A stretch of DNA of 42,571 nt, taken from Erysipelotrichaceae bacterium (GTDB lineage Bacteria > Bacillota_I > Bacilli_A > Erysipelotrichales > Erysipelotrichaceae). The notes under the pieces are model-generated. The model saw nothing but the letters and a program-made list of their open reading frames with translations, was not told the origin of the DNA and searched no databases. Shown piece by piece: positions 1-42,571 of the stretch. A program made the translations under genes and the position numbers. Position 1 is the first letter of the stretch; each line of letters opens with the position of its first letter. The stretch spans positions 1-42,571 of the forward strand of contig JAJOHZ010000048.1 of the NCBI GenBank assembly GCA_021209625.1, given 5' to 3'.

Positions 1-1517
1 GTTGCGCAACGTAACGGTTTTATTTATCTGGTATACGACAACCCTATCCTCGCACGTGAGATCGGTGCAGACGGCGTATTATGCTCTTCCTTAAAGAAAT
101 GTTCCGATGCCCGCAAATTGCTCGATGCCAATGTTAATCTATTGAATAATCGCATCATTCAAGACATGACTGTATTACTTAATGTGACGGTTATTATGCT
201 TATTACTATTATTATGATTCTTTTATTTGGAGTGTTTCAACTTGTCAACCACTTACTCCCCAACATCATCACTAGTCTTAAAATCATCAGCAGTGCTGAT
301 GTACTCCATGAAACCCTTCCCGTCATTAATCCGTATTACTGTGAAGCTAAGAAAATCAAAGAAGACATTCATCTTATCTTTGATGAGAAAAAATTCATTG
401 TGGAGTTGCAAAACAAATTGCTGGATGTGTATGTGGTGGAAGACACCATGAATGTGCTTTTTGATTTCTTGAGTCGACAACTTAGAATCGATCGTATAGG
501 ACTAGCGTACGTTGATTATCAAAGTGAAACCTTTGTGGCTGAATATGGTGTTTTAGCGTATCAATCCACCATTCTTGGACCAGGTTTTGTGCAACCTTTT
601 CATAAAACATCCCTCACTCAAATCTTAACCACCCAACTTCCAGTCATCAACAACTCAATCAAATCATCACTGTATACCAATCCTACCAGTGAAGCTTTAA
701 ACATGCTTCACCAAGAAAAAATTCAATCCAACCTGACCATTCCAATCATCATGAATCAAATTGTGTTTGGCTTTATCTTCCTCAGTTCCTATGAAGCCAA
801 CTTCTTTAATCAAAAACACATTGAACTTGGTATGAAAGTCGCCAATGAAGTGAAGTCACTGCTTCATCGTGCTTACTTCACCAACGTTGTCCTTACCAAG
901 ATGACATCTGCCTTTTCTGAGCTTGTTGAAAACAAGGACAATGACACAGGAAATCATATCTTACGAATGGTCAAGTATTCATCACTGCTTGCGAGAGCAA
1001 TCCGTACTAGAATCAATCCGGATTATCCTATGGATGAAAAACAATTTTAGAAGTTGAGCGTTATGCTGCCGTCCATGATATTGGAAAAGTGGGTATACCA
1101 GACGCTGTATTAAAAAAGGAGAGCAAGCTCACTCACGAAGAATGGGAAATCATGAAGAAACATCCTAAGATTGGAGCTGATGTGTTTAAGAACCTACGTT
1201 TAGCGCTTAATGCATTTGATTCAACATTATATCAAGTGGCAGAAGACATCACTCGCTATCATCATGAACGATGGGATGGGTTAGGTTATCCTTATGGATT
1301 AAGAGGATTTGAAATCCCTCTAGTTGCACGACTGATCGCTGTTGCGGATGTGTTTGATGCCTTGTCATCCAAGCGAAGTTATAAGCCGGCTTTCTCCTTT
1401 GAAGAATCCCTTCAAATCATTAAGAATGCCTCTGAGTCTCAACTTGATCCCTTCATTGTTGAGGTGTTCATTGAAGAAAGCACTCAAGTATTAGCCATCT
1501 ATAATGCATTCAATTGA
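1..1517 (+). CDS. GAF + HD-GYP domain signalling protein (putative c-di-GMP phosphodiesterase), 5'-truncated by the window, apparent 1-nt frameshift near 1045-1050
   Basis: Frame 1 is open from base 1; TM segment (TVIMLITIIMILLFGVF), GAF-like region, then HD-GYP start (NKDNDTGNHILRMVKYSSLLARAI). The frame breaks at caaTTTTag and continues in frame 3 as LEVERYAAVHDIGKVGIPDAVLKK...RYHHERWDGLGYPYGLRGFEIPLVARLIAVADVFDAL. Confidence 0.85.
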
Positions 1518-1539
1518 TATTCAGAAATCTCTAATTGAA

Positions 1540-1567
1540 AAAAGAAACGATGAATGTCGTTTCTTTT
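1540..1567 (+). terminator. Intrinsic, probably bidirectional terminator
   Basis: AAAAGAAACGA-TGAATG-TCGTTTCTTTT perfect inverted repeat between convergent genes. Confidence 0.7.
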
Positions 1568-1573
1568 CATGTC

Positions 1574-1729
1574 TTAGAATCCTCTTGTCTGACCTTTGTA
1601 AGGAGGTTGTTGATGGTTATTATACTCCTCAATCCCAGGACCTTTGAGTTGTTTTAACCTGAACAAGCCATACACATAACTGAGAACTAAAACCCCTACT
1701 GTAAAGGGTAGTCCTAACAAGGTGTTCAT
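1574..1729 (-). CDS. Small membrane protein, 51 aa (MNTLLGLPFTVGVLVLSYVYGLFRLKQLKGPGIEEYNNHQQPPYKGQTRGF)
   Basis: Not in the ORF track; ATG overlaps the stop of the upstream gene (ATGA), one TM helix. Confidence 0.6.
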   Translation of the reverse strand: MNTLLGLPFTVGVLVLSYVYGLFRLKQLKGPGIEEYNNHQQPPYKGQTRGF

Positions 1730-2247
1730 CCAAGCCAGTTGTTGATACTGTTTTGAAGAAAAAGATAAATTTGTAAACTACTTCTTAATACAAACAGAAA
1801 CAACCACATGAGTGTGACTTCTGTGTAGGCAGGTTTAATGTCTTTGCGCCAAAACCAAGACATGGTCCATCCTCTGGTAAGATGGGATGCGAGTGCAGCA
1901 AGTGGTTTTCCAATCATCAATGACACTAACATCACAAGTAATAGAAACAGATTAGAAATGATTCCAGGTAGAAAGAAATTCGTGGCATTGTTGACTAGTA
2001 ACGCAAAACCGCCTGCTATTGCCACCCCAATAACCCCTCCAATCGCATAAACCCCTTTTTGCTTATTCAACATTCGAATTAAGGTTGTCCCACTAGCCAA
2101 GCTTAAGGCACCAAAAAAAGCAATGGGTAATGAAAACCATGCATTGAGTAGTGTAAATAATAGTGGAGGAAAGATCGCATCAAGGGTATTACCCTTAAGT
2201 ACACTTTGAAGCTCCTCTAGAATCTCTTTGTTTTTTGACTGTTTCAT
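1726..2247 (-). CDS. Multi-pass membrane protein, DUF3159-like
   Basis: 173 aa ORF with several hydrophobic helices; stop/start overlaps with both neighbours. Confidence 0.7.
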   Translation of the reverse strand: MKQSKNKEILEELQSVLKGNTLDAIFPPLLFTLLNAWFSLPIAFFGALSLASGTTLIRMLNKQKGVYAIGGVIGVAIAGGFALLVNNATNFFLPGIISNLFLLLVMLVSLMIGKPLAALASHLTRGWTMSWFWRKDIKPAYTEVTLMWLFLFVLRSSLQIYLFLQNSINNWLG

Positions 2248-2609
2248 ACAGGAATTGAGGGTTTTCTATACCCCATAAAGAAGATTAGCCAATCCCCCTT
2301 AGAAGCAAAGGCCACCACAAAAACATACAATGCACCTGTAAAGAAACCTAAGACCATCATTGCGACAACCCAAACAAGAGATACCAATGGGTTCTTTTCT
2401 CTGAACACAATCCAAGCAGAAAAAAGAATAAAGCCTGTATACAAGTCTACAAGTGAAACAATTCCCCAAGGATTAGAAAGAATCAGTGAGCCATCAGAAG
2501 CAAAATCTCCGACACTGAATCCATAAATAAGCACTGCTGTCATGGCTAAGATGCCTAATACACTAATGATTTTAATTGTTTTCATCATGGTTTCCCTCAT
2601 TTTTTTCAT
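2244..2609 (-). CDS. Small membrane protein, DUF1475-like
   Basis: 121 aa, multiple TM segments; 4-nt overlap with the downstream gene. Confidence 0.65.
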   Translation of the reverse strand: MKKMRETMMKTIKIISVLGILAMTAVLIYGFSVGDFASDGSLILSNPWGIVSLVDLYTGFILFSAWIVFREKNPLVSLVWVVAMMVLGFFTGALYVFVVAFASKGDWLIFFMGYRKPSIPV

Positions 2610-2841
2610 TATAGCACAATCATTAATCTAACTATGATTTCATGATTTTTTAAGTCTATCTTTACTAATTTAACCTTATATATCACAAACCAATCATTAA
2701 GTATCCTAGTGGGTTAGCAAAAAAAGTGCTTCTTATTAGTACATCATTTGACTTCTAGAAACAGTGAAGTTAAAGTGAAAATATAGTATTCCTTGTCTAC
2801 ACAAGTTTCAAGACATCACAAATTAAAAGGAGAATATTTTC

Positions 2842-2991
2842 ATGTTAAATTTAATTGCCGTTATTCTCATTGTTTTATGGTTATTGGGTATTGTATCATC
2901 ATCAACCATTGGAGGATTCATTCACGTTCTTTTTGTTATCGCTGTAATTATTATCCTTCTTAGAATTATCAAAGGAAAGAGAATTCTGTAG
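2842..2991 (+). CDS. lmo0937-family small membrane protein, 49 aa
   Basis: AAAGGAG RBS then MLNLIAVILIVLWLLGIVSSSTIGGFIHVLFVIAVIIILLRIIKGKRIL; below the ORF-track length cutoff; matches the short lmo0937-type pattern. Confidence 0.75.
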   Translation: MLNLIAVILIVLWLLGIVSSSTIGGFIHVLFVIAVIIILLRIIKGKRIL

Positions 2992-3128
2992 GTTAAGGGA
3001 TCGTTTCAAATAACTTTCCAAAACTATAAATAACCAATTTATATTTAAGTCACTCTAGTAGTAGATCTCTTACTAAGTCTATGACTATTACATGATGCAC
3101 TGAACTGTTACCTATTCAACTTACATCC

Positions 3129-3153
3129 AAAAGTCTGTGAACCAGACTTTTTT
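3129..3153 (+). terminator. Intrinsic terminator
   Basis: AAAAGTCTG-TGAAC-CAGACTTTTTT. Confidence 0.7.
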
Positions 3154-3240
3154 CAATTCCACCAAATCATTAAAAGTTAATTGCATACTCATCTTTCTTA
3201 ATATATATCTTTCGTTTCAAATAAATATTTGATAAACATA

Positions 3241-3315
3241 TTGACATATATTAGATATCATCTAATATGTTATTATATTATTAGATGATTATCTAATATA
3301 TCATTAGATATTTAG
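3241..3315 (+). promoter_or_regulatory. Promoter with ATTAGAT/ATCTAAT operators for the MFS-ArsR operon
   Basis: TTGACA (3241-3246) N16 TAATAT (3263-3268); ATTAGAT-ATC-ATCTAAT (3250-3266); ATTAGAT-GATT-ATCTAAT (3280-3297); half-site ATTAGAT (3303-3309). Confidence 0.7.
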
Positions 3316-3328
3316 TATAGGAGGTCAT

Positions 3329-4558
3329 ATGAAGTCATTATCCATCTACAAAGGTGTGTTCACCCAGACTCAATACATGAAGCTGATTGTTGCTAACATG
3401 ATTAATCGCTTTGGCGATTCCATTGATATGATTGCTTTTAGCTGGATGGCTTATCAAATCAGTGGTTCAACCACTTGGATGGCTATTGTCTTCGCATTCA
3501 ATGCTTTACCTTCCATTCTTTTCATGCCTTTTGCTGGGGCATGGGTAGAATCCATGAACAAGAAGTTAGCCATGATTATCACAGATGTGGGTCGTGGAAT
3601 ACTTGTGGTGATGATTGCTTTTCTTTATATTAATCAGATGCTTACCCCTGTCATGCTGGTGATCACCACACTGCTTATCTCCACACTCGAAGCGTTTAGA
3701 ATTCCTGCTGGTATGGCCATTATCCCTATTGTCTTAGACAAAGAACATTACAACACTGGATTGTCTTTAAATGCCACCGTACGTCAAGTCAGTATGGTCA
3801 TTGGTATGGCATTAGCTGGTGGCATCATTGCTTTAATCGGTGTGTTTGGTGCCATGATGATCAACGCCCTTACCTTCTTCCTTTCCTCCTTCTTAATCAG
3901 TTTGATGCATGTCCCTCATGAATCAACATCACGTAAGGAAAGCACATTGTATTTAATTAAAGAAGGATTTGAGTATCTTAAGAATACTCACATTATCTTT
4001 ATACTTTGCTTATTTGGAATGGGAATGAACTTCTTGTTTTCTCCATTTGGTGTCTTACAAACACCCTACATCGTGGATGTATTGAAATTGGATGCCGTTG
4101 CCTTATCTTTACTTGGTGTGACCAACATTGCTGGGATGGCACTAGGTAGCTTTCTGTTTCCTCACGTCTCATTAAAATTATCAAGACAAAAAATCTTAGG
4201 TTTATCTGGTATTGGTATTGGATGTGGCTTCATCAGTTTCACACTCCTTCATTCAGGTTTGAATACCTCTTTCTTATTGATTGCACTTGCGATCATTTCT
4301 TCTCTTTTTGGTCTTATGGTTGGCTTTCTTCAAACTAGCATTAGTGTGAGTTTCATGACCCATGTGGATAAGACCTACTTAGCTCGTGCTGGATCCATCT
4401 TCAATGCCTTAGTGTCTGGTTCTGTTCCAATTTCATCATTTCTATTAAGTGGCATTACCTTCTTATTAGATATCCCTCAAATCATGATTCTGTATGGTAT
4501 ACTTTCCATAGGACTCTTTGTGATCATCACCATGAATCGAAAACTAGCTACCTTATAG
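3329..4558 (+). CDS. MFS transporter
   Basis: 409 aa, about 12 TM helices, MFS efflux pattern (NRFGDSIDMIAFSWMAYQISGS...); AGGAGG RBS. Confidence 0.9.
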   Translation: MKSLSIYKGVFTQTQYMKLIVANMINRFGDSIDMIAFSWMAYQISGSTTWMAIVFAFNALPSILFMPFAGAWVESMNKKLAMIITDVGRGILVVMIAFLYINQMLTPVMLVITTLLISTLEAFRIPAGMAIIPIVLDKEHYNTGLSLNATVRQVSMVIGMALAGGIIALIGVFGAMMINALTFFLSSFLISLMHVPHESTSRKESTLYLIKEGFEYLKNTHIIFILCLFGMGMNFLFSPFGVLQTPYIVDVLKLDAVALSLLGVTNIAGMALGSFLFPHVSLKLSRQKILGLSGIGIGCGFISFTLLHSGLNTSFLLIALAIISSLFGLMVGFLQTSISVSFMTHVDKTYLARAGSIFNALVSGSVPISSFLLSGITFLLDIPQIMILYGILSIGLFVIITMNRKLATL

Positions 4559-4570
4559 AATGGAGCAAGC

Positions 4571-5665
4571 ATGAAACAATCAATCGAAAAACTTAATCTT
4601 CTTGTGGAGTGGATCCATCTAGCTTCACGGGTCTCCAGCAAATCAACCACCCAAACCACAGCCAACTCCATTGCGGAACGCTACAGTATTGAAGTGGAAA
4701 CACTGCATCCCCACATCAATGCGTGTATATTATTGGAAGAAAAACTGTTGCCCACCATCGACTCTTCCATGAAAGATTTTGAGTTCTTCTTTGCCCCTCT
4801 TAATCAAAACCAGTCTTTAGCTCAACTGCTTGTTTCTATCTTACTTAACCCTCTTTATTCACACTCGGTTGACACCATCACTTCTCATCAATGGCTTCAC
4901 GCCTTTATCAATGGGGTTGCTACAGTATTGGAAGAAGATGATGTGGCAACATTTAAAGAAACCCATCACATTCATGATTTAGCAACACTCAATCATGTAA
5001 TCATGAACAGTGAATTGGATGAATCAGCCCGTTATCGCTTAATTGTGGCATCAAATCAACCCACTTGGTGCATTCATCGCATACAAGAAATGTATTGTGT
5101 TCATGAGAAAGAGTGGGTAGCTCTTGAAGATGAGATGAATCAGCTTGTGAGTAAAACCCTTACCCCGTGGATGAATCAACACAATCATGTGTATGATTTG
5201 ATTGAATCCAGCATCAACATCAAAGGCCTTCCACAAGCAGAGAATATCCTTATCATCCCTTCTTTGTTTAACTTCAACTCCTTCATGGTCGTTAACCAAG
5301 ACCCCTTTGCTTTTGATTTAAAACAACCTTTACTTCACATTGGATTTCTCATTTTTGACTTAACTCATACCCTTCATCAGTTATCTGAAAATCAACAACG
5401 TTTCCACCTTGTGCTTAAAACATTGGCTGATAAAAGCAAACTTGAAATCTTAAGGTTATGTCAAGAACAAGCCTTGTATGGTCAACAAGTGGCGAGTCAT
5501 CTACAAATCACCACCGCCACTGCTTCCTATCATCTCAATGCTTTAGTGAACATGGGGTATCTTTCCATGACGGTCCAAGCCAATCGCATTTACTATGAAA
5601 CCCAATCTAAGAAAATCACCTCAGATTTACAACTCATTCAAAACCTATTTACACCTAAAGACTGA
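4571..5665 (+). CDS. ArsR-family winged-helix regulator with a long N-terminal domain
   Basis: C-terminal HTH: LADKSKLEILRLCQEQALYGQQVASHLQITTATASYHLNALVNMGYLSM; follows the MFS gene. Confidence 0.85.
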   Translation: MKQSIEKLNLLVEWIHLASRVSSKSTTQTTANSIAERYSIEVETLHPHINACILLEEKLLPTIDSSMKDFEFFFAPLNQNQSLAQLLVSILLNPLYSHSVDTITSHQWLHAFINGVATVLEEDDVATFKETHHIHDLATLNHVIMNSELDESARYRLIVASNQPTWCIHRIQEMYCVHEKEWVALEDEMNQLVSKTLTPWMNQHNHVYDLIESSINIKGLPQAENILIIPSLFNFNSFMVVNQDPFAFDLKQPLLHIGFLIFDLTHTLHQLSENQQRFHLVLKTLADKSKLEILRLCQEQALYGQQVASHLQITTATASYHLNALVNMGYLSMTVQANRIYYETQSKKITSDLQLIQNLFTPKD

Positions 5666-5681
5666 TCTCATCAGTCTTTTT
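5657..5681 (+). terminator. Intrinsic terminator
   Basis: AAAGACTGAT-CTC-ATCAGTCTTTTT at the end of the regulator gene. Confidence 0.75.
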
Positions 5682-5752
5682 AATGAAGTGTTTCAATAGA
5701 ATTGAAGCACCACCTTCGTTATACATAATATATAGAGTATAAAGGAGGAGTT

Positions 5753-7012
5753 ATGAAATCAACATTCCTTTTCATCCTATTATCCTTGTCACTGACACTC
5801 AGTGCGTGTGCACCTCAACTACCCATTGATGAAGAACCCATCATTGAAGAACCGATTGATGAGCCTACAGAACCTATAGATATCGTGCTAACCGATCCTG
5901 TTGAAATCTCACCTCGTGATAATAACTTTGAACCTGCTTTTAGTGGTCAAACCAGAAGTCAAGGAACAATCACACGTACACCTTACAGCGTTGAGTTAAT
6001 CACCTCTGATTTGGTTGAGCCATGGGGAGTGGATGTGTTACCTGATGGTCGACTCATCATCACTGAAAAAAGAGGAACATTAAGAATACTCAATTTGGAT
6101 AACACCCTTTCAAGTCCAATTGCTGGTTTCCCTGCATTGAATACCCTAGGTCAAGGGGGATTGTTGGATGTGGCTGTCAGCCCAAACTTTGAATCCGATG
6201 CAACCCTGTTCTTTACCCTCTCGTTGAGAACTAACTCAGGATCGGTGAGCGCAGTAGCGAAAGCCACCTTGGACACAAAAACGTTAAGCCTCAATGATGT
6301 TCAAGTCATTCATCGTGCTGATCCATCCTTTAATGGAAATGGGCATTTTGGAAGTCGAATGGTGATTAAAAACAATGCGTTGTATGTTTCTACAGGAGAT
6401 CGTCAAAGCTTTGAAACAAGAAACAATGTTCAACTGCTAAACAATGGATATGGAAAGATTTTAAGAATGACCTTTGATGGTGAACCTATCACGTCCAATC
6501 CTTTCTATACTCAAGGGGGTTATGCCCGCTTTGTGTATGCTTTAGGATTACGAAACACACAAGGTTTAGCGCTTCATCCCATCACAGCAAGTCTCTACGC
6601 TTCTGATATGGGACCTCGTGGAGGCGACGAAATTAATCTTATTGAGTCCTCCAATAACTACGGTTGGCCCATCATCACCTATGGCAGTGAATACAATGGA
6701 CAACGTATAGGTCAAGGCATCACTTCTCAAGAAGGACTGACACAACCCATCTATTATTGGGACCCATCCATTGCGCCAAGTGGCATGACCTTCTATGATT
6801 CCAATGTGATTCCTGAATGGGAAAACAATTTGTTTGTGGCAGCACTGCGAGGAAGTCATCTTGCTCGTTTGGTGATTGATGATGATCGTGTGGTTGCAGA
6901 GGAGCGTTTACTCTCTGATTTAGGTGAGCGTTTTAGAGATGTCAGTGTTCATGATGGGGTCCTTTTCACCATCACTGACAGTGGTCGATTGTATCGAATT
7001 CGCAAAGAATAG
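5753..7012 (+). CDS. PQQ-dependent sugar dehydrogenase family (glucose/sorbosone dehydrogenase-like) lipoprotein
   Basis: Lipobox LSAC; VEPWGVDVLPDGRLIITEKRGTLRIL...GNGHFGSR...ALGLRNTQGLALHP...YASDMGPRGGDEINLIESSNNYGWP. Confidence 0.9.
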   Translation: MKSTFLFILLSLSLTLSACAPQLPIDEEPIIEEPIDEPTEPIDIVLTDPVEISPRDNNFEPAFSGQTRSQGTITRTPYSVELITSDLVEPWGVDVLPDGRLIITEKRGTLRILNLDNTLSSPIAGFPALNTLGQGGLLDVAVSPNFESDATLFFTLSLRTNSGSVSAVAKATLDTKTLSLNDVQVIHRADPSFNGNGHFGSRMVIKNNALYVSTGDRQSFETRNNVQLLNNGYGKILRMTFDGEPITSNPFYTQGGYARFVYALGLRNTQGLALHPITASLYASDMGPRGGDEINLIESSNNYGWPIITYGSEYNGQRIGQGITSQEGLTQPIYYWDPSIAPSGMTFYDSNVIPEWENNLFVAALRGSHLARLVIDDDRVVAEERLLSDLGERFRDVSVHDGVLFTITDSGRLYRIRKE

Positions 7013-7063
7013 GGTTCTACCTTATCTTAGATAAGGTATACTTATGGTAGAAGGAGAAAGAAT

Positions 7064-7871
7064 ATGAATCCAATGACATCTTATTTTACGTTATCCAATG
7101 GGGTGAATATCCCTATGGTTGGTTTAGGCACGTGGCAAATTCCCAATGATCAAGTGTTTGATGTGGTGATGAATGCCTTTGAGGTGGGTTACACTCACAT
7201 TGACAGTGCACAAGGTTATCAAAATGAAGAAGGCGTGGGTCGTGCCATTAAAGCATCCACCCTTTCCAGAGAATCCATTTTTGTTGACCACGAAGCTTCC
7301 ATCTCATATTAAAGGATATCAAGAAACCTTAGATTCCTTTGAACAATCCATGAAGGATCTACAACTTGAGGTATTAGACCTTTATCTCATCCATGCCCCT
7401 TGGCCATGGAGCAACATTGGTCAAGATTGCACCCAGGGCAATATTGAATCATTCAAAGCCATGATAGACCTATACAAACAAGGTCGCATTCGCAGCATTG
7501 GCGTCAGTAATTTTTCAGTAAAAGATTTAAAAGCCATCATGGATGCGACAGGGTTTGCTCCTCATGTGAATCAAATACGCTTCTATGTTGGAGACACTCA
7601 AGATGAGATTGTATCCTTCTGTAAAGCAAACAACATCTTAGTTGAAGCATATTCCCCTTTAGCCACAGGTCGTATTCTCAATCATCCTGAGTTACTTCAA
7701 ATGGCAGAACAAAAAGGAGTCACTATTGCTCAACTTTGCATTAAGTATTGCCTACAAAAGAATACCCTTCCTCTTCCAAAGACGACGAAGAAAGAAAGAA
7801 TGATTGAAAATGCTTCTTTAGACTTCACCTTAAGTGAAGAAGAGATGAAGAAGTTGGATCACATCAAATAG
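7064..7871 (+). CDS. Aldo/keto reductase, apparent 1-nt frameshift near 7278-7282
   Basis: N-term LSNGVNIPMVGLGTWQ...GYTHIDSAQGYQNEEGVGRAI in frame 2; TTKLPSHIKGYQETLDSFEQSMKDLQLEVLDLYLIHAPWPW... in frame 3. Confidence 0.9.
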
Positions 7872-9356
7872 AAAGAAAAGATATCCTTTTAATCTAAGGA
7901 TATCTTTTTTTGTGCAAATCTTACTTTGAAAATAAGTGTCATGTTCAATGATGATCATGGTTGGCTCAAACATCATTATTAATTGTTCAACTTGTTCACG
8001 AGCATGGACATCCAAATAATTCAATGGCTCATCCCAAATATACACATGAGCTTGATCACAAAGACTTTTTGCAATCAAGACTTTCTTTTTTTGTCCTTGT
8101 GAATAGAGTGATAATTCAATGTCAAACTGTTCGCGATTAATACCTAACTTTCTTAGAATCGCTTTGAACAAAGGTTCTTCCAGTTGATGCAACTTAATAA
8201 ACTGATCCATTGTGCCTTGAACCAGTGAAGTATCTTGAGAAACATAAGAAATCACTAATTGAGAGGAAATCTGAATTTCACCACTGTATTTCATGGTTGA
8301 ATCATAACAGCACCGAATCAAACTACTTTTGCCACTTCCATTTTTTCCTTCAATCAATAAACGATCACCTCGCTTAAGATCAAATGAAACCGGTGAATGA
8401 AGAGGCTTATTAAACCAAACACACACATCTCTAAACATAAATTGATGGTGATTGAAGAAAGGCAATGATTGCAGTTTTAACTGTTCTATCTTTTCAATAT
8501 CCAGTAGTAATTTCGTTTTTGATTCAATGGATTTGTTTGTTCTTTTTTCAAGTGATTTGGATCTTTTCATCATTTTTGCTGCCTTGTGGCCTATATATCC
8601 ACGATCAACACCCCCTTGACCAATCTTAGTGGCTTCAACTTTATCTGACCATGTTGCGGTTTGAATTTTCGCATAATTCAAACGTTTGATGTCCTTCTTT
8701 GTTTGCTCATTCATTGCAAACTCATGTTGCATTTTTCGATCATAATTCAACTTCCATTGAGAGTAATTCCCTTTTTGAACATCAATGCTTGATGCATTAA
8801 TGGAAACAATATGATCAACACAGCGATCTAAGAAGGAACGATCATGGGAAACGAGTATGAATCCTTGTTTCGTTGATAAGTAATCCGCTACTTTCATTCG
8901 TGATTGGGAGTCCAAATGATTGGTCGGTTCATCAATGAGATAGAATGCTCTTTCATTAAAAAAAAGCATAATAAGCATAATCTTGGTTTGCTCACCTAAC
9001 GAAAGTGTGTGATATGAGCGATCAAAACACTCTTCTTTTAACTCAAGAAATGAAAACTCCTTCATCCATTGCCATTTTTCAATCATTGGATTGTATTCTT
9101 TTAAAATAGATGCTGTCATTCTTTCAGGTTGAGTAATCTTAAATGGAAAATAAGCGCAAGAAAGTGGACAATGGATTGTCCCATCATAGATAAGTTCTTT
9201 CATAAGCAACTTAAGCAAGGTTGTTTTACCCCTTCCATTACGTCCAATGAGTCCACAATGCCATTGTGTGTCCAATGTGAGTGAACAATCTTTGAAAATA
9301 GGGACAGATGAATTAGAATATGTAAAGGTTATTTGATTAAATGTTAGTGTTGCCAT
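7830..9356 (-). CDS. ABC-F family ATPase, antibiotic-resistance (Lsa/Vga/Msr-like) type; 3' end possibly altered
   Basis: Two ABC domains (GRNGRGKTTLLKLL, LSLGEQTKIM, YLIDEPTNHLD; EGKNGSGKSSLIR, YSQGQKKKVLIAKSL, IWDEPLNYLD), no TM. Start reassigned to MATLTFN, which has AGGAGG at proper spacing. Confidence 0.9.
   Translation of the reverse strand: MATLTFNQITFTYSNSSVPIFKDCSLTLDTQWHCGLIGRNGRGKTTLLKLLMKELIYDGTIHCPLSCAYFPFKITQPERMTASILKEYNPMIEKWQWMKEFSFLELKEECFDRSYHTLSLGEQTKIMLIMLFFNERAFYLIDEPTNHLDSQSRMKVADYLSTKQGFILVSHDRSFLDRCVDHIVSINASSIDVQKGNYSQWKLNYDRKMQHEFAMNEQTKKDIKRLNYAKIQTATWSDKVEATKIGQGGVDRGYIGHKAAKMMKRSKSLEKRTNKSIESKTKLLLDIEKIEQLKLQSLPFFNHHQFMFRDVCVWFNKPLHSPVSFDLKRGDRLLIEGKNGSGKSSLIRCCYDSTMKYSGEIQISSQLVISYVSQDTSLVQGTMDQFIKLHQLEEPLFKAILRKLGINREQFDIELSLYSQGQKKKVLIAKSLCDQAHVYIWDEPLNYLDVHAREQVEQLIMMFEPTMIIIEHDTYFQSKICTKKDILRLKGYLFFLFDVIQLLHLFFT
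7877..7911. terminator. Bidirectional terminator between convergent genes
   Basis: AAAGATATCCTT-TTAATCT-AAGGATATCTTTTTTT. Confidence 0.8.
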
Positions 9357-9370
9357 AGGGTTTCCTCCTG

Positions 9371-9509
9371 TAAATAAAAACCACAAGAAAGTTAATTCTT
9401 GCGGCTCTAGTTTCAAGAAAAAGAAATAGATAACGTGAAGTCAACTTTCTTTGTCACAGAGAAAACAATGTTTTAACCATGACTTATGTTAGAAAGTTGC
9501 TTTGATCAT
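9371..9509 (-). promoter_or_regulatory. Leader-peptide/terminator attenuator of the ABC-F gene
   Basis: Leader ORF MIKATF* (9509-9489) with RBS GAGGTGAGGA; CAACTTTCT (9499-9491) complementary to AGAAAGTTG; AAGAAAGTT also complementary to AACTTTCTT inside terminator CCGCAAGAA-TTAACT-TTCTTGTGG-TTTTTATTT (9404-9372). Confidence 0.75.
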
Positions 9510-9531
9510 TTCCTCACCTCTATTTAAAATT

Positions 9532-9560
9532 AGTGTACCACTAAACTCATTAAAATTCAA
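9532..9560 (-). promoter_or_regulatory. Putative sigma-70-type promoter for the ABC-F leader
   Basis: Minus strand TTGAAT (9560-9555) N17 TACACT (9537-9532), about 20 nt upstream of the leader ORF. Confidence 0.5.
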
Positions 9561-9564
9561 ACTT

Positions 9565-11925
9565 CTATTCTTTAGGCACCCATGCTAAGGCCACTAAAGG
9601 AATGGAGATGTTGTTGGAAGTGGCTCTTATCTCAACTTCTTCAAGATAATCTGTGGTTACATCATAGTCATCACTGATCTTTAAGACATGATTTTCAAGT
9701 TCTTGACTTAACTCTTGAAGTTGATTTTGAACTGATTCTAACGTTTCTTGAGCTTGTTCAATGCCTTGTCCACTCTTGAGTGCTTTAGATGAACTCTTCA
9801 TGGCTGATCCAACACGGGTAATGGATGTGGCTGAGATCTTCTTTGATCCAAATAAGGCTGAGAAGATGGCAGTTCCTGTTGATACCATCGCATCCATTTT
9901 CTTTTGATTGGCTAAGGTGCTCTGTTTTTCAACGGCTTGTTGAGCACGACGTAAACGATCTTCTAAGGTATTCATTCGTGTGGCGTATTTTTTCTTTAGT
10001 GCTTCAATGGCTTCATCTCTGGCTTCATGAGCGGCATGTTGGAGTCGAATCACAAAGTCTCGTTGATCCTCATTGACTTGTGAAAGCAGTTTTAGTTTTG
10101 GACTGTAGAAGAGTTTAAGTGAAACGTTGGTTCGGATAAATTGGTTGAGTGATTTTTCCCAAAGATCATAGTTCTTTAGATTTGAAGCCGCTTGAGGGTA
10201 CGCTTCAAACACCGCATTGTCTGGTTTTTGTCGACTAATGTCTTTTAAAGAAAGGTTGACTTTCTGTGCTTCACTCCAATCCACACTGATGACTCCATCA
10301 TGAATTGGTGCAAGGAACACGACATTTTGATTGAGTGAAACATTGTGTTTAGCACTTTGGTAAAACACATCTCCTACCCCTATACAATAAGGTTCATAGG
10401 TGAGTGATGATGTTGAATACTGTTGAGGTGGACAATACACTTGAGGAATTTGTGCTGATAAGAGGGGTTGAGATGAAGATTGTGTTGTTTTTTGAGGTTG
10501 GAAGGCGTGTTGAGGTGTGGTTGAGATTTGATTTAACGAAGCAATTTGATCACGCGTCATAGGTCCTGCCAAGTAAGAAAGCACCCATCGCGTTGAGAAT
10601 AAGGTTGGATTCGCTTCATGCACACTGTGTAAGTAAAATTGTCGCTGACTTAAACCTGCAATTAATCGCTCAGTTTCCGTCCGATTGAATGGTTTATCCG
10701 AAGCCAATCCTTCAAGCCCAGCAATTAATCGTTCAATATCACGTTGAGTTTGAAGTCGTCCTATTAACCACGTTCCAGTGTTGGACAACGCTTTATAGTC
10801 CAAATCCACAGGATTTTGAGTCGATAACACTAATCCTAGGCCATAAGCACGGGCTTGTTTAAGCAAGGTTAACAGTGGTGTCTTGGATGGTGGATTCGCC
10901 ACAGGTGGTAAGAAGCCAAACAATTCATCCATGTACAACATGGCTCTTAAACTTCCAGTGCCTGGTTGAGATCTCATCCAAGAAATCACTTCATTGAGTA
11001 ACATGGTCACAAAAAACATGCGTTCTGAATCAGACAAATGAGCGATAGAGAAAACTGAAACACATGGTTTTCCTGAAGAATTATAGAGAAAATGCTGAAT
11101 ATCCAATGCTTCTCCTTCTAGCCAAGATTTAAAACTAGGTGAAGCCAACACATTATTCAGTTGCATGGCTAGCGTTAATCGGTCTTTTGATGGATAAAAG
11201 GATTCTAAATCAAGCACTCCCACCTGTTTCATTGGCGGAGTTTGAATCATGATGATTAAATCAGATAAGGTTAACGCTTGGTGTTGTTGCCAAGCATGAT
11301 CCAGTATATTAGAAATTAGGATATGTTCTCTCGAAGTGAGTGTTTGAGCATTCACTCCAATCAGTGACAAGATGGAGGTTGCGGTCACATCAAGACGTTC
11401 ACGATAAGCATCATGGTCTTCTAAGATGACTTGAGGTGGTGGATTAAACGATTTAAGTAATGAGACACTTAAGCCTGCACTGCTTCCTGGAGTGTACACT
11501 TTGACTTGAGCAGCATCCTTAAACTTTTGAATGCGTTCACCACTTTGACCCCATGAAGCTAAACCTTTCTTCCATTGCTCTGCTTGATTCAAGGCAAATT
11601 CTTCTTTACTTAATCCTTTATTGGAAGCCTCACTTAAATTAATCCAAGGTTCAAAATCCGCTTGTCTGAGTTGAGGAAATGTCAGTGCAAGATTGGCCAA
11701 ATCTCCTTTAGGATCAATCGCAATGACTGGAATTTGATCCAGTGCTGCTTCTTCAATCATGCTGATACCCAATCCAGTTTTACCACTTCCTGTCATCCCT
11801 ATGATCATGGCGTGAGTGGTTAAATCTTTGGATTTCATTAAGACCAAATTATCACTGAGTTGCTTTGTTTCTGAATCCAACTCTTTACCTAAATAAAACA
11901 CTCCCATCTTTTCAAAATCGTGCAT
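9565..11925 (-). CDS. HerA/DUF853-like ATP-binding protein
   Basis: 786 aa; Walker A MIGMTGSGKTGLG, IAIDPKGDLANL, LYMDELFGFLPP, LSTQNPVDLDYKALSNTGTWLIGRLQTQRD; C-terminal coiled coil. Confidence 0.85.
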   Translation of the reverse strand: MHDFEKMGVFYLGKELDSETKQLSDNLVLMKSKDLTTHAMIIGMTGSGKTGLGISMIEEAALDQIPVIAIDPKGDLANLALTFPQLRQADFEPWINLSEASNKGLSKEEFALNQAEQWKKGLASWGQSGERIQKFKDAAQVKVYTPGSSAGLSVSLLKSFNPPPQVILEDHDAYRERLDVTATSILSLIGVNAQTLTSREHILISNILDHAWQQHQALTLSDLIIMIQTPPMKQVGVLDLESFYPSKDRLTLAMQLNNVLASPSFKSWLEGEALDIQHFLYNSSGKPCVSVFSIAHLSDSERMFFVTMLLNEVISWMRSQPGTGSLRAMLYMDELFGFLPPVANPPSKTPLLTLLKQARAYGLGLVLSTQNPVDLDYKALSNTGTWLIGRLQTQRDIERLIAGLEGLASDKPFNRTETERLIAGLSQRQFYLHSVHEANPTLFSTRWVLSYLAGPMTRDQIASLNQISTTPQHAFQPQKTTQSSSQPLLSAQIPQVYCPPQQYSTSSLTYEPYCIGVGDVFYQSAKHNVSLNQNVVFLAPIHDGVISVDWSEAQKVNLSLKDISRQKPDNAVFEAYPQAASNLKNYDLWEKSLNQFIRTNVSLKLFYSPKLKLLSQVNEDQRDFVIRLQHAAHEARDEAIEALKKKYATRMNTLEDRLRRAQQAVEKQSTLANQKKMDAMVSTGTAIFSALFGSKKISATSITRVGSAMKSSSKALKSGQGIEQAQETLESVQNQLQELSQELENHVLKISDDYDVTTDYLEEVEIRATSNNISIPLVALAWVPKE

Positions 11926-12097
11926 AGTTGCTCCTTACATTAATGAAATCATACTTATTCATTCTTATCTTAAGTTTACACCAACAAAATTCAAATTGGT
12001 AAAGTTAACTGATTTTTTGAAAGAAAAGTCACATATTTTTTAAATTGACTTGAATATTGGTTATCCTTTACACTTTTTTTAACTTAAAGGGGATGTT

Positions 12098-13459
12098 ATG
12101 GAACACACAACACAAAAACGAAAGTTTGGATTATTGACGACTGTAGCGATGATTGCAGGAATAGTGATTGGATCAGGTATTTTCTTTAAAACCGATGATG
12201 TCTTGATCTCACTCAATGGAAATGTAGGTCTCAGTGCATTGGGATGGATTCTGGGCGCAATAGGCATTATCTTTGGAGGTTTAACCGTTGCGGTCTATGC
12301 GAAGAAGGAAGATTCTGTAGGAGGAATCATTACTTATTCAGAGATGGCTTGGGGTAAAACCATGGGCTATCTTGCAGGTTGGTTTCAAGTCATATTTTAT
12401 TATCCAGCCTTGGTGGCCATCATTGCATGGGTTGCAGCAAGCTATATCCTTGTCTTATTTGGTTCACCTGGCCCATTCTCCAGTGGTGAGTTTACACTCT
12501 TCTCTTGGATATTGACGGTTGGATTAATGATAGGTTTCTTTATCTTTAATAGTTTTGCAACCATCTTAGCAGGAAAGTTTCAATCGTTTGCTCTCATCAT
12601 CAAAGTCAGTGCCCTCATTGTCTTAGCTTTACTAGGATTAGTATTTGGTAACCCTATTCTTTCCATCACATCAGCTTCATCAGGGGGAAGTTTCAGTGGG
12701 TTGTTTGTGGCTTTAATTGCGATTGCCTTCGCCTACGATGGTTGGTTAGTTGCTCCTTCCATTGCCCATGAAATCAAAAACCCAAAACGTAATTTACCTT
12801 TAGCTTTAACCATTGCACCTCTACTTATTATGCTTATTTACTTAGGGTACACCATTGGTCTAACGTCTTTCTTAGGTGTGGACCGTGTCATGGAACTGGG
12901 CAATGCGGCAGTTGGCGAACTAGCCACTCAATTCTTTGGCTCTTGGGGTCCTAATCTTGTGTTTACCGCTGTCGTGATTTCAATCTTAGGCACATTCAAC
13001 GGCCTCATCTTAGGATACATTCGCTTACCCTATGCCTTAGCTTTAAGAAATGAAATGATCTTCAGTAAGCAACTTAAACAAGTTCATCCTCGCTACGATA
13101 TTCCTCTAGCCTCTTCACTCTTTACTTTCGTCATTAGCTTAGTGTGGTTAGGTCTTCACTTCATGTCTACTTCAGGGGTGGTCACTTATGGGATTCAACT
13201 TTTCAATGGATTAGAAATCGATGGATTACCCATTGTCTTAACCTATGTCTTTTATGTCATTCTGTATGTGGGTGTGATTAAAGATCGTAAGAAAGAGAAA
13301 CTCACCTGGGTTTGGGGGTTGTTGTTTCCAATCTTAGCTATATTAGGAGCATTACTTGTCATTTACGGTGGGTTTACAGCTCCTAAGTTTAATGTATACT
13401 TCATTGTCTCACCGGTTGGAATCCTGTTAGGTTTGGGTTTAAGACCAAAACAAGTTTAA
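12098..13459 (+). CDS. APC-family amino acid permease
   Basis: GLLTTVAMIAGIVIGSGIFFKTDDV...; 12 TM pattern. Confidence 0.9.
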   Translation: MEHTTQKRKFGLLTTVAMIAGIVIGSGIFFKTDDVLISLNGNVGLSALGWILGAIGIIFGGLTVAVYAKKEDSVGGIITYSEMAWGKTMGYLAGWFQVIFYYPALVAIIAWVAASYILVLFGSPGPFSSGEFTLFSWILTVGLMIGFFIFNSFATILAGKFQSFALIIKVSALIVLALLGLVFGNPILSITSASSGGSFSGLFVALIAIAFAYDGWLVAPSIAHEIKNPKRNLPLALTIAPLLIMLIYLGYTIGLTSFLGVDRVMELGNAAVGELATQFFGSWGPNLVFTAVVISILGTFNGLILGYIRLPYALALRNEMIFSKQLKQVHPRYDIPLASSLFTFVISLVWLGLHFMSTSGVVTYGIQLFNGLEIDGLPIVLTYVFYVILYVGVIKDRKKEKLTWVWGLLFPILAILGALLVIYGGFTAPKFNVYFIVSPVGILLGLGLRPKQV

Positions 13460-13479
13460 TACTAGTCTATTACATCATC

Positions 13480-13515
13480 AAAAAGGTTAACTTGAATATA
13501 TGCAAGTTAACCTTT
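13480..13515. terminator. Bidirectional terminator
   Basis: AAAAGGTTAACTTG-AATATATG-CAAGTTAACCTTTT, 14-bp perfect stem between convergent genes. Confidence 0.8.
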
Positions 13516-13521
13516 TATTAT

Positions 13522-14130
13522 CTACCACATCCCTTTTAGAAATGGATTACTACGTTTCTCATGATCGAGTGTGGTCTTAGGACCATGACCTGAATAAAGA
13601 ATGAGATCGTGAGAAAACGTTTTAATACGTTCAAGTGATTGTTTCATTTGACGCTCATTACTGCCATACAGATCAGTTCTTCCAATGCTTCCCTTAAAGA
13701 TGAGATCACCACAGAAAAGCATGTCTTCAATGTGTAAACTCACTGACCCTGGACTGTGACCCGGTGTATGAAGCACTGAGAACTGAAATGAACCAATCGT
13801 TAACATTCCCTCATCAAGTCGATAGCCTTGATCTTTAAGCTTGATGTTCATTTGCATGCTTAGATTCTTAGACGGATCTTCAATGAGGTCCACATCATCT
13901 TCATGAATGTATAAAGGACAACGATACTTATCAAGTAAAACTTGTGCTCCACCAAAATGATCAAAGTGACCATGGGTCAACACAATGGCTAACACCTTAT
14001 TACCTTCTGGAATGTGACTTGAGATATACTCCCCTTTGGCAGAAGGATCAATCACAATCACTTCATTTTCCTTAGTCAAGATATAGCAATTGGTTTGATA
14101 GGGTCCTAATGGTAATTGTTTAATGTCCAT
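13522..14130 (-). CDS. MBL-fold metallo-hydrolase (glyoxalase II-like)
   Basis: THGHFDHFGG, HTPGHSPGSVSLH, CGDLIFKGSIGRTDL, YSGHGPKTTLDHE. Confidence 0.92.
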   Translation of the reverse strand: MDIKQLPLGPYQTNCYILTKENEVIVIDPSAKGEYISSHIPEGNKVLAIVLTHGHFDHFGGAQVLLDKYRCPLYIHEDDVDLIEDPSKNLSMQMNIKLKDQGYRLDEGMLTIGSFQFSVLHTPGHSPGSVSLHIEDMLFCGDLIFKGSIGRTDLYGSNERQMKQSLERIKTFSHDLILYSGHGPKTTLDHEKRSNPFLKGMW

Positions 14131-14215
14131 GAATCTTTGTGGTTTACAAGAGTAAACACTCTCCTTAATCTATGTGTTTCATTATAGAGTAATGCATCAT
14201 TAATCTCAAATGAAT

Positions 14216-15941
14216 TTAGTCAATAATCAATCGTAACAGTTGAATCAGTAGCTGATTACCACTCAACTCAAAGAGCACTTCTTTCACATACGTTGGTCTT
14301 GAAGTAATGATGTTATGAACACCTAAGCGACTCATGCGTTCTATTTCAGAACGTGTATTCACCGTCCAAACCATGATTTGCTTATTGGAATACGTAATCT
14401 CAGTTACAGTATTCAAGGTGACAAAGGTTGACTTCATACTAAAAGCATTTATGGCTGGATTGGACAAAAGTGCAGGTGTCAAACGATAAGTAATGAGTCC
14501 TGTCTGAATGTTTGGGTTAAACTCTTTGATTCGTTCTAAACAAGCTAAGCAGGTCGAGGTCATAATGACTTGATATTGCATCTCATATTCATCAATGAGT
14601 GTTACTAAATCTTCAATGACATCCAGTTGTCTAACTCCCAACTTCAAATCCAGGTTTAAAGGTACCCTTCCCTTACTCAGTTCAAGTGCTGATCTTAGTG
14701 ATGGCAGCGTTTCACCTAAGAAATCAGGACTCAACCATGAACCAGCATCCAATGACGTGGCTGTTTCAAAAGAAGTCACAGAGATAGATTGATTAATGCC
14801 AGTGGTTCGAGACAGATTGTCATCATGAAGTAACACAAACTCTCCATCCTGGGTAACGCGAACATCCACTTCCACTACATCCGCAAAAGAATCAATCGCT
14901 TTTTGAATCGCTATGAGTGTGTTCTCAGGATGATCAAAAGAATACCCACGATGAGAGGTCACTTGGATCTGATCCACACTCATGGTTTGTAAGCGAGTCC
15001 CATGTGAAAGAATATTGATAAATAACAGTCCATCCACTAAAATAAGAGCTACTAAGAGAGAGAGCCACGATTTACGATGTTTAATGGTTAGTATTTCTAC
15101 TTTTTTAGTAGGTGTTAATACATGGGAAGGTTCAAGTATGGTTTGATTGAATCTAAAGACATGATGCGATAATGTGCTCATGACAATCAGCATTAAGGCA
15201 AACAACCCATTGAATCGATCCAAAAGGGACATTAATGCCGCTACAGCAACTTCACTTGGTAATATGAAAGCCACCAAGACAACCATCATCAATAACATAA
15301 CCACATAAATGAACGAAAAAATGAATCCTAATATTAAATTAAAACGCACGTGCATCATCACTGCTTTTAACTTATATTCGTTAGTATGAACCACAACCCA
15401 ACCCACTAATATAAGCATCAACATCCAAATAAAAGTTATGGACGTCTCACTCATCACATATCTTATATAAGGATGAGTTCGAATGGTAAGGATAATGAGT
15501 GGAATATTGTAGGAGATCCACTGAAGCCATACAGATACCAACATGGATAGTTTGCGTTTTTAAAAACAAGGATGACGTTTTGAAATTGACCAGAATTAGG
15601 AGTTTGATTTTGGGAATCGGCATTTGATTAGGTTGTCTTAAATCAAGATTAATGAAGAAATCATGAAATAAAAGTACAGCACTTAAAATCGCGAAGACAA
15701 GCCCTAAAGTCATCCATGTGAGTGGATTAAACATGAATAATGGTAACGATGATAATGAGACATACGATAGATTGGAGGTAATCAAGGCATACTCAAATCC
15801 AAAGGTAAGAATTGGGGTCACAAGATATAGAGAAAACAACAGTAGACCTAACTCAAACAGCACCACAAAAACAAGATCTTGATTAAGAAAAGAAATGAGT
15901 GCACTTGGTCGATGATGTTGTTGTGTTTTCTTTTTTACCAT
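14216..15941 (-). CDS. Membrane-anchored glycerophosphodiester phosphodiesterase, apparent 1-nt frameshift near 15556-15566
   Basis: C-terminal GDPD domain (TSHRGYSFDHPENTLIAIQKAIDSFADVVEVDVRVTQDGEFVLLHDDNLSRTT); hydrophobic N-terminal domain split over two frames at TTTTTAAAAAC. Confidence 0.85.
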
Positions 15942-16098
15942 GATTATGAGACCCTTCCTACCACAATCATATCAAAAAACAAATGATTTAAAAGCAGTTT
16001 AATCACAATCACCCCTTACTTAAACAGACTGAAATTAAGTTTTCTTATTCCATACAAAGAGGAAACGAATGTTTGGTATAATGAAATGGGAGAACACC

Positions 16099-16986
16099 AT
16101 GATCACACACCTTAAACAACTATTAACGCAATCCAATCATACCATCGCCGTCGCATGCGCCCATGATGATGATGTCTTAAGTGCCATCATTCAAGCCAAA
16201 GAACATGGGATTGCTAATGCGATTTTGGTGGGAGAAGAAGCAAAGATTAATGCTATACTAAAGCAATATCCAACTCACACTTTTAGAATCATTCATGAAG
16301 AAGATCCTCATGAAGCCGTCAAACAATGCATTCAACTCGTTAAGAATAAGGAAGCCACCATTCTTATGAAAGGACTTGTGGACACCTCTATTCTTTTAAA
16401 ACATGTGGTGAACACACAAGATGGGCTCAAAGCATCACCTACCCTCGCTCATGTGGCTGTGGTTAAAGTGGCTTCCATGGATCGCTACCTGATTTTAAGT
16501 GATGCGGCCATGAACATCCTTCCATCATTGGAAGCCAAAGTGCACATCATTGAACATTGTGTCAAAGTAGCTCAAGCCATCAACATCAACCCCATTCGTG
16601 TAGGATGCATTTGTGCGGTAGAGAAAGTCAATCCTAAGATGCAATGCACTTTGGATGCGATAACACTTAAAACAATGAATGAACAAGGAGTGATTAAGGG
16701 CTGTATTGTTGATGGACCATTTGCCTTAGACAATGCCTTATCAGTGGAAGCTGCCCATCATAAAGGTATTACCTCAGCGAATGCTGGTTTGATTGATGTC
16801 TTACTTCTTCCAAACATTGAATCTGGTAATGTCTTATACAAATCCATCACCTACTTAGCTCAAGGTGAAAGTGCAGGCATCATCATGGGAGCTCAAGTGC
16901 CTATTGTGGTCACCTCACGCGCAGACAGCGATAAAATCAAACTCAATTCCATTGCTTTAGCTCTCTTAATTGCACAGAAAAAGTAG
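16099..16986 (+). CDS. ptb: Phosphate butyryltransferase / phosphate acyltransferase family
   Basis: AVACAHDDDVLSAIIQAKEHGIANAILVGEEAKI...DGPFALDNALSVEAAHHKGI...NVLYKSITYLAQGESAGIIMGAQVPIVVTSRADS; start set at MITHLKQ. Confidence 0.85.
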   Translation: MITHLKQLLTQSNHTIAVACAHDDDVLSAIIQAKEHGIANAILVGEEAKINAILKQYPTHTFRIIHEEDPHEAVKQCIQLVKNKEATILMKGLVDTSILLKHVVNTQDGLKASPTLAHVAVVKVASMDRYLILSDAAMNILPSLEAKVHIIEHCVKVAQAININPIRVGCICAVEKVNPKMQCTLDAITLKTMNEQGVIKGCIVDGPFALDNALSVEAAHHKGITSANAGLIDVLLLPNIESGNVLYKSITYLAQGESAGIIMGAQVPIVVTSRADSDKIKLNSIALALLIAQKK

Positions 16987-17010
16987 ATTCCTTCATGGAA
17001 TCTACTTTTA
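16983..17010. terminator. Bidirectional terminator
   Basis: GTAGATTCC-TTCAT-GGAATCTAC-TTTTA; includes the upstream gene's stop codon. Confidence 0.7.
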
Positions 17011-17011
17011 C

Positions 17012-18010
17012 TTAATCACTAACTTTAACGACGACACGTCCTTTGGTTTCACCATTCAAGATACGAGTGAATACTGCTGGTAAGTCTTCCAGTGTGATTT
17101 CTTCTCCAATGAAACCTTCAAGGTTGTCTGGTTTCATGTCTGACGCCATACGTTGCCACAGTGGTTCGCGAATACTCATTGGGCATTCCACTGAATCAAC
17201 ACCTATTAATGATACGCCTCGAAGAATAAATGGATAGACGGTGGTGTTTAAATGGCTTCCTGCAGTAAGTCCCGTACAGGCCACTGTTCCCCCATATTTC
17301 ATGACACTGAGAAGATAGGCTAACGTATTACCTCCTACAGGATCAATGGCTCCAATAAATCGACCTTTTCCGAGTGGGGTAAACTGAGGTGGGCTTAACT
17401 CTTCACGAGATAAGACTTCTACAGCACCCAATTGTTTTAAATAATCATGTTCTTGGCTTTTTCCTGTGCTTGCAAATACGTTATAACCTTGTTTAGCCAA
17501 CATGGCTACCGCAACACTGCCTACTCCACCACTGGCTCCCGTCACCACGATATCTCCACTCTCAGGAGTAATGCCTTGGTGTTGAAGTTTAAGAACAGAT
17601 AATGCCGCTGTAAAGCCTGCTGTGCCATACGCCATGGCTTCTCTAAGGGTTAATGAGTCAGGACAGTGCACCACCCATTTGGCTGGAACACGAGCATATT
17701 CACTGAAACCTCCAAAATGGGATACTCCAAATCCATAGGAGGTGACAATGACACGATCTCCCTTTTTGAAACGGTCATCACTGGATTCTTCCACAAGTCC
17801 TGAGGCATCAATGCCTGGTACATGGGGATAGGTTCTGACAATTTGTCCATGAGGAATACTGGCTAAACCATCTTTGTAGTTGACACTGGAATAATGGACT
17901 TTAATTAAGACTTCCCCTTGCGGTAAGTCACTTAAGGCGAGAGTTTGTAATCCTGAAGTAAACTGATCATTTTCTTTATTGACTATGAATGCTTTGAATG
18001 GTGTGTTCAT
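17012..18010 (-). CDS. YhdH/AcuI-family quinone oxidoreductase (MDR)
   Basis: VHYSSVNYKDGLA, VPGIDASGLVEES, GTAGFTAALSVLKL, VTGASGGVGSVAVAMLAKQGY, GEITLEDLP-type end. Confidence 0.9.
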   Translation of the reverse strand: MNTPFKAFIVNKENDQFTSGLQTLALSDLPQGEVLIKVHYSSVNYKDGLASIPHGQIVRTYPHVPGIDASGLVEESSDDRFKKGDRVIVTSYGFGVSHFGGFSEYARVPAKWVVHCPDSLTLREAMAYGTAGFTAALSVLKLQHQGITPESGDIVVTGASGGVGSVAVAMLAKQGYNVFASTGKSQEHDYLKQLGAVEVLSREELSPPQFTPLGKGRFIGAIDPVGGNTLAYLLSVMKYGGTVACTGLTAGSHLNTTVYPFILRGVSLIGVDSVECPMSIREPLWQRMASDMKPDNLEGFIGEEITLEDLPAVFTRILNGETKGRVVVKVSD

Positions 18011-18112
18011 ATTGGTCTCCTTATGATTCTATTATACACTGAATGATTTACTTAGGACACGATGTGAATCAAGGATTATTTCAATATGAATGGCTATGTG
18101 CTTAGACTGCAC

Positions 18113-19388
18113 TTAAAAAAAGATAAATTGATTTTTTATGAAGTCAATCGTAGCAGTTTCTACTTCAGCCTGTGTCGCATACGTTTCCCACTCAATTAAG
18201 GCTTGTTTGATGTCATTGATGATGTGATGCGCCTCATCTTTACTCACGCCCATTGTATAAGCAGTATTTAGCAAATCATCTAAAGTGAAATCTTTTCTTT
18301 TCCCATTAATGAGCATTTGATGTGAACTTGTCCATTGTCCAAATGTATTATAAGAGAAAGTGATATCATAGGCTGGTGAAAGACTCCATTCCCCTTTTCT
18401 GTTCATTAAAAACGACGTGTTTTTTACATGATCATCTTGATTTCTTGACATAATATTGAAAACCATTCGACGATAAAATTCCTTTATTTCTGAAGATTTG
18501 AGTTTCATTCTGACCATCACTTTGGCTGCTTCTTCATAACTTAACGTACCAGGTTCGTTGTAGTCACTATGAAGTATTGCACCTAAAGTTTGCATATGCA
18601 GTTTATCCATCTTTCCATCATTTTTCTCAATACGATCAAAGCGTTTTGTCATGAAATGAAAGTACCCATCTTTTTTCAGAAGTTTGGATTCACTCATGGT
18701 GATTTTCGCTGCTTTAGCCATAAGATAATAGGCATACTCAACTCGTGTATGAGAAGATGAATCAACTTGATTTACACCATCCAATTTCATGATCCAATAA
18801 GTATACCCTGGTCCACAATCAACTTGTCCAGATTTAATGAGATTGAGTTTTGGATGATATGCAACAATAACTTTGGCTCGTGCTCCACCAGCAGATGTTC
18901 CAACCTTAATGATTTGTTGGATATCATCTTTGAGATGTTGAGTTACATCCAACTTTTTGAATGAGAATTTGGTTACTAATGTCAACTAATTGGTTGATAT
19001 CAAGTTCTTCTGATTTTTTAAGTGCCTTGTATTTGTCGGGAAAGTATTCAAGTGCACCCATACCTCGCGTTCCTATGTAACATAATCGTTCAATCACATT
19101 TGTTGAATCAGGTGATCGATTTTGAGATATTAACCATGCATTAAGGAGTGCATTCCCATACTTGTCTGGAAGCGAATCTGCAATCATTCCAGGTAATCCT
19201 CCAAACGTTTCTAGTGACAATGATCTAAACTCATAAATTGAATCTGACAATGGCATCATGATAGGTGATAATTGAATCCCACTTTGAGTAAACTGTGAAT
19301 CATACTTGAAGGTGCAATATCCACTTTGCTTATCAATGGCCACTGCTCCAATACGTGTATTCCACAATCTAACTTCCAATGCAATCAT
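18113..19388 (-). CDS. hipA: HipA-family kinase toxin, apparent 1-nt frameshift near 18954-18958
   Basis: N-term RIGAVAIDKQSGYCTFKYD..GGLPGMIADSLPDKYGNALL; C-term TSAGGARAKVIVAY, YWIMKLDG, FHFMTKRFDR, NIMSRNQDDHVKNTSFLM, LSPAYDITFSYN. Halves in different frames joined at caaaaag. Confidence 0.88.
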
Positions 19389-19723
19389 TTTTCATCCCCC
19401 CATTTCCATTCGTTTGATTTTTGCTTGCTCTTTCTTACTCTCTCTTTGTTTCTTCCATGTTCTAAAGCGTCATAAGGATTTAAAGCTGATTCAGTTACAA
19501 GCAAATCAAGATTACTGATGATTTCCAAAGCTTTCATTACGGGTATCAAAGACTTGAGAGACAGATTAGATCCATTTTCAAAATCTGAAATGGATCGAGG
19601 TGATAAACCAGAACGTTGAGATAATTCATACTGAGTTAAGTTCATTGAAATTCTCTTGTCTTTTATTCGTTTTCCAATTTCTTTAATGATTTCTTCTGTT
19701 GATTCTAACCCTCTGATTTTCAT
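19385..19723 (-). CDS. hipB: HipB-like XRE-family regulator/antitoxin
   Basis: IGKRIKDKRISMNLTQYELSQRSGLSPRSISDFENGSNLSLKSLIPVMKAL; overlaps the hipA start. Confidence 0.88.
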   Translation of the reverse strand: MKIRGLESTEEIIKEIGKRIKDKRISMNLTQYELSQRSGLSPRSISDFENGSNLSLKSLIPVMKALEIISNLDLLVTESALNPYDALEHGRNKERVRKSKQKSNEWKWGDEK

Positions 19724-19743
19724 AACAACCTCCTTTTGATTTT

Positions 19744-19771
19744 ATTATACAATAATTTCTTTATTTGGCAA
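19744..19771 (-). promoter_or_regulatory. Putative hipBA promoter
   Basis: Minus strand TTGCCA N16 TATAAT upstream of the hipB RBS AAAGGAGG. Confidence 0.6.
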
Positions 19772-19924
19772 TATAATTCATTTTATAACCAATATTATAG
19801 TTTATTATGTATTTAAGTTCATTTTATAATGTATTATAATGGTTGTTTTATATATCAAACATTATTAGAATTATTTAATCTTTACTAAAATGATCAGAAA
19901 TCTGTTGGATTAGGTGTAAATGAA

Positions 19925-19979
19925 TTGCAGTTTTAAATAAACTCTGTTAAATTAATTAAGTATCTTAATTAATTGGAGG
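19925..19979 (+). promoter_or_regulatory. Putative promoter plus 25-nt perfect palindrome upstream of the B12 operon
   Basis: TTGCAG N17 TAAATT; AATTAATTAAG-TAT-CTTAATTAATT (19950-19974) abutting the GGAGG RBS. Confidence 0.6.
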
Positions 19980-19983
19980 AACC

Positions 19984-20622
19984 ATGCACCCAAATATTGA
20001 ACACTTTATAAAAGCATTAAATGAACTGGATAAAGAAACCTGTGTGTCTATCGTGGACACATGGATGAAAGAAGGCACGAGTGTGACAACACTGTATGAA
20101 GATGTCTTTGTTAAGGCATTGTCACTGCTTAGTGATGTGGAAGAAGATCCTACACATAAGATTTGGTTTGAACACACGCAATCTTCAATCATCCGTACCT
20201 TGATTGAAATGATTCATCCTTATGTGCTTTCACAGCGTAAATCAACACTCAATTTAAAAGCAGCAGTAATCTGCCCTGATCAAGAACAACACGAACTTGG
20301 TGCACGCATGATCAATGATTATCTTGTATTGAATGGTCTTACCTCTTTCTTTGTGGGAAGAGACACCCCACGAAAAGAATTTGTGGACATGATTCAAACT
20401 TTAGGTTTGGATGTTGTGGCCATTTCAGTGACAAATTACTATCACTTGTCTGAAGTGAAGAAAACCATTGACTTAATTAATGCAAATGTAAATGATGTCA
20501 CACTATTGCTTGGTGGACGTGCCATTCTCAATAATCCTGGACATTTCAAAGACATCCCTAATGTTGTGGAACTCACTTCCTCACATGCCTTGTTTCAATG
20601 GATAGAAGGACAAACCGTATGA
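19984..20622 (+). CDS. Stand-alone cobalamin (B12)-binding domain protein, sensor-like
   Basis: B12-binding-2-like helical domain with WFEHTQSSIIRTLIE, then Rossmann domain with EQHELG (E-x-H-x-x-G), AISVTNYYHLSEVKKTIDLI, LLLGGRAI. No HTH. Confidence 0.8.
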   Translation: MHPNIEHFIKALNELDKETCVSIVDTWMKEGTSVTTLYEDVFVKALSLLSDVEEDPTHKIWFEHTQSSIIRTLIEMIHPYVLSQRKSTLNLKAAVICPDQEQHELGARMINDYLVLNGLTSFFVGRDTPRKEFVDMIQTLGLDVVAISVTNYYHLSEVKKTIDLINANVNDVTLLLGGRAILNNPGHFKDIPNVVELTSSHALFQWIEGQTV

Positions 20623-21764
20623 ATTTTCCATTCAGTGTCGCAAAACGATTTCTAACTCACAATAAAGGTCAAAGTTTACTTATTATTCTAGGCATTGCGA
20701 TTGGGGTGTCTGTGCAAATCTTCATTGGTTTGCTTATTTCTGGCTTACAAGATGATCTCATTAATACCACCGTGGGAAGTGCCCCACATATCACCATCTC
20801 CTCCATAGAACAAAATCAAACCTTTGATTTAACGTCCTCTATGATGAATTCTTACACATCCAATGAAGAGTTGAAGTACGTTGCTTTATTGGCAGATGGA
20901 TCAGGTTTTATGCTCAAGGATGATGAGAATGCCTCCATTCTATTAAGAGGGGGTGGTCAAGATGCCTTTGATTTATACCAACTGCCTTCACGCTTGGTTG
21001 AAGGAAAACTTCCAGTTACACTTAATGAAATTGTGGTGGGTTCTGTTTTAGCTGATAACCTAAATCTAACCATGAATGAATCAGTCGACATTCAAAGTGT
21101 TTCTAACTCAACACAAACCTTTAAAGTGGTTGGGATTGTTGATTTAGGAGTCGCCTCTTTGAATGAGCGATGGGCTTTTACCACACTGCAAAGTGCTCAA
21201 GACTTCTTTAATTATGAGGATGCATTGACGTCCATTGAGTTTCAAGTTAATGATGTTTTCTTAGCTGATGAGATTGCTTCATCACTGCTTCTTACCTCTG
21301 ATTTAAAAATCTCAAATTGGAAAGAAAGCAATGCTCAACTGCTCAGCGGACTGAATGGACAAAGTGTGTCCAGTATTATGATTCAAGTGTTTGTGTTGGT
21401 AGCAGTTATTCTAGGAATCACTTCTGTCCTAGCTATCACGGTTCTACAAAAATCTCGTCAAATCGGTATTCTCAAAGCCATGGGAATCCAAGATAGTCAA
21501 GCCAGTTTGATTTTTCTATTCCAAGGATTATTGCTTGGTGTGATTGGCTCACTACTCGGGATTGGCTTAGGTATTGGATTAATCCTAGCCTTCACCACTT
21601 TTGCTACCAATCCTGATGGTAGTGCCTTGATTCCAATTCAATATGATTTACGTTTCATTAGTTTCTCTGCTTTGATTGCGATTGGTTCTGCCTTATTGGC
21701 TTCCTTGGTTCCTGCTCGCAAATCTAGTCAACTAAGTCCAATTGAGGTGATTCGCAATGGGTAA
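20619..21764 (+). CDS. ABC transporter permease, FtsX/MacB/LolC-like
   Basis: LLIILGIAIGVSVQIFIGLLISGLQDDLI; C-term ILKAMGIQDSQASLIFLFQGLLLGVIGSLLGIGLG...PARKSSQLSPIEVIRNG. Start reassigned to the ATGA overlap. Confidence 0.88.
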   Translation: MNFPFSVAKRFLTHNKGQSLLIILGIAIGVSVQIFIGLLISGLQDDLINTTVGSAPHITISSIEQNQTFDLTSSMMNSYTSNEELKYVALLADGSGFMLKDDENASILLRGGGQDAFDLYQLPSRLVEGKLPVTLNEIVVGSVLADNLNLTMNESVDIQSVSNSTQTFKVVGIVDLGVASLNERWAFTTLQSAQDFFNYEDALTSIEFQVNDVFLADEIASSLLLTSDLKISNWKESNAQLLSGLNGQSVSSIMIQVFVLVAVILGITSVLAITVLQKSRQIGILKAMGIQDSQASLIFLFQGLLLGVIGSLLGIGLGIGLILAFTTFATNPDGSALIPIQYDLRFISFSALIAIGSALLASLVPARKSSQLSPIEVIRNG

Positions 21765-22449
21765 CATTTTACAACTCGCTAATGTATCAAAAGTCTATGG
21801 AACAAAGATTAAAACACAAGTTCTAAATGAGTTTAACTTAGAAATAGAAGAAGGTTCATTCAACAGCATCATAGGACAATCTGGCAGTGGTAAGAGCACC
21901 TTACTCAACATCATTGGTACATTGGATGTGCCTACCCAAGGTGAGGTGATCATCAATGGAATTTCAACACAGAAACTCACTAAGAAGCAACTGGCCACCC
22001 TTAGAAATCAAACGTTAGGATTCATCTTCCAATTTCATTACTTGCTTCCAGAGTTTACGGTATTGGAAAACATCCTCATGCCTTATCGTATGCAAAATAA
22101 GAAAGTAACTCCTGAGGTGATGGAGCGTGCATTGCATCTAATTGATGTGGTTGGACTAAGCAAAGTCAAAAACAATCTTGCGACCAATTTATCTGGTGGT
22201 CAACAACAACGGACTGCCATTGCTCGAGCCTTAATGAATCAACCAAAAATCATTCTAGCGGATGAGCCAACGGGTAATTTAGACTCGGATACCACCGATC
22301 AAATCTACGATTTAATGCGTTCCATTAACCAAAGCATGAATACCACCTTTCTTATCATTACTCATGACCAAAGTGTGGCAGAGAGAACCGATCGCATTAT
22401 TGAAATCAAAGATGGAAAAATCATTTTAGATGTACAAAAGAAACCATGA
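21757..22449 (+). CDS. ABC transporter ATP-binding protein, LolD/MacB-like
   Basis: GQSGSGKSTLLNIIGTLD, LSGGQQQRTAIARALMNQPKIILADEPTGNLDS. Confidence 0.95.
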   Translation: MGNILQLANVSKVYGTKIKTQVLNEFNLEIEEGSFNSIIGQSGSGKSTLLNIIGTLDVPTQGEVIINGISTQKLTKKQLATLRNQTLGFIFQFHYLLPEFTVLENILMPYRMQNKKVTPEVMERALHLIDVVGLSKVKNNLATNLSGGQQQRTAIARALMNQPKIILADEPTGNLDSDTTDQIYDLMRSINQSMNTTFLIITHDQSVAERTDRIIEIKDGKIILDVQKKP

Positions 22450-22525
22450 TGGTTTCTTTTTAAGTGTGATTATGTTGTGTCTTTAATAAATTTGATAGAA
22501 TAGAAGAAAGTGAAAGAGATAGCCT

Positions 22526-24138
22526 ATGAACCCTAAACAAACAGAGGTGGTTGTGGTTGGAGCCGGTATGGCCGGGTTAACCGCAGCAGCGTATTTATGT
22601 CTAAATCATCAAGTCGTCTTAATCGAAAAGGATGCTGCCATTGGAGGACTTTTAGGATCATTCAATGTGGATGGTCACTTGTTGGATAAAGGAGCTCGGG
22701 GCATTATTGACTCAGGGATTATTTTCCCTATGCTTAAACAGCTTAACCTTCATGTGGATTTTGTGGAAAATCCCATTAAGATGATCTTAAAAGATCAACA
22801 GGTTGATTTGATCTCTCCAAAGGATCTAGATGCGTATGGTGCAATGCTTGTGCATCATTTCCCACAGGAAGAAGCCAACATTCAACTCATTCTGAAGGAT
22901 ATTAAGAAAGTCATGGGTTACATGGATGTGTTGTATGGGATTGAAAATCCATTATTCATTCCTCAACCTTACTCAATGGAGTACTTAACCAAGACCTTGT
23001 TACCGTGGATGATCAAGTTTGTTCCCAACATGGCTAAAGCCATGAAGATGCTTGATCCTGTGGATGATCATTTACGAAAATACACATCCAATGAATCTTT
23101 AATCAGCATGATCATGCAACACTTCTTTGAGAAAACCCCTGCATTCTTTGGGTTGTCTTATTTCACCTTATACATGCAGTATCATTATCCTAAAGGTGGT
23201 ACCCAAGCCATGGTGGATGTGTTGGTGAACCACATTAAAGCTCATGGTGGAGAGTTCTATACTTCGACAGAAGTGAGTGAACTTGATGTTCATCAAAAAA
23301 AGATTGAAACTAAACAAGTTCTGACTTTCACCTATGAACAATGTGTGTGGGCAGCTGATACCACTTTCTTATACACCCATCTTAAAGGCATTGAGCATTT
23401 ACCTTCCAACACTCAAGCCAAAATCAAAACAAAACAAAGCTTGTTTAAAGATAAGAAAGGAGCAGATTCCATTCTTTCCTTGTACCTAATCTTAAACACT
23501 CCAGCTGAAACCTTTAAAGAAGCTTATGGCCCACATAGCTTTACAACCCCAAAACTTCAAGGATTAAGTCATCTTCCTTTATCGCTTATTCAAGATGAAC
23601 ACCATGCTTTCATTAAAGATAAAGATCAACTCTTTGAATACATCACTCAAGTACTGGAATACAACACCTTTGAAGTGTCTATTCCTTCGCTTAGAGATGC
23701 ATCCTATCTCCTGAAGGTGAAACCACGCTCATCATCTCCACCCTCTTTGATTATCACTTAACTAAGTTCATTGCGGATTGTGGTTGGTATGAAGACTTTA
23801 AATCACATATCACTCATGTGATCACCACCATCTTCACAAGAGAAGGATTCGTTCAAACTCAGCACATCAAAAAGAGCATTGTGGCTTCCCCACTCACCAT
23901 TGTGGGTCGCACCAACAACCATGAAGGTTCAGTCACAGGTTGGTCCTTCTCCAACAAGCCTTTCCCTGCCATCTTTAAGTTTCTTAAAGTCAGTCAAGCG
24001 GTTAAGACACCGTTACCTCATGTTACGCAAGCAGGTCAATGGACGTTTAATCCAGCAGGAGTACCCGTTGCGGTACTAACAGGCAAATTAGCTGCAGATG
24101 AAGTTGAAAACAAATTCAAGAAAGGAAAGAAAACATGA
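22526..24138 (+). CDS. FAD-dependent oxidoreductase, phytoene desaturase/amine oxidase-like; apparent 1-nt frameshift near 23703-23706
   Basis: VVVVGAGMAGLTAAAYLCLNHQVVLIEKDAAIGGLLGSF; GGTQAMVDVLVNHIKAHGGEFYTSTEV; C-term in another frame (PEGETTLIISTLFDYHLTKF...WTFNPAGVPVAVLTGKLAADEV). Confidence 0.85.
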
Positions 24139-24581
24139 CTACCCCCAACTTACCTTTAACTGTCACATTGGTGGAGGATCTTTGGTCTAAAACTTATAAT
24201 ACCAATGGGCTTCCTGATTGGTCTCATATCTTTCCTTATTATCATCAAGACATTGTGTTTCAAGATTCCATTCAAAAGATTGAAGGGTTTCACGATTTTG
24301 AAGCCATGTGTCAGCGTTTAACCAAACGCTGTCAATCCTTACACATGCAACTGTCTAATGTGAATCAAAAAGACAATGTGATCAGTATGGAATGGATCAT
24401 GACGATGTCATTTAAGAAATCTCCCACCACTCCGCTTTATGGAAGCACTTACCTCACACTTAATGATGAAGGTATGATCATTAAACAACGTGACTATTAT
24501 GATTTATGGGGAGATATCTTTAATTATGTTCCTCATTGGAACAAACTTTATCGTAAAATCATGAAGAAATACTTTGGGTAA
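24135..24581 (+). CDS. NTF2/SnoaL-like protein
   Basis: ATGA overlap with the FAD gene; NTF2-like pattern ending KQRDYYDLWGDIFNYVPHWNKLYRKIMKKYFG. Confidence 0.65.
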   Translation: MTTPNLPLTVTLVEDLWSKTYNTNGLPDWSHIFPYYHQDIVFQDSIQKIEGFHDFEAMCQRLTKRCQSLHMQLSNVNQKDNVISMEWIMTMSFKKSPTTPLYGSTYLTLNDEGMIIKQRDYYDLWGDIFNYVPHWNKLYRKIMKKYFG

Positions 24582-24585
24582 GCCC

Positions 24586-25512
24586 ATGTTCAACTTCCCA
24601 GAAGAACTTAACTTCTTAAACTCAGCCAAACAACCGATTCTAAAAACCTCATTGGATACCTTTGAAAAAACCATCGTGCTTACTGGTGCAACCTCAGGCA
24701 TTGGGTATGTCACTGCGACTGAACTTGCGAAGATGCACGCTCATCTTATTTTGGTGGCTCGTGACCCTTTGAAAGCAGCCAAGGTCAAAGCAGAATGTCT
24801 AAATCTGGGAGCATCCAGTGTTGAGTGTGTCATCGCTGATTTAAGTGTTGTGTCACAAGCCAAAACATGTGCCCAAACTATCTTGACTCTCTCCTCACAC
24901 ATTGATGTTTTAATCCACAATGCTGGAATGCATTCAACTAAGCGTAGACTCACCTCTGAAGGTCATGAAGTGGTCTTTGCATTGAATCACTATGCCCCTT
25001 TGATTTTGACTCATCTTTTAATGCCAGCCTTACACCCTTCATCTCATGTCTTGCTTATTAATTCTGAAGGTCATCGCTTTAATGGTTTAAACATGAATGA
25101 CTTGACTTGGAAAAAAAGAGTGTACACTGGACTTCGCTCCTATGGTGCATCCAAGACGGCTCAACTGTTGTGCATGATTGAAATGAATCAACGACTTGTC
25201 GACACTGGTATTGTGATCAATGCGATGCATCCAGGGGATGTAAAGACGCACATTGGACAAAACAATGGAACTCTTTATCGTTTATTCTCAAAGCTTTTGA
25301 TTCAACCCACTCTAAAAGATCCTCATCAATCAGCTCAAGCCATCATTGCGATCATCACTACTCCTTCCTTAGCTTCACATCGCAATGCTTTCTATCACTA
25401 CACCACACTTGAAGTATGTGCAAAACATGCACGAAATGAAGCCAAAGCACAAGCATTATATACCTTATCATGTGAGATATGTGACATCCAACCGTTATCA
25501 AAGATCGAATAA
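24586..25512 (+). CDS. Short-chain dehydrogenase/reductase (retinol dehydrogenase-like)
   Basis: TIVLTGATSGIGYVTATELAK, VLIHNAGMHS, NHYAPLILTHLL, SYGASKTAQLLCM. Confidence 0.9.
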   Translation: MFNFPEELNFLNSAKQPILKTSLDTFEKTIVLTGATSGIGYVTATELAKMHAHLILVARDPLKAAKVKAECLNLGASSVECVIADLSVVSQAKTCAQTILTLSSHIDVLIHNAGMHSTKRRLTSEGHEVVFALNHYAPLILTHLLMPALHPSSHVLLINSEGHRFNGLNMNDLTWKKRVYTGLRSYGASKTAQLLCMIEMNQRLVDTGIVINAMHPGDVKTHIGQNNGTLYRLFSKLLIQPTLKDPHQSAQAIIAIITTPSLASHRNAFYHYTTLEVCAKHARNEAKAQALYTLSCEICDIQPLSKIE

Positions 25513-25526
25513 TTCGATCTTTTTTT
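25500..25526 (+). terminator. Intrinsic terminator whose loop is the SDR stop codon
   Basis: AAAGATCGAA-TAA-TTCGATCTTTTTTT. Confidence 0.75.
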
Positions 25527-25581
25527 AAGCAGTTAAGTTGAGAAATTCATCATTTCAATCTATGATGAAGCAAAGGAGATC

Positions 25582-26652
25582 ATGATGAATCAAACTCAAG
25601 ATCGTGCTCAAGGAGCACTGGTAGGTGCACTCATTGGAGAAGCCTTAGGGGTAGGACCTCATTGGTTTTATGATTTAAATGAGCTGCATCACCATTATGG
25701 AACATGGATTGACGATTATACTGATCCTTTAAAGGATCGCTATCATGATGGAGTAAAAGCAGGAGAACTGTCCCAACAAGGATGGATCATTTTAGAAACA
25801 GCTCGCTTTCTTTCACATCATCATGGCTATGATGAAGAGGCTTACTTTAGGATGATGGATGAGCTCATTCTACCTGAGTTGGATGGTACACCCATGGGTG
25901 GAAAAGGAGGGTATACTTCTCAGGTGATGCGTCATCTTTACCAAAAAAGAATCATTGAAAAGCAACCTTGGAGTCAGGCATCCAGTCACAGTGATACCAC
26001 CGAATCCCTGGAAAGAAACATTCCTTTAGGCATCTTCTTTTCTAATGATTTCAAAGCCTTAACAACCACCATTGCCTCTAACACGAAGTTAACTCAACAT
26101 GATGATGTGGTAGGATCATTATCTGTAGCCTTCAATTGCGTGTTAGCCATGCTTATTCAAGGCCATCCTTTGGATGAGAAACTGAGTATGAAACTGATGG
26201 AGAAAGTGCATGCGCATGACATTCCATTTCATGCGGTGACATCCGATAACTTACAAGCTCCTAAAAAAGGTGAACAGGCGTCTTCTCAAAGTGGATTGTT
26301 TGCTTCACCTGATGCTCTATTATCCCCATCCTATATGGCTTTAGCCAGTCAAGATCCTGATATTCGCATTGAACCCGCATGGAAGGTTTCTTTAGTCTAT
26401 GGCATGCCTTGTGCCATTTATCATATGCTTCCTGCTGCCTATTACTTAGCAGCCCGTTTTAGTAATGACTTTGAAAGTGGCGTGCTTCATGCGCTTAATG
26501 GTGGTGGACAAAATCAAGTAAGAGCGATGCTTACAGGGGCTTTGATTGGAGCACAAGTGGGTTTGTCCCATATTCCAAGTCGCTTCATTGAGAAGCTGAA
26601 AGATAAAGAAGACATTCTAAAAGTAGCTCACGCTTTAACACAACACTTATAA
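25582..26652 (+). CDS. ADP-ribosylglycohydrolase family protein
   Basis: DRAQGALVGALIGEALGVGPHWFYD; GGGQNQVRAMLTGALIGAQVGLSHIPSRFIEKL. Confidence 0.85.
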   Translation: MMNQTQDRAQGALVGALIGEALGVGPHWFYDLNELHHHYGTWIDDYTDPLKDRYHDGVKAGELSQQGWIILETARFLSHHHGYDEEAYFRMMDELILPELDGTPMGGKGGYTSQVMRHLYQKRIIEKQPWSQASSHSDTTESLERNIPLGIFFSNDFKALTTTIASNTKLTQHDDVVGSLSVAFNCVLAMLIQGHPLDEKLSMKLMEKVHAHDIPFHAVTSDNLQAPKKGEQASSQSGLFASPDALLSPSYMALASQDPDIRIEPAWKVSLVYGMPCAIYHMLPAAYYLAARFSNDFESGVLHALNGGGQNQVRAMLTGALIGAQVGLSHIPSRFIEKLKDKEDILKVAHALTQHL

Positions 26653-26655
26653 AAG

Positions 26656-26681
26656 AAAGGAATCCATAATAGGATTCCTTT
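26656..26681. terminator. Bidirectional terminator
   Basis: AAAGGAATCC-ATAATA-GGATTCCTTT between convergent genes. Confidence 0.7.
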
Positions 26682-27573
26682 ATACTATCGGATGACAATG
26701 GGCTTTAAAAAACAAAGCTAATTCATCAAATACTTTTTGACTTTCTTCAAATTGAGGAAAGGTAATGGGAAAGACATGATAGAGGGGTCGCTTTCCACCT
26801 TTCTCAAACCACAACACTTCATGAACATGGTTGGACTCCACACAAGCTTGAATGGTTTCACGACTGTCTTGTTTCAAGAAGTCGTCTTCACTTCCAATGA
26901 TCATGCATGATGAGGCATCTTGAATATGATGGAGTGGAGTTTCCAAGTAATGGATGAAATCGCTAGACTTCGTATGTTTAAAAGCAAATTCATGAACAAA
27001 AGAAAGGGTGTCTTCTCGCTTTAAATTCACCATGATGCAAATTAAACCAATGGCTTTGATTTTAATTGGAACTGTTGGATAGATTAATCCAAAGTGAGGT
27101 TGTGGGTTATTCAATAGCATACTGCACACTAAAGACAAATAGGCTCCTGCAGAATCTCCCATCATGACCACATGATCCCCACTCAGTTGATACTCTTCAC
27201 GTCGAGAAAAGATAAAATCAAAGGTGGCAAAGAGATCATTGAGTTGATCATGAAGGGTTGCTTTTTCAAGTAAAGGATAATCTAAATTAATCACATTGAA
27301 TCCACGTTTCGCCATCTCAACACTCGCGTGTTGATTCAACGATTTATCGCCATAAAAGAGACCTCCACCATGAATCATCATGCACGTTGGGGTTGTATGA
27401 TCATGATGTTCATTATAGATCAAATCTACTTTTCGTTGTGTCTGAGCATTCACAATAATCTCTTTGATTAATGAGGCCTTGTACTTGGGTAATCCTTGAA
27501 TCATGAGGCGTGGTTTATCAATCGCTAACATGGCTCGGCGCATGAAGCGCATTCGCTTTAGTCCTTGACTCAT
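26680..27573 (-). CDS. Alpha/beta hydrolase (esterase/lipase, HSL-like)
   Basis: CMMIHGGGLFYGDKSLNQH, VVMMGDSAGAYLSLVC; overlaps the GH3 gene by 4 nt. Confidence 0.85.
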   Translation of the reverse strand: MSQGLKRMRFMRRAMLAIDKPRLMIQGLPKYKASLIKEIIVNAQTQRKVDLIYNEHHDHTTPTCMMIHGGGLFYGDKSLNQHASVEMAKRGFNVINLDYPLLEKATLHDQLNDLFATFDFIFSRREEYQLSGDHVVMMGDSAGAYLSLVCSMLLNNPQPHFGLIYPTVPIKIKAIGLICIMVNLKREDTLSFVHEFAFKHTKSSDFIHYLETPLHHIQDASSCMIIGSEDDFLKQDSRETIQACVESNHVHEVLWFEKGGKRPLYHVFPITFPQFEESQKVFDELALFFKAHCHPIV

Positions 27574-29948
27574 GAAGGATACCTTGAGAAGAAGGCTTTA
27601 AACCACCCTTCATTCATGATACGCAGTAGTTTTAAAACACTTTTCTTAGACAACTTTCCTGATGAGAAATTAATCAATGAACGTAAAGGCATTTCTAAGA
27701 TCATATGATCAATCATAGCTTGATTAAACTCATCCGCCACCCCTTGACTCATGGATTTGGAAAGTTTTAACACCACCCACAATAAGGCTTTTCCTAAAGG
27801 ATGATGAGCACAGTCTTGAAGGGTTGAATTGAGGGTATAAGGATGAAGCGGGGTTGATTCTGGCACCTTTCTTTGAAGCAGTGATTCAAAATCGTTTAAG
27901 GAAGGATTGAAGTCTGAGCGTGGATTAAAATAAGGCAAATAGCTTTCATCCTTCACCTGATCCTTAGATTCAATCATGAGGGTTGATTTGAGGAAGAAAT
28001 CTTGAGAACTAGTGCCCACATGAATCATCACGGGACCAGCTTCAATCTTAAGTTGGTTCTCTTGAACGATAGCACATTCACTGACAGGAATCACAATCGT
28101 AAATGGTTTGGATTCATGCGCTTTAAGATGTATTTTTTTGAATCCTAGTAGCGTTAAGAAAGGTCGAATGACTTTGGAACATGGATAATGAGCATACACT
28201 TGGATGGTTTCTGCCCCATCATAGGATGTTTGATTATGAATCATCCCTTGAACAATGATCTCATCTTTAATCAGCTTCACACTATCATTGAAAATCATGA
28301 AGTGGGCATAACTGAGTCCATACCCAAAAGGAAATAATGGCTGAATCTTGGATGTGCTTAACCAACGATACCCGACATACACACTCTCACGGTATTGAAC
28401 TTGTTTATGTTGTCCTGGGAAATGGTGGTGGGATAAATGATGTGAAACATCACTGACAAAGGATTCTGCTAATTTACCACTTGGTGAAACGACTCCAAAC
28501 AACACATCCACTAAAGCTTCACCACTAGCTTCCCCTCCTAAATAAGCTTCTAGTATGGCTTGAGGTTGATGCATCCATGGCATCACAACAGGAGCACCAT
28601 TGGATAAGACCACAACCACCTTGTCATGGTGTTGACAACAGGCTTCAATGAGTTGAATATGATTGATTGGTAAGTTGAGATGAGTGCGATCAAATCCTTC
28701 ACTCTCATAGCGATCAGGTAGTCCAACCATCACCACTACCACATCACTACCTTGAACGCAATTGAGCGCGTCCGCAATGAGTTGAGGATCAAGTTCATCT
28801 GATTGATGAGGATAACCGGATGAATAAGTATAATTGATACTAGCTTGTTCACAAGCCTCAAGTAGTGACACAACCCGATGAGGGTTAATTAAACTGCTAC
28901 CACTGCCTTGATAGCGAGGTTTTTTCGCCATTTCACCAATGATAGCAATCTTCATGTCTTTCTTGAGTGGTAACACCTGATCTTCATTTTTAAGCAGCAC
29001 CATCCCTTCAGCCGCAACACGACGTGCTAGGGTGTGATGATCATCAAGGTTAAGTGGGGGTTGAGGTTGATTGAGGGTTTTAGAGGCTTGATGAATGAGT
29101 TTTAAAATGGTCAACACACGCTCATCAAGTGTGTCCATGGACAAGGTACCTTGATGTATCGCATCCACAATAACGTTGACTTGATGATCATACCCTCCAG
29201 GCATTTCGACATCCTGGCCATACGTGAGTCCTTGCAGTCGATCATCATTAGCTCCCCAATCAGTGATAATGGCCCCTTGATACTGCCACCGCTCTCTGAG
29301 TAACCCATTGAGTAAGGTGGGATGCTGCGACATATAATGACCATTGACTTTGTTGTAGGAAGTCATGATGGTCCATGGATGAGAGGATTGAATGGTGTGT
29401 TTAAAGCCTTTCAGATAAAGATTATGCATGGCATTCTCATCCACAATCGCATCCACCACCATACGATTGGATTCTTGATTATTCATGGCATAATGCTTGA
29501 GTGATGCACCTACGCCTTGATCTTGAAGCCCTTTAATCCAGGCACTGGCCATAGATGAGGTGAGATGAGGATCCTCTGAAAAATACTCAAAATTGCGACC
29601 GCAATAAGGATGGCGTTTAATGTTAGCACCGGGTCCTAAAACCACACTGATGCCTTGGTCTATGGCTTCTTTTGCGATGGCTTGTCCCACCTCATACGCT
29701 AACTCAGGATTCCATGTACTGGCTAAGGTCACGGCAGGAGGAAAACAGGTGGCAGGTTGTGAATCGGATATTCCCACATGATCGGGTTTAGCCACTTGTT
29801 TGCGTAGTCCATGAGGACCATCAGTGAGCATGATGGATGGGATATTAAGACGTGGTATTCCACGTAAATGCCAAAAATCTTGCCCACTGCATAAGGATGC
29901 TTTTTCTTCTAAGGTTAATGATGCTAACACGTGATTGGGATCAAACAT
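27570..29948 (-). CDS. Glycoside hydrolase family 3 (beta-glucosidase-like)
   Basis: LTLEEKASLCSGQDFWHLRGIPRLNIPSIMLTDGPHGLR; SLKHYAMNNQESNRM; GAIITDWGANDDR; FPFGYGLSYAHF; fibronectin III-like C-terminus. Confidence 0.93.
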   Translation of the reverse strand: MFDPNHVLASLTLEEKASLCSGQDFWHLRGIPRLNIPSIMLTDGPHGLRKQVAKPDHVGISDSQPATCFPPAVTLASTWNPELAYEVGQAIAKEAIDQGISVVLGPGANIKRHPYCGRNFEYFSEDPHLTSSMASAWIKGLQDQGVGASLKHYAMNNQESNRMVVDAIVDENAMHNLYLKGFKHTIQSSHPWTIMTSYNKVNGHYMSQHPTLLNGLLRERWQYQGAIITDWGANDDRLQGLTYGQDVEMPGGYDHQVNVIVDAIHQGTLSMDTLDERVLTILKLIHQASKTLNQPQPPLNLDDHHTLARRVAAEGMVLLKNEDQVLPLKKDMKIAIIGEMAKKPRYQGSGSSLINPHRVVSLLEACEQASINYTYSSGYPHQSDELDPQLIADALNCVQGSDVVVVMVGLPDRYESEGFDRTHLNLPINHIQLIEACCQHHDKVVVVLSNGAPVVMPWMHQPQAILEAYLGGEASGEALVDVLFGVVSPSGKLAESFVSDVSHHLSHHHFPGQHKQVQYRESVYVGYRWLSTSKIQPLFPFGYGLSYAHFMIFNDSVKLIKDEIIVQGMIHNQTSYDGAETIQVYAHYPCSKVIRPFLTLLGFKKIHLKAHESKPFTIVIPVSECAIVQENQLKIEAGPVMIHVGTSSQDFFLKSTLMIESKDQVKDESYLPYFNPRSDFNPSLNDFESLLQRKVPESTPLHPYTLNSTLQDCAHHPLGKALLWVVLKLSKSMSQGVADEFNQAMIDHMILEMPLRSLINFSSGKLSKKSVLKLLRIMNEGWFKAFFSRYPS

Positions 29949-30002
29949 ACGTCTATCCTTTCAGGTCTTCTTTGTATCAGTATATCACAACTTTTTTCTT
30001 GA

Positions 30003-30018
30003 TTAGGAACAATCCTAA
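30003..30018. promoter_or_regulatory. Palindrome TTAGGA-ACAA-TCCTAA in the GH3/PNP divergent promoter region
   Basis: Perfect 6-bp arms close to a TTGATT/TGATAT-like promoter for PNP. Confidence 0.35.
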
Positions 30019-30052
30019 ACATGATATGATTATTGAAAGATAGAAAGAGGCA

Positions 30053-30883
30053 ATGATGAACACTTTAACCAACATTAAAACAAGTGCAGACTATTTATTA
30101 AAAAGAATACCTAAACAACCAACGTTAGGATTAGTGCTAGGATCAGGATTAGGTGATTTGAGTCAAGAAGTCACCAACAAGCTAGAAATTCCTTATCATG
30201 ACATTCCACACTTCCCACTGTCTACTGTGGAAGGACATGCTGGGTCGTTGTTGTTTGGGGAATTTCAAGGTCATGATGTGGTCTTCATGCAAGGTCGCTT
30301 TCATTATTATGAAGGTTACAGTATGAAGGAAGTGGTTTTTCCTTATTATGTCTTAAAAGAGCTTGGGGTAAAGACCATGATTTTAACCAATGCCTGTGGT
30401 GGAATCAATCCATCGTATGCTCCGGGAGACATTGTCTTGGTGGAGGACTTCATTAATCTAGTGATTCAAAACCCTCTTATTGGACCCAATGATTCCACAT
30501 TAGGTCCACGTTTTCCTGACATGACACAACCTTATGATCAAGACTTAATTGAGTTAGCCACACACTGTGCAAAAGAGCTCAACATACCTGTGAAACAAGG
30601 CGTTTACGGTTTCTTTGCGGGGCCTTATTATGAAACCAGAGCTGAGATTAGAGCCTATGGACGCATGGGATGTGATTTGATTGGCATGAGTACGGTTCCT
30701 GAAACCATCGCCTTGAATCATATGGGTGTGAAGACCATTGCCTTTGCGGTGGTCACCAACATGGCCACAGGCATTCAAAATAAAAAACATGATCATGCTC
30801 ATGTGGTAGTGATGGCCAAACAAGCATCAACTACCCTCTCATTATGGCTTAAACACGTTATTCAATCATTATCAAAGGAATAG
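30053..30883 (+). CDS. punA: Purine-nucleoside phosphorylase
   Basis: LGLVLGSGLGDLSQEV, HFPLSTVEGHAGSLLFG, MQGRFHYYEGYSMKEVVFP, LTNACGGINPSYAPGDIVLVEDFINL, GCDLIGMSTVPETIALNHMG. Confidence 0.95.
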   Translation: MMNTLTNIKTSADYLLKRIPKQPTLGLVLGSGLGDLSQEVTNKLEIPYHDIPHFPLSTVEGHAGSLLFGEFQGHDVVFMQGRFHYYEGYSMKEVVFPYYVLKELGVKTMILTNACGGINPSYAPGDIVLVEDFINLVIQNPLIGPNDSTLGPRFPDMTQPYDQDLIELATHCAKELNIPVKQGVYGFFAGPYYETRAEIRAYGRMGCDLIGMSTVPETIALNHMGVKTIAFAVVTNMATGIQNKKHDHAHVVVMAKQASTTLSLWLKHVIQSLSKE

Positions 30884-30892
30884 GAGAACCTT

Positions 30893-31249
30893 ATGTTCAC
30901 ATTGGAGTTTATTGTTAAGACATTAGTGTCTGCCCTTATCATCAGTATTATTGCCTACATTAGTCGTAAAAGCACGTTCATTGGCGGGCTCATTGCTTCA
31001 CTGCCCTTAACCAGCATTCTCGCTTTAATTTGGATGTATCATGATGGCAGCAGTGTTCAATCCATGATTGAACTGTCCACCATCATCTTTTGGATGGTCA
31101 TTCCTTCCCTTGTGTTCTTCATTGTCTTTCCCTTATTACTCAAAATGAATGTTCCTTTTTATGGAGCATTGATTGGCGCAAGTGTTGTACTGATTCTCAC
31201 ATATGGAGTGTATACTCAACTCTTACTTCGCTTTAATATTCGTCTATAA
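30893..31249 (+). CDS. DUF3147-family membrane protein
   Basis: 118 aa, 4 TM; STFIGGLIASLPLTSILALIWMYHDG. Confidence 0.75.
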   Translation: MFTLEFIVKTLVSALIISIIAYISRKSTFIGGLIASLPLTSILALIWMYHDGSSVQSMIELSTIIFWMVIPSLVFFIVFPLLLKMNVPFYGALIGASVVLILTYGVYTQLLLRFNIRL

Positions 31250-31250
31250 G

Positions 31251-31276
31251 AAAAGATTGCCTATGCAATCTTTTTT
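31251..31276. terminator. Bidirectional terminator
   Basis: AAAAGATTGC-CTAT-GCAATCTTTTTT. Confidence 0.8.
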
Positions 31277-32033
31277 ATGCAACAGTCCATCCCCCATCAA
31301 TGGTCATGGTGGATCCTGTAATCATATCTGAGTGTTCTCCACATAAATAGAGTACCATGTGGGCAATGTCTTCCACATTAATGAGCTGTTTGATGGCTGC
31401 TTTTTGTAGCATGATTTTTGTGATCACTTCATCTTCATCAATATGATGTAGTTTAGCTTGATCCGCAATTTGTTTGTCCACTAAAGGGGTTTTCACATAG
31501 GCAGGACAAATGGAATTCACGGTGATTCCATATGGAGCACCTTCTAGAGCTGAAACCTTGGTCAGTCCACTTAATCCATGTTTTGCGCTAATGTATGCGG
31601 ACTTAAATTCTGAAGCGACTATACCATGAATGGAGTTTAAATGAATGATTCTTCCCCACCCTTTCTCTTTCATCAGTGGCCAGACATACTTGGATAACAA
31701 GAAAGGGGCTGTCAGCATCACATCGAGCATGTAGTCCCATTTGTCTTCATCAAAGGTTTCGATGGAAGAGACATGTTGAAGTCCTGCGACATTGACTAAG
31801 ATATCCACATAACCATATTTGGCTTTAGCCACTTCTATGATTTTCTTACATTCACTTCGTTGAGATAAGTCTGCGACAACATACTCACACTCTAATCTTT
31901 TGGCTTCTTTCATCAGTTCATTTTCTTGTCTGTCTACCATTAAAACATGAAATTTTTGCGCTACAAAAAGTTCTGAGATGGCTAATCCAATCCCACTTGC
32001 AGCACCTGTGACAATACAGATGTGTTCTTGCAT
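31275..32033 (-). CDS. 3-hydroxybutyrate dehydrogenase (SDR)
   Basis: CIVTGAASGIGLAISELF, LVNVAGLQHVSSIETFDEDKWD, NSIHGIVASEFKSAYISAKHGLSGLTKVSALEGAPYGITVNSICPAYVKTPLVDKQI, GSTMTIDGGWTVA. Start set to the ATG after GGAGG. Confidence 0.85.
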   Translation of the reverse strand: MQEHICIVTGAASGIGLAISELFVAQKFHVLMVDRQENELMKEAKRLECEYVVADLSQRSECKKIIEVAKAKYGYVDILVNVAGLQHVSSIETFDEDKWDYMLDVMLTAPFLLSKYVWPLMKEKGWGRIIHLNSIHGIVASEFKSAYISAKHGLSGLTKVSALEGAPYGITVNSICPAYVKTPLVDKQIADQAKLHHIDEDEVITKIMLQKAAIKQLINVEDIAHMVLYLCGEHSDMITGSTMTIDGGWTVA

Positions 32034-32094
32034 ATGATCCTCCAATGAGTTCTAGCTTCTTCTCAATCGTAACAGATATGAAAGCGGTGTCAAG

Positions 32095-32119
32095 AAAAAA
32101 TCCACTATTCAGTGGATTT
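32095..32119 (-). terminator. Intrinsic terminator after hbd
   Basis: Minus strand AAATCCACT-GAAT-AGTGGATTTTTT. Confidence 0.75.
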
Positions 32120-32127
32120 AATGTGAA

Positions 32128-32961
32128 TTAGTAAGTAAAGAATCCTTGTCCTGTCTTACGACCGAGTTGATTCGCACGAACTTTCTTCTTGAGAAGTTGA
32201 TGAGGTTTGTATTTGTCCCCTAATTCTTCAAATAACGTTTCCATGATGGCTAAGCAGACATCGAGTCCAATAAGATCTCCTAATGCTAAAGGTCCTAATG
32301 GATGATTGGCTCCTAACTTCATTGCGGTATCAATGTCTTCAGCACTGGCTACGCCTTCATGTAAGCATGCAATGGCTTCATTGATCATTGGGATGAGGAT
32401 ACGGTTAACCACAAAGCCTGGGGCTTCATTGACGATGACAGGGGTTTTGTTGATAGCTAAGACAACTTCTCTCACCTTTTCAACTACATTCACATCCGTC
32501 ACTTGGCCTGAAATGATTTCCACTAAAGCCATCATAGGGACTGGATTAAAGAAATGAAGTCCTATGACCTGAGTTGGACGTTGGGTTGCCATCGCTACTT
32601 CAGTGATGGAAAGTGATGATGTGTTAGTTGCTAAAATGGCTTCTGCCTTCACCACTTGATCTAATTCTTTGAAAATGGCTTTTTTAATGTTGGCATTTTC
32701 AGTAGCAGCTTCAATGACTAAATCAGAATCTGCAATATCACTTAACTCACTTGAGAAAGTAAGGTTAGCCATGATAGCATCCATGCCTTCTTGAGTCAGT
32801 TTTGCTTTTTCTACACTACGACCTAAATTCTTTTCAATGGATTTCTTGGCCTTGGCAAGAGCTTCACTTTGAATGTCTCGTACAACAACTTTGTATTGTG
32901 ATGCTAAGACTTGAGCTATCCCAGAACCCATGACTCCTGATCCGATTACAGCGATTTTCAT
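32128..32961 (-). CDS. hbd: 3-hydroxybutyryl-CoA dehydrogenase
   Basis: KIAVIGSGVMGSGIAQVLA, LATNTSSLSITEVA, GLHFFNPVPMMALVEII, GFVVNRILIPMINEA, HPLGPLALGDLIGLDVCLAIM, RKTGQGFFTY. Confidence 0.95.
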   Translation of the reverse strand: MKIAVIGSGVMGSGIAQVLASQYKVVVRDIQSEALAKAKKSIEKNLGRSVEKAKLTQEGMDAIMANLTFSSELSDIADSDLVIEAATENANIKKAIFKELDQVVKAEAILATNTSSLSITEVAMATQRPTQVIGLHFFNPVPMMALVEIISGQVTDVNVVEKVREVVLAINKTPVIVNEAPGFVVNRILIPMINEAIACLHEGVASAEDIDTAMKLGANHPLGPLALGDLIGLDVCLAIMETLFEELGDKYKPHQLLKKKVRANQLGRKTGQGFFTY

Positions 32962-33038
32962 GTTTTTCTCCCTCAAATACAACCAATGCTTCCCAGGGTA
33001 ACTGGAAAGCATTGGAGTACACTATGTTGATTTAAAGC

Positions 33039-34364
33039 TTAGTAGATTCCAAGGCTTGCTAAGATAATAGCAGCGATAACAGAAACCACAGGAATGAGTG
33101 TAGCAACCATGAAGATGTCAAGGTATGAATCTTTATGAGTCATGGAAGTAACAGCAAGTAATGTTAATACCGCACCGTTATGAGGTAAAGTATCAAGACC
33201 GCCTGATGATAATGAAGCTACACGGTGGAATGCTTCTAGAGGGATTCCAGAAGAAGCAGATAGAGCAACGAAGTTTTCTCCTAAAGCAGCAAGAGCAATA
33301 CCCATACCGCCTGATGCAGATCCAGTAGCACCAGCTAAGATATTAACGGCAACAGCTTCAGCAATAAGTGGGTTACCTTCGATACCTAATACAGCATCAG
33401 TTAATTGAGTAAATCCAGGAACCGCGCGAACGACAGCACCGAAACCTACAGCTGCAGATGTATTGATGATAGCAAGAACGGATCCAGACGCACCAGCGTT
33501 GATTGTGTTAACAACATTTGGCATACGTTTCCAGAACAATAAGATAGCTAAGACGATACCAAGTACTAAGGATTCAATAATAACGATTGGTCCACGTCCG
33601 AATGTTGCAGTAAAGTTTTCAACACCCATAACAGTAGCAATGTTTAATGAAACGATAACAGCAAGTAATGGAAGGATTGCAAGTCCCCAATGAGGAAGTT
33701 TGCCTTCTTTTTCTTCAACTTTTTTGTCAAGTTCTGTGTAAACAACACCTTTTGCAGTGTATTGTTTTTCACGGTAAGTTAACCAAGCCATACCGCCACC
33801 TAACATAATGATTGCGCCAACTAGACCCATGATAGGAGCTGCTGCTGCAGTAGTGTCAAAGTATTGGATAGGAATTAAGTTTTGGATTTGTGGAGATCCA
33901 GGAAGAGCAGTCATGGTGAATGTGAATGCACCTAAAGCGATTGCTCCAGGAATAAGACGACGAGTGATGTTTGCTTCACGATACAATGCGATAGCGATTG
34001 GATAGATAGCAAATACGACGACGAATAATGAGATACCACCGTAAGTTAATACAGCAGCTGCTAAGACGACCGCTAAGATAGCGAACTTCTTACCAATGAG
34101 TTCAACAACGAAGTGAGCAACAGAGCGTGCTGCGCCAGTTTCGTCCATGATTTTTCCAAAAATAGCACCTAACATAAACACTGGGAACCAGGATTTAGCA
34201 AATCCTACGAAGCCAGTCATGTAAGTATCAGTGTAAGCTGGAATTAATTCTAACCCCCCGGTCAAAGCAACTACTAGAGCGGTGATTGGTGCGACCCAAA
34301 TGATGGACATTCCTTTGTAAGCAAGGAACATAAGCAATGCTAAGCCTAAAAATATACCCCACAT
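33039..34364 (-). CDS. GntP-family permease
   Basis: 441 aa, many TM; FGKIMDETGAARSVAHFVVELIGKKFA, GATGSASGGMGIALAALGE, ASLSSGGLDTLPHNGAVLTLLAVT. Confidence 0.9.
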   Translation of the reverse strand: MWGIFLGLALLMFLAYKGMSIIWVAPITALVVALTGGLELIPAYTDTYMTGFVGFAKSWFPVFMLGAIFGKIMDETGAARSVAHFVVELIGKKFAILAVVLAAAVLTYGGISLFVVVFAIYPIAIALYREANITRRLIPGAIALGAFTFTMTALPGSPQIQNLIPIQYFDTTAAAAPIMGLVGAIIMLGGGMAWLTYREKQYTAKGVVYTELDKKVEEKEGKLPHWGLAILPLLAVIVSLNIATVMGVENFTATFGRGPIVIIESLVLGIVLAILLFWKRMPNVVNTINAGASGSVLAIINTSAAVGFGAVVRAVPGFTQLTDAVLGIEGNPLIAEAVAVNILAGATGSASGGMGIALAALGENFVALSASSGIPLEAFHRVASLSSGGLDTLPHNGAVLTLLAVTSMTHKDSYLDIFMVATLIPVVSVIAAIILASLGIY

Positions 34365-34387
34365 AAAATTTTCCTCCTCTTCTGTGG

Positions 34388-35941
34388 TTAAATTTTAATG
34401 CCGATAGTTGGTTCCATGAAGATGCGAGCATCCATGGTCTTGAGGTTTTCACTGATGATAGGTTTGAAATCCATGTAAGCAAGGACATCTTTCTCAAGGT
34501 CTACACCTGGAGCAATCTCAGTTAAAACAACGCCTTGTGGTCCTAATTCAAATACAGCACGCTCAGTGATGTACATGACAGGTTGGCCTACTTCTAATGC
34601 ATAGTCTCCACTGAAGGTAACTTGTTCAACAGCAGTGACAAACTTCTTATTGCGTCCTTCAACAACAATGTTCAATTTGCCGTCTTTTGCTTCTACTTCT
34701 AAGCCACCTGCAGTGAATGTACCTAAGAAAATAACTTTCTTCGCATTTTGAGTGATGTTGATGAATCCGCCTGCTCCAGCAATCTTAGGTCCGAACTTAG
34801 AAACGTTGATGTTACCCTTCACGTCACATTCAGCTAAACCTAAATAAGCAAGGTCTAATCCACCACCATCATAGAAGTCAAATTGGTAAGGTTGGTCAAT
34901 GATGGCTTCTGGGTTGGTTGCAGCTCCAAAGCTTAAACCTCCAGCAGGAATTCCACCAATAGGACCTGGTTCGATTGTAAGAATCATACTATTGCCAATG
35001 CCTTCTTCGTTTGCAACACGTGCAACCCCTTCTGGCATACCAATACCTAAGTTTACAATCGCATTAGGAATAAGTTCCATAGCAGCACGACGAGCAATGA
35101 CTTTACGATCATCCAATTCCATCGGCTTCATGCTATTCACAGGAACTTTAACACTACCAGTGTAAGAAGCGTTAAAGTCTTCAGCAAATGTTTGCATGTG
35201 ATTCTTCATGTCAGCCACTTGAACGATAGTATCCACATAGATTCCAGGAATTTTAACAAGTTTCGGATCAAGTGTTCCAGCCTTAACGACTTTTTCAACT
35301 TGAACGATGACTTTACCACCTGAGTTCTTGCATGCTTGCGCAATGGATAATACTTCAAGTGATCCAGCTTCTTTTTCCATCGTGACGTTTCCGTTTTCAT
35401 CAGCGTAAGTTCCACGAATGAATGCGAAATCGATTGGGAATGCTTTGTACATTAAGTATTCTTTACCACGTAGTTCAATGAGTTCAACCATATCTTCTTT
35501 AGTGACTTCATTGAGTTTTCCACCTTGTAGACGTGGGTCAACAAAGGTTTTTAAACCAACACGAGTAATGGTACCTGGTTTGTTAGCAGCGATATCTCTG
35601 AATAAGTGAGAAATACATCCTTGTGGGAAGTTGTATGCTTCGATTTTGTTGTCTAAGGCTAATTTTTGAACCTTAGGAACAAGACCCCAGTGTCCACCAA
35701 TAACACGTTTAAGTAATCCTTCGTGTCCAAAGTGATTTAAACCACGAGTTTTACCATCGCCTTGACCAGCTGCGTAAACTAAAGTTAAGTTCTTAGGCTC
35801 ACCCGTTTCAACGAAGCGGTTTTCAATTGCGATTTCCAATTCTTCTGGTACAGCATTACCAACGAATCCGCCGGTAGCAATTGTGCTGTTTGACGTCACT
35901 AACTTTACAGCTTCCGCTGCAGTCATAAATTTCACTGCCAT
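34388..35941 (-). CDS. Acyl-CoA:acetate/3-ketoacid CoA-transferase (fused alpha-beta)
   Basis: [75 protein letters not shown]. Confidence 0.93.
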
Positions 35942-35973
35942 ATGTTCCTCCTGTGTGAATACTGTGTTTAAGA

Positions 35974-36693
35974 TTAAAGTCTCATTCCACCATTCACGCT
36001 TAGGTTGTGACCGGTGATGTAGGAAGCATCATCAGATGCTAAGAATAAAGCAGCTGTTGCGATTTCTTCTGGTTGAGCCAAACGTTTTAACATCGTTTGT
36101 GCTGCGAATTTGTCAAGTAGATCTTGAGGTACAGTTTTAAGAATGTCAGTTAATGTGTAACCTGGAGCAATGGAGTTAACACGAACTTGTGCACCCTTCA
36201 TGGCGAATTCTTTAGCCCAAGACTTTGTCATACCAATGACACCAGCTTTTGTAGCTGCATAGTTAGCTTGTCCAATGTTACCAAATTCTCCAACAACGGA
36301 AGAAATGTTAATGATGGATCCTGAACCTTGTTCAGCCATGAATGGTCCAACAAAGCGAGTTAAGTTGAAGACACCTTTAAGGTTAACATCAATAACAAGG
36401 TTCCACATATCATCACTCATTTTGCGAGTGAGTGAATCACGAGTGATACCAGCATTGTTCACTAGGATATCAATACGACCATATTTTTCTTTTGCATAGT
36501 TGAATAGTTTTTCGCATCCTTCAACGTCTGTTACGTTAAGTTGGAAACCTTCAACTCCTTCGCATTCATAATTTAATTCGCCCATGTCAGCAGCAATGAC
36601 TTTTGCACCTTCTTTAGCGAATAATTCTGCCATGGATTGTCCTAATCCACGTGCGCCACCAGTAATGATAGCTACTTTTCCTTCTAATCTCAT
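35974..36693 (-). CDS. SDR, FabG/acetoacetyl-CoA reductase-like
   Basis: [74 protein letters not shown]. Confidence 0.9.
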
Positions 36694-36726
36694 TGTTTCT
36701 CTCCTTTTTCTTTCTATTGAGTTGGT

Positions 36727-37908
36727 TTACTCTTTACCAACGATCAGTGAGATACCTTGACCTCCACCGATACAAAGGGTAGCTAAACCATATTTAACTT
36801 CTTCACGACGTTTCATTTCATGAAGTAATGTGACTAAGATACGTGCACCACTTGCACCAATTGGGTGACCTAACGCAATCGCTCCACCATTGACGTTAAC
36901 AATGGAAGGATCAAGTTCTAAGCTCTTCACTACGCTAAGTGATTGTGCTGCGAACGCTTCGTTAGCTTCGATAAGTCCTAAATCTTTAACTTCTAATCCA
37001 GCTTTTTTAAGTGCTTTACGAGTAGAAGGAATTGGTCCTGTACCCATGATTTGTGGATCAACACCAGCAGAAGCATAAGATTTAATTACTGCAAGAGGAG
37101 TTAAACCTAAGGATTGAGCTTTTTCTTTGCTCATAAGAACTAAAGCTGCAGCACCATCATTGATTCCTGAAGCATTACCAGCAGTCACTGATCCATCTTT
37201 CTTAAAGGCTGGACGAAGTTTTGCTAATCCCTCTAATGAAGCATTGGCTTTTGGATATTCATCTGTATCAACCACGATGTCACCTTTTTTAGAAGCGATA
37301 ACAACGGGAACAATTTCATCTTTAAATTTGCCATCCGCAATAGCTTTAACCGCACGATGTTGGCTTTCAACCGCGAAAGCATCTTGCTCTTCACGAGTGA
37401 ATCCATATTCAGTGACAATGTTTTCTGCCGTAATCCCCATGTGTACTCCACTGAATGCATCAGTGAGTCCATCATAGACCATGGTGTCAACCATGGTTGC
37501 TTGACCCATGCGAGCTCCCCAACGTGCTGAAGGAACAACATACGCTGATAAACTCATGTTTTCGGTTCCACCCGCTACCACAATGTCGGCATCCCCACAC
37601 GCAATTGCATTCGCAGCTAAAGCCACTGTCTTAAGACCTGATCCACAGACCTTGTTAACAGTGTATGATGATACTTCTTGTGGGATACCTGCTTTAATGG
37701 ACACTTGGCGAGCGACATTTTGCCCTAATCCAGCTTGTAGAACGTTACCAAAGATAACTTCTTCAACCATTTCAGGAGAAATCTTCGCTTGAGCGATGGC
37801 TTCTTTGACGACAGTAGCTCCTAAGTCAACTGCACTTACATCTTTAAGTGAGCCTCCAAAGGTTCCAATCGCGGTACGAACAGCCGATACAATGACCACT
37901 TCTTTCAT
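36727..37908 (-). CDS. Acetyl-CoA C-acetyltransferase (thiolase)
   Basis: [88 protein letters not shown]. Confidence 0.96.
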
Positions 37909-37958
37909 AATATCCTCCTTGATATTTGTTTTAATTATAGTAGTTGTGAATAAATTAC

Positions 37959-37973
37959 TTTAAGCGCTTACAA
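37959..37973 (-). promoter_or_regulatory. Putative cre (CcpA) site upstream of the thiolase operon
   Basis: Minus strand TTGTAAGCGCTTAAA resembles the Firmicutes cre consensus; a second cre-like palindrome TTCAAGCGTTTTGAA lies at 37991-38005. Confidence 0.5.
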
Positions 37974-38015
37974 CGTCATTTTAATGCTTATTCAAGCGTT
38001 TTGAAAATACCAAGT

Positions 38016-38071
38016 ACTTATAGATTGTATAAGTTATTTTTATAGGGTATGATTATGACATGTGATGTCAT
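38016..38071 (+). promoter_or_regulatory. Candidate LysR-regulator binding sites
   Basis: ACTTAT-N7-ATAAGT (38016-38034) and ATGACAT-GTG-ATGTCAT (38055-38071) between the divergent thiolase and lysR-type genes. Confidence 0.45.
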
Positions 38072-38083
38072 CTTGGAGGTTTT

Positions 38084-39004
38084 ATGGATATTTACCAGCT
38101 CAAGTATTTCTGTGCCATTATTGAATCCGACTATAATATTTCTGCTGCGGCAAAAAAACTTCATGTTTCTCAACCCGCTTTAACCCAAGTGATTAAGAAG
38201 TTTGAATCCGATGAAAAAATTGATCTCTTCATTCGACAACAAGGTCGTTTAGCTGGCTTAACCCCTCAAGGAGAATCCTTTTACACCAATGCCACTAATG
38301 TGATTTACCATCATGAACGCATGATGAAAGAGTTAAGAGAACACTCGACAAAAGCAAGAGGAAAGATACGCATTGGTATTCCTCCTCTTGTGTTAACCGT
38401 ATTGTTTACCGACATCCTATCCAAATTAGTGATCACAAACCCAGATATTCAGTTTGATATCATTGAAGAGGGAGCATTTGAACTCCAACGAATACTTAAG
38501 CTTCAAGAAATCGACTTTGCGGTCATTTTACAACCGACTGATCTTAATAGTATGCATTTTAAAGAAGAAGTCATCTTTGTAGAGGAAGTGTGTTGCTTCT
38601 TATCCAAAGATCATACTTTAGCTAAAATTAAGAACACCATGGATTGGAGTGATTTAAAAGAACAAAATCTAGCCATCTTCTCTAGCACCTTCATGATTCA
38701 TCATCAGCTCATGAGAAAATTTGAAAGTTTAAACATTGTTCCTAAGATTGCACTGATGTCCACCTCATGGGATTTCTTACTCGAATCCACCTTAAACTCT
38801 GATTTCATCACGGTTCTTCCAGGACCGGTTAGAAATCACATTGTTAAGGACCGGATTAAAGAAATGAGATTCACAGTGCCTATGCCTTGGAAAGTGGTCT
38901 TAACCTATCCTAATAAATCTCATTACAGTCGTATTGAGACGTACACTCGAGATAGTATCTACCATTACTTTCAATCCAACAAACCCATCGAACCCATTCA
39001 GTAA
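38084..39004 (+). CDS. LysR-family transcriptional regulator
   Basis: MDIYQLKYFCAIIESDYNISAAAKKLHVSQPALTQVIKKFES. Confidence 0.95.
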   Translation: MDIYQLKYFCAIIESDYNISAAAKKLHVSQPALTQVIKKFESDEKIDLFIRQQGRLAGLTPQGESFYTNATNVIYHHERMMKELREHSTKARGKIRIGIPPLVLTVLFTDILSKLVITNPDIQFDIIEEGAFELQRILKLQEIDFAVILQPTDLNSMHFKEEVIFVEEVCCFLSKDHTLAKIKNTMDWSDLKEQNLAIFSSTFMIHHQLMRKFESLNIVPKIALMSTSWDFLLESTLNSDFITVLPGPVRNHIVKDRIKEMRFTVPMPWKVVLTYPNKSHYSRIETYTRDSIYHYFQSNKPIEPIQ

Positions 39005-39026
39005 CTTCCTTAACTGGAAGTTATTT
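39002..39026 (+). terminator. Weak intrinsic terminator
   Basis: TAACTTCC-TTAACT-GGAAGTTA-TTTT. Confidence 0.55.
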
Positions 39027-39056
39027 TATGAAAATATGTGAAAGAAATTATTATTC

Positions 39057-39085
39057 TTGCATTCTTTTTCATGATTTGTTACACT
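39057..39085 (+). promoter_or_regulatory. Putative promoter for the leader/TrpXYZ-like operon
   Basis: TTGCAT N17 TACACT. Confidence 0.5.
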
Positions 39086-39111
39086 TCAAAACAAGAAAGG
39101 ATATTAAGATC

Positions 39112-39165
39112 ATGACCAATCACAAATCTTTCCATGTGTCTTCTTATTACGGATATTATCACTAA
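39112..39165 (+). CDS. Tyr-rich leader peptide MTNHKSFHVSSYYGYYH
   Basis: 17 codons with clustered TAT TAC GGA TAT TAT CAC TAA immediately before nested inverted repeats and a terminator. Confidence 0.6.
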   Translation: MTNHKSFHVSSYYGYYH

Positions 39166-39168
39166 CTA

Positions 39169-39282
39169 GGTTTATATCACATTGTAGATATAGACCACTT
39201 TATGTTGGAAATATCTACGATTGACACAATACACAAGAAATCTCTTTTATTGGCCACGCGTAGATGCGTGTTTTTTTATTTT
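39169..39282 (+). promoter_or_regulatory. Transcription attenuator (serial alternative stems + terminator) upstream of the ABC transporter
   Basis: A GGTTTATATC (39169-39178) pairs B GATATAGACC (39187-39196); B GTAGATAT (39184-39191) pairs C ATATCTAC (39211-39218); C ATCTACG (39213-39219) pairs D CGTAGAT (39259-39265); terminator CACGCG-TAGA-TGCGTG-TTTTTTTATTTT (39255-39282). Confidence 0.7.
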
Positions 39283-39302
39283 ATCCCCCTTGAAAGGAAC
39301 TA

Positions 39303-40283
39303 ATGATGACTAAATCACTTAAAGCCTTAGTGCTACTCACTCTATCCCTCACTATGCTTAGTGCATGTGTATCCACGCCTCTACCCAACGAAGAAGAAAC
39401 CTTCACCATTGGAGTGATTCAACTTGTCACTCATCCTGCTTTAGATGCAACACTAGAAGGGCTTAAAGATCAACTTGAATCTGAAGGCAAATCAAACGCC
39501 ATCACACTGATTGTTCAAAATGCTCAAGGTGATCCAAATGTTGCTAATACCATCGCCCAGCAATTTGTCAGTGATGGTGTAGACTTAATTTACGCCATCG
39601 CAACCCCCGCTGCTCAAGCTGCTCTTAATGCCACACTGAACACTTCAATTCCTGTGGTTTTCAACGCTGTTTCTGCCCCTGTGAGTGCTGGTCTTGTCGC
39701 TTCACTTGAATCCAGTGGAAACAATGCTACAGGCATGAGCAATGCTGCACCACTTCAACCACAACTTGAACTTGTTAAAGAAGTGCTTCCTAATACTCAA
39801 AATATTGGTTTTTTATTCAATTTAGGTGAAGTGAATGGTCGTGTATGGATTGAAGAAGCCCAACGTATTGCCCCTCTATTAGGTATGAATGCCGTGGTGA
39901 TTGGCATTACCAATCTTTCTGAAGTGGCAGCTGCTATGGGACAACTGTTACCTCAAGTGGATGCAGTCTTCAATGTTACTGATAATCTTGTGGCAAGTGC
40001 CACTTCACAAATTGTTGATTTAGCTAAACAAGCTAACAAACCTGTGTTTGGCTCTGATCCTACCTTACTCCCTCAAGGACTACTTGCGGTGGATGGGGTA
40101 GATTTCTTCGCCTTAGGTCAAAGTGCTGCCCTACAAGTCATAGATATTCTCTTTAACGATAAGCTTCCATCTGACATCCCGGTCGGTACACCCACTTCAA
40201 CTCGTTTATTTGTAAATCAAACAATGGCCCAAGAACTAGGAATTACGTTCCCGCAAAGTGTTCTTGAACGTCTAAGCGAATAA
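39303..40283 (+). CDS. ABC transporter substrate-binding lipoprotein, TrpX-like
   Basis: Lipobox LSAC; FTIGVIQLVTHPALDATLEGLKDQL...DPNVANTIAQQFVSDGVDLIYAIATPAAQAA. Confidence 0.9.
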   Translation: MMTKSLKALVLLTLSLTMLSACVSTPLPNEEETFTIGVIQLVTHPALDATLEGLKDQLESEGKSNAITLIVQNAQGDPNVANTIAQQFVSDGVDLIYAIATPAAQAALNATLNTSIPVVFNAVSAPVSAGLVASLESSGNNATGMSNAAPLQPQLELVKEVLPNTQNIGFLFNLGEVNGRVWIEEAQRIAPLLGMNAVVIGITNLSEVAAAMGQLLPQVDAVFNVTDNLVASATSQIVDLAKQANKPVFGSDPTLLPQGLLAVDGVDFFALGQSAALQVIDILFNDKLPSDIPVGTPTSTRLFVNQTMAQELGITFPQSVLERLSE

Positions 40284-40284
40284 C

Positions 40285-41226
40285 ATGAATTTCTGGCTCG
40301 ACGTCCTCATTCAAGGATTATTGTACAGTGTCCTTGCTCTGGGTGTAGCATTGACATTCAAAGTCTTACAACGTCCCGATCTTAGCGTAGAAGGCAGTTT
40401 CCCTCTTGGGGCTGTGATTAGTGCGATGGCACTGACTTCAGGACTTCCCGTTCCTATAGCCTTAATCATGGCTGCATTGGGTGGATGGTGTGCAGGTCAA
40501 TTAACAGCATGGCTTCAAACCAAGTTGAAGATTCAACCACTTTTAAGTGGTATCCTCACCATGAGTGCCTTGTATACACTCAATCTTATGATTGCAGGTA
40601 ATCGTTCTAACTTGCCTTTATTTCAAACCTTTACGTTGTTCACTCTCCCATCATGGATGAGTGTGTCATTAACCCGTTGGTATCATCTTTCACTTCTCCT
40701 TATGATTGTCTTCAGTCTTAAGTTATTGCTGGACTGGTTTCTACAAACTAAAAAAGGGATGATATTACAGGTTGCTGGTGATAATCCAAAACTTGTATCA
40801 GCACTTGGTGAAAACCTCAGTGCTTATCAAGCATTAGGATATTCACTTTCCAATGCCATCATCGCCTTGTGTGGAGCCTTGGTTGTGATGATGACACGCT
40901 TCTATGATCTGTCGATGGGATTTGGTATTCTTGTGGCTGCTTTAGCATCAGTGGTGTTAGGTGACTCTTTGTTATCTTCCACTGGTGCTAAGTTAACCAC
41001 CATGGCTATCTTTGGTTCACTATTATACCGCTTCACTATTGCCTCAGCTTTAGCACTGCGTTTACATCCTAGTTCATTAAGACTCATCACTGCCCTTATC
41101 CTTGTGCTTGCCTTAGTGATTAAACCTTCTTACGGTAAAACTATCTTAACGTCACTGAAAGGAGGAGATAATCATGTTAGTGCTTCAAGACATTCAAAAA
41201 ACATTTCACTTAAACACCCCAAATGA
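40285..41226 (+). CDS. ABC transporter permease, TrpY-like
   Basis: LLYSVLALGVALTFKVLQRPDLSVEGSFPLGAVISAMAL. Confidence 0.9.
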   Translation: MNFWLDVLIQGLLYSVLALGVALTFKVLQRPDLSVEGSFPLGAVISAMALTSGLPVPIALIMAALGGWCAGQLTAWLQTKLKIQPLLSGILTMSALYTLNLMIAGNRSNLPLFQTFTLFTLPSWMSVSLTRWYHLSLLLMIVFSLKLLLDWFLQTKKGMILQVAGDNPKLVSALGENLSAYQALGYSLSNAIIALCGALVVMMTRFYDLSMGFGILVAALASVVLGDSLLSSTGAKLTTMAIFGSLLYRFTIASALALRLHPSSLRLITALILVLALVIKPSYGKTILTSLKGGDNHVSASRHSKNISLKHPK

Positions 41227-41935
41227 ACAACCATTGTTTAAATCGTTCAATTTTAATGTTCAGGAAGGTGAATTTGTGGTGGTGTTAGGAAGCAATGGCA
41301 GTGGAAAGTCCACCTTACTTAATTTAATTGATGGACAATTGGCTGTTGATCATGGAAAGATTCTCTTCAATGATCAAGAGATGACTCATCTTCCTTCATT
41401 CAGGCGAGCTCAAAACATTTCAAGAGTGTATCAAGATCCTTCATTAGGAACCTCACCTCAACTAAGCATTGTGCAAAACATGAGTTTAGCACTGAACAAA
41501 GGCAAACCTTATAACCTCAAACAAGGAGTTGATTTAGTATCACGCACTCATATCGCAAGCATCCTTACTCAACTCAACATGGGACTTGAAGAGAAGTTGG
41601 ATGTCAAGGTTGCCTATTTATCAGGTGGACAACGTCAAGCTTTAAGTTTATTGATGGCTGTGGTGTCACACCCTAAGCTGTTGTTACTGGATGAGCATAC
41701 TGCTGCTCTAGATCCAAAAACAAGCCAGCACATCATGCATCTCACACAGCATTTGATTCGACAATTTAAAATCACCACCTTAATGATTACACATCAAATA
41801 CAGGATGCTTTGGCTTATGGTGATCGTTGCATCATGCTTCATGAAGGACACGTGGTGTTGGATGTATGTGCAGAAGCTAAACAACGCTTACAACCAAACG
41901 AACTATTGGCCCATTTTCATTCTCTCTCCCTATAA
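41174..41935 (+). CDS. ABC transporter ATP-binding protein, TrpZ-like
   Basis: LGSNGSGKSTLLNLIDG, LSGGQRQALSLLMAVVSHPKLLLLDEHTAALDPKTS; overlaps the 3' end of the permease. Confidence 0.93.
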   Translation: MLVLQDIQKTFHLNTPNEQPLFKSFNFNVQEGEFVVVLGSNGSGKSTLLNLIDGQLAVDHGKILFNDQEMTHLPSFRRAQNISRVYQDPSLGTSPQLSIVQNMSLALNKGKPYNLKQGVDLVSRTHIASILTQLNMGLEEKLDVKVAYLSGGQRQALSLLMAVVSHPKLLLLDEHTAALDPKTSQHIMHLTQHLIRQFKITTLMITHQIQDALAYGDRCIMLHEGHVVLDVCAEAKQRLQPNELLAHFHSLSL

Positions 41936-41962
41936 ACAAAAGCGCATGATTGCGCTTTTGTT
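41935..41962. terminator. Bidirectional terminator
   Basis: AACAAAAGCGCA-TGAT-TGCGCTTTTGTT between convergent genes. Confidence 0.8.
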
Positions 41963-41965
41963 TGC

Positions 41966-42571
41966 TTAGGATTGAGATAAGATCATGCGTTCCCACACTT
42001 CTTGTTGGGATGAGGCAAGTAGGCATTCCCCTTCTTCTACGATGTAGATTTTATCATAAAGGTGTAGGGTCTCTTTAAAGATGATGTGACTGACATTGAT
42101 GATGGTTTTAGGTAACGACAACAAGTCTTTTTCAATGCTTTGCGCAATCTCAAGTTCAAGTGAAGCAAAGATTTCATCACAAAGAATGACACTGGTTTCA
42201 AGGCATAAAGCTCGTGCTAACATCAACCGGGCTCGCTGTCCTCCTGAGACGTTTGATCCATTGTTCACTAAGACATCATTGAGATTCAAATGCGCTAATC
42301 CAACTTGAGCTAAGGCATGTCTACAATGTTCATCACTAAGGTCTTGGTATAAGGTAAGGTTTTCTTTAACCGTACCTGAGAAGATAAAGCCAATTTGATC
42401 GACGGTCGTAAATAAGGAATAATAATCAATCGGGATTAAATCAAAGATGTCATGATCATTGAGGGTTACACTGCCCTGTTTGGGTTGAATGTTTTGTCGA
42501 ATGGTTTTTAAGATGGTGGACTTACCTGCACCACTGCGTCCAACTATCAAGATTTTTTCATCTTTTTTATG
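41966..42571 (-). CDS. ABC transporter ATP-binding domain (exporter type), truncated by the window end
   Basis: KKDEKILIVGRSGAGKSTILKTIRQNIQPKQGSVTLND; VSGGQRARLMLARALCLETSVILCDEIFASLE; frame open to base 42571. Confidence 0.85.
   Translation of the reverse strand, partial: HKKDEKILIVGRSGAGKSTILKTIRQNIQPKQGSVTLNDHDIFDLIPIDYYSLFTTVDQIGFIFSGTVKENLTLYQDLSDEHCRHALAQVGLAHLNLNDVLVNNGSNVSGGQRARLMLARALCLETSVILCDEIFASLELEIAQSIEKDLLSLPKTIINVSHIIFKETLHLYDKIYIVEEGECLLASSQQEVWERMILSQS

Follow-up and report, generated by a model that had tools for sequence, protein, structure and literature searches.

The window, here the whole 42,571-nucleotide stretch of Erysipelotrichaceae DNA that was analysed, comes from a metagenome bin that is 60% complete. 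Close to its right end it carries, in order, a LysR-family gene, a weak conserved promoter, a 17-codon leader ORF, five RNA arms, a terminator with a T7 tract and three transporter genes. The features are as follows:

38084-39004, same strand as the leader and directly upstream of it: LysR-family regulator gene (nearest NCBIfam model CidR, below cut-off)
39057-39085, forward: promoter read from the sequence, TTGCAT (39057-39062), N17, TACACT (39080-39085), with TGT before the -10
39094-39101, forward: Shine-Dalgarno sequence AGAAAGGA of the leader peptide, read from the sequence
39112-39165, forward: leader ORF MTNHKSFHVSSYYGYYH, with its stop codon, read from the sequence; sensing codons TAT TAC GGA TAT TAT
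39135-39140, forward: arm 1, 5' part, TGTGTC, pairing with GACACA at 39223-39228
39151-39157, forward: arm 1, 3' part, GGATATT, pairing with AATATCT (39210-39216) of arm C when the leader is untranslated
39169-39178, forward: arm A, GGTTTATATC, starting 3 nt after the leader stop codon
39184-39196, forward: arm B, from folding (GTAGATAT, 39184-39191, for C; GATATAGACC, 39187-39196, for A)
39210-39219, forward: arm C, partner of arm 1, B or D (ATATCTAC, 39211-39218; ATCTACG, 39213-39219)
39223-39228, forward: GACACA, 3' extension of C and partner of TGTGTC in arm 1
39255-39277, forward: intrinsic terminator CACGCGTAGATGCGTG (39255-39270) plus T7, formed by arms D:E, with compensatory changes in relatives
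39259-39265, forward: arm D, CGTAGAT, 5' side and loop of the terminator, from folding
39303-40283, forward: TrpX-like substrate-binding lipoprotein (PF04392, domain search), the regulated gene
40285-41226, forward: ABC permease (PF02653, domain search)
41174-41935, forward: ABC ATPase (PF00005, domain search)

The Tyr-rich ORF, arms A to D and the terminator with its T7 tract agree base for base with an earlier sequence-only reading of the locus, and the bases that it gave for the promoter are likewise confirmed. The promoter matches the consensus poorly and is missed by a promoter scanner, yet the -35/-10 pair, its 17-nt spacing and the TGn extended -10 are conserved in all five same-genus loci. 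The leader Shine-Dalgarno sequence is AAGAAAGGA in four same-genus loci and AAGAAGGGG in the fifth. The leader ORF thus has a start signal and a codon cluster for the amino acid of the pathway, and its translation is predicted; it ends in SYYGYYH and contains four Tyr codons, three His codons (positions 4, 8 and 17) and one Phe codon. Arms A and B form ten pairs, one of them G-U, B and C form 8 bp, and C and D form 7 bp, the last taken from folding as the search range of the automatic helix listing ended before the D arm of the window. Rfam has no match at the leader site, neither the T-box RF00230 nor any known riboswitch or leader family; the hits to STnc560, snR83, manA-II and ncr1241 fall below threshold and are attributed to chance.

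The 3' end of the same LysR-family gene also lies upstream of the leader in three same-genus loci (L002-L004), and its product may or may not regulate the transporter operon. The binding protein scores 249 bits against the TrpX model NF041285 (cut-off 390), and on its sequence it is a member of the TrpX superfamily (PF04392) and not TrpX proper. One window contig record (L066, JAJOJK010000021.1) belongs to a bin labelled Candidatus Woesebacteria, which is probably a taxonomic mislabel because its closest relatives are Erysipelothrix and Erysipelotrichaceae bins.

Conservation and covariation of the leader RNA

The element is present in four same-genus genomes (L002-L005), with leaders MTNQRNLFVISYYGYYH, MTNQISFHVSSYYGYYH, MTNQRNLFVTSYYGYYH and MNDLVNTALHQVNYFYFIFC respectively. 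The arms recur in 33 leaders, in every one of which A lies between -3 and +3 nt of the leader stop codon; the B:C and C:D pairings persist although the paired sequences differ, as in the C:D variants ATCTACA/TGTAGAT, AATCTATGC/GCATAGATT, AATGTAGCT/AGCTGCATT and AATGTGGCT/AGCCACATT. Paired cells in the alignment amount to 96% for A:B, 90% for D:E and 78% for B:C, whose register shifts in some species. Two-sided changes in A:B plus D:E number 50 compared with 15 in shuffles, a count matched in 0 of 500; a larger alignment set is 95.8% paired with 86 two-sided cells. Loss of the Tyr codons or of arm complementarity in relatives had been named as grounds for abandoning the attenuator reading, and both are conserved.

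A covariance model built from these leaders and then refined (R2) has matches in 58 of 273 Erysipelotrichaceae genomes, representing 15 of 60 genera, and in a class sample of 395 genomes the nine with matches are all Erysipelotrichaceae. One match (L209), at the 3' end of a gene, is a false positive. Judged from these alignments, conservation and covariation put the attenuator far beyond chance.

Ribosome position and terminator formation

The window contains a mutually exclusive antiterminator and intrinsic terminator: ViennaRNA folds A:B and C:D when A is free, and B:C and the terminator when A is masked, just as had been proposed. When a ribosome footprint is moved codon by codon along the leader, the terminator forms with a probability of 0.01 at Tyr codons 1 and 2, 0.04 at Gly and Tyr codon 3, 0.91 at the last Tyr codon and 0.98 at the final His and stop codons. 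None of 3000 dinucleotide-shuffled versions of the segment between leader and terminator (39166-39254) reaches a switch of this size (stop minus Tyr stall, 0.98 - 0.02), and the switch is stable for footprints from P+10 to P+17, with the boundary shifting by one or two codons only. In the folding model, then, terminator formation in the window depends on ribosome position. About a dozen of the 33 leaders (e.g. L003, L031, L037 and L061) keep a terminator probability of ~0.7 or above at their first Tyr/Phe codons at equilibrium; we assume that such leaders switch through co-transcriptional C:D pairing before E is made. In one leader, the second copy at L036, C:D is hardly visible.

The four-stem design first suggested is supported for A to D but lacks a sixth arm, a further segment within the leader codons (39135-39140 plus 39151-39157) that pairs with C. 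When the ribosome is absent, A:B and the terminator coexist in most leaders because leader codons pair with C; the terminator probability in the window is then 0.76-0.83. Arm 1 occurs at the same place in L002 and L004 (TTGTTAYT/GGTAACAA) and also in other leaders, as AGCGACC/GGTCGCT (L006), AATGAGC/GCTCATT (L076) and GGGAAGTTT/AAGCTTCCC (L054), and the match of each leader to its own C region exceeds that to the C regions of other leaders (0 of 20000 permutations). In a synonymous-recoding null, run on uncultured environmental bins only, the arm is significant in L005 and L006 and suggestive in L033 and L032; for the window alone 47 of 200 recodings are as good, which is not significant. Pairing of GGATATT with AATATCT would explain why Gly is conserved between the two pairs of Tyr codons. 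From the modelled folds we infer that the untranslated leader should also terminate through arm 1:C, less firmly so for the window alone.

With arm 1 included, the logic would equal that of the six-arm his type, in which untranslated leaders terminate, stalled leaders read through and finished leaders terminate. In an untranslated leader arm 1 would pair with C and A with B, and the terminator D:E would form. Under Tyr shortage a ribosome waiting at the Tyr codons would cover arm 1 and leave A free, so that A:B and C:D could form, D would be withdrawn from the terminator and the transporter genes would be transcribed. With sufficient Tyr the ribosome would run on to the stop codon, 3 nt upstream of A, and cover A, allowing B:C and the terminator to form. 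The E. coli his, trp and pheA leaders use three-state multi-arm logic in which stalling leads to readthrough and full translation to termination; the window would share this logic, but E. coli belongs to another phylum, and its leaders differ in sequence and are not in the same Rfam family.

Predicted sensed amino acids, paralogues and biosynthetic sites

The sensing stretch contains only Tyr in the window and its three closest relatives. Another same-genus leader ends in NYFYFIFC, and leaders of nearby genera end in FYFYFS or YYFYFYFR; Tyr and Phe make up 53% of the last nine residues in the 33 leaders and 63% in 26 aro leaders. Before TrpX-like binding-protein genes the leaders end ..SYYGYYH, ..SYYYYFS or ..SFFFFFR. 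A minus-strand leader upstream of a binding-protein gene (L029), MNKNENRSYYYYYYFRIMK followed by a stop codon, has six consecutive Tyr codons and a different RNA layout, and does not match the covariance model.

Arrays of two or three consecutive binding-protein genes are seen in E. tonsillarum, E. inopinata, E. anatis, E. aquatica and other members of Erysipelothrix, every gene being preceded by a separate leader: first ..SFFFFFR and last ..SYYYYFS, with ..RWSNKRIE between them in some species. A protein tree places the Trp-leader proteins in a single supported group and likewise the Erysipelothrix Phe-leader proteins; the proteins with Tyr leaders cluster with that of the window, and two with mixed Phe/Tyr leaders lie within this cluster. 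Distant homologues (Tissierellia, Peptoniphilus and other groups) are preceded by T-boxes, and such distant loci do match RF00230. The putative specifiers, taken from sequence pattern and not from structure, are for the most part TTC, TAC or TGG; by this reading, tandem genes in several Tissierella and Peptoniphilus genomes combine one Phe T-box with one Tyr T-box. The same labels thus appear in two unrelated RNA languages.

Several further features of these loci were observed. The Shine-Dalgarno region of Erysipelothrix Tyr and Phe leaders (e.g. L040, L042 and L054), GGTTGGG or GGTTGGT, is complementary to the leader codons CCCAAC or ACCAAC, and it is possible that this hairpin controls leader translation. 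The Trp leader, M..RWSN(K/R)RI.., lies upstream of the middle Erysipelothrix binding-protein gene (L054, L056, L058, L061 and L063), and the codons that follow its TGG form covarying pairs (CAAGCGAA/TTCGCTTG) with a segment downstream, enclosing a small hairpin. The switch of the other leaders is not seen in these Trp leaders, which have a strong terminator at every modelled ribosome position, and they could be arrest peptides. At L025 and L028 a mini-ORF with a Trp codon (MKRWCSSLFL and MKQTKRWCRQR respectively, each ending at a stop codon) lies between a Trp T-box and the binding-protein gene, perhaps as a second layer of control.

The best structural relatives of the window binding protein are 3lkv, 6hni and 3lft, reported with phenylalanine, tyrosine and tryptophan bound respectively (PMC6816091). 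CD0873 of Clostridioides difficile (6hni), which binds tyrosine (PMC6816091), is homologous to it; the window protein differs in having Asp at Glu-263 and Phe at Tyr-279, and a leader attenuator is not described for CD0873. Tyr, Phe and Trp binders of solved structure can be told apart by pocket residues, but these do not discriminate among the leader-labelled proteins, and in aligned segments the Glu-263 position is acidic in Tyr-, Phe- and Trp-labelled proteins alike. It is the codon content that would argue for Tyr over Phe.

The element also recurs, unsought, before genes of the shikimate pathway, and this is the strongest independent support for control by aromatic amino acids. Among 28 non-transporter sites inspected, 26 lie before aroB in other genera of Erysipelotrichaceae (L167-L174, L193-L205, L207, L208 and L210-L212) and one before a DAHP synthase gene (L206), and aroB is followed by aroC wherever the locus extends far enough. 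Each of the inspected aro and DAHP synthase sites has a Tyr/Phe leader (e.g. MNRTNNFYYFYFR, MKTVKYYYYYYFR and ..FYYFYFR). Two of the aroB proteins exceed the NCBIfam aroB cut-off, and the remaining ones match those two strongly. In the genus of the window aroB was found in 0 of 6 genomes, three of them at least 90% complete, so the genus probably cannot make chorismate and needs uptake. A lack of T-boxes does not explain the leader attenuator, since the genome of the window has 11 T-box matches elsewhere, mostly before genes that by eye resemble those for aminoacyl-tRNA synthetases; one, with a TGG specifier, precedes a gene for a small membrane protein resembling the tryptophan transporter TrpP.

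Interpretation and relation to known attenuators

The alternating-attenuator logic proposed from the sequence is supported by folding, covariation, paralogue-specific leader codons and reuse before aroB-aroC. We consider it very likely, from these models and comparisons, that the locus attenuates transcription through the ribosome, gauging charged tRNA-Tyr and possibly also tRNA-Phe, and controls an ABC importer of aromatic amino acids; that the ribosome really stalls, that transcription really terminates and what is transported are inferred. The substrate had been given as aromatic, probably tyrosine. The paralogue leaders and the aroB-aroC sites bear out the aromatic part, and the prediction is widened to Tyr, perhaps also Phe, because related leaders mix the two.

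Equal sensing of both, with the transporter a general Tyr/Phe importer, is rather unlikely: it would suit NYFYFIFC within the genus, the mixed endings of nearby genera and the mixed aroB leaders, but not the Tyr-only stretch of the window and its three closest relatives, nor the separate Phe and Tyr leaders on separate paralogues in Erysipelothrix. The His codons at positions 4, 8 and 17, with the single Phe codon, raise the alternative that histidine, or several amino acids, is sensed. With the modelled footprint, however, a ribosome at the last His codon covers A and gives a terminator probability of 0.98, although a shorter footprint would allow a partial role; the position-8 codon gives 0.34 and that at position 4 is further upstream. 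As the early His residues are not kept (MTNQRNLFV.., MTNQISFHV..) and relatives without His keep Tyr/Phe, such sensing is highly improbable.

The same arms could also be switched by an arrest peptide, with free tyrosine or another metabolite in the ribosome causing the stall in place of uncharged tRNA. Ligand-dependent arrest peptides are known, TnaC being an example, and the conservation of SYYGYYH within the genus and the single conserved Trp in RWSN(K/R)RI of the Trp paralogue leader fit such a mechanism. The C-terminal residues nevertheless vary freely while Tyr/Phe content is kept (SYYGYYH, NYFYFIFC, YYYYFS, FFFFFR and FYYFYFR), RNA pairing would account for the Gly codon, and ligand-favoured stalling would increase import at Tyr excess, which makes little sense for uptake; we regard this explanation as improbable. 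A plain promoter with a constitutive or processing hairpin and a chance ORF is scarcely credible: short ORFs and hairpins are common, but nothing specific points to it, and it runs against the covariation, the conserved position and codon content and the reuse before aroB-aroC.

Ribosome-mediated attenuation with a Tyr-rich leader was at first thought unusual in this setting. The mechanism is already published for the order, as His-leader attenuators of his operons occur in Erysipelotrichales (six species), Peptostreptococcaceae and the B. cereus group (PMC9413887), and the Tyr/Phe family is undescribed in the literature found. As described, the His leaders resemble the window in occurring in the same order, among others, in a short leader peptide with a run of sensed codons, in a terminator with an alternative antiterminator and in T-box control in relatives; they differ in sensing His before a biosynthetic operon, compared with Tyr/Phe before a transporter and aroB-aroC here. 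Among open-licence full texts on leader-peptide attenuators of Erysipelotrich- taxa that paper (PMC9413887) is the only one found, and an earlier description elsewhere is possible. A proposed upstream ORF with one or more Phe codons and a terminator, uORFC-13-1, precedes Acholeplasma aroF (PMC8632094) and shares with the window family its aromatic codons, its terminator and an aromatic pathway gene as target; it is confined to Acholeplasma and unassigned environmental sequences, whereas R2 has no matches outside Erysipelotrichaceae in the class sample. In Streptococcus suis the homologous trpXYZ transporter is likewise controlled by an RNA responding to amino acid starvation, there a tRNA-binding riboswitch, the T-box, for tryptophan (PMC9382623), while the window site has no T-box. 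The aromatic leader family of Erysipelotrichaceae is absent from Rfam, and we file the Tyr/Phe leaders as a new family within a known mechanism class, ribosome-mediated attenuation itself being classical.

A broader proposal, for which we find the case evenly balanced, is that one leader-attenuator family serves the control of aromatic amino acids in Erysipelotrichaceae, its codons retuned (Tyr, Phe or mixed) to suit transport and the shikimate pathway. Consecutive attenuators within one Erysipelothrix transport operon (Phe, then Trp, then Tyr) would choose which specificity subunit is made, so that the substrate of each binding protein could be read from its leader codons. For orphan aromatic transporters, a mini-ORF next door would in this way offer a substrate prediction through its codons. 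Two unrelated RNA devices, the T-box and the leader attenuator, would do the same job on homologous genes, and the leaders would form a natural series of retuned attenuators in which the evolution of control-codon choice may be tested.
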